A DNA stretch of 64,000 nt, taken from Magnetococcales bacterium. GTDB taxonomy: Bacteria > Pseudomonadota > Magnetococcia > Magnetococcales > Magnetaquicoccaceae. The DNA lies in assembly GCA_015231755.1 (NCBI GenBank), contig JADGAZ010000002.1, forward strand, positions 186,001 through 250,000, read 5' to 3'. Both the position numbers and the translations under genes were made by a program. The notes under the pieces are model-generated. The model saw only the letters and a list, made by a program, of their open reading frames with translations, did no database searches and was not told the origin of the DNA. This document shows positions 1-64,000 of this stretch, piece by piece; positions within the stretch are counted from its first letter, which is position 1; each line of letters starts with the position of its first letter.

Positions 1-1173
1 ACCATCAACCAACGCTGGTCCATCGTGGCCATGACCCCCATCATGGTGCAACGCAAAACCGTTGGCATTCTGCTGTTGGGTCGCTGGATCCATCCGGATC
101 TGGCGCGACGCTCCAGCACCGAAGGCTCGGTCAATATCGCCATCGGCGGACCAGCCGACATGCTGGCCAGCACCTTGGACGCCACGGAATGGCCGGTCCC
201 GGATCCCGCCCGGATCCGCACCTGCCTGAATACCACCACCCCCATCACCCAACTGATCGAAGAGTATCGGGGACTCTACTACTCCCCCATGCTGATCGTG
301 GGCAAACCCTTCTGTCTGATCCTGCCTCTGGATACCGGTTCCATCCGCATCACCTTGCAAGATCACGGGGTGCGTCTGGCCTGGTCCTCCCTGATCATCA
401 TTTTGATGATTCTGGCCTTGGGATTGACCGTCCACTTCCTGATTTTGCAACCCCTGAACCGCCTGCGCAACAAGGCGTTGATCCTGGTGGAGGTGTGCTC
501 CAACCAGAAATTGCAGGTTCCCCAGTTGGTCAACGTGGAAAAAGGCAACGAAATCCAAATCCTCGATCAAGCCTTCGAGACCGCATCCACCGCCATCTAC
601 TCCTACATCGGAGAGTTGCACCACCAAAAGGAACGTTTCGAGGACATGGCCATCCGGGATCCCCTCACGGGTCTGGGCAACCGGAGACTGTTCACCCAAC
701 TGGTGGAAAAATCCCTGGCCGTCTGTCATCGCTATCAGCGGCGCATGGCGGTGATGTATCTGGATCTGGATCATTTCAAGCCGGTCAACGACACCCTGGG
801 ACACGACATCGGCGATCTGTTGCTCAAGGAGGTTTCCGGTCGACTGAAGCACGCCCTGCGGGATTCCGATGTGGTGTTTCGTTTGGGCGGGGACGAATTC
901 GCCGCCTTGTTGCCGGAGTGCGCCGAAGGGGAGACCGCCCGTCTGCTGGGAGAGCGACTCATTCAGGATGTGGCGCGTCCGTATCTGCTCAAGGGACATG
1001 ATTGTGTCATCGGGGTCAGTGTGGGGGTTTCCATCTATCCGGATCACGCCACCACACTGGAAACCTTGCTCAAACACGCCGACGTGGCGTTGTATGCCGC
1101 CAAGGAGGCAGGACGGGGTGTCTGCCGTCTGCACGGCGACCCCCCCAACCAATCCCCCACCAGCCACCACTAA
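1..1173 (+). CDS. Diguanylate cyclase with periplasmic sensor domain (5' partial)
   Basis: The frame is open from base 1, so the gene begins upstream of the window. The visible N-terminal part (about 115 residues) is the end of an extracytoplasmic sensor; a stretch reading SIVAMTPIMVQRKTVGILLL looks like a CHASE-type fold, but the class is uncertain. A transmembrane helix follows at about 370-450 (LIIILMILALGLTVHFLI), then a HAMP-like linker. A full GGDEF domain begins at DPLTGLGNRRL (about base 660) and has the intact signature RLGGDEFAALL near base 885 and the metal-site DLDHFK. It should therefore make c-di-GMP at the inner membrane in response to an external signal. An RxxD inhibitory site was not clearly identified. 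The stop lies 11 bp before the stop of the convergent DUF1804 gene. Confidence 0.9.
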   Translation, partial: TINQRWSIVAMTPIMVQRKTVGILLLGRWIHPDLARRSSTEGSVNIAIGGPADMLASTLDATEWPVPDPARIRTCLNTTTPITQLIEEYRGLYYSPMLIVGKPFCLILPLDTGSIRITLQDHGVRLAWSSLIIILMILALGLTVHFLILQPLNRLRNKALILVEVCSNQKLQVPQLVNVEKGNEIQILDQAFETASTAIYSYIGELHHQKERFEDMAIRDPLTGLGNRRLFTQLVEKSLAVCHRYQRRMAVMYLDLDHFKPVNDTLGHDIGDLLLKEVSGRLKHALRDSDVVFRLGGDEFAALLPECAEGETARLLGERLIQDVARPYLLKGHDCVIGVSVGVSIYPDHATTLETLLKHADVALYAAKEAGRGVCRLHGDPPNQSPTSHH

Positions 1174-1193
1174 AAAAAGGGGGGTCACCCCTT
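1172..1193 (-). terminator. Intrinsic terminator overlapping the DUF1804 stop codon
   Basis: On the minus strand AAGGGG, TGA and CCCCCC are followed by seven T. The TGA loop is itself the stop codon of the DUF1804 gene. The stem is short (4-6 bp), but the T tract is clear. Confidence 0.6.
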
Positions 1194-1757
1194 ATCCATC
1201 TCCCGCACCAGTTCCGCGCCGAAAGGCTCCAAAATCTCCACCAGCACGCCGAGATGCTCCGGATACCGCAGCCGGACAAATTCGGCCTGACGCTCCAAAA
1301 CCCAACGGGCCACCGCCAGACGTGACAACTCCGGACTGGCCTTGCCCAGGGCGCGCAAGGTGCGGTCCAGGGCCTGGGAGAGTCGGGACAAGGCTTCCAC
1401 CCGTTCCAACGGCTTGACCTCTCCCCCCTTCACCGCCTCCACCGCCTCTTTGTGCAATCCCAAATAATCCTCCAGCAAGGCGCTCACCAGCCGCTCCCGC
1501 CGATTGCCCACCAGGCAGGCCGCCGCCTGATCCCATGGCCCGGAAGACGGGTTCACCTCCCAGTCCACACCCTGTTCCCGATCCCCGGCACGCCACCGGC
1601 GGGCGGTGCTTTCGGCAATGCCATGTTCCCGCGCCGCCTTGGCCAGATTGCCGCCGTTGTCCCGGTAGGCCATGCGCACGGCATGACGCATCGTCTCGCC
1701 GGATCCTGAACTTCTGATTTCGTCCGCGACATTTTCAACACAGGTATTATTTTTCAT
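1185..1757 (-). CDS. DUF1804 family protein (Mu-like phage gp27 type)
   Basis: The 190-residue protein begins with a helix-turn-helix-like segment (NLAKAAREHGIAESTARRW, about residues 36-54). It ends with ILEPFGAELVRE, which matches the characteristic C-terminus of DUF1804 proteins of Mu-like phages, encoded just before the large terminase and proposed to be small-terminase-like DNA-binding proteins. Here no terminase, portal or capsid gene follows; the next gene is a chromosomal diguanylate cyclase. Together with Mor, Gam and the repressor further right, it looks like a leftover of a Mu-like prophage. The ATG at 1757 has a weak AGGA 4 bases upstream. A better SD (GAGGAG at 1790-1795) serves an 11-codon frame that overlaps this start. 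Confidence 0.75.
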   Translation of the reverse strand: MKNNTCVENVADEIRSSGSGETMRHAVRMAYRDNGGNLAKAAREHGIAESTARRWRAGDREQGVDWEVNPSSGPWDQAAACLVGNRRERLVSALLEDYLGLHKEAVEAVKGGEVKPLERVEALSRLSQALDRTLRALGKASPELSRLAVARWVLERQAEFVRLRYPEHLGVLVEILEPFGAELVREMDKG

Positions 1758-1782
1758 GGATCCTGTTCCGTATCAAGGTCAT
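1747..1782 (-). CDS. Possible 11-residue leader peptide overlapping the DUF1804 start
   Basis: An ATG at 1782 lies 7 bases after a strong GAGGAG (1790-1795) and opens an 11-codon frame (MTLIRNRIHEK, stop TAA at 1747-1749). It overlaps the DUF1804 start codon in another frame. This could couple translation into DUF1804. It could equally be a scar: the SD of a deleted prophage gene now placed before a random frame. No family resemblance. Confidence 0.3.
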   Translation of the reverse strand: MTLIRNRIHEK

Positions 1783-2081
1783 TTACAGTCTCCTCTGCAC
1801 GATAAATCCTTGATGATCCTATGAAAAAAAATACCCGCCCAAAAGGTGAAGGAGTTCGGCGCGCCATCCCCCCCACGCAAGAATCCGTGTCTTTTGCAAC
1901 AAACCCCGTTACCTTTCAACACAATCTTATGCTATTCTAAAAAAGCATCTTCAATCGGTCTGTCAACCGCGTCCCACCACCGTTCACGACAGCATCAACC
2001 CGCTGTCAAACTCCGGAGGAACGTTCGCGACCTGAAACGACCGCAACACACAGTGATCCGGCACCACGGGGTGGAACGACA
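1758..2081. other. Non-coding stretch between DUF1804 and the Rossmann-MCP gene
   Basis: These 324 bp separate two divergently transcribed genes, so they should hold both promoters. Base composition is clearly more AT-rich than the flanks (for example around 1910-1960). A TATTCT-like -10 lies near 1934, but its -35 is poor. Apart from the mini-frame at 1747-1782, no gene was recognised. Confidence 0.5.
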
Positions 2082-2729
2082 ATGGCAACCAGTGAAAATG
2101 GCAAGAAAATCGGCATCATGGGTGCCGACAAGGATGGATGCGAAATCCTGGAACTCTTCTCCCATAACAAAAGCGTGGAAATCCTGTTCGTGGCCGATAC
2201 CGACTCTGCGGCACCGGGCTTGGCCATGGCCAAAAAACTGGGCATCAAAACCTTGACCAAGCCCGAGGTCGCCTTGAAAAATTTCAAAACCGACCTGATC
2301 ATCGACTGCACAGGCTCCCCGGAAACCCTGCGCATGATCACCGATCTGGTTGGGCAAGCCGGTGTCATCCCCGGTTCCGTGATGCTGATGCTGCACAAGG
2401 TCTTCAGCGAACAACGGGGTCAGGCCAATCATCAGGTTTTCTCCGATCTGGCCGGTGTCCGCCAGGAGATCGACCGCAACACCCGTGACGTTTCCAAAAC
2501 CCTGCACGGCATCGAAAAAATCTCCAACGAACTGGAAGTCTTGGCCATCAATGCCGGCATTCAGGCCTCCCGGGCCGGCGAGTTCGGCAAGGGGTTCGCG
2601 GTGGTGGCGGGGGAAGTCAAAAGCACCGCCCGGGTGGCGCGGGATCTGGCCGGAGACATCGACCGGGTCATCAGCGAAATCTCTTCCATGTCCAAAAAGA
2701 TCGATCAATCCCTCAAGAAAGTGCTGTGA
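2082..2729 (+). CDS. Soluble Rossmann-domain / truncated MCP signalling hybrid
   Basis: This 215-residue protein has two parts. Residues 8-105 form a Rossmann-like domain: GIMGADKDG supplies a glycine loop, then a strand VEILFVADTD, then DLIIDCTGSPE. This resembles the NAD(P)-binding-type domain found in some signalling proteins and in dehydrogenases. Residues 118-215 are a short piece of the methyl-accepting chemotaxis hairpin; ELEVLAINAGIQASRAGEFG and GKGFAVVAGEVK correspond to the conserved tip ([23 protein letters not shown]). There is no transmembrane segment, no HAMP, and too little coiled coil for a complete MCP. It may couple a nucleotide or redox signal to a chemotaxis-type array or to a diverged partner (inference). 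It sits inside a Mu-like prophage remnant, convergent with mor. Confidence 0.75.
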   Translation: MATSENGKKIGIMGADKDGCEILELFSHNKSVEILFVADTDSAAPGLAMAKKLGIKTLTKPEVALKNFKTDLIIDCTGSPETLRMITDLVGQAGVIPGSVMLMLHKVFSEQRGQANHQVFSDLAGVRQEIDRNTRDVSKTLHGIEKISNELEVLAINAGIQASRAGEFGKGFAVVAGEVKSTARVARDLAGDIDRVISEISSMSKKIDQSLKKVL

Positions 2730-2740
2730 GTACGGATCAC

Positions 2741-2765
2741 GGCCCCTTGCTTTCAGGCAGGGGCC
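2741..2765. terminator. Hairpin between convergent genes
   Basis: GGCCCCTTGC and GCAGGGGCC form a 9-bp stem with one bulged T and a TTTCAG loop, in the 39-bp gap between two convergent genes. There is no T tract on either side, so any termination may be weak or factor-dependent. Confidence 0.4.
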
Positions 2766-2768
2766 TGG

Positions 2769-3137
2769 TCACGCCACACTGGACAAAATCGCGTAGATCT
2801 GACGCTCGGTGAGGGCATTGTCCCGCGCCAACTGTCGCACCCCCGTACCCGCGTCGTAGCGTCGGACGATCTCCCGGTTGCGGGTACGGCGCAACAGTTC
2901 CGCGGCCCGCACCACGGTCAAGGTTTCCCCGCCGAAATGATGGGACAGTCTGCGGGCCTGTTCAAATCCCAGCATGGTCACCAGTTTGTGTTGCACCCGC
3001 AGTTTGCGCGGCACGAAAATCCGGGTGCCCCCGCAGGCATTCACCAACTGCAACGCTCCTTCCCGCCCGATCACCTCGGCGATCTCCTCCAAAGAACCCG
3101 GCAGATCCTCTTTCAAGATCAACTCCAGACCACTCAT
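2769..3137 (-). CDS. Mor-family transcription activator (Mu-like phage)
   Basis: This protein of about 122 residues matches the Mor/C activator family of phage Mu. It has an N-terminal dimerisation part (LEEIAEVIGREGALQLVNAC), the typical GGTRIFVP strand and a C-terminal HTH (GVRQLARDNALTERQIYAIL). In Mu, Mor switches on middle transcription. The ATG at 3137-3135 is preferred: AGGAGG at 3145-3150 lies 7 bases upstream, and the ATG overlaps the gam stop as TGATG. A GTG three bases earlier is the alternative. It is translationally coupled to gam. No middle promoter or lysis and structural targets survive nearby except the DUF1804 gene, so its present role is unknown. Confidence 0.85.
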   Translation of the reverse strand: MSGLELILKEDLPGSLEEIAEVIGREGALQLVNACGGTRIFVPRKLRVQHKLVTMLGFEQARRLSHHFGGETLTVVRAAELLRRTRNREIVRRYDAGTGVRQLARDNALTERQIYAILSSVA

Positions 3138-3706
3138 CACGCCACCTCCTCCACGCCGACCGCTGACGAGCCTGTTCCTGGCAGATCCATTTCCGGATTC
3201 AGGCTTTCCATTTTGAGTTCGTACCAGAACAGATCCTTTTCCACCCGACGCACGCCCAGCACTCCCAGGCGTTCATCGGTCCAAGCGCGCATCGCCTCCC
3301 GGTTGACATCCTCTCTGACCCGGATTCCCTCCACCACGCCCAATTCCTTGATCCTGCCCAAAACCTGTGCCCAGGTACCCCGGCCTTGGGGTTTCAATTC
3401 GCTGGATTTGCGAAAGCCCAGCACGCCAAATGACAATTCGATTCCCCGTCGTTTGGCGAACAGTGCTTCCTTGTTGAATTCGGCGAAGGCCAGCAGTCCA
3501 TTGGCCAGGGATTCCAGACGGGCGCGACGGGGCGCGGAAAAGGCCGCCGCCGACCGTTTGATCCGATCGATACTGGCGTTCATATCCGCCTCGATGGCGT
3601 CGATGCTGCGTTTGAGTTGCGCGATCTCCCCCAGCACCCCATTGGCTTCCTTCAGATCCCGCACCACCACAAGGTTGTCCGGTTTGCTGCGTTTGCTGAC
3701 TGTCAT
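3137..3706 (-). CDS. gam: Mu Gam-like host-nuclease inhibitor
   Basis: The 189-residue protein matches the Mu Gam family, which binds double-stranded DNA ends and protects them from exonucleases and which resembles Ku. Visible are the N-terminal long helix (LGEIAQLKRSIDAIEADMNA), the RRARLESLANGLLAFAEFNK segment and the C-terminal strand motifs (GIELSFGVLGFRKSS, VRRVEKDLFWYELK). SD AGGAGG lies just before the ATG at 3706. It is the first gene of a two-gene unit with mor, and is transcribed away from the repressor, as early genes are in Mu-like phages. The phage genes A and B (transposase) that should flank it are absent. Confidence 0.85.
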   Translation of the reverse strand: MTVSKRSKPDNLVVVRDLKEANGVLGEIAQLKRSIDAIEADMNASIDRIKRSAAAFSAPRRARLESLANGLLAFAEFNKEALFAKRRGIELSFGVLGFRKSSELKPQGRGTWAQVLGRIKELGVVEGIRVREDVNREAMRAWTDERLGVLGVRRVEKDLFWYELKMESLNPEMDLPGTGSSAVGVEEVA

Positions 3707-3728
3707 CCTCGCCTCCTGTCCTTGATTG

Positions 3729-3743
3729 GTTCGGTTTTTGATT
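3729..3743 (+). repeat. 15-bp direct repeat, copy 1
   Basis: GTTCGGTTTTTGATT occurs here, 23 bp upstream of the gam start codon, and again at 3902-3916, 20 bp upstream of the repressor start codon. The paired placement near both divergent start sites suggests an operator, but this is untested. Confidence 0.5.
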
Positions 3744-3757
3744 AATCCCTGCCAGAA

Positions 3758-3786
3758 ATACTCGGATTTTGCATGCGCATTGTCAA
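3758..3786 (-). promoter_or_regulatory. Sigma70-like promoter for gam-mor
   Basis: On the minus strand a perfect TTGACA (3786-3781) is followed after 17 bp by GAGTAT (3763-3758). The -35 is consensus and the -10 is poor. It reads towards gam, leaving a leader of about 45 nt. Confidence 0.5.
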
Positions 3787-3810
3787 GAAAAAAGATTTAA
3801 AAAATTACTG

Positions 3811-3838
3811 TTGCTTACAATCATGAATCATTTATAAT
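3811..3838 (+). promoter_or_regulatory. Sigma70-like promoter for the repressor
   Basis: TTGCTT (3811-3816), a 16-bp spacer and a perfect TATAAT (3833-3838) read towards the repressor gene, about 95 bp upstream of its ATG. With the oppositely oriented promoter at 3758-3786 it makes a compact divergent control region in AT-rich DNA. Confidence 0.55.
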
Positions 3839-3901
3839 CCTTATTGAATTGCATGACAGGCATTATTGAAATATAAGATGTTCAACCCGCAGGATACCAG
3901 A

Positions 3902-3916
3902 GTTCGGTTTTTGATT
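3902..3916 (+). repeat. 15-bp direct repeat, copy 2
   Basis: This is an exact second copy of GTTCGGTTTTTGATT, lying between the repressor promoter and its SD (GCGAGGAGCGC). See the copy at 3729-3743. Confidence 0.5.
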
Positions 3917-3935
3917 TTCAGCGAGGAGCGCAGCC

Positions 3936-4535
3936 ATGAACCACAAACAATCCATCCCCGGATTCACCCAACGTCTGTTGTCGCTGATCGGCAACGATCC
4001 CCCTTATGCCTGGGCGATTCGCATGGGTATTCCCAAGGCCACCATGCATGGGTTGTTACGGCAGGCATCCCCTTCCACGGCCACGTTGTTGAGGATTGCG
4101 GAGGGGACGGATGTTTCCATCAATTGGCTTTTGACCGGACGGGAGCGGGTGTCGGGGGGATCGAGGGGGAGGGTCGAAGCGGTGGAGGAGTCGGAAAGAT
4201 GGTTGGCGCCGGAGATTTGGGGGGAGGAGGAAGGGGCGGATGGGGGATCGATGCCGGGTATGTGGGTGATGGTGGATGGGGATGGCATGGAGCCGTTGTT
4301 GCGTTGCGGGGATTGGATGCGGGTGGATCCGCGGGAGAATGCGGTTGGCGGGGATGGGATTTATCTGTTGGAGGTGGAGGGGAAGAGGATTCCCAAGCGG
4401 TTGCAGCGGGGGTTGGGTGGGGAGGTGCGGGTGGGGTGTGACAATCCGGCTTATGAGGATGTTGTCATACCTCCGGAACGGCGGTCACAACTGGTGATTA
4501 TCGGTCGTGTGGTCTGGATCAGTCGCAGAATTTGA
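3936..4535 (+). CDS. XRE/S24-type phage repressor lacking the catalytic serine
   Basis: The 199-residue protein has an N-terminal HTH (residues 8-66; YAWAIRMGIPKATMHGLLRQ, INWLLTG) and a C-terminal S24/LexA-like domain (residues 105-199). The S24 signature, normally V.GDSMEPLL.DGD, reads VDGDGMEPLLRCGD here, so the nucleophile is Gly117 (codon GGC; serine AGC would be one change away). The general-base lysine is present (PKRLQR, Lys154), as is the CDNPAYEDVVI strand. Family knowledge says such a protein cannot self-cleave, so RecA/SOS induction should fail. It is divergent from gam-mor and is probably their repressor. SD GAGGAG lies upstream of the ATG. The codons from about 4140 onward are unusually G-rich. 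Confidence 0.85.
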   Translation: MNHKQSIPGFTQRLLSLIGNDPPYAWAIRMGIPKATMHGLLRQASPSTATLLRIAEGTDVSINWLLTGRERVSGGSRGRVEAVEESERWLAPEIWGEEEGADGGSMPGMWVMVDGDGMEPLLRCGDWMRVDPRENAVGGDGIYLLEVEGKRIPKRLQRGLGGEVRVGCDNPAYEDVVIPPERRSQLVIIGRVVWISRRI

Positions 4536-4564
4536 AGTCAGGAAAAAATCCCGAGTCAATCGCC

Positions 4565-4580
4565 CCTCCACTATTGGAGG
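4565..4580. terminator. Short hairpin after the repressor gene
   Basis: CCTCCA, CTAT and TGGAGG form a perfect 6-bp hairpin in the 79-bp gap between the convergent repressor and ftsB genes. No T tract follows, so termination is only possible. Confidence 0.3.
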
Positions 4581-4614
4581 CTGTCGTCAAAACGGGGATG
4601 GGAATTGGGAAAAT

Positions 4615-4905
4615 TCAATTGGGAACAATAAAAATAATCTCATCAGGATACACCAAACCCAAATCACGACGCGCCACCCCCTCAACCGCCGTGGGATCCT
4701 TCTCCAAAAGCCGAATCTCCTCCTTCAACTCATGAATGCGATTCTCCACCTCGTTGACCTCCGAACGCACGGAAATCAACTCCTTCTCCGTCTGCCGCCA
4801 CCGCACCAACCCCTGCCCGCCAAACCATAACAAATACTGCGCCCAGGCATTGGCCACCAAAAGCGCCAAACCCAACAACACCCCCTTGGATGTTCCCTGA
4901 CTCAT
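4615..4905 (-). CDS. ftsB: Cell-division protein FtsB (DivIC family)
   Basis: This small bitopic protein of about 96 residues has an N-terminal membrane helix (GVLLGLALLVANAWAQYLLWF). A periplasmic coiled coil (KELISVRSEVNEVENRIHEL) and the conserved tail (EGVARRDLGLVYPDEIIF) follow. In the family it joins FtsL and FtsQ in the divisome. The ATG at 4905 has GAGGGA 9 bases upstream; a GTG three codons earlier is possible but lacks spacing for an SD. In many Proteobacteria ftsB follows eno; here it stands alone, divergent from pyrE with about 54 bp between start codons. Confidence 0.9.
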   Translation of the reverse strand: MSQGTSKGVLLGLALLVANAWAQYLLWFGGQGLVRWRQTEKELISVRSEVNEVENRIHELKEEIRLLEKDPTAVEGVARRDLGLVYPDEIIFIVPN

Positions 4906-4959
4906 GTCGTACACTCCCTCACATCATCCACCAACCACCATTCCAAGAATGAACCGATC

Positions 4960-5616
4960 ATGACCATCGAACACACCACCACCGCCGAAAAATTTCTCGA
5001 CTTCGCCATCCAGGCCGATGTGCTGCGCTTCGGCACCTTCCAAACCAAAGCCGGACGATCCAGCCCCTATTTTTTCAACGCGGGACTCTTCCACGATGGA
5101 CGCCTGCTGGCCCAACTGGGCAGCTTCTACGCCGAAACCCTCATGAACGCTCAAACCCCGTTCGATATGCTCTTCGGCCCGGCCTACAAAGGCATCCCCC
5201 TGGCAGCGGCCACAGCCATCAGCCTGGCACGGGATCATGACAAAAACCTGCCCTTTGCCTACAACCGCAAGGAAACCAAAGACCATGGCGAAGGGGGCAA
5301 CATTATCGGCGCACCGCTGCAAGGCAAGGTGCTGATCGTGGATGATGTCATCAGCGCCGGAACCTCGATCCGCGAATCGGTGGAGTGGATCCAACAGGCC
5401 AAAGCCACCCTGGCGGGCGTGGTGATCGCCCTGGACCGACAAGAACGTGGCACCGGCTCCACCAGCGCCACACAGGAAATTCAAACCACCTATCAGGTTC
5501 CGGTCATCGCCATCGCCCGACTGGAAGACCTGATCCGGCTGCTGGCGCGCAAACCCGATCACACACAACAACTGCAATCGATTCTGTCCTACCGGGAACA
5601 GTGGGGTGTGGCCTGA
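4960..5616 (+). CDS. pyrE: Orotate phosphoribosyltransferase
   Basis: The 218-residue protein converts orotate and PRPP to OMP in pyrimidine synthesis. The PRPP-binding loop VLIVDDVISAGTSIRES is present at about residues 124-140. The substrate segments KAGRSSPYFFNAG and FGPAYKGIPLA, and the mobile-loop motif FAYNRKETKDHGEGG, are also there. Length is normal for the bacterial enzyme. The gene is monocistronic, with a convergent hypothetical gene ending 7 bp downstream. Confidence 0.95.
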   Translation: MTIEHTTTAEKFLDFAIQADVLRFGTFQTKAGRSSPYFFNAGLFHDGRLLAQLGSFYAETLMNAQTPFDMLFGPAYKGIPLAAATAISLARDHDKNLPFAYNRKETKDHGEGGNIIGAPLQGKVLIVDDVISAGTSIRESVEWIQQAKATLAGVVIALDRQERGTGSTSATQEIQTTYQVPVIAIARLEDLIRLLARKPDHTQQLQSILSYREQWGVA

Positions 5617-5623
5617 GACGCCC

Positions 5624-6118
5624 TCAACGGCAACCGCGCAACGCCGCCACAGCCTTGCCGCTCCCCTTCAAGGGGACGGCAAAATCAAAGGTCTTGGTAC
5701 CGTTGGAAAAACTGATACGCATCTCGCCCCGCTTCTGGATCATGGCCAAAAGCTCCTGGGTATCCTCCAGATACTGCCATCGCCAATAGCTGTCCTTGGC
5801 ATCGGCGTCCGGGACGAAAGGTATGCTGCGCGGCTTGCTGTTGTCGAAGGAGATCAACACTTTGTCACGTGCCAATCCCACTTTTTCACGTTCCGTGAAC
5901 AGCTCGCCGTAATAATCCTCGGAAGGAAACAAAGCCAAGATCGCCTGATGATCCCGTTCGTTCTTGGCCAGCAGGATCTCCAGCTTGCAAGCCCCCTCGA
6001 CCTTGCGCACCGTGAACCGACCGTTCTTGTAGACCTCCTTGTAGGAGTTCTCTGCGCCATGGCCCGTCCATGGTAATAAAAGAATCAACGCCGCCGCGAA
6101 AATCCGGGAAACCCCCAT
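5624..6118 (-). CDS. Predicted periplasmic protein, function unknown
   Basis: The 164-residue protein begins with a signal peptide (MGVSRIFAAALILLLPWTGHGAEN; cleavage probably after GHGA). The mature part has strand-rich segments (FTVRKVEGACKLEILL, KVLISFDNSKPRSIPF). It ends FAVPLKGSGKAVAALRGC, a pattern reminiscent of invasion-associated locus B-like and similar periplasmic proteins. The resemblance is weak and no function is assigned. Two cysteines could form a disulfide. The gene is convergent with pyrE and divergent from metH. Confidence 0.65.
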   Translation of the reverse strand: MGVSRIFAAALILLLPWTGHGAENSYKEVYKNGRFTVRKVEGACKLEILLAKNERDHQAILALFPSEDYYGELFTEREKVGLARDKVLISFDNSKPRSIPFVPDADAKDSYWRWQYLEDTQELLAMIQKRGEMRISFSNGTKTFDFAVPLKGSGKAVAALRGCR

Positions 6119-6230
6119 GCCACCGACCTCCTTTCAACCCGCGATGAACGCCCAGGCGCTACGCCATGAGCCCGCTCTGCCCGACGATCCATGATGCCGT
6201 TTTCGACGCGACACGATTCCACGTCCAGGC

Positions 6231-6271
6231 GTCACCAAAGACATTCGCCCGTCAGGGCAACTGGCGGTGAC
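6231..6271 (+). promoter_or_regulatory. Structured leader upstream of metH
   Basis: GTCACC (6231-6236) pairs perfectly with GGTGAC (6266-6271). Inside lies a second perfect hairpin, GCCC-GTCA-GGGC (6247-6258), followed by AACTGGC. The element ends 71 bp before the metH ATG. The outer stem with CTGGCGGTGACC on its 3' side recalls the compact SAM/SAH class of riboswitch, but I cannot demonstrate the required pseudoknot. It is not a recognisable cobalamin riboswitch. Confidence 0.3.
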
Positions 6272-6342
6272 CAGCTAATCATGATAGAAAGATACGTTTT
6301 TCACAAGGCCCAGATCACCAAAAAAGCAAAAAAGGAAACACC

Positions 6343-9300
6343 ATGGCCACGAACCGTTCCGCGCTTTTCCAGAAACAGATGCAACAACGCATCCTGGTAC
6401 TGGATGGCGCCATGGGCACCATGATCCAGGGTCACGACTTGAGCGAAACCGATTTTCGCGGCAGTCGCTTCTCCGCGTACCCCTCGGAACTCAAAGGCAA
6501 CAACGATCTGCTCTGCCTGACCCGACCGGATGTAATCCAGGGCATCCATGCCGCCTACCTGGACGCCGGAGCCGATCTCCTGGAAACCAATTCGTTCAAC
6601 GCCAACGCCATCTCCCTGAACGATTACGGCATGTCGGAGTTGGCCTTCGAGATCAATCTCGCCGCCGCGCGTCTGGCCCGGGAAGCCGCCGACCGGGCCA
6701 CGGCAGTCACCCCCGACCGCCCCCGCTTCGTGGCGGGAATTCTCGGTCCCACCAACCGCACCGCCTCGATTTCGCCGGATGTCAACCAGCCGGGATACCG
6801 CAACGTCACCTTTCGGGAACTGGTCAGCGCCTACGACACCGCCATCCGGGGACTGGTGGAAGGGGGCGTGGACGCGCTGATGGTGGAAACGGTCTTCGAC
6901 GCCCTCAACTGCAAGGCGGCGCTGTTTGCCATTCTGGCCTTCAACGAGGGACGGGCCGATCCATTGCCCATCATGATCTCCGGCACCATCTCCGACCGCA
7001 GTGGCCGGATCCTCTCGGGTCAGACCATGGAGGCGTTCGTCCACGCCACCGCCCACGCCAATCCGGTGACCATGGGACTCAACTGCGCCCTGGGAGCCGA
7101 ACAACTCCGACCCCATCTGGCCAATCTGGCCCGGGTTTCCGACGCCTGGATCTCGATTCATCCCAACGCCGGCCTGCCCAACGAAATGGGCGGCTACGAC
7201 GAAACCCCGGCAGCCATGGCGGCCACCATCCGGGAGTTCGCCCAGGCGGGATGGATCAATCTGGCGGGCGGCTGCTGTGGCACCTCGCCGGCATTCATCC
7301 GCGCCATCGCCGAGGCCGTGGCGGATCTGCCCCCCCGTGTGCGTCCCACCCCTTCCCGGTTATGTCGGCTCTCCGGCCTGGAGCCTTTGGAAATCGGCGG
7401 AGAGGAGACCTTGTTCGTCAACGTGGGGGAGCGCACCAATGTCTCCGGATCCCGCAAGTTCGCCCGTCTGATCCGGGACGGCAACGACGAAGAGGCGGTG
7501 GAAGTGGCCCGCCAACAGGTGGAAGACGGCGCGCAGATCATCGATGTCAACATGGATGACGCCATGCTGGACGCTCCGGCGGCCATGACCCGTTTTCTCA
7601 ACCGTCTGGCGGCGGAACCCGACATCTGTCGCGTGCCGGTGATGATCGACTCCTCCCGCTGGGAGGCCATCGAGGCGGGATTGCAGTGTCTGCAAGGCCG
7701 TGGGGTGGTCAACTCCTTGAGTCTCAAGGAAGGAGAGGAACGTTTCCTGGAACAGGCCCGCCTCACCAAAAAATATGGCGCCGCCGCCGTGGTCATGGCC
7801 TTCGACGAACAGGGTCAGGCCGACACCCTGGAGCGGCGTGTGGCCATCTGTCGTCGCGCCCACGATCTGTTGATCACCCAGGCGGGCTTTCGGCCCGAAG
7901 AGATCATCTTCGATCCCAATATTTTTGCCGTGGGCACGGGCATTCCGGCCCATGACCGGTACGCGGTGGACTACATCGAGGCGGTACGCCGCATCAAGAC
8001 CGAGATGCCGGGGGTGTTGACCAGTGGCGGCGTGAGCAATGTCTCGTTTTCCTTCCGGGGCAACGAGGTGATCCGGGAGGCGATGCATGCGGTATTTCTG
8101 TATCACGCGGTGGCCGCCGGGTTGGACATGGGGATCGTCAACGCCGGGCAACTGGCGATTCTCGAAGAGATCGAGCCGGAGTTGAAAAGCCGCGTCGAGG
8201 ATTTATTGCTGGCCCGACGGGAGGACGCCTCCGAGCGGTTGCTGGAACTGGCCCAGGGTCTGAAAGAGCGGGAGAGCGGCGGCACCCGGGAGCGGATCGA
8301 AGAGCAGGCTTGGCGCGAACTGCCGGTGACGGAGCGGTTGATTCACGCCATGGTCAAGGGGTTGGACGCGTTCATCGAGGCGGATGTGGAAGAAGCGCGT
8401 TTGGCGATCGCCGATCCTCTGGCCGTGGTGGAAGGGCCGCTGATGGCGGGCATGAACCGGGTGGGAGAGTTGTTCGGCGCGGGCAAGATGTTTTTGCCCC
8501 AGGTGGTGAAAAGCGCACGGGTGATGAAAAAGGCGGTGGCCCATCTCACCCCGTACATCGAGGCGGCCAAAAGGGCGGGGGGCGCCACGGCGACCGCCAA
8601 GGGACGGATTCTGCTGGCCACGGTCAAAGGGGATGTCCACGACATCGGCAAGAACATCGTCAAGGTGGTGTTGCAGTGCAACCATTACGAGGTGATCGAC
8701 GCCGGAGTGATGGTGCCGGGGGAAGTGATTCTCGATCAGGCCCGGGAGCATGGGGTGGACATCATCGGTCTGTCGGGTCTGATCACCCCTTCTTTGGAGC
8801 AGATGGCCCTGATCGCCACCGAAATGGAGCGGCGGGGGTTGAAGCTGCCCTTGATGGTGGGCGGTGCAACCACGTCACCGTTGCATGCGGCGGTCAAGAT
8901 CGCGCCCCACTATTCCGGGGCGGTGATTCAGGCGCGGGACGCCTCCCAGGCCGCTTCGGTGGCGGCCCGTCTGCTGCATCCGGAAAAGTGTCTCGCCTTC
9001 GTGGCCGAGGTGCGGGCCCAGCAGGCGGAGTTGCGTGAACAGTACCGGCAGAAGAAGAGTCCCCGCGCCATTTTGCCGTTGAGTGTGGCCCGGGAGCGTC
9101 GTTTTGTGTGGAACTGGCAAAAAAATCCTCCGGTTCCGGCCCGATTTTACGGAGTGCGGGTGATTGCGGATCAGCCCCTTGAGGATTTGGTGCCGTTCAT
9201 CGATTGGACGCCCTTTTTTCAGGTTTGGGATCTGCCGGGGCGTTTTCCCGACATTCTCAACCATCCGGAGCGTGGAGAGGAGGCCAGAAAGCTCTTCGAG

Positions 9301-10053
9301 GATGCGCAACGGAGTCTGGAGGGGATTTTGACCCATCGAACCATTCGCGCCAGTGGCGTTTTTGGACTTTTCAGGGCCAACGTGCTGGAAAACGAAACCA
9401 TCGCCCTTTACGGGGAGGATGCCGCCGACGGACCGCTGGGGGTGGTGCGCATGGTGCGTCAGCAGGCGGCGCGTGCCGAGGGTCAGCCGCAGCTCTCTTT
9501 GGCGGATTTCATCGCCCCGCGAGAAAGCGGAATCCAAGACACGTTGGGTCTGTTTGCCGTGACCGCCGGGTTGGGATTGGATGAGGTGGCGAATCGGTTG
9601 GAGGCGAGCGGGGACGATTACGAATCCATCATGCTCAAGGCGTTGGCGGATCGGTTGGCCGAGGCGTTCGCCGAGCAGTTGCATCAGCGGGTACGGCGGG
9701 AGTTCTGGGGGTATGCGGCGGATGAGGCGTTGACCCATGCGGAGTTGATCCGGGAGAAATATCGGGGCATTCGTCCGGCTCCGGGCTATCCCGCCTGTCC
9801 GGATCATGGGCAAAAGAGGGTGATTTTCGATTTGTTGAATGTGGAGGCTGAAACCGGGATCCGCTTGACCGAGAGTTTTGCCATGCATCCAGGGGCGGCG
9901 GTGAGTGGTTTTTATTTCGCCCATCCGGAGGCGGATTATTTCCGGGCGGACGGGTTGGGGCGGGATCAGATCGTCGCGTATGCGCAAGCGTCAAACGAGG
10001 ACGTGTCACAGGTCGAAATGCGACTGGTGAATCATCTGGGATACGCCCCCTGA
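6343..10053 (+). CDS. metH: Cobalamin-dependent methionine synthase
   Basis: The 1236-residue, full-length enzyme transfers methyl from methyltetrahydrofolate via cobalamin to homocysteine. All four modules are visible: the homocysteine-binding barrel (DGAMGTMIQ; zinc cysteines in [10 protein letters not shown] and AGGCCGTSP), the folate domain ([13 protein letters not shown]), the cobalamin cap and Rossmann domain ([12 protein letters not shown] with the cobalt-ligating His; [20 protein letters not shown]), and the C-terminal AdoMet reactivation domain ([24 protein letters not shown]). SD AAGGAAA lies before the ATG. No metF or metE is nearby. A structured leader precedes it, and transcription probably stops at the + oriented repeat at 10178-10226. 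Confidence 0.98.
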
Positions 10054-10075
10054 CACGTGCCACGCTCCACACGCC

Positions 10076-10130
10076 CCCACCATTGAAAAAAAAGCGGGGG
10101 TCTGGGGAATTCCTCCCCCAGGAATGTGAC
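10076..10130 (-). repeat. Palindromic terminator-like repeat, copy A
   Basis: Read on the minus strand this is a G/C hairpin (CTGGGGGAGGAATTCCCCAG, 10121-10102) followed by ACCCCCG, a long T tract and CAATGG. It is positioned as terminator of the minus-strand TSUP gene and is the inverted partner of copy B; the two T tracts point outwards. Its first 30-odd bases on the + strand match copy F at 44621 almost exactly. Confidence 0.8.
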
Positions 10131-10177
10131 TTTCGCCTTTGACTGTCGCGCACTTTTACAAAAATCAAAATATTAAC

Positions 10178-10226
10178 GTCAAAATCCTGGGGAAGGAATT
10201 CCCCAGACCCCTTCTTTTTTTCAATG
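10178..10226 (+). repeat. Palindromic terminator-like repeat, copy B
   Basis: GTCAAAATCC leads into the hairpin CTGGGGAAGGAATTCCCCAG (10187-10206, 8-bp stem), then ACCCC, seven T and CAATG. It lies 125 bp downstream of metH in the correct orientation to terminate it. With copy A it forms an inverted pair separated by 47 bp. Confidence 0.8.
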
Positions 10227-10249
10227 GGTGTCGGGTCCGGAGAACATCT

Positions 10250-11146
10250 TCAGCGCCACAACAGCTTGACCCCGACGATCAACAAGAAAAAACCAAATCC
10301 CTTCTTCAACCGCGCCGGATCCAACGCATGCGCCAAATGCACCCCAACCGGGGTGGTCACCAACGTCCCCGCCACAATCCCCAAAAACGCCACCGGCACC
10401 AAAAACCCCAAAGATCCCTCCGGCAACGACGGATCATGCCACCCGGCCTGAATGAATCCCAAACTCCCGGCCAACGCCAAAGGCACCCCAATGGCCGAAG
10501 ACGTACCGACCGCCTCTTGCATGGAAATCCCGGAAAGCAACGTCAAAGCCGGCACCGACAACGTTCCCCCCCCAATCCCGAACAGACTGCTCAATCCTCC
10601 GATTCCCACCCCGATCCAAGGCGCCACCGATTCCGAAAGCGCCACCCTCTCCACTTCCCCCCCATTCCGGGAACGGAGCATCTTCAACCCGACGAAAATC
10701 TCGAACAGACCAAAAAGCATAATCAAAATCTTGCCGGACATGGCCGCCGCCAACTGGGAGCCAAGCCACGCTCCCAACAAACAACCTGGGGTATACTGAC
10801 GCACCAATCGCCAATGCACCGCACCACGCCGATGATGACCCCAGGTGGACGACACATTGGTGATCACAATGGTCGCCAACGACGTACCCACCGCCAACTG
10901 CATGGAGATGACCGGATTGATACCATCCAGATAAAACAAGAACAACAAAACCGGCACAATCAAGATCCCCCCGCCCACACCGAACATGCCGGCGATCACC
11001 CCCGAGGCCAACCCGCACACCACAGAACCCAAAAAAAGAAAAGACATGGCACAATCCGCAACCATCCAAGGGTGAACACGAACACCCGAAAATTCTATCC
11101 CATTCTTTCCACCGGAACCATTGCCATTCGACAAAAAAAGAGCCAC
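10250..11146 (-). CDS. TauE/SafE (TSUP) family membrane exporter
   Basis: The protein has up to 298 residues, with about eight hydrophobic helices in two homologous halves. Each half has the family's glycine motif: GVIAGMFGVGGGILIVPVLL near the N-terminus and GGLSSLFGIGGGTLSVPALT in the second half. Members move sulfite, sulfoacetate or other organosulfur anions across the inner membrane; the substrate here cannot be told. The GTG at 11146 gives about 27 extra residues before the membrane part. ATG codons at 11065 and 11047 are plausible true starts, but none has a good SD. It ends facing metH, with the copy A/B repeat pair between them. Confidence 0.85.
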   Translation of the reverse strand: MALFLSNGNGSGGKNGIEFSGVRVHPWMVADCAMSFLFLGSVVCGLASGVIAGMFGVGGGILIVPVLLFLFYLDGINPVISMQLAVGTSLATIVITNVSSTWGHHRRGAVHWRLVRQYTPGCLLGAWLGSQLAAAMSGKILIMLFGLFEIFVGLKMLRSRNGGEVERVALSESVAPWIGVGIGGLSSLFGIGGGTLSVPALTLLSGISMQEAVGTSSAIGVPLALAGSLGFIQAGWHDPSLPEGSLGFLVPVAFLGIVAGTLVTTPVGVHLAHALDPARLKKGFGFFLLIVGVKLLWR

Positions 11147-11253
11147 GCTCCCGGTTGAACTTCCCGATCATGCGCCTTATCTATTGAAACGACACCAACC
11201 CAAAAAGAGCGGCCCCAATCGCCCTCCACAGCCCCCCAGGAGGAAAGACCACC

Positions 11254-12108
11254 ATGCATACTCTGCGCTTTCTTCTCTTGATGGCAGGACTCACCGGCCT
11301 GTTTCTCGCCATCGGTCAAATCATCGGCGGTCACAACGGCATGCTGATGGCCCTGCTGCTCGCGGCGGGAATGAATTTCTGGGCCTGGTGGAACTCGGAT
11401 CAGGCGGTTTTGTCCATGTACAACGCCATGGAGGTCGGCCCCCAACAGGCCCCGGAACTGTATGGCATCGTCCGGGAACTGGCACGCCGTGGCAATCTGC
11501 CCATGCCCCGGGTCTACATCATCGACGACCCCTCCCCCAACGCCTTCGCCACCGGACGGGATCCGGAACACGCCGCCGTCGCGGCCACGACCGGCATCCT
11601 CAGCATTCTCAACCGGGAAGAACTGGCCGGAGTGATGGCCCATGAACTGGCTCACGTGCAACACCGGGATATCCTGATCGGCACCGTCACCGCCACTCTG
11701 GCGGGAGCCATCACCACCCTGGCCAATTTTGCCGGACTCTTCTCCTCGGGCCGCTCCGAAGACGGAGAAAGCGAAGGTCGCGGCTGGATCGGTGAAATCC
11801 TGATGCTGATTTTGGCGCCACTGGCGGCCATGCTGATTCAGATGGCGGTCTCCCGCTCCCGCGAGTACGGCGCGGACGAAGGCGGCGCCCAACTGTGCGG
11901 CAATCCCTTGTGGCTGGCTTCGGCCCTGCACAAACTGGAAATCGGCAGCCAACGGATTCCTTTGAACGGTGCGGAGGAAAATCCGGCCACTGCCCATCTG
12001 TTCATCGTCTCGCCCCTTTCCGGTGGTCTGGTGGCGGGACTCTTTTCCACCCATCCTCCGATGGAGGAACGCATCGCGCGTCTGCAAAGAATGGCCCACT
12101 CCCGATGA
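11254..12108 (+). CDS. htpX: HtpX-family membrane zinc protease
   Basis: The 284-residue M48 protease has two N-terminal membrane helices (FLLLMAGLTGLFLAIGQII and a following AAGMNFWAWW). The zinc motif HELAH (VMAHELAHVQHRD) is at about residue 129, and a second hydrophobic pair follows (ATLAGAITTLANFAGLF, IGEILMLILAPLAAMLI). A glutamate ligand region (SREYGADEGGA) and the typical THPPMEERIARL tail complete it. It degrades misfolded inner-membrane proteins. The start has a strong SD (GGAGGAAAG). It is the first gene of an overlapping htpX-rpe-rsmB operon. Confidence 0.95.
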   Translation: MHTLRFLLLMAGLTGLFLAIGQIIGGHNGMLMALLLAAGMNFWAWWNSDQAVLSMYNAMEVGPQQAPELYGIVRELARRGNLPMPRVYIIDDPSPNAFATGRDPEHAAVAATTGILSILNREELAGVMAHELAHVQHRDILIGTVTATLAGAITTLANFAGLFSSGRSEDGESEGRGWIGEILMLILAPLAAMLIQMAVSRSREYGADEGGAQLCGNPLWLASALHKLEIGSQRIPLNGAEENPATAHLFIVSPLSGGLVAGLFSTHPPMEERIARLQRMAHSR

Positions 12109-12761
12109 TCAAAATCGCTCCTTCGATTCTTTCCGCCGACTTCTCCCGTCTGGGTGAAGAGATCCGCGCCGTGGAACAAGCCGGCGCGGATTACATTCAT
12201 GTGGATGTCATGGATGGACACTTCGTGCCCAATCTCACCATCGGACCTCTGGTGGTCGAGGCCATTGGCCGGGTGGCCACCCAACCTCTGGATGTCCACC
12301 TGATGATTTCTCCGGTGGATGTATACATTCCGGCCTTTGTCAAAGCCGGAGCCAACATTCTCACGGTCCACGCCGAAGCCACCCTCCACCTGGATCGCAC
12401 CTTGAACCTGATCCGCGAATCCGGTTGCAAGGTGGGACTGGCTCTCAATCCGGCCACGCCCCTGTGCAATCTCGGCAACGTGCTGCATCTGCTGGACATG
12501 GTGGTGCTGATGAGCGTCAATCCCGGCTTCGGCGGCCAATCCTTCATTCCCCACGCCCTCAACCGCATCCAGACCGTGCGCCGCATGATCACCGACCGGG
12601 GATTGAACATCGAACTGGAGGTGGATGGCGGCATCAAACCCGACAACATCCACGCCGCCGCCCAGGCCGGAGCCAACGTGTTCGTAGCCGGCAGCGCGGT
12701 CTTCACCCAGCCCGATTACGCCGCCGTGATCCAGGCTTTGCGGGCGAACGCCTCGGCATGA
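12105..12761 (+). CDS. rpe: Ribulose-phosphate 3-epimerase
   Basis: The 218-residue TIM barrel interconverts ribulose-5-P and xylulose-5-P. Conserved motifs are APSILSADFSRLGEE, HVDVMDGHFVPNLTIGP, DVHLMI, VLMSVNPGFGGQSF and LEVDGGIKPDN, including the metal-binding His and Asp residues. The ATG overlaps the htpX stop as ATGA, indicating translational coupling. It overlaps rsmB in the same way at its 3' end. It works with the transketolase at 44.8-46.8 kb in the pentose phosphate pathway. Confidence 0.97.
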   Translation: MIKIAPSILSADFSRLGEEIRAVEQAGADYIHVDVMDGHFVPNLTIGPLVVEAIGRVATQPLDVHLMISPVDVYIPAFVKAGANILTVHAEATLHLDRTLNLIRESGCKVGLALNPATPLCNLGNVLHLLDMVVLMSVNPGFGGQSFIPHALNRIQTVRRMITDRGLNIELEVDGGIKPDNIHAAAQAGANVFVAGSAVFTQPDYAAVIQALRANASA

Positions 12762-14212
12762 AATCCACCCTCACCCCACCACGCGCCACCAACCCCCGCC
12801 GTCTGGCCGTCCAGGCCGGGACACGCGACAAGCCGGTCCCGACGCATGAACGCCCCGACCTGCCAGCCGTCGCCGCCCCGCCGCCGCGTGCCACCAACCC
12901 CCGCCGTCTGGCCGCGGAAGCCGTCACCCGGGTGACCCGGGATGGTCTGGCCCTCTCCCTCGACGACTCCCGACTGGCCGGACTCGATCCCAGAGACCGG
13001 GGACTGGCCCTGGAGATCGCCGCCGGCACATTGCGACATCTGAACTTGCTGGATGCCATTCTGGATTCCTGCATGCCCCGCCCCTTGGCCAAGGGCAGAC
13101 ATTTCCTGCGGGCCGTGCTGCGTACCGCCTTGTATCAGGCCCGATTTCTGCGGGTTCCGGCCCGGGCCGCGATCCACGAGGCGGTGGAACTGGTGAAGGA
13201 CTCCCCGGATCGACCCAAAGCCGGATTCGTCAACGCCCTGCTGCGCACCGCCACCAACGTGGAACCGGCCACCATCCTCGATCGCCAAACCGATCCCGTG
13301 GACCGCCTAGCCCTGGAACACGCCCATCCCCCCTGGCTGACCCGCCGCTGGTGGCACAGCCTGGGCGAGGAGGCCACCAGAGCGCGCTTGCTGGCCAACA
13401 ACACCCCGCCACCCCTGGTACTGCGGGTCAACAGGCTGAAAAGCGACCGGAACGCCCTGCTCGCCGCCCTGGGCACCCGGGGCGCTCCCCACCCCTTTGC
13501 CCCGGATGGGATGATCGTCACGCCATCCGGTCCGGTGGAAGCCTTGCCCGGTTATCGGGAAGGATGGTTCGCGGTGCAAGACGCCGCCGCCCAATGGCCA
13601 GCCCGTCTGCTCGGTCCCCAACCCGGCGAGGAGATTCTGGATCTGTGCGCCGCCCCCGGTGGCAAAACCGCCCAACTCGCGGACCTCACCGGCAATCAGG
13701 CCCGCATCCACGCCGTGGACAACAGCCCCTCCCGCCTGAAAACCCTGACGGAAAACCTCACCCGCCTCGGCATCCAACAGGTGACCATCACCGCAGGCGA
13801 CGCCACCCAGCCGGACCTGCTGGCCGGTGAAACGTTTGACAAGATCCTCGCCGATCTTCCCTGCACCGGGACCGGCGTGATCCGCCGCCATCCGGAGATC
13901 AAATGGCGCCGCCAGGAGGAAGATCCCCGCCGCATGGCCGCCATCCAACAAACCATCCTGGAAAACTGCGCCCATCGCCTGCGCCCCGGCGGCCTGCTGG
14001 TCTACGCCGTCTGCTCCCTGGAACCGGAAGAAGGCGCGGAACGGATCCGGGAATTCCTGTCCACCCATCCCCACTGGCACCGCCTGCCCATCACCCCCCT
14101 CGAACACCCCGCACTGCCCCCCGCCGCCATCACCCCGGATGGCGACCTGCGCTTTGAACCGGCCCGAGATGTCATGGATGGCTTTTTTATCGCACGATTG
14201 AAGAGGGATTGA
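12758..14212 (+). CDS. rsmB: 16S rRNA m5C967 methyltransferase RsmB
   Basis: The 484-residue protein has an NusB-like N-terminal domain (from NPRRLAAEAVTRV, about residue 46) and a C-terminal Rossmann methyltransferase domain. The latter has LDLCAAPGGKTAQLA (SAM site), LPCTGTGVIRRHPEIKW and the catalytic YAVCSLEPEEG cysteine. The ATG overlaps the rpe stop (ATGA). The family normally begins near NPRRLAAE. Here about 45 extra residues precede it, and they contain a second copy of the motif ATNPRRLA, the product of an in-frame 25-bp repeat (12785-12809 and 12890-12914). Repeat copy C downstream serves as terminator. Confidence 0.95.
   Translation: MKSTLTPPRATNPRRLAVQAGTRDKPVPTHERPDLPAVAAPPPRATNPRRLAAEAVTRVTRDGLALSLDDSRLAGLDPRDRGLALEIAAGTLRHLNLLDAILDSCMPRPLAKGRHFLRAVLRTALYQARFLRVPARAAIHEAVELVKDSPDRPKAGFVNALLRTATNVEPATILDRQTDPVDRLALEHAHPPWLTRRWWHSLGEEATRARLLANNTPPPLVLRVNRLKSDRNALLAALGTRGAPHPFAPDGMIVTPSGPVEALPGYREGWFAVQDAAAQWPARLLGPQPGEEILDLCAAPGGKTAQLADLTGNQARIHAVDNSPSRLKTLTENLTRLGIQQVTITAGDATQPDLLAGETFDKILADLPCTGTGVIRRHPEIKWRRQEEDPRRMAAIQQTILENCAHRLRPGGLLVYAVCSLEPEEGAERIREFLSTHPHWHRLPITPLEHPALPPAAITPDGDLRFEPARDVMDGFFIARLKRD
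12785..12914 (+). repeat. In-frame direct repeat in rsmB
   Basis: Twenty-five bases at 12785-12809 recur exactly at 12890-12914, a spacing of 105 bp (35 codons). They encode ATNPRRLA both times and account for the extra N-terminal residues of RsmB. Confidence 0.85.
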
Positions 14213-14224
14213 AAAGATTGAAAG

Positions 14225-14273
14225 GCAAAACCCTGGGGGATGAATCCCCCAGACCCCCTCTTTTTTTTCAATA
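14225..14273 (+). repeat. Palindromic terminator-like repeat, copy C
   Basis: CTGGGGGATGAATCCCCCAG (14233-14252) is followed by ACCCCCTC, eight T and CAATAG, 12 bp after the rsmB stop. It has the form of a strong intrinsic terminator for htpX-rpe-rsmB. It has no inverted partner. Confidence 0.85.
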
Positions 14274-14372
14274 GTTTGAAAGAAAAAATCTTTAATTATA
14301 ACCATACCGAAAAAAAATGCGGGGGAAACCATCTCCCCCGCATGAACCAAACCGGCCTTCAAACCATCCGGA

Positions 14373-14744
14373 TTATTTGCACTTGTTGAAATCGGGTCTG
14401 TCACCGGCGCAGAAGTTGGCACCCTTGGGATCGGCGGCCCCCGCGTCGTTGAAACCACCGGTCAAAGCCGCGCCCTTGAACGTGGCGGCGATCTTCTTGG
14501 ACTTGGTGATATCGGTGCGATCGTTGGCACAGGCTTTTTTGGCGGCTTCCACACAGGCTTCCTGGGTGGCGGCGGCGTTATCCTTGTCACACGCCTGCTT
14601 GCCGTCGCACTTGGCGTAGGCTGTGGCCTCCTGACCCGCGCAAGCAGTCCGATGATAGCTGACGACACAATCCGCAGCAGCGGCGCTGCCGACAAAGCCG
14701 AAGACAGCCAGGAACAGGGGCAGGGAGAAAGCAGCCTTTTTCAT
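14373..14744 (-). CDS. Small secreted cysteine-rich protein, function unknown
   Basis: This protein of about 123 residues begins with a clear signal peptide (MKKAAFSLPLFLAVFGFV, then GSAAAADC; cleavage probably after AAA). The mature protein of roughly 100 residues has eight cysteines, all arranged so they could pair, in segments such as CVVSYHRTACAGQ, KCDGKQACDK, EACVEAAKKACAND and FCAGDRPDFNKCK. It is therefore probably a disulfide-stabilised periplasmic or secreted protein. AAGGAG lies 7-8 bases before the ATG at 14744. No family was recognised. It stands alone after pnp on the same strand. Confidence 0.75.
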   Translation of the reverse strand: MKKAAFSLPLFLAVFGFVGSAAAADCVVSYHRTACAGQEATAYAKCDGKQACDKDNAAATQEACVEAAKKACANDRTDITKSKKIAATFKGAALTGGFNDAGAADPKGANFCAGDRPDFNKCK

Positions 14745-14789
14745 ATCAAACTCCTTGTGCAAGATGGTGTGACGAAAGGGTGTGGGTGA

Positions 14790-14816
14790 ATGGGCCTCAT
14801 TGTGAAACAGGCCCAT
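14790..14816 (-). other. Inverted repeat between pnp and the Cys-rich gene
   Basis: ATGGGCCT (14790-14797) and AGGCCCAT (14809-14816) are perfect 8-bp arms with an 11-nt loop, about 46 bp upstream of the Cys-rich start. It could be a pnp terminator (no T tract) or an operator. Confidence 0.4.
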
Positions 14817-14876
14817 CCACTCCACAAGGATTCAACCCCCTTTCAACACGATCTTAACACAATCTTCATGAAGGCT

Positions 14877-16952
14877 TTAAAAATCCTTCATGGTCAGCTT
14901 GACACGACCTTGCCGATCGATGTCCAACACCTTGACCTTGACCACATCCCCTTCCTTGATCACATCCGAAACCTTGGCCACCCGCTGGCTGGAAAGCTGG
15001 GAGATATGCACCAAGCCATCCTTGTTGGGCAGGATGTTGACGAAGGCGCCGAAGTCGGTGATGCGCACCACTTTGCCCTCGTAGACCGCATCTTTTTCCA
15101 CGTCCGAGACAATGCCCCGGATGATGCGTTCGGCGGCCTTGGCGCTTTCGCCATTGGCCGAGGCGATGTTGATGGTGCCGTCATCGCTGATGTCGATCTG
15201 GCAGCCTGTCTCCTCGGTGATGCCCCGGATCACCTTGCCACCGGTACCGATGACATCGCGGATCTTGTCGGGATGGATTTTCATGGTGAAAATCCGGGGA
15301 GCGTGGGGCGACAAATCGCCACGGGTGGCGGAGATGGTTTTTTGCATCTCGCCGAGGATGTGCAACCGGCCTTCCCGGGCCTGACGCAGAGCCACGGCCA
15401 TGATCTCCCGGTTGATGCCGGTGATTTTGATATCCATCTGCAACGCCGTGATGCCCTGGGCATTGCCGGTCACCTTGAAATCCATGTCGCCGAAGTGGTC
15501 TTCGTCACCGAGGATGTCGGACAGAATCGCGAACCGCTCGCCCTCTTTGACCAGACCCATGGCGATCCCCGCCACCATGGATTTCACCGGCACGCCGGCA
15601 TCCAGCATGGCCAGGACCGAACCGCACACCGTGGCCATGGAGGACGAACCATTGGACTCGGTGATTTCGGAAGTGACCCGCAGGGTATAGGGGAACTCTT
15701 CCAGTTCGGGCAGGATGGCGGTCAAGGCACGGGCGGCCAGTTTGCCATGGCCGATCTCCCGGCGTCCCGGAGCGCCCAGACGACCGGTTTCACCCACGCA
15801 GTAGGGGGGGAAGGTATAGTTGAGATAGAACCGTTCACGGGTTTCGCCGAGGAGGCCTTCGACGATCTGCTCGTCGCGGCGGGATCCCAGGGTGACCGTG
15901 GCCAAAGCCTGGGTCTCGCCGCGGGTGAACAGGGCCGAACCGTGAACCCGGGGCAGCACCCCCACCTGACAGTCGATGGGACGGATCTGGGTCAGGGAGC
16001 GACCATCGATGCGGGAGCCACCGGAGAGGATCCGTTCCCGGATCACTTCGGATTCCAGATGCTTGCAGGCGATTTTGACTTCGGCGGCGCGATTTTTGTC
16101 ACCCTCGCTCAGGGCCTCGGCGGCCTCTTGTTTGAGGAGACTGACGCTCTTTTGGCGTTCCATCTTGTCGGCGATCTCGTAGACCGCCCGCATCCGATCC
16201 CGATAGCCGGAACGCAACGCGGCGACCAGATCCACATCCTCGACCACCGCCGGGGCTTCCCAGCGGGGTTTGCCACATTCGGCGGCCAGTTCGCGAATCG
16301 CGGCCACCACCGGCTGATAGCCCTCGAAACCGAACATCACCGCGCCGAGCATTTCGTCTTCGGTGAGGAAGTTGGCTTCGGACTCCACCATGGTCACGGC
16401 GTCGCCGGTCCCGGCCACCACCAAGTCGAGCTGGGAAGCGGCCATCTGTTCGGTACTGGGATTCAATACGTATTGACCATCCACGAACGCCACCCGGGCG
16501 CCAGCCATGGGGCCTTCAAAGGGCAGACCCGAGATGGCCAAAGCCGCCGAAGCACCCACCATGGCGGGAATGTCGGCACTGTTCACGCCGTCGAAGGAAA
16601 GCACGGTCGCCACCACCTGGGTATCCAGGGTGAAGCTCTTGGGGAACAGGGGACGCAACGGACGATCGATCAGGCGGGAGGTGAGGGTCTCCCGGTCGGA
16701 AGGACGAGTCTCCCGCTTGATGAAACCACCGGGAATGCGACCGGCCGCCCAATATTTTTCCTGATAATGCACCCCCAGGGGCAGAAAATCCACGCCAGGA
16801 CGGCCCTCTTTTTCGGCGGTGACCGCCACCAGCACCATGGTTTCGCCATAGGTGACCAGCACGGCGCCATCCGCCTGACGGGCGATGCGCCCGGTCTCCA
16901 TGGTGAGGGTCTCCGAACCAAAGCGAACGCTTTTTTTATGTATGTCAAACAT
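14877..16952 (-). CDS. pnp: Polynucleotide phosphorylase
   Basis: The 691-residue 3'-5' exoribonuclease is a degradosome component. Two RNase PH domains are visible: N-terminal VRFGSETLTMETGRIARQAD, and C-terminal RTFYSVSE-type segments with the GSALFTRGETQALATVTLGS motif and the catalytic region MDFKVTGNAQGITALQMDIK. A KH domain (VIGTGGKVIRGITEETGCQI) and an S1 domain (GKVVRITDFGAFVNILPNKD) follow. The tail after S1 is short, so it lacks an extended degradosome-binding end. The ATG at 16952 starts the conserved MFDIHKK; upstream codons in frame are leader. Two strong hairpins precede it. Confidence 0.97.
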   Translation of the reverse strand: MFDIHKKSVRFGSETLTMETGRIARQADGAVLVTYGETMVLVAVTAEKEGRPGVDFLPLGVHYQEKYWAAGRIPGGFIKRETRPSDRETLTSRLIDRPLRPLFPKSFTLDTQVVATVLSFDGVNSADIPAMVGASAALAISGLPFEGPMAGARVAFVDGQYVLNPSTEQMAASQLDLVVAGTGDAVTMVESEANFLTEDEMLGAVMFGFEGYQPVVAAIRELAAECGKPRWEAPAVVEDVDLVAALRSGYRDRMRAVYEIADKMERQKSVSLLKQEAAEALSEGDKNRAAEVKIACKHLESEVIRERILSGGSRIDGRSLTQIRPIDCQVGVLPRVHGSALFTRGETQALATVTLGSRRDEQIVEGLLGETRERFYLNYTFPPYCVGETGRLGAPGRREIGHGKLAARALTAILPELEEFPYTLRVTSEITESNGSSSMATVCGSVLAMLDAGVPVKSMVAGIAMGLVKEGERFAILSDILGDEDHFGDMDFKVTGNAQGITALQMDIKITGINREIMAVALRQAREGRLHILGEMQKTISATRGDLSPHAPRIFTMKIHPDKIRDVIGTGGKVIRGITEETGCQIDISDDGTINIASANGESAKAAERIIRGIVSDVEKDAVYEGKVVRITDFGAFVNILPNKDGLVHISQLSSQRVAKVSDVIKEGDVVKVKVLDIDRQGRVKLTMKDF

Positions 16953-16984
16953 ATTTTTTGATATCCATCGGTATGGGGTGAATC

Positions 16985-17022
16985 CCGCCGGGAGTATGCG
17001 CCAAAAGAAAGGATCCCGGCGG
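16985..17022 (-). promoter_or_regulatory. Hairpin II in the rpsO-pnp intergenic region
   Basis: Perfect 9-bp arms, CCGCCGGGA (16985-16993) and TCCCGGCGG (17014-17022), enclose a 20-nt loop 33 bp upstream of the pnp start. It resembles a leader structure for RNase III/PNPase control. Confidence 0.5.
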
Positions 17023-17041
17023 CTCGCGGACATTGTTTGCC

Positions 17042-17073
17042 CGCGACGCCGCCCGTCGGGAGGCGGCGTCGCG
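17042..17073 (-). promoter_or_regulatory. Hairpin I in the rpsO-pnp intergenic region
   Basis: CGCGACGCCGCC (17042-17053) and GGCGGCGTCGCG (17062-17073) form a perfect 12-bp GC stem with an 8-nt loop, 18 bp after the rpsO stop. No T tract follows. In E. coli the same gap holds the rpsO terminator and the RNase III site that lets PNPase repress itself; this stem is the likely counterpart. Confidence 0.55.
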
Positions 17074-17091
17074 ATTCCGGTCATGCGCGAA

Positions 17092-17361
17092 CTATTTGCG
17101 CAGATTCAACCGCTTGATCAAGGTCTGATAACGCTCATTGCTCTGGGACTTGACATAGGTCAGCAGACGACGACGCAATCCGACCATTTTCAGCAGGCCG
17201 CGCCGGGAGTGATGATCCTTGATGTTGCCGCGCAGATGCTCGGTCAGATTGTTGATGCGTTCGGTCAGCAAGGCTACCTGCACCTCCGGGGAACCCGTAT
17301 CCCCTTCCTTGATGGCATATTCGAGGATGAGTACCTGCTTGCGCTCCTGGGTGATCGACAT
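17092..17361 (-). CDS. rpsO: Ribosomal protein uS15
   Basis: This 89-residue 30S protein has the typical helices [38 protein letters not shown] and the [12 protein letters not shown] tail. It binds 16S rRNA near the central domain junction. It lies between truB and pnp, the standard order in Proteobacteria. In E. coli S15 represses its own translation; a leader pseudoknot was not identified in the 46-bp gap after truB. Confidence 0.98.
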
Positions 17362-17407
17362 CGGTTAACTCCTTATAGAATGACGGATTGATCCAAATGG
17401 GCCGGAT

Positions 17408-18340
17408 TCACGCCAGGTTGAACAGCCGTTTCGGCGTACATGGCCGCCGACCCGAGGCGTCAAGCCCCTGGCCGAGGGTGCCGGTGGCGCCGAAGCGCCC
17501 CTCGGGTGACAGCAGACGCACCGGTCCCGGTGCCACCCCGTCCGCCTCGATCCATGCCGCCTGACCGTTCATGACCCGGCTCCAGGCCTCCAAACGCAGT
17601 CGCAACGCCGGGATGTCGTCCAGCGCCCGATCCACGGGTAACAAAAGTTCGTTCAAGCGTCCCGCTTCCACACCCTGGCTCAAGGCGTCCAGGGTGACGC
17701 ACTCCGCCAGGGAAAATCCCAGGGTACGGGTCCGCAGCAGTCGTTCCAGATGGGCCAGACATCCCAGCTCCCGACCCAGATCCCGGGCCAGGGAACGCAT
17801 GTAGGTGCCTTTGCCGCAACGCACGTCGAGGGTGATCAGCCCGTCGGCGTACTCTACCAGAGTCAATTCGTGGAAGGTGACCCGACGGGAGGGCAATTCG
17901 ACGGTTTCGCCCCGTCTGGCCCGTTCATAGGCCCGCTCTCCGTCCACGTGAATGGCCGAATAGATCGGTGGCACCTGATCCTGTTCCCCGAGATAACGGG
18001 TCAGCAGTGCCAAGACGGTCTCCCGATCGGGAAAATCCTGATGGCCCGGGGTGAATTGACCGGTGGGATCTCCGGTATCGGTTTCCGAACCCAGACGGAT
18101 CCAGCAGCGGTAGGCCTTGTCCCCTTCCAGCACATAGGCCAGGGTTTTGGTGGCCTCTCCCAAGGCGATGGGCAGCACGCCTTCGGAAAACGGATCCAGC
18201 GTGCCTCCATGTCCCGCCTTGCCGGCGCGGATGATCCGTTTGACCCGTTCCACCACCCGTGTGGAGGTATATCCGGCCTCTTTGTGAATGGCCAGCCAAC
18301 CGTGTGGACCTTCGGTGTCCCGGCGACGCGACTTGCCCAT
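17408..18340 (-). CDS. truB: tRNA pseudouridine-55 synthase
   Basis: The 310-residue enzyme makes pseudouridine 55 in the tRNA T-loop. Conserved pieces are GWLAIHKEAGYTSTRVV, GHGGTLDPFSEGVLPIALGE with the catalytic Asp, GDKAYRC, PPIYSAIHVDGERAYE and VRCGKGTYMRSLARDLG. A PUA-like C-terminal region follows. The ATG at 18340 lies 6 bp after the rbfA stop. It is part of the minus-strand rimP-to-pnp operon. Confidence 0.96.
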   Translation of the reverse strand: MGKSRRRDTEGPHGWLAIHKEAGYTSTRVVERVKRIIRAGKAGHGGTLDPFSEGVLPIALGEATKTLAYVLEGDKAYRCWIRLGSETDTGDPTGQFTPGHQDFPDRETVLALLTRYLGEQDQVPPIYSAIHVDGERAYERARRGETVELPSRRVTFHELTLVEYADGLITLDVRCGKGTYMRSLARDLGRELGCLAHLERLLRTRTLGFSLAECVTLDALSQGVEAGRLNELLLPVDRALDDIPALRLRLEAWSRVMNGQAAWIEADGVAPGPVRLLSPEGRFGATGTLGQGLDASGRRPCTPKRLFNLA

Positions 18341-18346
18341 GATGCG

Positions 18347-18730
18347 TTACGCTCCTGATCCAAGACGGTGTTCGTCCCCGTCGACGGACGGAATTTCGAT
18401 GGTTTTCAGCAGGGTTTCGATCTGTTCGGCACGTGTGAAGGAGAGATCCGGCTCGAAGCGCAGTTCGGGAGCCAGACGCAATCCCAGGGCGCGGCCCACC
18501 CGGGCGCGCATGAATCCCGCAGCCCGTCTGAGACCGGAATGGACTTCGGCCAACTCCTGTCCCATGGCCGTGAAATGGACAACCGCATAATGCAGATCCC
18601 GACTCAAGGTGACATCGGTGATCGAAATCATGCTCATGGCTACTTTGGGGTCATGAATGTCGCCACGCTGCAACATGGCGGCCAATTCCTTGCGGATCTC
18701 TCCCCGGACCCGATCCACCCGCACGCTCAC
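18347..18730 (-). CDS. rbfA: Ribosome-binding factor A
   Basis: The 127-residue KH-type 30S maturation factor has the N-terminal RVDRVRGEIRKELAAML. The core VAMSMISITDVTLSRDLHYA and the conserved PELRFEPDLSFTRAEQIETL near the C-terminus follow. The start is GTG at 18730, overlapping the stop of the DUF503 gene as GTGA, so the two are probably translationally coupled. Confidence 0.95.
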   Translation of the reverse strand: MSVRVDRVRGEIRKELAAMLQRGDIHDPKVAMSMISITDVTLSRDLHYAVVHFTAMGQELAEVHSGLRRAAGFMRARVGRALGLRLAPELRFEPDLSFTRAEQIETLLKTIEIPSVDGDEHRLGSGA

Positions 18731-19014
18731 GTCACAATCTCCACCCGATAATCCACCATGACCCCCTCGCTCTCGGTCTCGATATAGTTCGCGACCTTCT
18801 GCAACCGGCTCTGGACCACTGCCACTTCGTTGCCGACAGCGGCAAACCCCAAACCGGCACCATCCCAGCGATCCAACGCATCCACCTCGGCGGCGGCCAC
18901 CTCGAAACGATGACGAATCCGTTCCAGCAATCCCTTGACGATGCCACGTTTTTCCTTCAGGGAGCGCACACCCGGCAGTTCCAGACGCACTTCCAGCAGG
19001 CCGACACGGGTCAT
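18727..19014 (-). CDS. ylxP: DUF503 (YlxP-like) protein
   Basis: This protein of about 95 residues has the family core VGLLEVRLELPGVRSLKEKR, then VKGLLERIRHRFEVAAAEVD and the C-terminal LQKVANYIETESEG. YlxP/DUF503 proteins are regularly encoded between infB and rbfA and have been linked to ribosome maturation; the precise function is not settled. The ATG at 19014 is preferred because AGGGAG lies 7 bases upstream; an ATG at 19020 would be too close to that SD. Confidence 0.85.
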   Translation of the reverse strand: MTRVGLLEVRLELPGVRSLKEKRGIVKGLLERIRHRFEVAAAEVDALDRWDGAGLGFAAVGNEVAVVQSRLQKVANYIETESEGVMVDYRVEIVT

Positions 19015-19060
19015 GGGCATTCTCCCTGGCCCGTGTCGGCCTGACTGGCAGTGTTTTTCA

Positions 19061-22000
19061 TCAACCGATGGTCGCCTTGACCTCTTCGCGGGAGAAGGCT
19101 TCCAGGACATCTCCGACCCTCAAGTCGGTGTACCGATCCAGACTGATGCCGCACTCGGTGCCGTCCCGGACTTCCCGCACATCGTCCTTGAAACGCTTCA
19201 GGGCATGGATCGTCCCCACATACAGCACCACCTCGTCGCGCAACAGGCGGATATGGTTGGTTTTTTGTATCAGGCCATCCAGCACCATGCACCCGGCCAC
19301 CAGACCCACCTTGGAGATGCGGAACAGCTCCCGCACCACCGCACGGCCCAGGGTGACCTCCTTGAGGATCGGCGAAAGCTTGCCCTCCATGGCGCTGGTC
19401 ACGTCGTCCACCAGATCGTAGATCACGGAGTAAAACCGCATGTCCGCCCGTTCCCGCTTGACCAGTTCCCGGGCCTTGGCGTCGGCGCGCACATTGAAGC
19501 CCACCACCAGCGCCTGGGAGGCCACAGCCAGCATGACATCCGACTCGGTGATGCCACCCACGGCGGTATGGATGATATTGACGCGGATCTTGTCGTGGGT
19601 GATCTTGAGCAGGGCGTCGGAAACCGCTTCCAGGGAGCCTTGCACATCGGCCTTGATCACCACCTTCACTTCGTCCATCTCGCCTTGCTTGATCTGGTCG
19701 AACAGGTCGTCGAGCTTGGTGGTGGGCAACTGTTTGGCCAGTTCCTGTTCTTTGTTCTTGCGCATGCGGAAGGCGGCGATCTCTTTGGCGCGCCGTTCGT
19801 CCGGCACGGTGATGAGGTCATCCCCAGCCGCCGGCACACCCGACAGACCGATCACCTCCACCGGCATGGCGGGAGGCGCTTCCAGGACCGGCATGCCCTT
19901 GTCGTTGAGCAGGCCACGGATCTTGCCCCACTCGGACCCGACCACGAAGATGTCTCCCACCCGCAAGACACCATTGGCCACCAGACAGGTGGCCACGGCG
20001 CCACGTCCCTTGTCGAGTTTGGCCTCGATGATGAATCCACGGGCTTTCTTGCCGAAGTTGGCCCGCAGGTTCAGGACTTCCGCCTGCAACAGGATCATTT
20101 CCTTGAGGGCTTCGATGCCGATGCCGGCCTTGGCCGACACATTCAGGAAAATCGAATCCCCGCCCCAGGCCTCGGGCAGCAGCCCCTGATCCGCCAGTTG
20201 CTGCATCACCCGGTCGGGATTGGCGTTGGGACGGTCGATCTTGTTGATGGCCACGATGATCGGCACATTGGCCGCCTTGGCGTGGTTGAGGGCTTCCAGG
20301 GTCTGGGGCATGACGCCGTCATCGGCGGCCACCACCAGCACCACGATGTCCGTCACCTTGGCGCCACGGGCACGCATGGCCGTGAAGGCCGCATGACCCG
20401 GAGTATCCAGGAAAGTGATGGAGGATCCATCTTCCATGGTCACCTGATAGGCGCCGATGTGCTGGGTGATGCCCCCGAACTCCCGGGCCGCCACATCGGT
20501 TTTGCGAATGGCGTCCAGCAAGGAGGTCTTGCCATGATCCACGTGACCCATGATGGTCACCACCGGAGCGCGGATGGTCAGATCCTTGTCCAGGTCGTTG
20601 CTGTCCGCCAGTTCGGCCTCGATGGCCGCCCCTTCGGAGATGGTCTTGGGCCGGTGTCCCAGCTCTTCCACCACCAGCACGGCGGTATCCTGATCCAGCA
20701 CCTGGTTGATGGTGACCATCATGCCCTGGGCCATCAGGCGTTTGATCACCTCCGAGGACTTGATCGCCATGCGGCTGGCCAGTTCGCCCACGGTGATCAC
20801 CTCCGGGATGATCACATCCCGCAGCACCGGCTGTTGGGCCTGGGGTTCAAAGCGTCCGCCACCGCGCCGCGCCCCGGGCTTGAGGCCCAGGGTGGTCTTG
20901 CGGGCCGGCAGTTGCTTCTCCTGCGGGGCCACCGTCACCGCGGATTTCTTGCCCTTGCGCTTGCTCTTGCTCTTGAGGGTTTCCCGGGCGGCTGCCGGGT
21001 CGGCGGCGACCCCGGGGGTTTCCGCCGCTTCGACGGAACGGCGTTCGTCGATCTTGCGTTTTTGTTCCCGCAACTCGTTGAGCTGGGTCAGCCGTTTGGC
21101 CACCAGGATTTCGGTCTTCTTGCGGGCCAGATCCTCCCGTTGCGCCCGGGTCAGATTCTTGGCCGGCTCTTCCTTGCTGTTCACCACCACGCCCACGGCC
21201 TGGGTAATCTCTTCCGACACCACCGGTGCCGGAGACGCCACCGGTGCGGGGGTCGGGGCCGGACGCGCCACCTGGGAACGCACCAGGGTCTCCCGGGACG
21301 CGGTTCGGCTCGGAGCCGGATGGGAAGCCGCCTGGGGCGGGGTCTCGGTCCGTTGCGGCGCAGAGGCTGCGGCAGAGGTCCGGGAAGGATCGATCCGTAC
21401 CGAAGCCGCCACGCCCTGGGGCTTGGCATCCGTGGCCCGGGACTTGTCGGCGGGGGGCTTGATCACCAAACGGGGCTCGGGGGTCGGAGGAGCCACCGGC
21501 ACAACCGGAGGCGGCGGAGGGGGAGGCGGTGCCTCCGGCACGCTGCGGGCTTTTTCCGCCGCGAGGCGTTCGGCTTCCAGGCGTTCTTGTTCGCGCCGCT
21601 CGGCTTCCCGACGTTCGGCCTCCAACCGTTGCTGTTCCTGCCGTTCGGCCTCCAGTCGTTCGGCCTCCTGGCGACGCCGTTCGGCCTCCTGGCGTTCCCG
21701 CTCCAGCCGTTCGAGTTCTTCCTTCTCGCGCACCAGCCGTTCCCGTTCCTGCTTCTCCTGGAACGACTGACGCTCGGCAGGGGTCATGGGAGTCAGGATC
21801 TGCTGTTTGCGATCCCGGGCCGGCTCCACAGCCGCGCTCACCTGGGAGGCTCCGACGCGGGACTTGTCCCGGGCCTGACCCTGATCCTCCCGGACCGCGT
21901 CCAGGGATTCCCCCTCTTCTCCGGCGCTCTTCACGAAGGTCTTTTTCTTGCGCACCTCCACGACCACGCTCTTGCTGCGACCATGGGAGAAGTTTTGCTT

Positions 22001-22129
22001 GATCGATCCTCCCTCCACGGTCTTGCGCAGCACAATGCGTCGTGGGGCCTTGAGTTTCAGCCGCGCGCCGTCGCCGTCTTCACCTTCGCCGTCACTGTCT
22101 TTCAAATCGCTCAAAAGAACCTTCTCCAC
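19061..22129 (-). CDS. infB: Translation initiation factor IF-2
   Basis: This large IF-2 has 1022 residues. A long charged N-terminus of about 520 residues includes an Arg/Glu-rich predicted coiled coil (repeats like [10 protein letters not shown], about residues 130-200) and a Pro/Ala stretch. The IF2_N motif ([20 protein letters not shown]) follows. The G domain has [35 protein letters not shown] and [12 protein letters not shown]; domains II-IV follow. It brings fMet-tRNA to the 30S subunit. The start is GTG at 22129 with AGGG upstream. The gene is followed 46 bp later by ylxP. Confidence 0.97.
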
Positions 22130-22177
22130 CGGTTGAATACCCTGCCGGTATTGTTGTTGGGGTTGTCACCATCCCGA

Positions 22178-22858
22178 TCACACGCGCCCGCTCTCCGGTT
22201 CCCGCGTAAAACTCCACCAACGGGCGGCATCGGCACGAATTCTCTCTCCCACACCAGGATGGGTCACGGCGACCAGCACCACCGGACGTCCGGACCATAT
22301 CGATCCCAAACGCTCCTGATTCGGCACAGTCACGATCTCCACCCCTTCGACTTCCTGGAGCCAAGGCTCCAGCCGCGTGCGCAGGGAACTGGCATCCTCG
22401 GCCAGCAGCAACAAAGGCCGCATCCCCCGCTTGATCAGCTCCTCCACTTCCCGCAGACCCTTCCGGCATCCCCCGGTTCTGCGGGCCAGCCCGACACCGT
22501 CCAGCAGACGTTGCTCCAGGCTCTGTCCCAGACGCGTCAACAGAAGCTCTCTCTCTTCTGGCGCCATTTTATGCCGTGTCAGCAGGGCCGTCACCCGTTT
22601 TCGATCCGGCATCACATGAATCCCGCGTCCTGGCAGCCGTCCAGCCACATCTTCCACCAGACGCCCTCCCGGATCCACCACAAAACGCAACAAAAACGCC
22701 TTGGGTCGCCGGTTGCGGGTAATGGCGCAACGCCGCCAGGGGCTGGCCTCCTCCTCTTTCGCCTGGGAGCGAGCCGATGGGACCAAAGGCACCGTGGCTG
22801 GCGCGCCCTCACCCGGATCGGTTGCCGGACCCCGGCCCCGGCCCCGTGCTTTGGTCAC
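22178..22858 (-). CDS. YlxR (DUF448) RNA-binding protein with C-terminal L7Ae-like region
   Basis: The protein has about 226 residues. The first half carries the DUF448 fold (RRCAITRNRRPKAFLLRFVV and the GRGIHVMPDR motif). The second half (KRGMRPLLLLAEDASSLRTR) resembles the L7Ae/YlxQ-like RNA-binding fold, so the two small proteins usually found between nusA and infB appear fused. YlxR has been reported to bind RNase P RNA in some bacteria; its role here is unknown. The GTG at 22858 starts one base after the nusA stop and has GAGGAG 7 bases upstream, overlapping the nusA end. Confidence 0.85.
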   Translation of the reverse strand: MTKARGRGRGPATDPGEGAPATVPLVPSARSQAKEEEASPWRRCAITRNRRPKAFLLRFVVDPGGRLVEDVAGRLPGRGIHVMPDRKRVTALLTRHKMAPEERELLLTRLGQSLEQRLLDGVGLARRTGGCRKGLREVEELIKRGMRPLLLLAEDASSLRTRLEPWLQEVEGVEIVTVPNQERLGSIWSGRPVVLVAVTHPGVGERIRADAARWWSFTREPESGRV

Positions 22859-22859
22859 G

Positions 22860-24362
22860 TTACTCCTCAAACCAGCCCGCCACTTCACGCGCCTGAAGGA
22901 TCACCCGTTCCACCTCTTTGCGGCTCAACGCATTGTCCAGCATCTCCAAAAGCTCATCCGCCGCCAGATCCGCCAAGTCATCCAACTGATTGACCCCCTT
23001 TTCGGCCATGGCGATCACCATGGAGTCGGTCAGGCCACGCAACTGGGAAATACGTGGATCGATGGAAAGGGCGGCTTTGCGCTCTTCGTTCTCCAAAGCC
23101 GAGTGCAACAACTGATCCCGGGCACGGGTGCGCAGTTCCCGGGCGATCTCTTCGTCGAAGCCCTCGATGCCCGCCAACTCCTCCAAAGGCACGTAGGCCA
23201 CCTCTTCCAGAGTGGTGAACCCCTCTTGAACCAGGGACGTGGCCACATCCTCGTCCAGATCCAGCCGGTTCATGAACTCCCGGGCAATGGCGCCAAACTC
23301 TTCGACCCGACTTTCCGCCTCTTCCCGTTCGGTGATGATGTCGATCTTCCAGCCGGTCAATTCGGAAGCCAGACGCACGTTTTGTCCGCGACGACCGATG
23401 GCCAGGGAGAGTTGATCTTCGTCCACGATCACCTTGATGCGGGTTTCGTCTTCGTCCATCACCACCTTGACCACCTCCGCCGGGGCCAGGGCGTTGCAGA
23501 CGAAGACCGCCGGATCCGGGGACCATTCGATGATGTCGATCCGTTCTCCCTGGAGTTCCGTCACCACCCCCTGGACACGGGAGCCGCGAATGCCGACACA
23601 GGCTCCCACGGGATCCACATGGGCGTCGTTGGAGCGGACCGCGATCTTGCTGCGGAATCCCGGATCCCGGGCCACGGCGCGGATTTCCACGATGCCGTCA
23701 TAGATTTCCGGCACTTCCATTTCAAACAGCTTGGGCACCATCTCCGGGGCGGTACGGGAGAGAATGATCTGCGGACCCCGTTGCACATCCCGCACTTCGT
23801 GGATGTAGGCGCGGATCCGGTCTCCCGGACGGTAGTGTTCCCGGAACAGTTGATGTTCGTGGGGCAGAAAAGCCGCGGCCCGGCCCAGATCCACATAGAT
23901 GTTGTTGCGCTCGACCCGTTTGACCAAGCCGTTGACCAAAGTACCCTTGCGATCGATGTATTCCCGGTAGACGCTGTCGCGTTCGGCTTCCCGCACCTTC
24001 TGGACGATCACCTGTTTGGCGGTCTGGGCCGCGATGCGTCCGAACTCGATGGGGGGCAGGGATTCGGCGAGAAAATCACCCACCTTCACCGACGGATTGA
24101 GCCGCATGGCGTCGGTCAGAAGCATATGGGTATCCGGCCCCTCGTATCCGGGGGCATCCTCGTTCTCCACCACTTCCCGCAATTGATTGAGCCGAAACTC
24201 GCCGGACTTGCCATCGAAGGTGACCTGGATGTTCTTGTGGGCACCGTATTTTCTTTTGGAGGCCGTGCGAATGGCGTCTTCCATGGCCTCGATGACGATA
24301 TCCCTGGGGATCCCCTTTTCCCTGGCGAGTTGTTCGGCGATCTGTACGATTTCAACACTCAT
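22860..24362 (-). CDS. nusA: Transcription termination/antitermination factor NusA
   Basis: The protein has about 500 residues. The NusA N-terminal domain (VQIAEQLAREKGIPRDIVIE), an S1 domain (GLVKRVERNNIYVDLGR), KH domains (PVGACVGIRGSRVQGVVTEL, LAIGRRGQNVRLASELTGWK) and two C-terminal acidic helix-hairpin repeats (from LVQEGFTTLEEVAYVPLEEL and MAEKGVNQLDDLADLAADEL) are in order. The ATG at 24362 is chosen over a GTG 9 bases upstream. The two AR-type repeats are as in gamma- and alphaproteobacterial NusA. A terminator in the operon leader offers a plausible target for its own feedback control. Confidence 0.97.
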   Translation of the reverse strand: MSVEIVQIAEQLAREKGIPRDIVIEAMEDAIRTASKRKYGAHKNIQVTFDGKSGEFRLNQLREVVENEDAPGYEGPDTHMLLTDAMRLNPSVKVGDFLAESLPPIEFGRIAAQTAKQVIVQKVREAERDSVYREYIDRKGTLVNGLVKRVERNNIYVDLGRAAAFLPHEHQLFREHYRPGDRIRAYIHEVRDVQRGPQIILSRTAPEMVPKLFEMEVPEIYDGIVEIRAVARDPGFRSKIAVRSNDAHVDPVGACVGIRGSRVQGVVTELQGERIDIIEWSPDPAVFVCNALAPAEVVKVVMDEDETRIKVIVDEDQLSLAIGRRGQNVRLASELTGWKIDIITEREEAESRVEEFGAIAREFMNRLDLDEDVATSLVQEGFTTLEEVAYVPLEELAGIEGFDEEIARELRTRARDQLLHSALENEERKAALSIDPRISQLRGLTDSMVIAMAEKGVNQLDDLADLAADELLEMLDNALSRKEVERVILQAREVAGWFEE

Positions 24363-24383
24363 GAATGACACCCGGTGTCTTGG

Positions 24384-24941
24384 CTAAAATTCAAAATCCA
24401 GATGGGCCTTGCCGATCAGGCGGAAGGGGACGCGGATCACCGTGTTGTCCTTGAGGCGAATCAGCACATCGTCCTCTTCCATGCCTTGCAGGATCCCTTT
24501 GACCATTTTCCGGTTCGCGCCAGACGCGGACTTGCGCGCGGCCGACTTTCCGGGGCCGACCGGTTGTGATTCGGGCGGCGGCTCCGCAGACAGGGCCGCG
24601 AACACATGCACCACGGCCAACCTGCCCTGAAAGCGGATAAAATCTTCTCGTTTCTTCACAGGGCGCGTCAGGCCCGGCGAGGAGACCTCCAACCGGTATT
24701 CCCCTGTGATCGGGTCGTGGAGATCCAGCAGGGCCGAAAGCCGATCACTCACCGCGGCGCAGTGGTCGAGTTGCAGCGGACCATCCAGCCGATCCAGAAA
24801 CACCCGGACCACCCGCGATCCCCCTTCCGGAACGATGGCCACTTCCACAAGTTGACACCCTTCGGCAACGGCGGCCTCGTTGGCCAGTTGTTCAAGCCGC
24901 GTCGGTGTCGCGGAGGGGTGGATTTCAGGTGAGTCGGTCAA
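24384..24941 (-). CDS. rimP: Ribosome maturation factor RimP
   Basis: This protein of about 185 residues is needed for 30S assembly. Family motifs are LEQLANEAAVAEGCQLVEV, VRVFLDRLDG, LDLHDPITGEYRLEVSSPGL and TRPVKKREDFIRFQGR. A Pro/Ala insert (about residues 126-150) precedes the C-terminal SH3-like barrel (VKGILQGMEEDDVLIRL). The frame continues upstream to an ATG at 25064, but that lies at the predicted transcription start, so a start near TTG 24941 (GAGG 10 bases upstream) is proposed; the exact codon is uncertain. It is the first gene of the nusA-infB operon. Confidence 0.88.
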   Translation of the reverse strand: MTDSPEIHPSATPTRLEQLANEAAVAEGCQLVEVAIVPEGGSRVVRVFLDRLDGPLQLDHCAAVSDRLSALLDLHDPITGEYRLEVSSPGLTRPVKKREDFIRFQGRLAVVHVFAALSAEPPPESQPVGPGKSAARKSASGANRKMVKGILQGMEEDDVLIRLKDNTVIRVPFRLIGKAHLDFEF

Positions 24942-25017
24942 GCGAACGTCGCCTCGGCAAATGGAAAAATCGGTTGAATCTGATCCGTTGGAAACCCACT
25001 CCCCGGCGGAACAAACT

Positions 25018-25042
25018 AAAAAAGCCGGCAAAGCCGACTTTT
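25018..25042 (-). terminator. Intrinsic terminator in the rimP leader
   Basis: On the minus strand AAGTCGGC, loop TTT and GCCGGCTT form an 8-bp stem followed directly by a T tract (T6 ending at 25018). It lies about 20 nt after the predicted rimP transcription start and 75 bp before the rimP start codon. It may attenuate the operon, or end readthrough from purF-HEPN-MNT. Confidence 0.7.
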
Positions 25043-25069
25043 CCCACACTCGCGAATCAGTCATCCGCT

Positions 25070-25098
25070 ACTATAGGACCAATTTCGCCAAAAGCCAA
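25070..25098 (-). promoter_or_regulatory. Sigma70-like promoter of rimP-nusA-infB
   Basis: On the minus strand TTGGCT (25098-25093), a 17-bp spacer and TATAGT (25075-25070) predict a start near 25063. It lies in the 76-bp gap between the MNT stop and the leader terminator. Confidence 0.6.
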
Positions 25099-25140
25099 GG
25101 GAAACCGAAAAAATTGTGCGCCCCCATCCAGCCGACAAAC

Positions 25141-25440
25141 TCACGTTTCATGGACGATTATCCCCACCCGGCGGATGTGTTCCAGCAAAGGGGGATGGCG
25201 GATGGCGTCGTAGGCTTTGACATCGAACCGATAGGGCGTGGGCAGGGACTCCAGGGCCTCGGCAACGGCTTCTGCCAACCGTTCGTCCCCGACTCCGACC
25301 AAGGCCAGATCGATATCGGAATTCGGACGATGCGACCCCTTGGCGCGGGAACCGAACAAAAGCGCAGCCCGGATCTGGGGAAATTGTCGCATCACCCCGC
25401 GCATCAACGCCAGTTCCTGATCGCTCAACCCGGTATTCAC
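25141..25440 (-). CDS. MNT-type minimal nucleotidyltransferase (antitoxin)
   Basis: The 99-residue protein carries the nucleotidyltransferase signature LLFGSRAKGSHRPNSDIDLA, with the GSR loop and two catalytic aspartates (about residues 28-47). A third acidic position lies in RFDVKAYD. This is the HI0073/MntA-type partner of HEPN toxins; several such antitoxins modify the HEPN toxin with AMP. The GTG start overlaps the HEPN stop (GTGA). It ends 76 bp before the rimP terminator. Confidence 0.85.
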   Translation of the reverse strand: MNTGLSDQELALMRGVMRQFPQIRAALLFGSRAKGSHRPNSDIDLALVGVGDERLAEAVAEALESLPTPYRFDVKAYDAIRHPPLLEHIRRVGIIVHET

Positions 25441-25850
25441 CGTGGCATGCTTCTCAACAGAAAAAATTCATGCAGCCGATCGAAGGCCTCGAAATAACGG
25501 GATTCCAGTTCTCGGAGCACCCGGTCGAACTGGTGGAAATCATAGGTATGGGACATCAGATTCCGGTGCAGCATGATGTCGATCCAGACCTGCGCGTCCT
25601 CCAGAAAACCGGCGGCAAACGCCTCCTGGATCACCTTGCGGGGCGTGGCCTCCCGGATCACGATCCCCTGCTCTTCCAAAAAATCCTTGAGGGTCTTCCA
25701 GGCCAGCTCAAACGCGAACTCCAAACGTTGTACCGCCCCTTCCCGCTCCAGTTGCGACAAGGAGTCCACCCCCCGCTCCCGCACCTCCCGCAGCAAGACG
25801 AACGCCCGGTCGAAATTGTCAAAACGCTGTTTCCAACGGATGTCGTGCAT
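25437..25850 (-). CDS. HI0074-type HEPN-like protein (toxin partner)
   Basis: This all-helical protein of about 137 residues belongs to the nucleotidyltransferase substrate-binding (HI0074) type. Typical pieces are RFDNFDRAFVLLREV, LEFAFELAWKTLKDFLEEQG and the HEPN-like motif HRNLMSHTYD (R-N-x3-H, about residue 104). With MNT it forms a two-gene toxin-antitoxin unit in the toxin-first order. The ATG at 25850 follows AGGGGTGGG. A GTG at 25880 overlapping the purF stop would add 10 residues. Being directly coupled to purF is unusual for a mobile TA pair. Confidence 0.8.
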   Translation of the reverse strand: MHDIRWKQRFDNFDRAFVLLREVRERGVDSLSQLEREGAVQRLEFAFELAWKTLKDFLEEQGIVIREATPRKVIQEAFAAGFLEDAQVWIDIMLHRNLMSHTYDFHQFDRVLRELESRYFEAFDRLHEFFLLRSMPR

Positions 25851-25876
25851 CCCACCCCTGTCCGGAACCACGACGT

Positions 25877-27301
25877 TCACGTCTCATGCAACAACGAAAG
25901 CTGGGCGTTTTCTTCGTGGCGGGGGAACGGAATCGGATAGCGGCCCGAAAAACAGGCGTCGCAATAGCCGTTGTTGTGACCGTTCACCGCGGCGTACATG
26001 CCATCCAGGGACAAAAAAGCCAGGGAATCGGCGGTGACATAGGTGCGCATCTCTTCCACGGTATGGCTGGAAGCCAACAATTCGCTCTGGGTGGGGGTGT
26101 CGATGCCGTAGTAGCAAGGATGGGTGGTGGGAGGCGAGGAGATGCGCAGATGGACCGATTTGGCCCCGGCGGCCCGCACCATCTTGACGATCTTGCGACT
26201 GGTGGTGCCCCGCACGATGGAGTCGTCCACCAGCACCACGTGTTTGCCCTGGATGATGTCCCGGTTGGCGTTGAGTTTGATCTTTACCCCGAAATGGCGG
26301 ATCGCCTGTTGGGGTTCGATGAAGGTACGCCCCACATAGTGGTTGCGGATGATGCCCAGTTCAAAAGGCAGACCCGAGGTGTGGGCGAATCCCAACGCCG
26401 CCGGCACGCCCGAATCCGGCACCGGCATCACCAGATCGGCGCCGGGCACCGGATGTTCCTGGGCCAGTCGCATGCCGATCCGTTTGCGGGAGGCGTAAAC
26501 GTTCACCCCGTCGATGTTGGAGTCCGGACGGGCGAAATAGATGTACTCGAACACACACAGGCACCGTTTTTCCCGCGGGAACGGAAAAAACGACTCCAGA
26601 CCATCCGGACCGATCACCACCACCTCACCGGGTTCCACGTCCCGCACGAATTCGGCTTCGATGAGATTCAGCGCGCAGGTCTCCGAGGAGAAGACATATC
26701 CTTGGTTTCCCACCCGTCCCAGCACCAGGGGACGCAATCCATGGGGATCCCGGGCGCCGATGATGCATTGTTCGTTCATGGCCAGCAGGGCATAGGAGCC
26801 TTGCACCTGACCCAGGGCTTCCACCAACCGTTCGGCGAAGGTCTTGCGACGCGACAGGGCGGTCAGGTGGACGATCACCTCGGTATCCATGGTGGATTGG
26901 AAAATCGAACCCCGTCGTTCCAGGGCGCGACGCATCTCCACGCCGTTGACCAGGTTGCCGTTGTGGGCCATGGCCATGCCCCCGTGGGCCGTATCCACCA
27001 TCAACGGCTGACGGTTGCGGGAGTTGACGCTTCCTCCGGAGGTGGAATAACGGACATGGCCGATGGCCTGAGTCCCTTTCAATCCATCCAGTTCGTTGCG
27101 GCGGAACACATCGGCCACCAGTCCGTGTCCACGGGTGGCGAAAAACATGCGTTCCTCCACGGAGACGATCCCCGCCGATTCCTGCCCGCGGTGTTGCAGC
27201 GCGTACAATCCCAGATAGGTGAGATTGGACGCCTCGGGGTGATTGAAGACGCCGAAAACACCACACTCGTCGTGGAAATGATCTTGGTGATTAAGGTCCA
27301 A
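25877..27301 (-). CDS. purF: Amidophosphoribosyltransferase
   Basis: The 474-residue enzyme makes phosphoribosylamine, the first step of purine synthesis. A short propeptide ends before the N-terminal nucleophile in DECGVFGVF, as in the family. Glutaminase motifs (YALQHRGQESAGI, GHVRYSTSGGS, MAHNGNLVN) and the PRPP loop (VVLVDDSIVRGTTSRKIV) are intact, along with SPPTTHPCYYGIDTP. The start is TTG at 27301; the promoter at 27349-27377 leaves a leader of about 40 nt. No cvpA is adjacent. The 3' end overlaps the possible HEPN GTG. Confidence 0.96.
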   Translation of the reverse strand: MDLNHQDHFHDECGVFGVFNHPEASNLTYLGLYALQHRGQESAGIVSVEERMFFATRGHGLVADVFRRNELDGLKGTQAIGHVRYSTSGGSVNSRNRQPLMVDTAHGGMAMAHNGNLVNGVEMRRALERRGSIFQSTMDTEVIVHLTALSRRKTFAERLVEALGQVQGSYALLAMNEQCIIGARDPHGLRPLVLGRVGNQGYVFSSETCALNLIEAEFVRDVEPGEVVVIGPDGLESFFPFPREKRCLCVFEYIYFARPDSNIDGVNVYASRKRIGMRLAQEHPVPGADLVMPVPDSGVPAALGFAHTSGLPFELGIIRNHYVGRTFIEPQQAIRHFGVKIKLNANRDIIQGKHVVLVDDSIVRGTTSRKIVKMVRAAGAKSVHLRISSPPTTHPCYYGIDTPTQSELLASSHTVEEMRTYVTADSLAFLSLDGMYAAVNGHNNGYCDACFSGRYPIPFPRHEENAQLSLLHET

Positions 27302-27348
27302 TGTCGAAGATCCAGTTTGCGTGGAAAGGCTTGGGGAGTCGTTCTACT

Positions 27349-27377
27349 AGGATAGTGCTTCCTGACCGGGATGTCAA
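27349..27377 (-). promoter_or_regulatory. Sigma70 promoter of purF
   Basis: On the minus strand consensus TTGACA (27377-27372), a 17-bp spacer and TATCCT (27354-27349) place the start of transcription near 27342. No purine operator was recognised. Confidence 0.7.
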
Positions 27378-27430
27378 AAGCGACGATTGCATGGAGCGCA
27401 TCATTGCCATCAATATCAAAACATCCCCCA

Positions 27431-27480
27431 TTATTGAAAGAAAAGAAGAGGTCTGGGGGATTCATTTCTCAGGGTTTTGA
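27431..27480 (-). repeat. Palindromic terminator-like repeat, copy D (degenerate)
   Basis: On the minus strand CTGAGAAATGAATCCCCCAG has mismatches in one arm, then ACCTCTTC and an interrupted T tract follow. It forms an outward-facing inverted pair with copy E, about 60 AT-rich bp apart. It lies downstream of radA in terminator orientation. Confidence 0.7.
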
Positions 27481-27540
27481 TTTTTAATTTATTTCACATT
27501 CATTGATTTTTGAATTAAATTGTTAATTTTTAAAGTCAAA

Positions 27541-27590
27541 GTCAAATTCCTGGGGAATGAATTCCCCAGACCCCTTCTTTTTTTTCAATA
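27541..27590 (+). repeat. Palindromic terminator-like repeat, copy E
   Basis: GTCAAATTCC, hairpin CTGGGGAATGAATTCCCCAG, ACCCC, a T tract and CAATA end one base from the radA stop. The + orientation has no + strand gene upstream, so here it cannot be a terminator of a neighbouring gene; it is the partner of copy D. Confidence 0.75.
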
Positions 27591-27591
27591 A

Positions 27592-28965
27592 TCAGGAAGA
27601 GAGGGTTTCGACCATTTCGGCCAGGGTGGCCACGGGATGCGGGGTGATGTTCAGGCCACGGGGGGGATTCTTCAGGCTCTGGGCTGGCACCAGACAGCGG
27701 GTGAAACCCAGTTTATCCGCCTCCCGCATGCGCGCCGCCACATGGGACACCGCCCGCACCTCGCCCCCCAATCCCACCTCGCCCAGAATCACCAACCCCG
27801 GATCCACGGTCAGATTGCGATACGAGGCGTAAATCGACGCCACCACCGCCAGATCCGCCGCCGGTTCCGTGACCCGGAATCCTCCCGCCACATTCAAGAA
27901 CAGATCATGATTGAACAATCCCAACCCCAACCGCTTTTCCAGCACCGCGGCCAGCATGGCCAGACGGTTGGGATCAAACCCCAAGGTGGCCCGTCTCGGC
28001 TGGGCCAGCAAAGAGGACGCCGCCAGGGATTGAATCTCCACCAACACCGGTCTGGTCCCTTCCATGCCCGCGAACACCACGCTGCCCGCAGACCCCACCC
28101 CCCGCTCGGACAAAAACAGCTCCGAAGGGTTGGACACCTCCACCAGTCCGGTTTCCCGCATCTCGAAGACACCAATCTCGTTGGCCGGGCCGAAACGGTT
28201 CTTGATGGCCCGCAGAATGCGGTAATCGTGTCCCCGCTCCCCCTCGAAATACAAAACGGTATCCACCATGTGTTCCAGCACCCGGGGACCGGCGATCTGC
28301 CCATCCTTGGTGACGTGGCCCACTAAAAACAACGCCATGCCACGCTGCTTGGCCAACTGGATCAGACGCGCGGCGCACTCCCGCACCTGGGAGACCGCTC
28401 CGGCTCCGGCGGGCATGGCATCGGTGGCCAGAGTCTGGATGGAGTCCACCGCCACCACATCGGGAGAAACCGCCAAAATGGCGTCGATGGTGGCCTCCAG
28501 CCGGTTTTCCATCAGCACCAGCAACCGATCTCCGGCAATGGCCAACCGGTCGCTGCGTTGTCGGATCTGCTGGGGGGACTCCTCGCCGGAGACATACAAC
28601 ACGGTGCCACGGGTCGACAGGGCGCTCAGGGCGGTCATCAAAAGGGTGGACTTGCCGATGCCCGGATCCCCGGCGATCAACACCGCCGAACCCGGAGTCA
28701 ATCCGCCCCCCAAGGCCCGATCCAGTTCCGCCACCCCGGTGGCCAGACGGGCCCGGTTGTCCCCGGTGATGGAGGCCAAAGGCACCGGGACCGTTCCTGG
28801 CGTACCCGTCGATGGGGCGACGCTCCGCCCACTCCGGGAGGAACCCGCTTCCACGGCAAAGGCCTTCAGGGTATTCCACGCCCCGCAGGCCAGACACCGC
28901 CCCTCCCAGCGACCATAATCCGCACCACAATCCTGACAGACAAACCGTTGTTTTTCCTTGCTCAC
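27592..28965 (-). CDS. radA: DNA repair protein RadA
   Basis: The 457-residue RecA-like recombination helicase has an N-terminal zinc finger (FVCQDCGADYGRWEG, CLACGAWNT) and Walker A GDPGIGKSTL. The RadA-specific KNRFG motif (AIKNRFGPANEIGVFEM) and a Lon-like C-terminal domain (DLAVVASIYASYR, GEVGLGGEVRAV) are also present. The start is GTG at 28965 at the conserved SKEKQRFVC. The frame is open further upstream, but that part lies inside sspB. It follows sspB by 14 bp and is probably cotranscribed with sspB and the terB-like gene. The end is flanked by repeat copies E and D. Confidence 0.95.
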   Translation of the reverse strand: MSKEKQRFVCQDCGADYGRWEGRCLACGAWNTLKAFAVEAGSSRSGRSVAPSTGTPGTVPVPLASITGDNRARLATGVAELDRALGGGLTPGSAVLIAGDPGIGKSTLLMTALSALSTRGTVLYVSGEESPQQIRQRSDRLAIAGDRLLVLMENRLEATIDAILAVSPDVVAVDSIQTLATDAMPAGAGAVSQVRECAARLIQLAKQRGMALFLVGHVTKDGQIAGPRVLEHMVDTVLYFEGERGHDYRILRAIKNRFGPANEIGVFEMRETGLVEVSNPSELFLSERGVGSAGSVVFAGMEGTRPVLVEIQSLAASSLLAQPRRATLGFDPNRLAMLAAVLEKRLGLGLFNHDLFLNVAGGFRVTEPAADLAVVASIYASYRNLTVDPGLVILGEVGLGGEVRAVSHVAARMREADKLGFTRCLVPAQSLKNPPRGLNITPHPVATLAEMVETLSS

Positions 28966-28979
28966 GGGAGAAGGTCTTT

Positions 28980-29510
28980 TCAGTCCACCAGCCGCAGCTT
29001 GGGCCGGGGACGTTTGACAGCGGCACTGCCGGGGGGATGATCCGCCGAGCCATCTCCCTCGATCACCCGCAGGGCCACCCGTGGGGGGGATGGAGTTTTG
29101 GCGGTCTCGGCCACCGGCGCCGGACTTCCTGGCGCCGGAGTGGGTTCGGGCAGATGCACCGCCGCCTCTTCCAGGCCGTGACGGGCGCGGATCTCGTCGG
29201 GCATGGACTCGCTCCAGAACATGCCGTGTCGGGTATCCGGATTGAACACCCCCCACACCGCCTCATAGGGAATCACGCAATAATGGGGAATGCCTCCGAA
29301 ACGCAGCTCCGACTCGATGGTCAACGGGCCGATGTCGATGGGCTGGGGCATGTTGCGGTTCAAGACCAGCCGCAAACCGTTGTCGGAAGAAAAACGCCTG
29401 GGAACCGCCACCCCCGGATGGCTGGCATCCAGACACAGCATCACCCGCCCCTCGGTTTCGAGCAGCAGACGGACCACATCGGCCTTCTGGAGGAGATGTT
29501 CGGCGGTCAT
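28980..29510 (-). CDS. sspB: ClpXP adaptor SspB
   Basis: This protein of about 176 residues has the SspB fold in residues 1-105: LLETEGRVMLCLDASHPGVA, LVLNRNMPQPIDIGPL, FGGIPHYCVIPYEAVWGVF. A flexible Pro/Ala linker follows, and a basic/hydrophobic C-terminal tail (RPRPKLRLVD) resembles the ClpX-docking peptide of other SspB proteins. It would deliver ssrA-tagged substrates to ClpXP. The ATG at 29510 lies 8 bp after the terB-like stop. Confidence 0.9.
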   Translation of the reverse strand: MTAEHLLQKADVVRLLLETEGRVMLCLDASHPGVAVPRRFSSDNGLRLVLNRNMPQPIDIGPLTIESELRFGGIPHYCVIPYEAVWGVFNPDTRHGMFWSESMPDEIRARHGLEEAAVHLPEPTPAPGSPAPVAETAKTPSPPRVALRVIEGDGSADHPPGSAAVKRPRPKLRLVD

Positions 29511-29518
29511 GGGCGGTT

Positions 29519-30337
29519 TCACCCTTTGTAGCCGGTCTGATTGCAAAACACGCACCCCTTGCCCTGGCAGAGCGTACAGATCGATCCCCCTGCGGGTCGG
29601 GCCGCCGGAGCGGGGGGGGGAGGTGGCGCAGCCTGCGGGGGTGGAGGCGGTGGCGCGTAGGGCTGCTGCTGGGGAGCCGGAGCAGGTGGTGGCGGGGCGT
29701 AGGACTGCTGGGGAGCCGAATAGGGTGGTGGCTCCGGGGCCGCCGGAGGAGGCGACGGCATGGCCGTGGCGGAACGGGCGAAGGGGGAAAGATAGGGCGA
29801 AGCGGATTGCCGGGTGGGAGCGGGCAGGATCACGCCCATTTTCCGCGCCATGACCTCGGTATTGACCCCCAGACGATTGGCCAACTGTTCCAGTTGCATC
29901 CGTTCGTTTTCGTCGCAATGGCCATCGGCATAAATGACGTTCAGGCATCCGGTGATGATCAGCCGGGCCTCTTCGGAGTCCTGGGGAATCGGATTGAGAA
30001 CGGTATAAAAGATGTCGGTTTCCTCCAGAAAGGCCTTGATGGCGTAATTTCTGAATTTATCGATCAGCTCTTCCAAAGGGAAGCCACCGAAAATCGGATG
30101 TTCGCGATTCTGCATCAAAAAATTGCGGAATCCATCGAGTTCGGTGCGTTGCAGGCGTCCATGCTGGGCGGCCATCAAGCCGCTCCAGGCGCAAAACGCC
30201 TCGACGATGGGTTTGTACTGCGCGGCCTGGATGCGGGGACCGATGTTCTGCAAGCCCCGGAACAGACCCGTCGCCAGATCGGTCGCCGCGCCCACGGCAC
30301 GTTGACCCCGTTCCTTCCACTCGTTTTGCGTGCTCAT
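29519..30337 (-). CDS. TerB-like protein with Pro-rich linker and C-terminal zinc motif
   Basis: The 272-residue protein has three regions. Residues 1-165 are helical and TerB-like (AFCAWSGLMAAQHGRLQRTE, LIITGCLNVIYADGHCDENE), a fold associated with tellurite-resistance modules. Residues 168-245 form a low-complexity Pro/Ala/Gln linker. Residues 250-272 hold four cysteines, CTLCQGKGCVFCNQTGYKG, arranged like a DnaJ-type CxxCxGxGC zinc knuckle. It follows two terD genes on the same strand. The long leader between terD and this gene has two overlapping hairpins that could control translation. The function of this domain combination is unknown. Confidence 0.7.
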   Translation of the reverse strand: MSTQNEWKERGQRAVGAATDLATGLFRGLQNIGPRIQAAQYKPIVEAFCAWSGLMAAQHGRLQRTELDGFRNFLMQNREHPIFGGFPLEELIDKFRNYAIKAFLEETDIFYTVLNPIPQDSEEARLIITGCLNVIYADGHCDENERMQLEQLANRLGVNTEVMARKMGVILPAPTRQSASPYLSPFARSATAMPSPPPAAPEPPPYSAPQQSYAPPPPAPAPQQQPYAPPPPPPQAAPPPPPAPAARPAGGSICTLCQGKGCVFCNQTGYKG

Positions 30338-30341
30338 GTTT

Positions 30342-30416
30342 CGTGAATCCCGGCTCTTTTTTGGGGATCGAGGGATTCACGTCCCGCCGGCGCACCCGGA
30401 CACCGGGGGACGTGAA
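30342..30416 (-). promoter_or_regulatory. Two mutually exclusive hairpins before the terB-like gene
   Basis: On the minus strand TTCACGTCCC (30416-30407) pairs with GGGACGTGAA (30385-30376), extended by CCGG/CCGG inside. Overlapping the latter, CGTGAATCCC (30381-30372) pairs with GGGATTCACG (30351-30342), which ends 4 nt before the start codon. Both stems are perfect over 10 bp and share CGTGAA, so only one can form at a time. The second would bury the translation start region. Confidence 0.6.
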
Positions 30417-30438
30417 CCCGACTGATGGGGAGAAGCGG

Positions 30439-31017
30439 TCAGCCCACGTCCACCCCGTAGCTGCGGGCCAGCGGCCCCAGGCCACCGGCAAAACCCTGGC
30501 CCACGGCACGGAATTTCCATTCGCCGTTGCGCTTGTAGATTTCGCCGAAAATCATGGCCGCCTCGGTGGAAGCGTCTTCGCTCAGGTCGTAACGGGCGAT
30601 CTCCGCGCCGCCATCGGCGTTGAGCACCCGCATGTAGGCGTTGTTGACCTGACCAAAGCTTTGCCTGCGCACATCGGCTTCGTGGATGGTGACGGCGATG
30701 ACCACCTTGTCCACGTCGGCGGGGATCCCTTCGAGATTCATCAGGATCTGTTCGTCATCCCCGGCGCCGGCGCCGGTGCGATTGTCGCCTTGGTGCTGAA
30801 CCGAGCCATTGGCGCCTTTGGGATTATTGTAAAAGACAAAATCGCTGTCGGAACGGACCTTGCCGTTGGCGCCGAGAATGAACACCACGCCATCCAGGTC
30901 GAAAGCCTGACCATCGGTGGCGCGGGCATCCCAACCCAGGCCGACCATGGCGGCCTTCATGCCGGGGGCTTCCTTGGACAACGAGACATTACCACCTTTT
31001 GTGAGGGAAACGGGCAT
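30439..31017 (-). CDS. terD: TerD family protein
   Basis: The 192-residue protein is a close match to Ter[55 protein letters not shown] and the calcium-site segment [14 protein letters not shown]. TerD proteins bind calcium and belong to stress and tellurite-resistance assemblies. A strong SD (AAGGAGG) precedes the ATG. It is the second gene of a terZ-like/terD/terB-like series. No terC or terA is present in the window. Confidence 0.93.
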
Positions 31018-31062
31018 CGGACAACCTCCTTACATAAATTTTGGCAGATGTTGATTAAGATT

Positions 31063-31656
31063 TCAGACGAATTGACGCATTTTTTCCGTCAGGTCGGCGA
31101 TGGTGCGACCCTGGGCCGGATCACCCACCGCCCGCACCGACCAGCCATTGTCCTTGCGGTAGAGGCTCACCATGATCATGGCCGTATGGGATCCCTGACC
31201 GCTCAGTTGATAGCGCAGGATCTCCTGCCCGGTGCTGGCATCCACCATGCGACAAAAGGCGTTGTCGATGGCGTCGAAGGTATCGTTGGAATAGGAGCTG
31301 ACGATGAACACCATGGCCTGAACCTTGGGAGGCACCCGATTCAAGGCGACGATGATCTGTTCGTCATCCCCGTCACCCTTGCCGGTCAGGTTGTCGCCGG
31401 TGTGCTCCACCGAGCCATCCAGGCTGCGGAGCTGACGAAACCAGACCTGATCCACCAACACCCCCTGACTGTCGAACAGTCCCACCGAGGCGTCCAGATC
31501 GATCTCCTTGTCGGCGCTTGAACTCAAAAAACCGAAGATTCCCTTCTTGACCTGGGGACGGGCATCCCAACCCAAACCCATGATCACTTTCTCATAACTT
31601 TTACCGGTATCTTTTTCCAGGGAGACCCGCTGGCCCTTGGACAAGGAAATGGGCAT
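31063..31656 (-). CDS. TerD/TerZ-like family protein
   Basis: The 197-residue paralogue of the downstream TerD has MPISLSKGQRVSLEKDTGKS, MGLGWDARP, DASVGLFDSQGVLVDQVWF and the calcium-site GKGDGDDEQIIVALNRVP. A short insert (KKGIFGFLSSSADKE) near residue 45 resembles the TerZ branch. It is the first gene of the ter series; the start has GAGG upstream. The region before it is shared with gpmI in divergent orientation and contains a 14-bp palindrome (31706-31719). Confidence 0.9.
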   Translation of the reverse strand: MPISLSKGQRVSLEKDTGKSYEKVIMGLGWDARPQVKKGIFGFLSSSADKEIDLDASVGLFDSQGVLVDQVWFRQLRSLDGSVEHTGDNLTGKGDGDDEQIIVALNRVPPKVQAMVFIVSSYSNDTFDAIDNAFCRMVDASTGQEILRYQLSGQGSHTAMIMVSLYRKDNGWSVRAVGDPAQGRTIADLTEKMRQFV

Positions 31657-31705
31657 ATTGACCTCGTTGGCTCGCTTCCGTTTTTAAGTGAATGGTGTGA
31701 AATGT

Positions 31706-31719
31706 CATCTTACAAGATG
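31706..31719. promoter_or_regulatory. 14-bp palindrome in the ter/gpmI divergent region
   Basis: CATCTTACAAGATG is a perfect palindrome (6-bp arms, AC centre), 50 bp upstream of the terZ-like start and 134 bp upstream of gpmI. It may be an operator; no regulator is known. Confidence 0.35.
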
Positions 31720-31852
31720 GGGCCGGACATGTCATCCGTCAAGGTCAAGCTTTTTTTAATAATTGGTGCCAGACGCAAGAGAGTGATAAAATCCCGGCCC
31801 GAAGGATTTTACCCCATCGAGCACGCCCGACCCGAGGAGTCCCAACAGAACC

Positions 31853-33442
31853 ATGCAACCCAAACCCCTGCTTCTGATCGTGCTGGACGGCTGGGGCATA
31901 CGCGGCCAAACCCGCCAGAATGCCATCCATCACGCCCGCACACCTTGTTTCGACCGGTGGTGGCACACCCGTCCCCACGCGCTGCTGCACACTTCGGGTG
32001 AGGAGGTCGGTCTGCCGGAAGGCCAGATGGGCAACTCCGAGGTGGGACACGCCAATCTGGGAGCGGGTCGGATTCTGTATCAGGATTTCACCCGGGTGGA
32101 TCGGGCGGTACGGGCCGGCGCCTTGAAAGAAACTCCGGCGCTGGTGGAAACCGTGCAACGGGCCACGCAACAGGGAGGGGCGGTCCACATTCTCGGATTG
32201 TTGTCCCCCGGCGGGGTCCATTCCCATCAAAAACACCTGATCGGCGCGGTGCAGGCGGCCCGTGATCTGGGGGCGCAAAACATTTTCGTCCACGCCTTCC
32301 TCGACGGACGGGATACCCCACCCCGTTCGGCCCCGGAGTTTCTGGAAGCGTTCGAGGCGGATCTGGCCACCCTGGGGGCCGGACGGATCGCCTCGGTGTG
32401 CGGACGCTACTGGGCCATGGACCGGGACAAACGCTGGGATCGGGTGGCCCGGGCCTACGCCATGCTGGTGCAAGGGGAAGGCCATCGGGCCTCATCCGCC
32501 CTGGAGGCGGTCCGGCAGGCCCACGCCCGGGGCGAAGACGACGAATTCGTGCAACCCTGTCTCATTCCGGACCCCCAGGGCCGCATCGCCGTGCTGGCGG
32601 ACCACGACGGCGTGCTGATGATGAATTTCCGGGCGGACCGGGCCAGGGAACTGGCCCACGCCCTGCTGGATCCGGATCCGGACCCGGCGCAGGGGATCGG
32701 CGGGTTCGCCCATTTTCCCCGTCCGTCCCGTCCGCGGCTGGCCGGATACCTGTGTCTGACCGAACACGATCCCACCCTGCCGGGGGTGATGGTGGCCTTT
32801 CCGCCGCACACCCCGACCATGACCCTGGGGGAAGTGTTGTCCCTGCGGGGAGTGCGTCAACTCCGGGCGGCGGAAACCGAAAAATATGCCCATGTCACCT
32901 ATTTTTTCAACGGCGGACAGGAGGTCTGCTTTCCCGGCGAGGATCGGTTGCTGGTGCCCTCGCCCCGGGTGGCCACCTATGATCTGCAACCCGAAATGTC
33001 GGCTGAAGAGCTGACCGACCGGATCGTGGAACGGATCGAATCCGGGACGTATGATTTCATGGTGATCAACTACGCCAATCCGGACATGGTGGGTCACACC
33101 GGCCGGTTCGACGCGGCGGTCATCGCCATCGAGACCGTGGATCGATGTCTGGGTCGGGTGGCGGAGGCGGTTCTGGCCCGGGGGGGAGAACTGCTGATCA
33201 CCGCCGATCACGGCAACGCGGATTGCATGGAAGACGAGGACAACGGCGGCCCCCACACGGCCCATACCCTCAATCCGGCCCCGCTGCTCCATGTGGGCAC
33301 CCGCTCCCTGGAACTGGCCGATGGCCGCTTGTGCGACGTGGCTCCCACCATTCTGACGCTCATGGGTCTGCCCGTGCCCTCGGAAATGACAGGCCGGTCG
33401 CTGGTGTCCAACCTGACCACCGACGGGGATCCCACCCCTTGA
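31853..33442 (+). CDS. gpmI: 2,3-bisphosphoglycerate-independent phosphoglycerate mutase
   Basis: The 529-residue alkaline-phosphatase-superfamily enzyme interconverts 3- and 2-phosphoglycerate. Seen are LLLIVLDGWG (metal Asp), the catalytic serine in PEGQMGNSEVGHANLGAGRI, VHAFLDGRDTPP, GRYWAMDRDKRWDR, MNFRADRARE, YANPDMVGHTG and ITADHGNADCME with the metal ligands. It overlaps envC at its end (TTGA), the usual gpmI-envC-ctpA linkage of Proteobacteria. Confidence 0.97.
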   Translation: MQPKPLLLIVLDGWGIRGQTRQNAIHHARTPCFDRWWHTRPHALLHTSGEEVGLPEGQMGNSEVGHANLGAGRILYQDFTRVDRAVRAGALKETPALVETVQRATQQGGAVHILGLLSPGGVHSHQKHLIGAVQAARDLGAQNIFVHAFLDGRDTPPRSAPEFLEAFEADLATLGAGRIASVCGRYWAMDRDKRWDRVARAYAMLVQGEGHRASSALEAVRQAHARGEDDEFVQPCLIPDPQGRIAVLADHDGVLMMNFRADRARELAHALLDPDPDPAQGIGGFAHFPRPSRPRLAGYLCLTEHDPTLPGVMVAFPPHTPTMTLGEVLSLRGVRQLRAAETEKYAHVTYFFNGGQEVCFPGEDRLLVPSPRVATYDLQPEMSAEELTDRIVERIESGTYDFMVINYANPDMVGHTGRFDAAVIAIETVDRCLGRVAEAVLARGGELLITADHGNADCMEDEDNGGPHTAHTLNPAPLLHVGTRSLELADGRLCDVAPTILTLMGLPVPSEMTGRSLVSNLTTDGDPTP

Positions 33443-34626
33443 GCACCCGTCATCACGGACTCATCCTGGCCGTGGCCTGGGCTCTGCTGCTGATCCCCAG
33501 TCTCCTGCCGGCGGCCAGCGAAATCGACAATCAGGAGCATGTCACCCTGGAACGGGGACGCCTGCAACTCAACCGCACGGTGCGGGAACTGGTGCGGGAA
33601 CAACAGGCTCTGGGACAGGCCAAGGGGGAAACCCTGTCGCTTCTGGAGGAGTTGGAACAACTGGATCGTTCCCTTTCCGACGGGGAGCGGCGCCAAAGCG
33701 AACTGCTGGCCCGTCAGGGGGAGGCGCTGCGGCTGCAACCGGAACTGGAAGCCCGCATCCGCACCAACCGGGAACAACTGGTGAAACAGCGCCAGCGTTT
33801 GGCCCGTCATTTGCGGCTGATGTACGTTCTGGGGGAGCAGGGGCTGGCCCGGACCATTCTGTCCCAGAAGAGTCTGGCCATGGGACGGCGGGGCATGCTC
33901 TATTACAGCCGTCTGATCAAGGCCCGCAATCAGGAGTTCATCGATTTCCGCATCGCCACGGCCCGCCTGCGCAACGACATCGACAAAAGCAAGGAGCTGG
34001 CCGCCACCCTGGACGGGCTCACCGCCAACCTGACCGAAGAACAGAAAATCCGTCAGATCGAACGGGCCAAACGGGCCGAACTGCTGCGCCGCGCCAAAGA
34101 CGAAGAGCAGCTCCACCAACGCAAGGTGGAAGAGCTGACCCAGGCCAAAACCCATCTGGCGGCCTTTCTGGAAAAATTGAGCGGCTATTTCGATCTGGAT
34201 CCCGGTGACGACGCTTCCGCCGGGGAACACGGCGACGACGACGCCAGCGGCGGTCGCATCCAGAGCCGTCGCGGCCAACTGCCCAATCCGGTACGGGGCA
34301 AGTGGGAAAAACGTCCTCCCGGACTGTTCTATCGGGTGGCGTCCAACACCCCGGTGACCGCCATCCACGGGGGAGAAGTGGTTTATGCCGACTGGTTCCG
34401 GGGTTACGGATTGCTGTTGATTCTCAAGCACGGGGATCAGGTCTACTCCCTGTACGGCCACAATCACCGGATTCTGGTGGCCCAGGGGGATCGGGTCAAG
34501 GCCGGCGAGACCATCGCCGAAAGCGGGGATACCGGTGCGCTGGATGGCGTTCCGGGTCTGTATTTCGAGATGCGGGTCCAGGGCAAGACCATCAATCCGG
34601 CTGGCTGGCTGGCGGGAACAGGATAA
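33439..34626 (+). CDS. envC: EnvC-type murein hydrolase activator
   Basis: This protein of about 395 residues starts at TTG 33439, overlapping the gpmI stop. A signal peptide (LILAVAWALLLIPSLLPAAS) is followed by a long coiled coil of about 220 residues and a C-terminal LytM/M23 domain (VTAIHGGEVVYADWFRGYGL, KAGETIAESGDTG). The zinc ligands of active M23 peptidases are replaced: HLH/HFEIR reads YFEMR, and the first histidine motif is absent. It should therefore activate an amidase rather than cut peptidoglycan itself, as EnvC does at the septum. Confidence 0.92.
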   Translation: MSTRHHGLILAVAWALLLIPSLLPAASEIDNQEHVTLERGRLQLNRTVRELVREQQALGQAKGETLSLLEELEQLDRSLSDGERRQSELLARQGEALRLQPELEARIRTNREQLVKQRQRLARHLRLMYVLGEQGLARTILSQKSLAMGRRGMLYYSRLIKARNQEFIDFRIATARLRNDIDKSKELAATLDGLTANLTEEQKIRQIERAKRAELLRRAKDEEQLHQRKVEELTQAKTHLAAFLEKLSGYFDLDPGDDASAGEHGDDDASGGRIQSRRGQLPNPVRGKWEKRPPGLFYRVASNTPVTAIHGGEVVYADWFRGYGLLLILKHGDQVYSLYGHNHRILVAQGDRVKAGETIAESGDTGALDGVPGLYFEMRVQGKTINPAGWLAGTG

Positions 34627-34728
34627 AAAAAACAGGGGCCGGTTGGGTCTGATTCTTGTATACAACCGGATGGCAACGTGGACGTGTCATGCGTGCCACG
34701 CAGAATCATCAAAAATTTGGGAGACTCC

Positions 34729-36273
34729 ATGAACAATCCAAAACGAGGCGGACGCCCCTGGATCTTTGGCGGCGTGCTGGCCACCATCCTGGTGGGTGCC
34801 AATCTGATGGCCGAAAACGTGATGGCGGTCAGCCAGGTCACTTACGAGAAGTTGCGGGTCTTCTCGGAGGTCTTCTCGCTGATCAAACAGAACTACGTCG
34901 AGGAGGTGGACGAAAAATCCATTCTTTACGGCGCGATACAAGGCATGCTCAAAACCCTGGATCCCCATTCCTCCTTCCTGACCCCGGAACATTTCAAGGA
35001 AATGCGTGTGGATACCCGGGGGGAATTCGGCGGTCTGGGCATCGAAATCTCCCGGGACGACCGGGGCATCCGGGTGGTCTCCCCCATCGAAGACACCCCG
35101 GCTTTCCGGGTGGGCATGAAGTCCGGTGACATCATCGTCAAGATCGACGATGTCAATACCGTGGACATGGACCTCCTGGAAGCCGTCAAAAAGATGCGGG
35201 GCAAACCCGGCTCCAAGATCAACCTGCAAGTGATCCGCAAAGGCGAGAACAAACCGCTGAACTTCACCCTGGTGCGGGCGATCATCAAGATCCGCAGCGT
35301 CAAATGGCGGGAAGAGTCCGGCGGCATCGGCTATGTGCGCATCATCCAGTTCAACGAGCAGACCCAGCCCCTGCTGGAAACCGCCATGGCCGAACTGACC
35401 AAAAAAGCCGAAGGAGGCAAACTCAAGGGCGTGGTGCTGGATCTGCGCAACGATCCCGGCGGATTGCTGGATCAGGCGGTGGCGGTATCCGACGCCTTCT
35501 TGGAAGATGGCCGCATCGTCTACACCAAAGGCCGCATCGCCGGCAAGGATATGTCCTTCGACGCCCAGGCCGGAGACTTGGCCAATGGCGCCCCCATCGT
35601 GGTGTTGATCAACGGCGGATCCGCGTCGGCTTCGGAGATTGTCGCCGGGGCGTTGCAGGACCATCGACGCGCGGTGATCATGGGCACCCAGTCCTTCGGC
35701 AAGGGATCGGTGCAGACCATCATCCCCTTGAACGACGGCTCCGGACTGCGACTGACCACCGCCCAGTACTACACCCCCAATGGACGCTCCATCCAGGCCA
35801 AGGGCATCGCCCCGGATATTCTGGTGGAAGACATCGATGTCAAGGACAAAGACAAGAAAGGTCAAGCCCGTCCCAAGGAAGCGGATCTGAAAGGACATCT
35901 GCAAAACGCCGACGCCGCGACGGAAAAACCCACTCCCGCCGAACCCAACGGAGAAGAGGGCAAATCCGACGCCGATCCCAAAGCCGCACCGGCCAAGACT
36001 CCCGACAAGGACAAAGACAACGCCCCGGAGAAAAAACCCGAAAAGGATTCCTCCTCCCCGGATCAATCCCCGGACAAAGGCTCCAAAAAGGATGACGGCT
36101 CCAAAAAAGACGAAGGCGATGGGGAAACAACCCCCACCGAAGAGGAAAACATCGATCGGGTCACCGGTCACGGCAAACAGGACTACCAGTTGCAACGCGC
36201 CCTGGATCTCCTGAAGGGATTCCAGGTGCTGGAAAGCCGGATCAAAAACAAACCGGCAGGCAGCCGACATTGA
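34729..36273 (+). CDS. ctpA: Carboxy-terminal processing protease (S41 family)
   Basis: The protein has about 514 residues. An N-terminal membrane/signal helix (WIFGGVLATILVGANLMA) precedes a PDZ domain (FGGLGIEISRDDRGIRVVSP). The S41 protease core has the catalytic Ser in GGSASASEIVAGALQDHRRA and Lys in GTQSFGKGSVQT. After the catalytic domain comes an unusual Lys/Asp/Pro-rich stretch (residues ~375-480, such as KAAPAKTPDKDKDN) before a final helix (YQLQRALDLLKGF). The ATG at 34729 has GGGAGA upstream. It overlaps the next gene by 4 bp. Confidence 0.95.
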   Translation: MNNPKRGGRPWIFGGVLATILVGANLMAENVMAVSQVTYEKLRVFSEVFSLIKQNYVEEVDEKSILYGAIQGMLKTLDPHSSFLTPEHFKEMRVDTRGEFGGLGIEISRDDRGIRVVSPIEDTPAFRVGMKSGDIIVKIDDVNTVDMDLLEAVKKMRGKPGSKINLQVIRKGENKPLNFTLVRAIIKIRSVKWREESGGIGYVRIIQFNEQTQPLLETAMAELTKKAEGGKLKGVVLDLRNDPGGLLDQAVAVSDAFLEDGRIVYTKGRIAGKDMSFDAQAGDLANGAPIVVLINGGSASASEIVAGALQDHRRAVIMGTQSFGKGSVQTIIPLNDGSGLRLTTAQYYTPNGRSIQAKGIAPDILVEDIDVKDKDKKGQARPKEADLKGHLQNADAATEKPTPAEPNGEEGKSDADPKAAPAKTPDKDKDNAPEKKPEKDSSSPDQSPDKGSKKDDGSKKDEGDGETTPTEEENIDRVTGHGKQDYQLQRALDLLKGFQVLESRIKNKPAGSRH

Positions 36274-39200
36274 TTGACACACCTTCCCCGAAGCCGGAGA
36301 CCGACGCGGCAGCGACCCCGGAAGCCACTCCGGCGACGGCGAACCCTGCGGCAACCCCCACCCCGCCGGAACCCCTTCCGGCGGCGGTGAACCGCCAGAC
36401 GGCCACCCCGGAAGCCCTGCCGGAGGCAGAGCGCGACACGGACCTCATTCCGGAAGAGATTCCGGACGAGGCGTTCGACGCCGCCTTCATTCCGGAAGAG
36501 ATTCCGGATGAGGCGTTCGATGCCGCCTTCATTCCGGAAGAGATTCCGGACGCAGCGTCCGACCCGGCCTTCAGGCCGGAAGCGTTTCCGGTGACGGCGC
36601 GCCAGGAGATTCCCCTGACCGCGCCGCCACCGGCTCCCGACCCGGCTGAAGACGCGGGACTCCCGGAAGAGAGTTTGGAGGCGGTCAGCCATGCGGCGCG
36701 CCTGCTGGCGTCGATGCCGGAATCCGGCTCCGAGGCCGACGAGCCTCTATCCGACCCACTTCCGGAAGCGACGGACCCCCCGTTTCCGCTCCCGGAACCG
36801 ATCCCGAATCCGGCAGACGGCCTGCTGACGCCATCCGATCCGATGACCGACTGGATCCACGCCCCGGAGCCGACTGCCGCACCCATGGCGCATGGGGAGG
36901 GAACCATCGACCCGGTGTCGCCCCTGGCCCGGGAGCTGTCCAGCGCGACCCCATCTTCTCCCCTGGGGGAGATCCGGGATCCCCAGGCAGCCGACGATTT
37001 CCTCTCCCTGGATCTTGCGGTCCGGCCAACCCCATTTCCGGAAGCCGACCCCTACCCCCGACACGTCGAACCGCCTCCCCCTCGGGAAGAGGTGATGGAG
37101 ATGCTGGAAGAGGATCTGGAACCCGATCCCCCCTCCCGGGAGTGGTGGATCATTCCCCTGGTGGCGGCGCTGCTGCTGTTTTTGGCGGGGATCGGGGCGG
37201 GTCGTTATCTGATTCCCCCTTGGGCCCGGGACACCACCCCCCAGACCGGCGTCAAACCCACGGTGGTGACCATGGCCGGTCCCATGGCCCCCTCGCCGGA
37301 GGCCCAATCCGGCAACTCCGACAAATCCGCCACCATGACGGATGCCGGCTCCCCCCTGTCGGTCAACCCGTCATCCGCCAAACCGGAAAACACCCCGACT
37401 CCGGCGGTCAAAGCCGAAGAGTCCCCGGCCCCGTCCGGCCCCCCTGGCACCGACGCCGACCTCCAGAATCCGCCCACGGACCCGGCCAAAACAACCACCG
37501 CTCCGGGGGAGACCTCCCCCCCGACCGACTCCGCCACCGCCCAGCCCACATCGGACAACGACGGGGAGATCGATCTGCAATACGAGGAGAGCCTGCCCCA
37601 TGAGCCGGTCACCCTGCCCCCTCCCCAGCCCGCCCAGCAGAAGCGCGAAGGGGCGCGGGTGGCGGTGGTGATCGATGATCTGGGCTACAATGTTCCAGTT
37701 TCCCTGGCCATCGCCCGCCTGCCCCACGCCGTCACCCTGGCGATCCTCCCGGGTGGGGACGGCTCCCGTCAGGTGGCGACCATCGGCAAATCGACCCACA
37801 AGGATATCATTCTCCATCAACCCATGGAGCCCATGGGCTATCCCCGCATCAAACCGGGTCCGGGAGCGCTGCTCATGGGCATGGGGGCGGACGAAATCCG
37901 CCCGGTGCTGAAGCACAATCTGGACAAATTCCCGGAAGCGATCGGGATCAACAACCATATGGGTTCCCGCATCACCCAGTACCGCCCGGCCATGGACACG
38001 GTGATGGAGGTCTTGAAAGAGCGGGGACTGTTCTTCCTGGACAGCCGCACCAGCCAGACCAGCGTGGCCTTCGCCCGGGCCAAGAATATCGGGATTCCCG
38101 CCGCCCGTCGGGATGTGTTTCTGGACAACATCCAGCGGGTATCCGCCATCGAGGCCCGACTGGCGGAACTCGAACACATCGCCCGGGTGACGGGTCAGGC
38201 CATCGGCATCGGTCATCCCTACCGGGAGACCCTGACCGCCTTGCAGCACTGGTTGCCCGCCGCCACGAAACGGGGCATCCAGGTGGAAGGCCTCTCCCAT
38301 TTTCTCACTCCCGGAGAAAGCCGCCCCCGGACCGCTCCGGAAACCCGCCGGGAACAGCCGGACAAGGCCACCGAAACCGACAAGTCCTTCAAACTCAAAA
38401 GCGAAACCTCCCTGGTCAAGCCAACCCCGTCCGGTGGAAGCCCGGCGGCCCACCCCCGTTCGGAACCCCCCCTGCCGATTCCGACGACACCGCCGCAGCC
38501 CGAACCTTCCACGGCCAGCCCACAGCCCAGCATCCCGGCTCCGACGCCCCCCAACGAAAGCCCGGCCCCGGTTTCCATGCCCCTCAACCCGGTCCCGCCG
38601 CCCCCCCACGCAAGCCCCATCCCGGCGGCGGCGTCCACCCATACCAGCCCGGCCCCGGCGATGGGGACCAACAGTCCGGCTCCGGTACCTCTGTCCCCGA
38701 CCCTGGCTCCGGCCCCGTCTTCGACTCCAGGCACCACCCCGGTGGCGGGGAGCAGCAGCCCGACCCCGGCGCCTCTGTCCCCGATCCTGGCTCCGGCCCC
38801 GTCTTCGACTCCAGGCACCACCCCGGCGATGGGGAGCAACAGCCCGGCACCGGTACCTCTGTCACCGATCCTGGCTCCGGCCCCATCTTCGACTCCAGGC
38901 ACCACCCCGGCGGCGGGGAGCAGAAGCCCGACCCCGGCACCCTCCAGCCCGGCCCTGATCCCGCCGATCACAAGTCCGATTGTGGCCCCGGCGATCCACG
39001 CGCCCGCCGAACCGCCCCAAAGCGCCAACCCGGTGGCCTCCCCGCAAGCGGCGCCATCCGCCCCGGTGAAAGCGCCCCCTTCGGCCTCCCACGCCAAGAG
39101 TCCGCCCCAGACGCCGACCGCCAAAAAACCTGCCGCGACCCCGACCAGCAAAAAACCGGCTCCGGTGGCCGCCCAGGCCAAAAAGCCGGCTCCGGCTCCC

Positions 39201-39368
39201 ACCCAGACCAAAAAACCGGCTGTGGTGAACACCTCCTCCCCCTCCCGGACTCCGGCGGTGGGACACAAACCGGCCACGGCGCCAGGGGATAACGATCAAA
39301 CCTGGACCGCTCCCCCCGTGCTCCACGATCCGCTGGAGTATGTGTTGCCGGTGGATCCGAACCCTTGA
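36270..39368 (+). CDS. Divergent polysaccharide deacetylase (YibQ family) with long repetitive tails
   Basis: The 1032-residue protein has a deacetylase-like core at residues ~465-680: ARVAVVIDDLGYNVPVSLAI, HQPMEPMGYPRIKPGPGALL, GINNHMGSRITQ, GLFFLDSRTSQTSVA and GQAIGIGHPYRETL. A membrane anchor lies at about residues 293-313 (IIPLVAALLLFLAGIGAGRY). The N-terminal 290 residues are acidic/Pro-rich, with a 14-residue repeat. The C-terminal 340 residues are Pro/Ala/Ser/Lys-rich with three 28-residue repeats; typical family members are about 250-400 residues. The start is TTG 36270, overlapping the ctpA stop. The envC-ctpA-yibQ order suggests a cell-envelope role. Confidence 0.85.
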   Translation: MIDTPSPKPETDAAATPEATPATANPAATPTPPEPLPAAVNRQTATPEALPEAERDTDLIPEEIPDEAFDAAFIPEEIPDEAFDAAFIPEEIPDAASDPAFRPEAFPVTARQEIPLTAPPPAPDPAEDAGLPEESLEAVSHAARLLASMPESGSEADEPLSDPLPEATDPPFPLPEPIPNPADGLLTPSDPMTDWIHAPEPTAAPMAHGEGTIDPVSPLARELSSATPSSPLGEIRDPQAADDFLSLDLAVRPTPFPEADPYPRHVEPPPPREEVMEMLEEDLEPDPPSREWWIIPLVAALLLFLAGIGAGRYLIPPWARDTTPQTGVKPTVVTMAGPMAPSPEAQSGNSDKSATMTDAGSPLSVNPSSAKPENTPTPAVKAEESPAPSGPPGTDADLQNPPTDPAKTTTAPGETSPPTDSATAQPTSDNDGEIDLQYEESLPHEPVTLPPPQPAQQKREGARVAVVIDDLGYNVPVSLAIARLPHAVTLAILPGGDGSRQVATIGKSTHKDIILHQPMEPMGYPRIKPGPGALLMGMGADEIRPVLKHNLDKFPEAIGINNHMGSRITQYRPAMDTVMEVLKERGLFFLDSRTSQTSVAFARAKNIGIPAARRDVFLDNIQRVSAIEARLAELEHIARVTGQAIGIGHPYRETLTALQHWLPAATKRGIQVEGLSHFLTPGESRPRTAPETRREQPDKATETDKSFKLKSETSLVKPTPSGGSPAAHPRSEPPLPIPTTPPQPEPSTASPQPSIPAPTPPNESPAPVSMPLNPVPPPPHASPIPAAASTHTSPAPAMGTNSPAPVPLSPTLAPAPSSTPGTTPVAGSSSPTPAPLSPILAPAPSSTPGTTPAMGSNSPAPVPLSPILAPAPSSTPGTTPAAGSRSPTPAPSSPALIPPITSPIVAPAIHAPAEPPQSANPVASPQAAPSAPVKAPPSASHAKSPPQTPTAKKPAATPTSKKPAPVAAQAKKPAPAPTQTKKPAVVNTSSPSRTPAVGHKPATAPGDNDQTWTAPPVLHDPLEYVLPVDPNP
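36447..36572 (+). repeat. 42-bp tandem repeat in the yibQ-like gene
   Basis: Three units of 42 bp start at 36447, 36489 and 36531 (the third diverged), encoding IPEEIPDEAFDAAF. All are in frame. Confidence 0.9.
38671..38922 (+). repeat. 84-bp tandem repeat in the yibQ-like gene
   Basis: Three nearly identical 84-bp units contain CTGGCTCCGGCCCC at 38703, 38787 and 38871. They encode 28 residues each (LAPAPSSTPGTTP core). The in-frame length makes unit number variable without loss of reading frame. Confidence 0.9.
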
Positions 39369-39384
39369 ACAGGAGTTCTCACCC

Positions 39385-40677
39385 ATGAGCGCCACCACCG
39401 AACGGGTTCTGGAACGGGTTCTGGTCCTGCTGGGGGCCCATCCCCCCCACTTGGCCACGGCCCGCAAGCAGCTCGACGAATTGATCGCCAAGCCGGCCTG
39501 CGCCGACGAGACCGCCGCGGCCCGCAAGGCGGTGGTACGGCTATTGGATCGTCTGGCCATGCCGGTGCTGACGGGTCATCCGGAGACCCGGATGGTGGCC
39601 GAAGGATTGCGGGAGCGACTCCAGCAGACCGGTTCCTTGAGCGGCGCCCGCGCCCAGTTGGACAAGGCCGCCACCTGGATCATCCGTCCCCCCGCCACGG
39701 ACCCGGGACGGGATCCTTTGCCTTCGACCCTTTCCGGACGGCTGCTGACCGCCATACGCCTGCATGGGGAATCGATGCACGAAGTGGCCGGAGAGGCCAA
39801 CCGCTTGCAAGACAGCACCGCCGGGGATCCCCCCTGGAACGAAATCGCGACGCTGTTGCAACGGGTGGTGGCCAATCCGGAGCCTCCCCCCCCGTTGCGT
39901 CTGGAACACGAACGCCAACAGTTGCGACAAGCCCTGCAACAGGGTCTGGAAAGCCTGAACACCCTGCATCCGGTCCCCATCGAAGAGCCGGAATCCAACC
40001 ACCGGGGGGAATCCGAAATCGCCACCACGTTGCGTCAGCGGGGCAAAGAGGCCCGTCAGCGCGCCCGTTCCCTGGCGGCGCGCATCGAAGACAGCAAAGC
40101 CATGGCGGAACGGCTGAAAAGCCGTCTGCGTCAACTGGAAGAGGCGGTGGGTCAGGCCCGGATCGAAGGCTTCATGGATCCCCTCACCGGACTGCCGGAC
40201 CGTTTCGCCTTCACGGCCCAGCTCAAGCGCCATCTGGAACGGGCCGCCCATCTGCACGAACCGTTTTCGCTGGCCTTGCTGCATCTGCATGATTTCGTGC
40301 CCCTGGTCAAGCGTCTGGGCCACGAGGGGGAAACCCGGCTGCTGGATGGACTGGTGCGGGAGATCCGTCATCATCTGCGGGACGAGGAGTATCTGGCCCG
40401 TTTGAGCGTGGAGCGCTTGGTGATTCTGTTTCCCCGTTCGGATCAGAGCCGGGCCGATGTGGCGGTGCGGGAGATCGAACGCATGCTGGGTCAGACCCGT
40501 TTTCTGCTGGATGAACAAGGCATCGATCTGGATGCCTATTGTGGTACCGTGGCCCTGGGTCCGGGGATGAGCGGTCATGAGATGCTGGAGTTGACCAATC
40601 GGGTGGCGGCGGTATCCCGTCGCGAAACCGGAACCCGCGAACCCCGGTTGAATCCGGCGCGGATCTGTCCATGTTGA
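39385..40677 (+). CDS. Degenerate GGDEF-domain protein I
   Basis: The 430-residue cytoplasmic protein has an N-terminal helical region (1-240, no membrane segment) with a coiled coil (QRARSLAARIEDSKAMAERL), then a GGDEF fold beginning DPLTGLPDRFAFTAQLKRHL. The active site is lost: the signature is replaced by LSVERLVILF, and the metal Asp region reads LHLHDFVPLVKRLG. It probably cannot make c-di-GMP and may be a sensor or scaffold. It resembles the next gene in layout (helical N-part plus dead GGDEF), suggesting tandem duplication. SD AGGAG precedes the ATG. Confidence 0.8.
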   Translation: MSATTERVLERVLVLLGAHPPHLATARKQLDELIAKPACADETAAARKAVVRLLDRLAMPVLTGHPETRMVAEGLRERLQQTGSLSGARAQLDKAATWIIRPPATDPGRDPLPSTLSGRLLTAIRLHGESMHEVAGEANRLQDSTAGDPPWNEIATLLQRVVANPEPPPPLRLEHERQQLRQALQQGLESLNTLHPVPIEEPESNHRGESEIATTLRQRGKEARQRARSLAARIEDSKAMAERLKSRLRQLEEAVGQARIEGFMDPLTGLPDRFAFTAQLKRHLERAAHLHEPFSLALLHLHDFVPLVKRLGHEGETRLLDGLVREIRHHLRDEEYLARLSVERLVILFPRSDQSRADVAVREIERMLGQTRFLLDEQGIDLDAYCGTVALGPGMSGHEMLELTNRVAAVSRRETGTREPRLNPARICPC

Positions 40678-40690
40678 GGGGAGACGGGAC

Positions 40691-42034
40691 ATGAGATCGG
40701 AACGGTTGACCACCGAATTGACCCGCATCCGGGCGTTGCTGGAAGAGCCTCAACCCGATTTGCGGGGTGCCTTCATGGCGGCCCGGGAGCTGCTGACCCG
40801 AGGTCCATGCCTGCGGGAGCTGGCGGAAGTGAAAGAGGCGGCCATGCTGATTCTGGAGCGTCTGACCCTGCCGGCCCTGGCCGGAGAGCGGGAAAAACAG
40901 CTTCAGGTGAGCAAACTGATTCGCGCCGTGCGCCGGGCCGAACGTCTGGAGTCCGAGGAGTTGGAACCTTTGGTGGCGGAGCTGGCCCCCTGGATCGAGG
41001 AGGCGGCCACCCGTGGACGACATCGGGAGCCGTTGCCGACCTTTGCCCCGGAGTTGGCCATTCAGGCTCTGCAGGCACTGGAAGCCTGGGACAAGGGGGA
41101 AGAGGAGGAGGCTCCTGTGGTGGTGTTGTCCTCGGGAGGGGGACAGACTCCGGCCAATCTCCAGTGGCACGACCTCTACCGCCGCCTGGGACGGATCATC
41201 ACCACCGAGCATCGCCGACGGGCCTCCTGGGCGCGGGAGCGCAAGGGAATGACCGACGCGGTGGCGGTATTGGGCGCGGATCTGGTGGAAGCTTCGGCGT
41301 TGATCGGTCGCAAGGACGGGGCGAACGCCAGTTGGGCACACGGCCTGAGCGACGAGGTGTTGACCCGCCCCGACACGGTGATGGCGGCATTGCTGGCCGA
41401 GGAAAAAGGCTACTGGGCCCGGGTCACGGAGTTGGAAACCGCTCTGGCCCGGAGTCAGGAGGTGGTGGGACAGTTTCAGAATCTGCTGCGCCGGGCGGAA
41501 AACGCCCTGATGGCCTCCCGGGACGAAACCCTGGTGGATACCTCCACCGGTCTGCCCAACCGTTTCGCCTTTCTGGCACGGCTGGCCCGGGTCATGGAAC
41601 CCCTCCCCGGAGAGAAACGACCACCCCGCCTATTTTCGGTGATGTTCATCCGGGTGGACGAATACGACGAGATGACCCGCTCCCTGGGTCGGGAACGGGT
41701 CACCCAGGTAATGTCCGCCCTGGCGGCCCGCATGACCACCCTGCCGGGACCGGAAGAGTATCTGGCCCGCTGGAGCGAAGAGTGTTTCGCCCTACTGTGC
41801 CCCGGCTCCGACGGTGCCGCGGCCATGGCCCTGGCCCATTCCATGCACGCGAGCCTGGGCCGGGAACGCTACGAACTCAACGACGCCCTGGTGATCCTGC
41901 GTCTGGGCTTCGGGGTGGTGCCCTGGATCGACGGCCTCACCGACGAGCGACTGCTGGGACTGGCGGAACTGGAGTCCAAATCGGCCCTGGCAGAGGAGTC
42001 CCAACCCGTGCGACTGGCGGATCCGCGGGTGTGA
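40691..42034 (+). CDS. Degenerate GGDEF-domain protein II
   Basis: The 447-residue paralogue-like neighbour starts 14 bp after protein I, with GAGGGGAGA upstream. The N-terminal helical part (RAFMAARELLTR-type repeats, AKLIRAVRRAERLESEEL-like segments) matches protein I in style. The GGDEF fold starts DTSTGLPNRFAFLARLAR. The signature position reads WSEECFALLCPG and the metal-site region RVDEYDEMTRSLGRE, so catalysis is unlikely. There is no membrane segment and no EAL domain. The two proteins may form a heteromeric regulatory unit (inference). Confidence 0.8.
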   Translation: MRSERLTTELTRIRALLEEPQPDLRGAFMAARELLTRGPCLRELAEVKEAAMLILERLTLPALAGEREKQLQVSKLIRAVRRAERLESEELEPLVAELAPWIEEAATRGRHREPLPTFAPELAIQALQALEAWDKGEEEEAPVVVLSSGGGQTPANLQWHDLYRRLGRIITTEHRRRASWARERKGMTDAVAVLGADLVEASALIGRKDGANASWAHGLSDEVLTRPDTVMAALLAEEKGYWARVTELETALARSQEVVGQFQNLLRRAENALMASRDETLVDTSTGLPNRFAFLARLARVMEPLPGEKRPPRLFSVMFIRVDEYDEMTRSLGRERVTQVMSALAARMTTLPGPEEYLARWSEECFALLCPGSDGAAAMALAHSMHASLGRERYELNDALVILRLGFGVVPWIDGLTDERLLGLAELESKSALAEESQPVRLADPRV

Positions 42035-42059
42035 TCCCAAGGGAGGATCCAAAAAAAAC

Positions 42060-43100
42060 ATGTTACACAAAATCAAACTGGAAAAATTCACGGCTTTTGA
42101 ACATCTTGAAGTCACATTTTCCAGCGGCCTCAATATTCTGATCGGCGCCAACGGCACGGGCAAAACCCATATCCTCAAAGTACTCTATGCCGCGTGCGAC
42201 ATCACCAAGAGCAAAAAAAGTCTCGCCGAGAAAATCAACAAGGTCTTTCTGCCCTCCGGAGAACAGATCGGTCGCTTGGCCAAACGCAAGACCGTGAGTA
42301 CGGAAGGATCTGTGGAAGTGGTCCGCCATGTCAATACGCCACCCAAGCCGATCGCGATCCGCTTGAGACTCTCCAATCACACCAAGACACCCGACAAGGC
42401 AACCGTTTCCGGGGCCTCCAAACAGTGGTTGGCCCATCCTTTGGAGTCGGTCTATATTCCGGTGAAGGATATGATGGCCAACGCTCCCGGTTTTCGCTCC
42501 TTGTATGAATTGAGAGATATTCATTTTGAAGAAATTTATGCGGATATCATCAGTCGCGCCTCGCTTCCCCTGCTCCGGGGCGGCGTGGATACCCCGCGCA
42601 AGAGTCTGCTGGAAATCTTGCAAAAGGCCATGAATGGCAAGGTCATTCAAAAGAACGAAGAATTTTTCCTCAAGAATGAACAAGGGGAGTTGGAGTTCAC
42701 GTTGCTGGCCGAGGGGATGCGCAAACTGGCCCTGCTTTGGCTCCTGATTCAAAATGGCACGCTGCTGCAAGGTTCGGTGCTGTTCTGGGATGAACCGGAA
42801 ACCAATCTGAACCCGCGCATCATGAAAACCATCGTGGCAATCCTGCTGGAACTGCAACGCATGGGGGTGCAAATTTTCCTGACCACCCATGACTACATTA
42901 TTCTCAAAGAAGTGGATCTGCAAACCCGTCCCGGTGACGCAATCCTGTATCACAGCCTCTACCGGGATCCGGAAACTCATGAAATCCAGGCAACCCAGGC
43001 CAACCACTATCTGGAGATCGCCCACAATACCATCGATGAAGCCTTTGGCGACATGATGGATCGGGATATCGTCAAGTCCATGGGCACACTGGGCCGATGA
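42060..43100 (+). CDS. AAA-15/OLD-like ATPase, candidate defence protein
   Basis: The 346-residue SMC/ABC-like ATPase has KIKLEKFTAFEHLEVTFSSG at the N-terminus, Walker A GANGTGKTH (residues 29-37), signature region LLAEGMRKLALL and Walker B LFWDEPETNLNP. The switch histidine is in FLTTHDY. There is no TOPRIM domain, unlike full OLD nucleases. Such stand-alone ATPases are common in two-gene antiphage systems. The next gene starts within its stop codon (ATGA). Base composition is visibly lower in GC than the flanks, a sign of transfer. Confidence 0.85.
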   Translation: MLHKIKLEKFTAFEHLEVTFSSGLNILIGANGTGKTHILKVLYAACDITKSKKSLAEKINKVFLPSGEQIGRLAKRKTVSTEGSVEVVRHVNTPPKPIAIRLRLSNHTKTPDKATVSGASKQWLAHPLESVYIPVKDMMANAPGFRSLYELRDIHFEEIYADIISRASLPLLRGGVDTPRKSLLEILQKAMNGKVIQKNEEFFLKNEQGELEFTLLAEGMRKLALLWLLIQNGTLLQGSVLFWDEPETNLNPRIMKTIVAILLELQRMGVQIFLTTHDYIILKEVDLQTRPGDAILYHSLYRDPETHEIQATQANHYLEIAHNTIDEAFGDMMDRDIVKSMGTLGR

Positions 43101-43627
43101 AGATCACGGCGGATGGGTTCGATTTTGATTTTACAGATGCCATCGACGTGTTTGTCTTTGACGAAAAAGATAAAACAAAACCCGGTTATCACGATGCGCA
43201 GATGATGAAGGCGGTCGATCTGATTGTGGAGTTGCAGGAGTGTTATCTGTTTGTCGAAATGAAAGATATTTTCGATACAGACCGCTATACCCAATCACAA
43301 GAAAGGAATCCCTGCCCCAGAGACCCCTGCCAGTGCCCCCAGGAGTCAAGTCCGTTCAAGCGGTTGAAAGAACTATTAAAATACAAATTTCGCGACACTT
43401 ATCTGTTTCGCCATGCCGAACAGAAAGTGGACAAGCCGATTCGCTATATTTGTCTGCTGACCTTTGAAAATGCCTTCAACCTCCATATGCAAAAAACGCT
43501 TCAGCAGGAGTTGCCGGTGGGCCGGGTCTCCCGCCGCTGGCAATTGGGATTTGCTGAAAGTTGTGCAGTCGTTCATGTGGCCGCATGGAATCGCCTTTTT
43601 CCCAAGTGGCCGGTGCGTCACGCCTGA
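43097..43627 (+). CDS. Putative PD-(D/E)xK-like partner of the AAA ATPase
   Basis: This 176-residue protein matches no family that I recognise. An Asp41 in MKAVDLIVELQE and Glu54-Met-Lys56 in LFVEMKDIFDT are spaced like the D...ExK core of restriction-type nucleases. A hydrophobic strand RYICLLTFE follows. A short Cys/Pro insert (NPCPRDPCQC, residues 71-80) is unusual and might bind metal. It is translationally coupled to the ATPase. The nuclease reading is an inference from motif spacing only. It ends 15 bp before the convergent PleD-like gene. Confidence 0.55.
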   Translation: MKITADGFDFDFTDAIDVFVFDEKDKTKPGYHDAQMMKAVDLIVELQECYLFVEMKDIFDTDRYTQSQERNPCPRDPCQCPQESSPFKRLKELLKYKFRDTYLFRHAEQKVDKPIRYICLLTFENAFNLHMQKTLQQELPVGRVSRRWQLGFAESCAVVHVAAWNRLFPKWPVRHA

Positions 43628-43642
43628 AACCGGGTCCGGGCC

Positions 43643-44563
43643 TCACGCCACCTCCAGAAACGCCACCCGGTTGCGACCGCCGCGTTTGGCTAGGTACAGC
43701 GCCTGATCGGCCTGACCGATCAAATCCACGGACTGTCTTTCCAAAGTGGGAGTCATGCAGGCGATGCCGATGCTCAAGGTGACATGCCCGGCGGCTTTGG
43801 AGGCCGCATGGGGGATGGCCAAGTCGCTGACGGCCTTCAGGATGCGTTCGGCCACGGCGCGTCCGCCGGCCAGAGTGGTTTCCGGCAGGACACAGGCAAA
43901 CTCCTCGCCGCCATAACGGGCCGCCAGATCGATGGTCCGGGGCATGGCCCGCACAATGGCTCCCGCCACCTGACGCAAACAGTGATCCCCGTGGGTGTGA
44001 CCGTAATAATCGTTGAAAAGCTTGAAAAAATCGATATCCATCAACAGCAGGGAAAACGGGTGACCGTAGCGCATGGAACGGAACCACTCGTACTCCAGAA
44101 ACTGATCGAAGCGCCGTCGGTTGGGAATGCTGGTCAGACCATCCAGAATCGCCAACCGCTCCAGCATGTCCCCGCGGCGTTTCAGTTCGATGTGGGTCTT
44201 GACCCGGGCCAACACGATCGCCGGACGGTAGGGCTTGGCGATGTAATCCACCGCGCCAGCGGCAAATCCCCGGATCTCGTCCGACTCGCTGATGCTGGCG
44301 GTGATGAAAATCACCGGAATATCACGGGTGCGGGGCTGGTTCTTGAGACTTTCACACACCTCGAAACCGTTCATTCCCGGCATCACCACATCCAGCAGGA
44401 TCAAATCCGGCAACGGTTGACTCTCCAATCGCTGGAGGGCCATTTCACCGCTCTTGGCCGCCACCACCCGGTAATGCGGTTTGAGCAATCCGGACAACAC
44501 ATCGATATTGACCGTCTCGTCGTCCACGATCAACACCTTGGGACGACTCTCTTCCTGCTGCAT
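43643..44563 (-). CDS. Response regulator with active GGDEF domain (PleD-like)
   Basis: The 306-residue protein has a receiver domain (residues 9-125: VLIVDDE, phospho-Asp in LILLDVVMPGMNGFEV, KPYR lysine) and a GGDEF domain. The latter has DGLTSIPNRRRFDQFL, MDIDFFKLFNDYYGH and the catalytic ARYGGEEFACVLPE. It should synthesise c-di-GMP when phosphorylated. The partner kinase is not adjacent. It is monocistronic on the minus strand; the upstream gap holds repeat copy F. Confidence 0.95.
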   Translation of the reverse strand: MQQEESRPKVLIVDDETVNIDVLSGLLKPHYRVVAAKSGEMALQRLESQPLPDLILLDVVMPGMNGFEVCESLKNQPRTRDIPVIFITASISESDEIRGFAAGAVDYIAKPYRPAIVLARVKTHIELKRRGDMLERLAILDGLTSIPNRRRFDQFLEYEWFRSMRYGHPFSLLLMDIDFFKLFNDYYGHTHGDHCLRQVAGAIVRAMPRTIDLAARYGGEEFACVLPETTLAGGRAVAERILKAVSDLAIPHAASKAAGHVTLSIGIACMTPTLERQSVDLIGQADQALYLAKRGGRNRVAFLEVA

Positions 44564-44620
44564 GTCCTACCCCCATCATCGGCCTTTCCGATTTTTCAAT
44601 TCTCAAATCATTATCACTCC

Positions 44621-44671
44621 CACCATTGAAAAAAAAGCGGGGGTCTGGGGGATTCATCCCCCAGGGTTTTG
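44621..44671 (-). repeat. Palindromic terminator-like repeat, copy F
   Basis: On the minus strand the hairpin CTGGGGGATGAATCCCCCAG (44664-44645) is followed by ACCCCCGC, eight T and CAATGGTG. It is oriented as terminator for the tkt gene, about 155 bp upstream on this strand. The region in between (44672-44826) holds no gene; a GCTTTTTGCGC/GCGAAAAAAGC inverted repeat is visible there. Confidence 0.85.
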
Positions 44672-44826
44672 CTTTTGATCCTTTGACGTTGATTTCGGCC
44701 TTTGCGCGCTTTTGCCAAAGCTTTTTTCGCGTCTTTTGCGCAAAAAGCGCAGCACGCCAGAGGCACACATCCAAAGGATTCGCTCTCGGATCCCACCAAA
44801 AACCGGTCAATGGTCCCCGGTCCCCC

Positions 44827-46779
44827 TCAGTGAAGCAACGCCAACGCCCGCGCCGTGACCGCCTCTTCGGAAAGACCCACCGCTTCCATGGCCCGTCCTC
44901 CCGGAGCGGAGAGGCCAAAACGATCCACACCGATCACCTCGCCCCGATCCCCGACCCAACGATGCCAACCCAGGGTGGCGCCGGCCTCGATGGCCAGACG
45001 CGGCCCGGTGGAAAGCACCGACTCCCGGTACTCCCGCGACTGGGCGGCGAACAACTCCCAGGCGGGCATGGAGACCACCCGCACCTCGGCGTGACCCAGG
45101 CCAACCAGCCGTTCCTTGACCCGCATGGCCAAGGCCACCTCGCTGCCGCTGGCCAGCAGCACCAGGGCCGGCTCGCCGGCGCAAGGAGAGACCACATAAC
45201 CCCCACGGGCCACCCCTTCCGGATTGGCGGGCAACAAGGGCAGGTTCTGCCGCGTGAGAATCAGGGCGGAAGGGGTGTTGCTGGTGACGGCCAGACGCCA
45301 AGCGGCCACGGTTTCGTTGGCCTCGGCGGGGCGGAACACCGTCAATCCGGGCAGGGCGCGCAAGCCGGCGAGTTGCTCGATGGGTTGATGGGTGGGGCCA
45401 TCCTCGCCCACGGCCACGCTGTCGTGGGTGAGGACGTAGATCACCCGGGTTTCCATCAGGGCGGACAGGCGCATGGCGCCGCGCATGTAGTCGGAAAACA
45501 CCAGGAAGGTGGCGCAGAACGGAATCCATCCCCCATGCAGGGCCATGCCGTTGACCACCGCGGCCATGGCGTGTTCCCGCACCCCGAAGTGGATGTTGCG
45601 CTCGCCTCCACCTTGAATGTGGGTGTTGTTGGAAGGGGCCAGATCCGCGGATCCACCGATCAGGGCGGGCAGATGGGTCGCCAGGGCGTTGATGGCCATG
45701 CCGCTGGCCACCCGGGTGGCCACGGGTTTGTGGCCGAAGTCCAGGGCGTTCAGCCCCTCGTCCCACCCTTCCGGCAGCACCCCGGCCAGACGCTGCCGGA
45801 ACAGGATCATCCGCTCCGGATCCCGGGCCTCGATCCCCTGGACCTTGCCGGCCCAGGCTCCGGACCATTGCCGCCCCTGTTCCACCACGCCGTTGCGATA
45901 GCCGACCACCGCTTCGGGCACATGAAAGGCCGTCGCGGGCCAGTGATAAAAGGTTCGGGTGGCGGCCAACCGTTCCGCGCCCAAAGGAGCGCCGTGGACC
46001 GAGGCGGATCCCGCCAGAGGGGAACCATGACCGATATAGGTGCGTACCCGGATCAGGGTGGGGCGCTCCTGCTCCGCCTGTCCGGCGGCGATGGCCTGGG
46101 CGATGGCCTCCAGATCCTCTCCGTCCTCGACCGCCAGGGTATGCCAGCCATAGGCGCGGAAACGGGCCGCCACATCCTCGGTGAAGGTCAATTCCGTGCT
46201 GCCTTCAATCGAAATACGGTTGTCGTCGTACAAGACAATCAATTTCCCCAACCGCTGATGACCCGCCAAAGAAGCGGCTTCCGCCGACACCCCCTCCATC
46301 AGATCCCCGTCGGAGGCCAGCACATAGACCCGATGATCCACCAGGGTGCCATCCGGACCGTTGAACTGCCCGGCCAACAGCCGCTCGGCCATGGCCATGC
46401 CCACGCCCATGGCCAACCCCTGACCCAGCGGACCGGTGGAGCAGGCCACCCCCGGAGTGAGGCCGTATTCCGGATGACCCGGTGTGCGACTGCCCATCTG
46501 GCGAAAATTTTTCAGTTCATCCAGGGAGAGGTCATAGCCCGACACATGCAACAAGGCATACAATAAAGCAGAACCATGTCCGGCGGAGAGCACGAAACGG
46601 TCCCGATCCGGCCAGTCCGGGTTCGACGGATCATGACGCAAAAAACGGCTCCACAACACATGAGCCATGGGCGCTGCGCCAAGAGGCATGCCGGGATGGC
46701 CGGATTGGGCCTGTTCCACCATGTCCACGGCGAGCATACGCAGAGTGGTGACGCACAAAGCATCCAGATCAAGATTCAT
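44827..46779 (-). CDS. tkt: Transketolase
   Basis: The 650-residue thiamine-diphosphate enzyme of the pentose phosphate pathway has [20 protein letters not shown] and [20 protein letters not shown]. The ThDP motif [18 protein letters not shown]-type segment ([14 protein letters not shown]) and [12 protein letters not shown] follow. The pyrimidine domain has [19 protein letters not shown] and [20 protein letters not shown], and a C-terminal domain completes it. It is divergent from the TonB receptor gene and shares substrates with Rpe. Confidence 0.97.
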
Positions 46780-46971
46780 GAATAGATCCTAACATAATGA
46801 GAAATAACGGAAACCCTGGCAACCCATCTTCCATTTTTCCGGATGTGGCCAAACCCAATCCGTTGTAACATGAAAAGAGTGGGGACGAAACCGCTCTTGA
46901 ACAACGCCCCCGGGGTGTCCAACGGTTCTGTTGCCGGAGACATTTTTCCCTCAAGGGAGACCAGCCAACCC

Positions 46972-48915
46972 ATGAAACCGATCCCATCCCACCGATCCGG
47001 CCTTTCCCGGCTGTTGTCCGCGTTGACCCTGGCCACGCTTCTGATTCCGGGATCAGGCCGGGCCGACGGAGACGAAAAAGACCATCTGGAACGGCTGCTG
47101 GAGATGGATTTCAAGGAGCTGGCGCAAATCCGTCTCACCTCGGCGGCCCGCAAGGATCAAAAGCTGGTGGATACCGCCGCCGCGGTCACGGTGATCGATC
47201 AAGAGCAGATCCGCCGTTCCGGCCTGACCTCGATTCCGGAACTGCTGCGGCTGGTTCCGGGTCTGAACGTGGCCCGGATCAACGCCAACACCTGGGCGAT
47301 CACGGCGCGGGGATTCAATGCCCAGTATTCCAACAAACTGCTGGTGCTCATGGACGGTCGCACCCTGTATACCCCGCTGTTCGCCGGGGTGAACTGGAAC
47401 CGTCAGGACGTACTGCTGGCCGACGTGGAACGCATCGAGGTGATCCGGGGACCGGGAGCCACCCTGTGGGGGGCCAACGCGGTCAACGGCGTGATCAACA
47501 TCATCACCAAAAAGGCCGCGGACACCCAGGGCACACGGCTCAGCGCGTCGGCGGGCAGTTCCGAGACCCTGCAAGGGTCGATTCGCCACGGGGGGAAAAT
47601 GGGAGAGAGTCTGAATTACCGGATCTACGCCAAAGGGTTCGACCACGACTCCTTTCTGCGGGCCAACAACCAGCCGGCCCAAGACGACTGGCATGGAAAA
47701 CGGGGGGGATTCCGCGCCGACTGGAGCCTCTCCCCCCACGATCAAATGACCTTCCAGGGGGATCTCCATGCAGTCGATGAAACATCGGTCCCGGGAGAAA
47801 AACAGGGGGGCCATCTGCTGACCCGCTGGTCCAAAACCCTGCCGGACGAGCGCAACTGGTCGCTGCAACTGTATTTCGACCGCAATGTCGATACCATCTT
47901 CGAGCAGACCAATACCTACGATCTGGATTGGCAAGCGGGTTTCCGTCACCACGACCACGCCGTGATGTGGGGAGCGGGATACCGGCTGGTGACCATGCAG
48001 CTCAACACCACTCCGGTGATCCAGTGGGCCCACTCCGAACGGCAAGATCAAACTTTCAGCCTGTTCGCGCAAGACGAAATCACCTTGCACCCGGACTGGC
48101 GCTGGACCCTCGGCACCAAGCTGGAACACAACGATCACACCGGCGTGGAGTGGCAACCCAACACCCGGTTGTTGTGGCGGGTCAACGACGGTCATACCCT
48201 GTGGGGCGCGATCTCCCGGGCGGTGCGCACCCCGTCGCGGGTGGACGCGGATTTCCGGCTGGCCGCCCCCATCGCTCCGGGGACCATTCTGTCGGTGGTG
48301 GGCAATCCCCGCATCATCTCGGAGACCCTGCTGGCCTACGAACTGGGCTACCGCGCCCAGTTCACCCCCGCATTCTCCCTGGAGATGGCCACGTTCTACA
48401 ACCGCTACGACCATCTGGTCTCCCTCGAAGCCCTGCCGACCACCTTCTTTCCCGTCGTGACCTTGCGCAACACCTACGACAACAAGGCGCTGGCCGGCAC
48501 CTACGGCCTGGAGAGCGCCGTGGAGTGGCGGGCCACCGAAACCTGGAAACTGCGGGCCAGCCACACTTGGCTCAAAATGAACATCGATGTCATCAACGGC
48601 AGCACCGACACCCTCTCTCCAGCCACCGCCGACGACACCCCCCGGCATCAATGGCAGTTGCGCTCCCTGCTGGATCTGCCCCACGACCTGGAACTGGACA
48701 CGGCTTTGTATTCCATGGATCGATTGGATCATCTGTCCATTCCCGCCGTCACCCGTCTGGATGTGCGTCTGGGGTGGCGTCCGGTTCCTGCCGTGGGGGT
48801 CAGCCTGATGGCCCAAAATCTCCTCGACGACCGCCATCCGGAGTTCACCGGCACCAGCGTGATCGCCAGCGAGGTGCCCCGGGCCTTCCTGGCCAGCCTG
48901 GATTGGAACTTCTGA
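46972..48915 (+). CDS. TonB-dependent outer-membrane receptor
   Basis: This protein of about 647 residues starts at ATG 46972 with a signal peptide (RLLSALTLATLLIPGSGRAD). A plug domain (VDTAAAVTVIDQEQIRRSGL, IPELLRLVPGLNVARINANT, IEVIRGPGATLWGANAVNGV) and a barrel ending in the terminal phenylalanine SLDWNF follow. The N-terminal LLEMDFKELAQIRLTSAARK is typical of receptors encoded with YfiR and hybrid kinases; its ligand is unknown. No siderophore-biosynthesis gene is nearby. It is the first gene of the five-gene signalling operon. Confidence 0.93.
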   Translation: MKPIPSHRSGLSRLLSALTLATLLIPGSGRADGDEKDHLERLLEMDFKELAQIRLTSAARKDQKLVDTAAAVTVIDQEQIRRSGLTSIPELLRLVPGLNVARINANTWAITARGFNAQYSNKLLVLMDGRTLYTPLFAGVNWNRQDVLLADVERIEVIRGPGATLWGANAVNGVINIITKKAADTQGTRLSASAGSSETLQGSIRHGGKMGESLNYRIYAKGFDHDSFLRANNQPAQDDWHGKRGGFRADWSLSPHDQMTFQGDLHAVDETSVPGEKQGGHLLTRWSKTLPDERNWSLQLYFDRNVDTIFEQTNTYDLDWQAGFRHHDHAVMWGAGYRLVTMQLNTTPVIQWAHSERQDQTFSLFAQDEITLHPDWRWTLGTKLEHNDHTGVEWQPNTRLLWRVNDGHTLWGAISRAVRTPSRVDADFRLAAPIAPGTILSVVGNPRIISETLLAYELGYRAQFTPAFSLEMATFYNRYDHLVSLEALPTTFFPVVTLRNTYDNKALAGTYGLESAVEWRATETWKLRASHTWLKMNIDVINGSTDTLSPATADDTPRHQWQLRSLLDLPHDLELDTALYSMDRLDHLSIPAVTRLDVRLGWRPVPAVGVSLMAQNLLDDRHPEFTGTSVIASEVPRAFLASLDWNF

Positions 48916-48922
48916 TCCCCCC

Positions 48923-49474
48923 ATGAATCCCTTGCGCTCCCTGGTGCGGCGCCTGCGGCCGCTGTGGATGCTCCTGACCCTGACGGTCAGCGGGATGCCT
49001 GCGCTCCATGCGGACCCCCCTTCCGAATCCCAACTCAAAGGGGCCTATCTGTATCAATTCACCAAGTTCATCACCTGGCCTCCCGCGGCCTTCGCCCACG
49101 ACCGGGATCCCTTTCAGTTGTGCGTGTTCGGTCCCAACACCCTGGGTCCGATCCTCAACGCCCTGGGAAACAAAAGCGTCGGCAGCCATCCCATCACCAT
49201 CCGCCAGCCGGACAATCCCGCCGACACCATCGGGTGTCATCTGCTGTTCATCGCCGACTCGGAACACGGGCACCTGCCCGCCATCCTGGAAACCCTTCAG
49301 GACAAACCGGTACTCACGGTGGGCGATCAGCCGGAATTCGCCCGGCAGGGAGGCATGATCCACTTCACGCGGGTCAACGACACCTTGCGTTTCACCATCA
49401 ACCAGGAGGTCGCGCTCCAATCCGGCCTGAAAATCCACGCCACACTGCTGCAGGTGGGCCATGTCCTCAAATAA
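48923..49474 (+). CDS. YfiR-family periplasmic protein (DUF4154)
   Basis: The 183-residue protein has a signal peptide ([16 protein letters not shown]). The YfiR core follows: [73 protein letters not shown] and [14 protein letters not shown]. In P. aeruginosa YfiR is a periplasmic inhibitor of the YfiN diguanylate cyclase. Here it is between a TonB receptor and a hybrid kinase with a periplasmic CHASE8 domain, so it may pass an outer-membrane signal to that kinase (inference). It overlaps the next gene by 14 bp. Confidence 0.92.
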
Positions 49475-52049
49475 CCGGATCATCGGTCGCTTCCAGGATC
49501 TTTCGATCCGCAAGAAGCTGATGCTCATCATGACCCTGCTCACCGGGGTCACGCTGCTGCTGGTCACCCTGGCCTTTTCGCTGGTGGAATATTTCCAGGA
49601 ACGGGACTCCCTGACCAAAAACATCGACATCCAAACCGCCATCATCGCCTTCAACAGTCGTGCGGCCCTCACCTTCAACGATCCGGAAACCGCCCGGCAG
49701 GTGCTGAACGCCCTGGAAGCCAATCACAACGTCCAATCCGCCACCCTGTTCACCCCGGACGGGCAAACCTTCGCCACGTTCATCCGCACCGAACACGCCC
49801 ACCAGGATGCAAACTTTCTGTCCCCCGGCAACGCCCTGGACCATTCGATCCATTATGAAAACAGCGAACTGGTGCTGCGGCAACCGATCCTGCTGGAAGG
49901 AGAACCCATCGGCTCGATTCTCATTCACGCCCATATGGATGACCTGCAAGCCGAGATGATGATGCGTTCCCTGTTGAGTCTGGTGATTCTGGTGCTGACC
50001 CTCTCCCTCACCTTTTTCATGGCCCTGCGCATCCAGAAATGGATCACCGTGCCCATCGAATCCCTGCGGGAGGCGGCCAGCGCCATTGGTCAGGGACGTT
50101 TCGACACCCCGATCCAGATCCACTCCGCAGACGAAGTCGGCCAACTGGCCCGCACCTTTCAGCAAATGGCCGGAGAACTGGCCCGGGAACGGGCCGCCCT
50201 GGAACGGGCCACCCATGCCAAATCGGAATTTCTGGCCAACATGAGCCACGAAATCCGTACCCCCATGAACGCCATCATCGGGCTGACCGATCTGGCCTTG
50301 CAGACCCCTCTGGAGGAGCGCCCCAAACTCTTTTTGAACAAGATCGCCAGCGCCTCCCGCGCCTTGTTGCGCATTCTCAACGACATTCTGGACTTCTCCA
50401 AGATCGAGGCGGGCAAGCTCGACTTAGAGCAGGCCCCTTTCACCCTCGACACGATCTTCAAGCAGATGGTCGATCTGTTCGGCCTGCAAGCGGCGGAAAA
50501 AAAGATTCCCCTGATGCTCGACAATCCGGACCGGTACACCGGGACACTGCTGGGGGACGCCCTGCGGCTGGAACAGGTGCTGTTGAACCTGATCGGCAAC
50601 GCCTTGAAATTCTCCCACACCGGCGGCGGCCCCGTGGCGCTGACCATCACCACCTTGAGCGCCACCCCGGAACGGGTGGAACTGGAATTCGCCGTCAGCG
50701 ACTGCGGGGTGGGACTCACCGCCGAGCAGATCGACCGTCTGTTCATCCCCTTCACCCAGGCGGACAGCTCCACCACCCGCCAGTTCGGCGGCACCGGTCT
50801 GGGTCTGGCCATCTGCAAGCGTCTGGTGGCCATGATGGGCGGTCGCATCTGGGTGGAAAGCAGTCCGGGCGCCGGCAGCACCTTCCGTTTCACCGCCGCC
50901 TTTCGGCCCGCCCCCGACGACTCGACGGAACCGAATCCGCAATCCGACACCGCCGACCTGGAAACGGTCCGGGCACGCATCCGGGGGGCGCGGATTCTGT
51001 TGGCGGAGGACAATGCCATCAACCGGCTGGTGGCCGAGGAGATCCTGAACATGGTTGACGTGGAGGTGACCGTGGCGGAAAACGGCCAGCAGACCCTGGA
51101 TCAGGCGACCCGCCACCCCTTCGATCTGGTGTTGATGGATCTGCAAATGCCGGTGATGGATGGATACGCCGCCACCCGGGGCATTCGCCGTCACGCCCGA
51201 CTGGCGAATCTGCCCATCATCGCCATGACCGCCCACGCCATGACCGGAGACCGGGAACTCTCCCTGGCCGCCGGACTGAACGATCACCTGACCAAGCCCA
51301 TCGACCGGCAACGGCTGTTCGCCACCCTGCTGCACCACATCCGCCCCCGGGAGGGGATCGGCGCCTCGGCCCCGCAATCCGCATCCGGACCGTCCGCCCC
51401 CTCCCGGATCATCCCGCCTCCCGACCATCTGGCGGGAATCGAACTGCGCATCGCGCTGGAGCGGCTCAACGGCAACTGGCCGCTGTTGCACCGGCTGTTG
51501 CGGGAGTTTCGCGACCAGTTCGACGGGGTGGAGGCGCGCCTGCGCCAGGATCTGACCCGTCCGACGCCGGAAACACGGGAACAGGCCAGCCGTATGATGC
51601 ATGCGCTCAAGGGAATGGCGGGCAATGTGGGAGCCATGGGGGTGCATGACGCGGCGCGGGAGCTGGAAGGGGTGATCCGCAACGACACGCGCCGCCTGTG
51701 GTCGGAACGGCTGGCCCATTTCTCCACCGCACTCAACACCGTGCTGGAGGCCATCGCCACCCTGCCCGCGACCTGCACCCCGGCCCCGGAACCGCTCCCC
51801 GGTCCGCAGGATCCCCAACGGCTCGCGCCTTTGCTCCGCGCTTTGGCCAAGGCGATCCGCGCCAACGACTTCGAGGCGTTGACCCTGCTGGAGGAGATCC
51901 GACGCTGGACCGGAAACGACGACCGGGCCGATAAAATCCTCACCCGGCTGGCCGTCGATCTGGATCGTTTCGATTTCAACGCAGCCCTGGCGGGGGTGGC
52001 GGTGCTCGCCAGCACCCTGGGCGTGGTGGACAGCAAGGAGGGGCCATGA
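49461..52049 (+). CDS. Hybrid sensor histidine kinase, CHASE8-HAMP-HisKA-REC-Hpt
   Basis: The 862-residue kinase has a first TM helix ([20 protein letters not shown]), a periplasmic CHASE8-type domain ([20 protein letters not shown]) and a second TM near residue 165-190. HAMP, the HisKA H-box [18 protein letters not shown] (His about 263) and HATPase ([20 protein letters not shown]) follow. Then come a receiver ([28 protein letters not shown]) and an Hpt domain ([16 protein letters not shown]). The tail after Hpt (~770-862) is helical and unclassified. All phosphorelay residues are intact. It sits directly after yfiR. Confidence 0.93.
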
Positions 52050-54814
52050 CGCCCCCGCTCCCCCCTGCCGACCTGCCGCGACAACCGCGTCCAATGCGCA
52101 TTCTGTGGCCTGTGCTGTGGCCTTTGTTCGGCGCGCTGTTCGGACTGCTGGTGGTCTTTTCCCTCTCCCTGGACTGGCTGGCCGCCGAGGTCGAAACCGG
52201 TCTGGCCCGTCTGCGGGTCCAGACCATCTCCGACGCCTTGCAAGACGAATGGACCCGGCAGGCCCGCCACTTCGAAACCCAGTTGACCCTGATCGCCGCC
52301 CTGCCCGGTCTGAAGGAACGCTTTCTGGCCGAAGACCGGGAGGGATTGTTGCGGCAGAGCCTGCCCCTGCTGGAGACATTGCGCATCCACAACATCACCC
52401 ATCTGTATTTTCACCGGATGGATCGCACCAATTTTCTGCGGGTCCACAATCCGGCCCATCACGGCGACCGGATTCCCCGTACCCTGTTGGCCCGCTCCGC
52501 GGAAACCGGACGCTTCGCCCACGCCATGGAGCTGGGACTGGCGGGCACCCTCTCCCTGCGGGCCACCCTCCCCTGGCAGGATGGGGATCGACGCATCGGT
52601 TATCTGGAGATCGTCAAGGAGGCCGCCTATCTCACGGAAGAGCTGGAACACCGTTTCAACACCCGTTTTTTCACCTTTGTCCATCGAGAACACATGGAAG
52701 AGACGGACCGGAACGACCACTACCGGATACAAGAGATCACCGTGGATTGGCACACCTTCGCCGATGTGGTGCATATCGGCCACGTCCAGTCCATGACCTA
52801 TCCCCCGGGGCTGACGGACTACATGGCCGGCGAATTGTGGCGTCTGACCCAACCGGTCCGCACCCTGTTCCGGACTCCGAAAAACCATGGCATCCATTAT
52901 TTCTCCATTCCCATCGCCGATTCCAACCAACAGATCGTGGCCCGGCTGGTGGGCGCCTTGGAACTGGACCGCTTTGACCAGCTCATGCGCACCCATCAAA
53001 ACATGGTACTGGGGAGCATGGGCTTGATTCTGTTGCTGCTGGTGGGATTTTTCACCCGTTTTCTGGGACGACTGGAACACGACATCCAGAAGATCGGCCA
53101 CTCCTGGCACCGGCTGACCGACGCCTTGCGGGCCGCCAAGGAGGAGGCCGAGGACGCCAACCGGGCCAAGGGCCAGTTCCTGGCCAACATGAGCCACGAA
53201 ATCCGCACCCCGATCAACGGCATGCTGGGCATGATCGGCCTGACTCTGGACCGGGAAATCTCCCCGGAGATCCGGGAGTTCCAGACCCTGGCCAAAAATT
53301 CCGCCCGGCAACTGTTGCGGGTGATCAACGACATTCTCGATTTTTCCAAAATCGAGGCGGGCATGCTGACCCTGGAACACACTTCCTTTCGACTGGAGGA
53401 GATCCTGGACGCCTGTGTGGCCCCGTTCTGGCCCGAGGTGCAATCCAAACCGATCCAACTGGTCATCACCCCTCCGGCGATCCAGACCGGTCGGCTGCTG
53501 GGGGATCCGGTGCGATTGCAACAGATCCTGCTCAACCTGATGGGCAACGCGGTCAAGTTCACGGAACAAGGCCGGGTCGAACTGCGTGTCACCCGACAGG
53601 AGGGGCCGGAAGGACACGTTGCACTCACATTCCGGATCGAGGATACCGGCATCGGCATCCCGCTGGCGCAACAGGAAAAACTGTTCGCGCCGTTCCGTCA
53701 GGCGGACGCCTCCATCACCCGCCGCTTCGGGGGCACCGGACTGGGGTTGAGCATCTGCAAACATCTGGTGGAACGGATGGGAGGCACGATCGAACTGGAA
53801 AGCACGCCGGGCAAAGGCAGCGCCTTTTCTTTCACCCTGACACTGAAACAGGATCCGGAATCGCTCCCCGACCCGACACCCTCCCGTTCCAGAGTGGACA
53901 GTCCCACTCCCGCCACACCCTTCGCTCCGGACTCCTCCCCGACCCAGACGCACGGACTGCGGGGCGCCCGGGTGTTGCTGGTGGAAGATCACATCATCAA
54001 CCGCAAGGTGGCCGAAGAGCTGCTCAAGTCCCTGGGGCTAACCGTGGAACTGGCCACCCACGGCCTGGAAGCCATACACATGGCCCGGGAAAACCGGTAT
54101 GATGCCATTCTGATGGATATCCAGATGCCCGGCATGGATGGCTGCGAGGCCACCCGTCGTTTGCGGGCCGAGCCGGGTCTGTCCCGACTGCCCATCATCG
54201 CCCTGACCGCCCACGCCCTCACCGGAGACCGGGAGATGTGTCTGGCCGCCGGCATGGATGACCATGTGGCCAAGCCCATCGACATCAACGTGCTGTCCAC
54301 GACCCTCCGCCGCTGGATCCATCCCTTTCCGCCCCCTCCGGAAACGGCCATCACCCCGACCGAATCCCCCTGGACCCGGCAAGATCCGGAACTGTCGGAG
54401 ATGCCGGAGACGCTGGCCGGCATCACGCTGGCACACCTCCTGGAGCGGGTGAACGGCAACTGGCTCCTGGCCCATGGCCTGTTGCGGGAGTTCAAACGGG
54501 TGTACGCCGACGCCGGGGAACAGGTGGGCCGACTGGTGATCCAGGGTGGTCCGGAGTCGTTGGCTCAGGCGTTGCGACTGATGCACACCCTGAAAGGCAC
54601 AGCGGGCAATCTGGCGGCTGTCGAGATTCAGCAGGCGGCGGGCGCCATCGAAACCGCACTGCGCAACCAGGAAACGGAAGGCTGGCCGGAGCGGCTCGAA
54701 TGCTTGGCCGAGGCGTTGTATCGGGTCTGCAACGCCATATCCACGCTGCCCGGAGAGGCTCCCCCGCTGCCAAACGAAAACAGACCGGGCACTCCCGGCA
54801 AGGAAAGATCATGA
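52046..54814 (+). CDS. Hybrid sensor histidine kinase, Cache-HisKA-REC-Hpt
   Basis: The 922-residue second kinase of the operon has TM1 ([20 protein letters not shown]) and a large periplasmic sensor (~50-300) resembling a double Cache fold ([20 protein letters not shown]). TM2 ([20 protein letters not shown]) and a HisKA H-box [18 protein letters not shown] (His about 384) come next. HATPase ([20 protein letters not shown]), a receiver ([30 protein letters not shown]) and Hpt ([16 protein letters not shown]) complete it. It overlaps the preceding kinase and the following cyclase gene by 4 bp each (ATGA). Confidence 0.93.
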
Positions 54815-56310
54815 ACACACTCGCGAAAACCAACCGCTCCCGCATTCTGATCGTGGACGATCTGCCGGGCAACATCAAGGTGCTGGCGGAACTGCTCAAA
54901 GACGAGTACGACCTGTCCATGACCACCAATGGCCAGGATGCCCTGCGTCTGGCCCAGAACGGCACCCTGGAACTGATTCTTCTGGATATCATCATGCCGG
55001 GTCTGGACGGCTTCGAGGTGTGCCGCCGACTGCGGGACAATCCCCGCACCCGGGGCATTCCGATCATTTTCGTCACCGGCCAGGGGGATACCGAGGACGA
55101 AGCCCGGGGATTCGCCGTGGGCGCGGTGGATTACATCACCAAACCGTTTTCCGCGCCGGTGGTGCGGGCCCGGGTCAAGACCCACCTCGGACTGAAACTG
55201 GCCCGGGAACAGATCGAACAAAGCAATCAGGAGATCCGCCATCTCAACGACAATCTGGTGGCGGTGCTGTCCGAACAGAAAAAAGCCAACGATCTGCTGG
55301 ATCGGGCCAACCGCTTCATCCGTTCCACCTTCGGACGTTACATGTCCGAGGATGTGGTGGCCACCATCCTCGACTCACCCGACGGACTGCGTCTGGGAGG
55401 GGAAAAACGGGAAGTGACGGTGATGATGTCCGATCTGCGGGGATTCACCCTGTTGAGCGAACGGCGCGCGCCGGAAGATGTGGTGATGATGCTCAACCGC
55501 TATCTGGAGGTGATGACCGAAATCCTGTTGCACTATAATGGCACGATCATCGAGTTCATGGGGGACGGGATTCTGGCTTTGTTCGGCGCCCCCATCAGCC
55601 GCCCGGACGATCCCCAGCGGGCGGTGGCCTGCGCCCTGGCCATGCAGCAGGCCATGGGCCGGGTCAACGCGGAAAACCGGCAACGCCATTTTCCGGAGTT
55701 CATGATGGGGGTGGGGCTGAACACCGGCATGGTGGTGGCGGGCAACATCGGCTCGGACAAACGCACCAAATACGGGGTGGTGGGCAGCGCCATCAACCTG
55801 ACCGCCCGCATCGAATCCTTGACCGTGGGCGGACAGATTCTGATCTCCGATGCCACGGCCAAAGCCTGCGGTCCGATCTTGCGCATCGATCAAAGCTGGG
55901 AGGTGATGCCCAAGGGAGCGGGACGCCCTTTGACCATCCATCAGGTGAGCGGCATCGACGGAACCTATGCCCTGCAACTGCCCAAACCCGAAAAAGTCAC
56001 CCTGCAACCCCTGGAACAACCCCTGATGGTACGGTTGCGGGTCATGGAGGGCAAACACGCCGGCCAAAACGAACACATGGGTACCCTGATCGCCCTGGCC
56101 CCGCCCCTGGCGGAAATTCTTTCCGATCTGCACGCCGAACGTCTCACCAACCTGCAAATCGAACTGTACGACCACCAGGAACAACTGGTCACCCCGTATC
56201 TGTACGCCAAGGTGCTCACCGAAGACGAAGGGGATGGCCGTCAAACCCTGCATTTCACCTCCATCCCCCCGGAAGCCGAACCGTTCCTGCAAAAACTCTC
56301 CCCCGGGTGA
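54811..56310 (+). CDS. Receiver-linked class III adenylate/guanylate cyclase
   Basis: This protein of about 499 residues is probably the output of the upstream kinases. The receiver (residues 10-130) has [26 protein letters not shown] and KPF. A coiled-coil linker and a class III cyclase domain (~200-370) follow. Both metal-binding aspartates are present ([22 protein letters not shown]), with the [17 protein letters not shown] segment. Guanylate versus adenylate specificity is not assignable by eye. The C-terminal ~110 residues ([15 protein letters not shown] onward) are unclassified, possibly PilZ-like. AGGAAAG precedes the ATG, which overlaps the kinase stop. Confidence 0.92.
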
Positions 56311-56355
56311 TGCCCCGCCCGTCACCAGAAACGATGGATCACCAAAGCGTCAGAC

Positions 56356-56529
56356 TCACCCCTCGGGGTCGTCTCTGTCGGAAACCTGCGGGGATTCCCC
56401 ATCCTCCTGAACCGCCGCCGTCACCACATCCCGCAGCCACTGCTCCACCGATACCCCCAGAGCCTCGGCCCGCAGGATCAACCGTTCGATCACCGCGTCA
56501 TCCAGATGACGTATCTGCAAATGTCCCAT
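56356..56529 (-). CDS. Orphan FitA-like ribbon-helix-helix antitoxin
   Basis: This 57-residue protein (MGHLQIRHLDDAVIERLILR, then RAEALGVSVEQWLRDVVTAA) has the FitA/RHH N-terminal pattern used by VapB-type antitoxins to bind DNA and a PIN toxin. AAGGATCGGG lies upstream of the ATG at 56529. No PIN or other toxin gene follows on this strand; the downstream side runs into the convergent cyclase gene. It may be a solitary regulator or a decayed toxin-antitoxin module. Confidence 0.7.
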   Translation of the reverse strand: MGHLQIRHLDDAVIERLILRAEALGVSVEQWLRDVVTAAVQEDGESPQVSDRDDPEG

Positions 56530-56756
56530 ATCCCGATCCTTCTTCAATAAATAGTCTTCCCGGCCTGTTTTCCCCGGCATGGCCCCAGATAAATCACGGT
56601 GGGCCACGTCTGTCAACCAAAAGACCGCCCAAAACCGCTTGACAAGCCGAAACGGATGTTCAATAACCAATCGTTCATCTGTTCTTCCATTTCATTGCCG
56701 CAACTCCACCCGGCCCCTTCCCGGATACAGCGCAACGACGAGGCACACTTCTTCCG

Positions 56757-58751
56757 ATGAAACATCTCACCCTCTCCCGCCGCATCGGTCTGGCTTTCGG
56801 AGCCGTGCTGCTGTTGACCCTCACCGTGGCCCTGTTCGGATGGAACGGCCTGGATCGGCTGGTACTCCTGTCGAAAAATGGCTCGGAAATGACATCCATG
56901 ACCCATCAATTGGGTCTGGTGCTGCGGGCGGAACGGCTTTACGCCAGCAGCCGGGAGGCCAAAGAGCTGGAAAACGCCCTCCAGGGACTGGATGCCATCA
57001 AGCGTCAGGCGGCCCAATCCGGCGCGCAAAGTCTGGAGATAAAAACCGCCATGGATCAGGTCTCCCAAGCCGCCGACTCCTTTGGTCAGACCTTTCAGGA
57101 GCTGGTGACCCTGGATCACAAAACCCGGCAAAGCCTGGAAACCATGCAACAGGCGGGCGTCGTGGTACTGGGGGAGGCCAACAAACTGCGGGCCGAACAG
57201 ATCCAGCAACTGGGAGAATCCTTGAAAAAAGCCAGCGAACACAACGAGCTGACCCCCATCAAAGAAATCGTGGCGGATCTGATCACCCGTGACCGGGTGG
57301 GCAAGGTCCACAAGGTCAACGAACTGACCTCCGCCTTTCAGCAACTCACCGTGGCGGAAAAGCGTATCCAGCTCGACCAGGGTCAAGACGACAAACAGGT
57401 GACGCAACTGCTGGAAGAGACCGCCCGCCTCGCCAAGAGCACGGCGGATCTGACCGTGACCTTCAAAAATCCCAAAAACGCCAAGATGGCCCAGGCCGTG
57501 GTGGACGCCATGGCCATCTATCAGAAAAACCTCACCGCCGTGCTGGAGATGATACAGGCCCAGGCCAAGGCGGAAGTCCGCATGATGGAGGCGGGACGCA
57601 AGGCCGCGGAAGCCATCGACCACGCCTTCCAGATGCAGGAAAAAAGCAAGACCGCCACCATCGACTCCACCCGTCTGGTGATGGCGGGGGGGACCGGCGC
57701 GGCTCTGCTGCTGGGCTTTCTGCTCTCCTGGGCCATGGGGCGCAATCTGGTGGGAGCGGTCACCGGATGCATCGGCAACATGTCGCGTCTGGCCTCCGGG
57801 GATCTGTCCATCCGCTGCGTGAGCAATCGACGGGATGAACTGGGCGCCATGTCCCGGGCCATCGACACCATGGCCACCCAATTGCGGGAGGTGGTGACCA
57901 CCATCAGCGCCGCCACCGATCAGGTGACCTCGGGCGCCGAGGCGCTATCCGACTCGGCCCATCGCATCTCCCAGGGGGCCACGGAGCAGGCGGCCAGCAT
58001 CGAAGAGACCTCCGCCGCCATGGAAGAGATGAGTGGCAACATCTCCCAGAACACCGACAACGCCCAAACCACCGAACAGATCGCCCAAACCGCCTCCCGG
58101 GACGCCGCCGCCGGAGGCGAAGCGGTCTTGAAGGCGGTGACCGCCATGCGGGAAATTGCCGGCAAAATCTCCATCATCGAAGAGATCGCCCGTCAGACCA
58201 ATCTGCTCGCCTTGAACGCCGCCATCGAGGCGGCCCGGGCCGGGGAACACGGCAAAGGCTTCGCGGTGGTCTCCGCCGAGGTGCGCAAGCTGGCGGAACG
58301 CAGTCAGGCGGCGGCAGGGGAGATCGGCCAACTCTCCGCCTCCAGCGTCTTGGTGGCGGAACAGGCGGGCACCATCATCGCCCGACTGGTCCCCGATATC
58401 CAGAAAACCGCCCAACTGGTGCAAGAGATCGCCGCCGGCTCCCGGGAACAAAGTCAAGGGGCCAATCAGATCAACGCCGCCATCAGTCAACTGGATCAGG
58501 TGATCCAGCAAAACGCCGCCGCCTCCACGGCCATGGCCACCACCGCCGGCGAAATGAACATCCAGGCGCAACGGCTGGCGCAGGCCATCGGATTTTTCAA
58601 TCACGTCTCGCCTCCCCCATCCACTCCGCTCCGGGTTCCCCCATCCCCCCGGAACCGGACTGCGCTCCCGGCCCCGTCAGGAACCCGACTGTTGCCCGGC
58701 CCCCGCGCCACCTCCACCCGCCCGACGGACGATGCGTTCGAAACCTTCTGA
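56757..58751 (+). CDS. Methyl-accepting chemotaxis protein
   Basis: The 664-residue protein has TM1 ([20 protein letters not shown]), a periplasmic helical sensor of about 270 residues and TM2 ([20 protein letters not shown]). HAMP and a signalling domain follow, with the conserved tip [20 protein letters not shown] and [20 protein letters not shown]. The very end, after a ~35-residue Pro/Arg-rich linker, is DAFETF, close to the NWETF pentapeptide by which major E. coli receptors tether CheR and CheB. No che genes are in the window. The stop is followed by an unusual hairpin at 58779-58812. Confidence 0.95.
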
Positions 58752-58778
58752 AATTTCCCCGCAGGATCCGCCCTCAAA

Positions 58779-58812
58779 GAGGGGGAAGCGCGTTTTTTTT
58801 CGCCTCCCCCTC
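58779..58812 (+). terminator. Hairpin after the MCP gene
   Basis: GAGGGGGAAGCG (58779-58790) pairs with CGCCTCCCCCTC (58801-58812), with one mismatch. The eight T lie in the loop rather than after the stem. It abuts the groES -35. It may end the MCP transcript, though the T placement is atypical. Confidence 0.5.
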
Positions 58813-58840
58813 TTGACGCCTCCCGACCAATGCTTACATT
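58813..58840 (+). promoter_or_regulatory. Sigma70-like promoter of groES-groEL
   Basis: TTGACG (58813-58818), 16 bp and TACATT (58835-58840) predict a leader of about 165 nt. No CIRCE element (TTAGCACTC-N9-GAGTGCTAA) was found. CCCAAG/CTTGGG and CAACA/TGTTG inverted repeats lie in the leader, the latter before a T8 tract at 58991, next to the SD. Heat-shock control is not evident from sequence. Confidence 0.5.
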
Positions 58841-59009
58841 AGCGTTACAGCCTTCGCGAGGCAAAAGCCCCGCCAAAGGCCGGAGAATACCCCAAGCCTT
58901 GGTTTTCATCACGGTCAGGCCCGTCTTGGGTTCACACAAAAGCCGGGCAGGACGTTCTTTAGTCGGTTCAACAAGACAACTGTTGCACGTTTTTTTTGGA
59001 GAAATCAGC

Positions 59010-59306
59010 ATGCTGAAATCGAAATTGCGCCCTCTGCACGACCGGGTCGTCGTCAAACGCACCGAAGAGGAAAAGAAAACCGCCGGTGGCATCATCATCC
59101 CGGATACGGCCAAAGAAAAACCGATCCAGGGCCAAGTGCTGGCCGTGGGCAAGGGAGCCATCCAGGAGAACGGTTCCATCCGTCCCATGGATGTCCAGGT
59201 GGGTGACACGGTTCTGTTCGCCAAATACGCCGGCACCGAAGTCAAGCTGGATGGGGAAGAACTCCTCATCATGCGCGAAACCGACATCATGGGCATCATC
59301 GGCTGA
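59010..59306 (+). CDS. groES: Co-chaperonin GroES
   Basis: The 98-residue lid of the GroEL chamber contains [20 protein letters not shown], the mobile loop ([20 protein letters not shown]) and [20 protein letters not shown]. The start at 59010 follows TTGGAGA. A 72-bp gap separates it from groEL, the normal operon order. Confidence 0.97.
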
Positions 59307-59372
59307 CCGTTTCCCGGTCTTTGATGATGGTGTGAATCCCCCAATATTTTCCGTATCCATACGAGAAGGTGA

Positions 59373-61025
<1,653 letters not shown>

Positions 61026-61065
61026 TCCCTTTTCCATCCAGTCGTACCCTTTTTTGGAAAAAAAT

Positions 61066-61103
61066 ATCACCCCCGGTTGCATCTCGACCGGGGGTGATTT
61101 ATT
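61066..61103 (+). terminator. Intrinsic terminator of groESL
   Basis: ATCACCCCCGGT (61066-61077) and ACCGGGGGTGAT (61087-61098) form a perfect 12-bp stem with a 9-nt loop followed by TTATT. It lies 40 bp after groEL. The remaining gap to 61340 (no gene) holds repeat copy G and, at 61129-61167, a related-looking GGGGTCCAGGGG motif. Confidence 0.85.
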
Positions 61104-61220
61104 GTGTAAGGATGCGTTTTTTTTATGGATGGGGTCCAGGGGCCAAGGACGAAGCCCTTGGGACTCTGAAACATAAAAATTTCATTGAAATCAAAAGATT
61201 GAAGATTTTTTATTTTTAAA

Positions 61221-61270
61221 GTCAAAACCCTGGGGGATGAATCCCCCAGACCCCCTCTTTTTTTTCAACA
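61221..61270 (+). repeat. Palindromic terminator-like repeat, copy G
   Basis: GTCAAAACCC, hairpin CTGGGGGATGAATCCCCCAG (61230-61249), ACCCCCTC, eight T and CAACAG. The core is identical to copies C and F. It lies in the groEL-to-small-protein gap, oriented as a second terminator for groESL. The left side shares ATTTTTAAAGTCAAA with copy E. Confidence 0.85.
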
Positions 61271-61340
61271 GTTTAGATCCAAAACGGGGGCGGGTTAAAA
61301 ATGCCCCTCAACATCCGGCCAACAAAAGAGAGTGTCATCA

Positions 61341-61511
61341 ATGGCGATTTTCAATCTGATCGTGGTAGGCTTCGTGATCTGGGTGTTCGTCAAGGCCGCC
61401 TCCGCCGGGCTGCGGACAGACAACACGGATCGCTATTTCCAGACCGTCAAGATCAAAACCGGGAAAAAATTCCATAATTTCTTCGGCGTTCTCAACGCCA
61501 ATTTCAAATAG
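61341..61511 (+). CDS. Small membrane protein (56 residues), function unknown
   Basis: ATG 61341, preceded by AAGAGAG, encodes a 56-residue peptide. The N-terminal helix AIFNLIVVGFVIWVFVKAAS is a likely transmembrane segment. A basic soluble part (DRYFQTVKIKTGKKFHNFFG) ending NANFK follows. The stop is 18 bp before the M24 peptidase start, so the two are probably cotranscribed. The codon pattern and SD support a real gene; no family was recognised. Confidence 0.6.
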   Translation: MAIFNLIVVGFVIWVFVKAASAGLRTDNTDRYFQTVKIKTGKKFHNFFGVLNANFK

Positions 61512-61529
61512 GCTGCGTTACCCCCCGTC

Positions 61530-62666
61530 ATGGACGTTGCCCGCCTGATCTACGCCGACAGCGAATCGTCGGCGGATCTTTATTATGCCACGCGCTTTTT
61601 CGCGCCGGATCCCTTTTTGTTTCTTCAGGATCCCTCGGGACAAAGCCATGTGGTGGTCTCCGCCCTGGAGGTGGACCGGGCGCGACGCACCGCCCGTGCC
61701 GACCAGATCCACGAATGGGGTGAGATCAAAACCCGCTGGCAGGCGGCGCACCCGGAAGATCCCAACCCCGGCACCGAGGCGTTGACGGCCTTTTGGTTGC
61801 AGGAACTGAGCATCACCAGCCTGCGCACCCCCCGGGATTTCCCGCTGCTGATGGCCGACCGGCTCCGAGCCGCCGACATCGCGCTCCACCCCGAATCGGA
61901 ACCCTTCTGGCCCCAACGGGCCATCAAGACCGCCGAAGAGATCGCCCACATCGCCGTGGCCCTGGCGGTGACCGGTCTGGGCATGGAGACCGGCATCGAC
62001 ACCATCCGCCAGTCCACCATCGACGACGAAGGGGCGCTGTGGCTCGATGGCGCGCCCTTGACCAGCGAACGGGTGCGGGGCGAAATCCATGCCCGTCTGG
62101 TGCGGGAAGGGGCCTCTCCCCGACATACCATCGTGGCCGGCGGCACTCAGGGGGCCGATCCCCACGAAGAGGGACACGGACCGCTCTACGCCGGTCAACC
62201 CATCATTCTCGACATCTTCCCCCGTATGGAAACCAGCGGCTACTGGGGAGACATGACCCGTACCGTCTGCAAAGGCACCCCCCCCAAACGGCTCGTGGCC
62301 ATGTGGGAAGCGGTCCAGGCCGCCCAGGAGGTCGCCTTCGAACTGATCCGGGATCAAGCCTCCGGCGCCGAGGTCCACCAAGCGGTCACCGACGCCTTGA
62401 CCGATGCCGGTTTCATCACCGGCACCGACGAATCGGGCCGTCAAATCGGCTTCTTTCACGGCACCGGCCACGGACTGGGGCTGGAAATCCATGAATCCCC
62501 CCGCATCGGCGCCCGGGATCAAACCCTGCAAAACGGCCATGTGGTCACCGTGGAACCGGGTCTGTACTATCCGGATCTGGGAGGGGTGCGGCTGGAGGAT
62601 GTGGTGGTGGTGGATGAAGACGGCTGTCGCAACCTGACCCGTTTTCCCAAATTTCTTGAGGTCTGA
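61530..62666 (+). CDS. M24 family aminopeptidase (Xaa-Pro type)
   Basis: The 378-residue protein has an N-terminal creatinase-like domain (residues 1-130: YATRFFAPDPFLFLQDPSGQ) and a pita-bread peptidase domain. The five metal ligands are visible: two Asp in LDIFPRMETSGYWGDMTRTV, His in FHGTGHGLGLEIHE, Glu in ESPRI, and Glu in GVRLEDVVVV. It would remove an N-terminal residue before proline, in the cytosol. It is followed directly by the bioH-like gene; the neighbourhood gives no more specific role. Confidence 0.92.
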   Translation: MDVARLIYADSESSADLYYATRFFAPDPFLFLQDPSGQSHVVVSALEVDRARRTARADQIHEWGEIKTRWQAAHPEDPNPGTEALTAFWLQELSITSLRTPRDFPLLMADRLRAADIALHPESEPFWPQRAIKTAEEIAHIAVALAVTGLGMETGIDTIRQSTIDDEGALWLDGAPLTSERVRGEIHARLVREGASPRHTIVAGGTQGADPHEEGHGPLYAGQPIILDIFPRMETSGYWGDMTRTVCKGTPPKRLVAMWEAVQAAQEVAFELIRDQASGAEVHQAVTDALTDAGFITGTDESGRQIGFFHGTGHGLGLEIHESPRIGARDQTLQNGHVVTVEPGLYYPDLGGVRLEDVVVVDEDGCRNLTRFPKFLEV

Positions 62667-62667
62667 T

Positions 62668-63342
62668 TTGTCCGGTTTTGTCCTGCTGGTCCATGGCTGG
62701 GGTTTCGGAGCCGGGGTGTGGCGACCCGTGCGCCGCGCCCTGTCCGACCTGACGGTCCAAACCCTGGATCTGGGTTTCCATGGCGCTCCGGCGCTGACCA
62801 TCCCCCCGCACGCCCCCTTCATCGCCGTGGGTCACTCCCTGGGCTTCCTGTGGCTCACCCGACAATTGGATCACCCCGACTTCGCCGCCCGTTGTCGCGG
62901 TCTGATGGCCATCAACGGGTTCTGCCGCTTCGCCCGCGCCCCGGATTATCCCCTGGGCGTGGCCGGACGCATCCTGGAACGCATGGCCACCCGCTTGCAG
63001 GAAGATCCGCAAGAGGTGCTGTCCGTGTTTCAACGTCAGGGGGGGCTGGATCAACCGATTCCCCTGCCCGCCACCCTGAATCCGGAAGCCCTGGCCCAGG
63101 GACTGACTTGGCTGGCCGAATGGGATACCCGCCCCACCCTCGCCCACTGGTCCAAGCCTTTGCGGGTGCTGGCCAGCGCGGACGACCGGGTGGTCACCCC
63201 GGAAATGACCCGCGCCCAGTTCGCCGCATTCCAACCCGACCCGATCCAGTGGCTCCCGGATGGGGGACATCTGCTGCCCCTGACCCGTCCGGAGTGGTGC
63301 GCCTCTCAGATCACCACCCTGGCTGACCACTGTCTGTCATGA
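62668..63342 (+). CDS. bioH: BioH-like pimeloyl-ACP methyl ester carboxylesterase
   Basis: The alpha/beta hydrolase of about 224 residues has the oxyanion region VLLVHGWGFGAGVW, nucleophile elbow VGHSLGFLW (Ser), an acid in ASADDRVV and His in PDGGHLLPL. Being immediately followed by bioC (ATGA overlap), it is likely the esterase that frees pimeloyl-ACP from its methyl ester in biotin synthesis. TTG 62668 is preferred: GAGG lies 7 bases upstream, overlapping the M24 stop. A TTG at 62656 would add 4 residues. It is slightly shorter than E. coli BioH. Confidence 0.85.
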   Translation: MSGFVLLVHGWGFGAGVWRPVRRALSDLTVQTLDLGFHGAPALTIPPHAPFIAVGHSLGFLWLTRQLDHPDFAARCRGLMAINGFCRFARAPDYPLGVAGRILERMATRLQEDPQEVLSVFQRQGGLDQPIPLPATLNPEALAQGLTWLAEWDTRPTLAHWSKPLRVLASADDRVVTPEMTRAQFAAFQPDPIQWLPDGGHLLPLTRPEWCASQITTLADHCLS

Positions 63343-64000
63343 TCCGTTCCCGCAGGGTGGCGGAATCCTTCGGAGCGGCGGCCACCCGGTACGAAGACCA
63401 CGCCCCGGTCCAGGCCCACGCCGCCCGACGACTGGCCCAACACCTCGCCACCCTGTCACTCCCGGAAGCTCCCCGGATTCTGGAGATCGGTTGCGGCTCC
63501 GGACTGTTAAGCCGCCATCTGCTCCGACTGTTCCCCACAGGCCATTTTCTGCTCACCGACCTCTCTTTCGGCATGCTCCAGGTGGCCCGCACCCATCTGG
63601 ATGCTCCACCAGGGGGGCGACTCTCCTTGGCGGTCATGGACGGGGAAGCCCTGGCCGTGGCCGGCGGCTTCGACCTGATCGTCTCCGGATTGACTTGGCA
63701 ATGGTTCAGGGATCCCATGGCCAGCTTCGCCCGCGCCATTGCCTTGCTGAATCCCGGCGGATGGCTGGTGGTCTCCACCCTGGGGGCGGAAAACTTCCCG
63801 GAGTGGCGCGCCCTCTGCGCCGCAGCCCGCCTGCCCCACGGCATGCCCGACTACCCGTCTTGCCAGGATTGGGAAAAAAGGCTTGCTCCGGAAGGAAAAC
63901 TGGAAGAAGAATGGTTCCCCATGGCGTATGACTCGGCCCTGGCGTTTCTGCAAAGCCTGCGCGCCCTGGGGGCCCACCAGCCCGCCGCACACCATCGCCC
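63339..64000 (+). CDS. bioC: Malonyl-ACP O-methyltransferase BioC (3' partial)
   Basis: The frame starts at ATG 63339, overlapping the bioH stop, and remains open to the window edge, giving about 220 residues of a normal ~260. The BioC N-terminus is clear: VAESFGAAATRYEDHAPVQA. SAM motif I ILEIGCGSGLLSRHL and the later VSGLTWQWFRDPMASFARA and LLNPGGWLVVSTLG match the family. It methylates malonyl-ACP so that fatty-acid enzymes can build pimeloyl chains for biotin. Confidence 0.9.
   Translation, partial: MIRSRRVAESFGAAATRYEDHAPVQAHAARRLAQHLATLSLPEAPRILEIGCGSGLLSRHLLRLFPTGHFLLTDLSFGMLQVARTHLDAPPGGRLSLAVMDGEALAVAGGFDLIVSGLTWQWFRDPMASFARAIALLNPGGWLVVSTLGAENFPEWRALCAAARLPHGMPDYPSCQDWEKRLAPEGKLEEEWFPMAYDSALAFLQSLRALGAHQPAAHHR

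Follow-up and report, generated by a model that had tools for sequence, protein, structure and literature searches.

The gene pair hec-02A and hec-02B, located within the 64,000-nucleotide stretch of Magnetococcales DNA analyzed here (the window), is a member of HEC-02, a candidate defense family catalogued in PADLOC-DB, and represents a free-standing copy found outside BREX. By analogy with known ATPase-effector pairs such as PARIS and Septu, the two proteins probably form a stand-alone module in which HEC-02A (A) senses infection and licenses the predicted nuclease HEC-02B (B), with abortive infection as the outcome. The pair is a real and coherent defense candidate whose family has already been named and whose class of pairs has already been described. 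HEC-02 has been catalogued, and as far as we could find its mechanism seems unexplored in the literature. New to this analysis are a predicted active site in B (D41/E45/E54/K56), the position of the relatives within BREX loci, the free-standing state of the window copy, and evidence that a lobe of A is exchanged between loci.

The initial annotation had described two overlapping open reading frames of lower GC at 42060-43627, placed between two c-di-GMP genes, and all of these observations held (Table 1). Both frames are on the forward strand, GC content over the pair was 0.47-0.53 versus about 0.60-0.67 in adjacent windows, and GGDEF domains were observed on both sides. The start of A lies 25 bp from the stop of the upstream GGDEF gene, and 15 bp separate the end of B from the 3' end of the convergent response-regulator/GGDEF gene. 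Direct (att-like) repeats flanking the pair were not found, and promoter and terminator scans around it gave output no better than chance. Among the loci fetched by B, the exact 4-base overlap was kept in nearly all relatives, and A was observed directly upstream of B in every relative whose upstream sequence is present, the exceptions to the pairing being one locus with a broken B frame (L029) and one in which the contig data begin just before B (L026). This pairing is far beyond chance.

Table 1. Coordinates of the HEC-02 genes, their motifs and their flanking genes in the window.
Feature	Position	Strand	Basis
Upstream GGDEF gene	40691-42034	+	PF00990, 5e-15
hec-02A, OLD/SMC-type ABC ATPase, 346 aa, without nuclease domain	42060..43100	+	PADLOC, Pfam, AlphaFold, Foldseek
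Walker A of A, GANGTGKT, residues 29-36 (K35)	42144..42167	+	G29, N31, G34, K35 invariant in 27 homologues
Middle lobe of A (residues 46-210, approximate), variable; candidate sensor	42195..42689	+	Identity, replacement in homologues
ABC-signature-like AEGMRK of A, residues 217-222	42708..42725	+	A217, E218, G219, R221, K222 invariant in 27 homologues
Walker B of A, WDEPE, residues 243-247 (D244, E245)	42786..42800	+	W243-P246 invariant, E247 nearly, in 27 homologues
H-loop of A, H277 (TTHD)	42888..42890	+	Invariant in 27 homologues
C-terminal end of A (residues 281-346, approximate), candidate for B docking	42900..43097	+	L010/L011 DNA breakpoint; inference
ATGA shared by the A stop and the B start (translational coupling)	43097..43100	+	Sequence
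hec-02B, predicted PD-(D/E)xK nuclease, 176 aa	43097..43627	+	PADLOC, conserved residues, AlphaFold
D41 of B, predicted metal ligand, strand 37-45	43217..43219	+	D in 40/41 homologues
E45 of B, second conserved acidic residue, strand 37-45	43229..43231	+	E in 40/41, D in 1/41
E54-M-K56 of B, ExK motif, strand 50-58	43256..43264	+	E54 41/41; K56 40/41 (R in 1)
NPCPRDPCQC of B, lineage-specific variable loop	43307..43336	+	Window and L002 only; pLDDT < 50
Downstream convergent response regulator plus GGDEF gene	43643-44563	-	GGDEF, 1e-50

The nearest relative of the pair (L002, JADGBT010000020.1, with matches identical to those of G006:C27) encodes proteins 96% and 92% identical to A and B. Neither BrxC nor PglZ had a match in the window genome (97.8% complete), and a search with one BrxC model (PDLC02489) gave no match in its ten congeners (11 congeneric genomes in all). 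Since its neighbors are ordinary, the context of the window copy gives no direct evidence of defense for this copy. The upstream GGDEF gene was present in most congeners without a HEC-02 pair downstream, and one pair-free congener (G003) had both flanking GGDEF genes on the same stretch, with 3.2 kb of unrelated genes between them, so the site between the GGDEF genes is variable. Together with the GC difference, the G003 site points to acquisition of the pair before the split of the window species and G006. We also considered a c-di-GMP-linked or other housekeeping module, as the 25 bp to the upstream GGDEF gene make co-transcription possible. This role is highly improbable given the pair-free congeners, the other genes at the G003 site and the distinctly lower GC of the pair; furthermore, relatives elsewhere mostly have BREX neighbors, and no GGDEF association was observed in other lineages among the loci mapped.

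Two observations around this site were made by eye. The intergenic site in G003 (L074:1600-4800) contains YidD-like and peptidoglycan amidase-like open reading frames. In the window, the center of a 1032-aa open reading frame at 36270-39368 (+) looks like a divergent polysaccharide deacetylase and is flanked on both sides by very long Pro/Ala/Thr-rich tails with near-repeats.

Protein A matched the PADLOC HEC-02A model (PDLC04213) over nearly its whole length (8.8e-125, residues 1-342 on 1-335 of 337), and further matches were observed to AAA_21 (9.5e-24) and AAA_15 (6.6e-16) in Pfam and to the AriA model of PARIS (2.7e-24). The best Foldseek match of its AlphaFold model (pLDDT 85.7, pTM 0.87) was Septu PtuA (8eea, 5e-16), followed by retron PtuA proteins, including that of retron Eco7, and then by SMC and Rad50 heads. 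Searches of A revealed neither a Toprim nor any other nuclease domain, its chain stopping after the ATPase lobe and a single helix, and all ATPase motifs were nearly invariant in 27 homologues, in agreement with the earlier description of a complete SMC-type ATPase without its own nuclease. Conservation was uneven along the chain, with a mean identity of 0.37 in the middle lobe versus 0.63 in the N-terminal part and 0.60 in the C-terminal part, and in some homologues the middle lobe has been replaced while B is retained.

Protein B had been thought to belong to no recognized family, a claim we could not uphold, as it matched the PADLOC HEC-02B model (PDLC04229) at 8.8e-57 (residues 1-174 on 1-166 of 171). 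It seemed unrecognized because neither Pfam nor NCBIfam holds a model matching B, and no significant match was obtained in Pfam, NCBIfam or PDB sequence searches. The D...ExK spacing first noticed in the sequence was confirmed across 41 homologues (Table 1) in the order VDxxxE-x8-ExK, and D22, V40, E54 and K97 were invariant in this set at identities down to 23%. Position 41 is N in one homologue and position 56 is R in one, and given these substitutions some HEC-02B members may be inactive. The AlphaFold model of B (pLDDT 79.5, pTM 0.75; five models spanning 66-80 pLDDT), which rests on 28 sequences, places strand 37-45, strand 50-58, helix 86-107, strand 115-121 and helix 125-138 in succession. 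Foldseek returned no significant match for this model (best E 0.05), with a weak list including Can2, Avs3, the Nt.BspD6I nickase and EcoO109I, all of which we take to carry PD-(D/E)xK nuclease domains. The motif order and the topology of the model fit a PD-(D/E)xK nuclease, which is the fold we predict for B.

The NPCPRDPCQC insert of B, which had been singled out as unusual, found no support as a meaningful feature. It is a poorly conserved loop whose counterpart in L002 reads CPRENRQC, so that even there only some of the cysteines are kept, and it is absent in other homologues; the loop is probably without function. A zinc site was rejected given the non-conserved cysteines and the low confidence of the loop (pLDDT < 50). 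Viral relatives of B were observed neither by Foldseek against viral models (no significant match) nor by a scan with a closer alignment, and B had no match in phage records and one plasmid match only, at 33% identity.

The name HEC denotes an Hma-embedded candidate, with genes lying between those of the Hma (helicase, methylase, ATPase) defense system, and comes from Payne et al. 2024 (bioRxiv 2024.01.29.577857), as later papers describe (PMC12111858, PMC11411939, PMC12988326). Whole-length model matches for both proteins, together with a gene order and overlap as in the relatives, place the pair in HEC-02, whereas the window copy lies outside both Hma and BREX and the family is named for its embedding. 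Embedding is a criterion of discovery and not a property of the proteins, and is no bar to membership. With Septu (PtuA/PtuB) and retron Eco7/Ec78 the pair shares the two-gene ATPase and nuclease layout, PtuA being the nearest solved structure to A. PtuB of Septu is an HNH-type nuclease, and an HNH nuclease is also named in the retron I-A structures matched by A; profile searches gave no PtuB/HNH match for B. The PARIS system likewise encodes a separate ABC ATPase (AriA) together with a small nuclease effector (AriB), but AriB is a Toprim nuclease cutting tRNA (PMC11455837) whereas B is of the PD-(D/E)xK type, and AriA chains in the PDB are 464 aa long compared with 346 aa for A. B had no AriB or Toprim match, and only HEC-02B families were matched. 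OLD nucleases and Gabija GajA have a related ABC ATPase head, but carry a C-terminal Toprim nuclease on the ATPase chain (PMC10568477), whereas A ends with the ATPase. The component classes of the pair are also those of the OLD-ABC plus PD-(D/E)XK pairs known from BREX and BREX-related loci, which Rakesh and Krishnan 2026 proposed as back-up effectors (PMC12839542); HEC-02 relatives occur in BREX between brxC and pglX, whereas no BREX core gene was detected in the window genome.

To describe this context we fetched 29 loci encoding close relatives of B and left out the orthologue L002, resulting in 28 loci that were chosen by sequence similarity and are phylogenetically non-independent. On representative loci, BrxB, BrxC, PglX and PglZ were assigned with PADLOC, and phmmer then served to map them to the others. 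Twenty of the 28 relatives were observed in BREX loci, 17 exactly between brxC and pglX and three adjoining one of these genes; the 17 include L012, whose neighbors on either side are two pglX halves with brxC next. By record title, the hosts of the loci belong to Pseudomonadota, Thermodesulfobacteriota, Chlorobiota and Planctomycetota. The remaining eight had no BREX gene in the stretch examined, and several of these lay beside GlnD, PPDK-like and ABC transporter genes. Homologues are not consistently in housekeeping contexts, a minority including the window copy being free-standing with ordinary neighbors. Across 100 sampled relatives, HEC-02A matches were observed in 25 and HEC-02B matches, with the closest B model, in 15; most genes after other HEC-02A copies in related genomes were judged B-like from their motif or by eye. 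The initial proposal of a two-gene defense candidate with an ATPase and a PD-(D/E)xK-type protein is supported by the PADLOC HEC-02A/B matches, the conserved D..E..ExK residues, the compatible AlphaFold topology, the likeness to PtuA and the embedding in BREX.

The two proteins appear not to share a single history along their whole length. Over 26 loci, the identity of B correlated with that of the C-terminal part of A at r = 0.62 versus r = 0.35 for the middle of A. Between the Desulforhopalus (L010) and Aeromonas (L011) loci, B was 89% identical, the C-terminal part of A 78% and the middle of A 32%. DNA identity between these two loci was mostly 43-67% at the end of brxC, 72-87% over the start of A and the Walker A region, and 17-57% in the middle of A; a sharp breakpoint follows at about codons 290-305, beyond which identity was again 83-92% over the rest of A, across B and into pglX. 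In control pairs with similar B identity (L010/L006 and L003/L008), the middle of A was about as conserved as the remainder. Simple co-inheritance of A and B was rejected, since constraining the B data to keep the first A clade together cost 81 log-likelihood units (AU p = 1e-5), although B is short and the clade tested had been picked by comparing A. In light of the sliding-window analysis and the DNA comparison, the reading of a whole-protein swap was narrowed to replacement of part of A. We read these patterns as the replacement of most of A in some loci, with the last part of A and B kept; for the older splits in A, rapid divergence without recombination is a less likely alternative.

A variable part of A joined to a nearly constant A end and B would suit a swappable sensor attached to an effector that stays the same, and the comparison identifies parts of A that are candidates for a sensor lobe and for an effector-docking end. 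In the simplest functional reading, the exchanged part of A would read the trigger while the kept end would dock the effector. Tentatively, this could extend to a general guard, in which recombination swaps the sensor (the first two-thirds of A, middle lobe included) and keeps the C-terminal end and B, so that a new trigger is joined to the same killer and the module is able to leave BREX and work alone, as it would in Magnetococcales; we consider this possible, somewhat short of an even chance. The diversifying lobe also bears on whether HEC-02 is a toxin-antitoxin addiction module, in which A neutralizes B, the pair is kept mainly since its loss is lethal, and defense is a side effect. The tight ATGA coupling and near-constant pairing of A and B would suit such a module, and PARIS, a functional analogue, has been described as a toxin-antitoxin system (PMC11455837). 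We nonetheless consider it improbable, as full ATPase motifs and a diversifying lobe are needless for mere neutralization, and the relatives occupy one fixed BREX position and not mainly mobile elements, with the single plasmid match and no phage match for B.

In the mechanism we favor, sensing by A followed by licensing of B, HEC-02A would act as a dimer or higher oligomer that either restrains HEC-02B in an inactive state or positions it. An infection signal, such as a phage DNA-mimic or anti-restriction protein or an aberrant DNA end, would be detected by the variable lobe of A (roughly from Walker A to the signature), and an ATP-driven rearrangement of A would then license or release B. 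Using the metal site D41-(E45)-E54-x-K56, B would cut DNA or, less likely, tRNA, and this cleavage would stop phage production through abortive infection. Inside BREX operons the module would provide a back-up effector, and the window copy would act without BREX; its free-standing state implies that BREX is dispensable or that another partner takes its place. Natural copies outside BREX make the stand-alone function of a BREX-embedded back-up module directly testable. The gene pair, family membership, ATPase and nuclease residues, BREX embedding, lack of detected BREX core genes and exchange of the A lobe were computed, and we infer by analogy that B is an active nuclease, that A inhibits and activates it, and what its trigger, target and abortive outcome would be. 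The PARIS precedent is a hexamer of AriA that holds AriB sequestered until Ocr brings about its release (PMC11455837).

We also considered that HEC-02 may be an auxiliary restriction device. In that case, A would scan DNA like SMC/Rad50 and B would nick or cut invading DNA directly, without cell suicide. PD-(D/E)xK enzymes are mostly DNases, which makes DNA the likelier target and would also suit a restriction device, as would the likeness of A to SMC, Rad50 and PtuA and the adjacency of the relatives to the methylase PglX. However, the free-standing copy has no neighboring methylase for self/non-self discrimination and a DNA-recognition domain was found in neither A nor B, and we regard restriction without suicide as rather unlikely.

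Several additional observations were made on the relatives and their BREX loci. In Pseudomonas mandelii (L012:5135-10451), two open reading frames matching the N-terminal (2-596) and C-terminal (604-1170) halves of PglX lie on either side of the embedded HEC-02 pair, so that pglX is split around it. In L010 (9960-11200) compared with L013 and L011, pglX contains a sharply exchanged segment, with DNA identity down to about 35-57% between flanks that are highly similar; such exchange was also seen when identity of the HEC-02 genes was as high as 93-99%, and is expected for a swapped target-recognition region. Damaged-looking HEC-02 copies, with B frameshifted or truncated or A split, were observed in L089 (G002:C107), L034/L048 (G001:C90), L016 and L029, which suggests turnover of the system. 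A gene with Schlafen AlbA_2 and HATPase_c_4 domains and a winged-helix end lies directly upstream of HEC-02A in BREX at L006:5024-6793, and also in L007, L008, L009 and L015, giving two stacked embedded modules in those loci. Finally, more distant HEC-02A copies in Magnetococcales relatives (L105-L110) have another kind of small gene after them, marked by an 'AEFLLLR...WIVEAKSS'-like motif, which may represent another branch of PD-(D/E)xK-like effectors.
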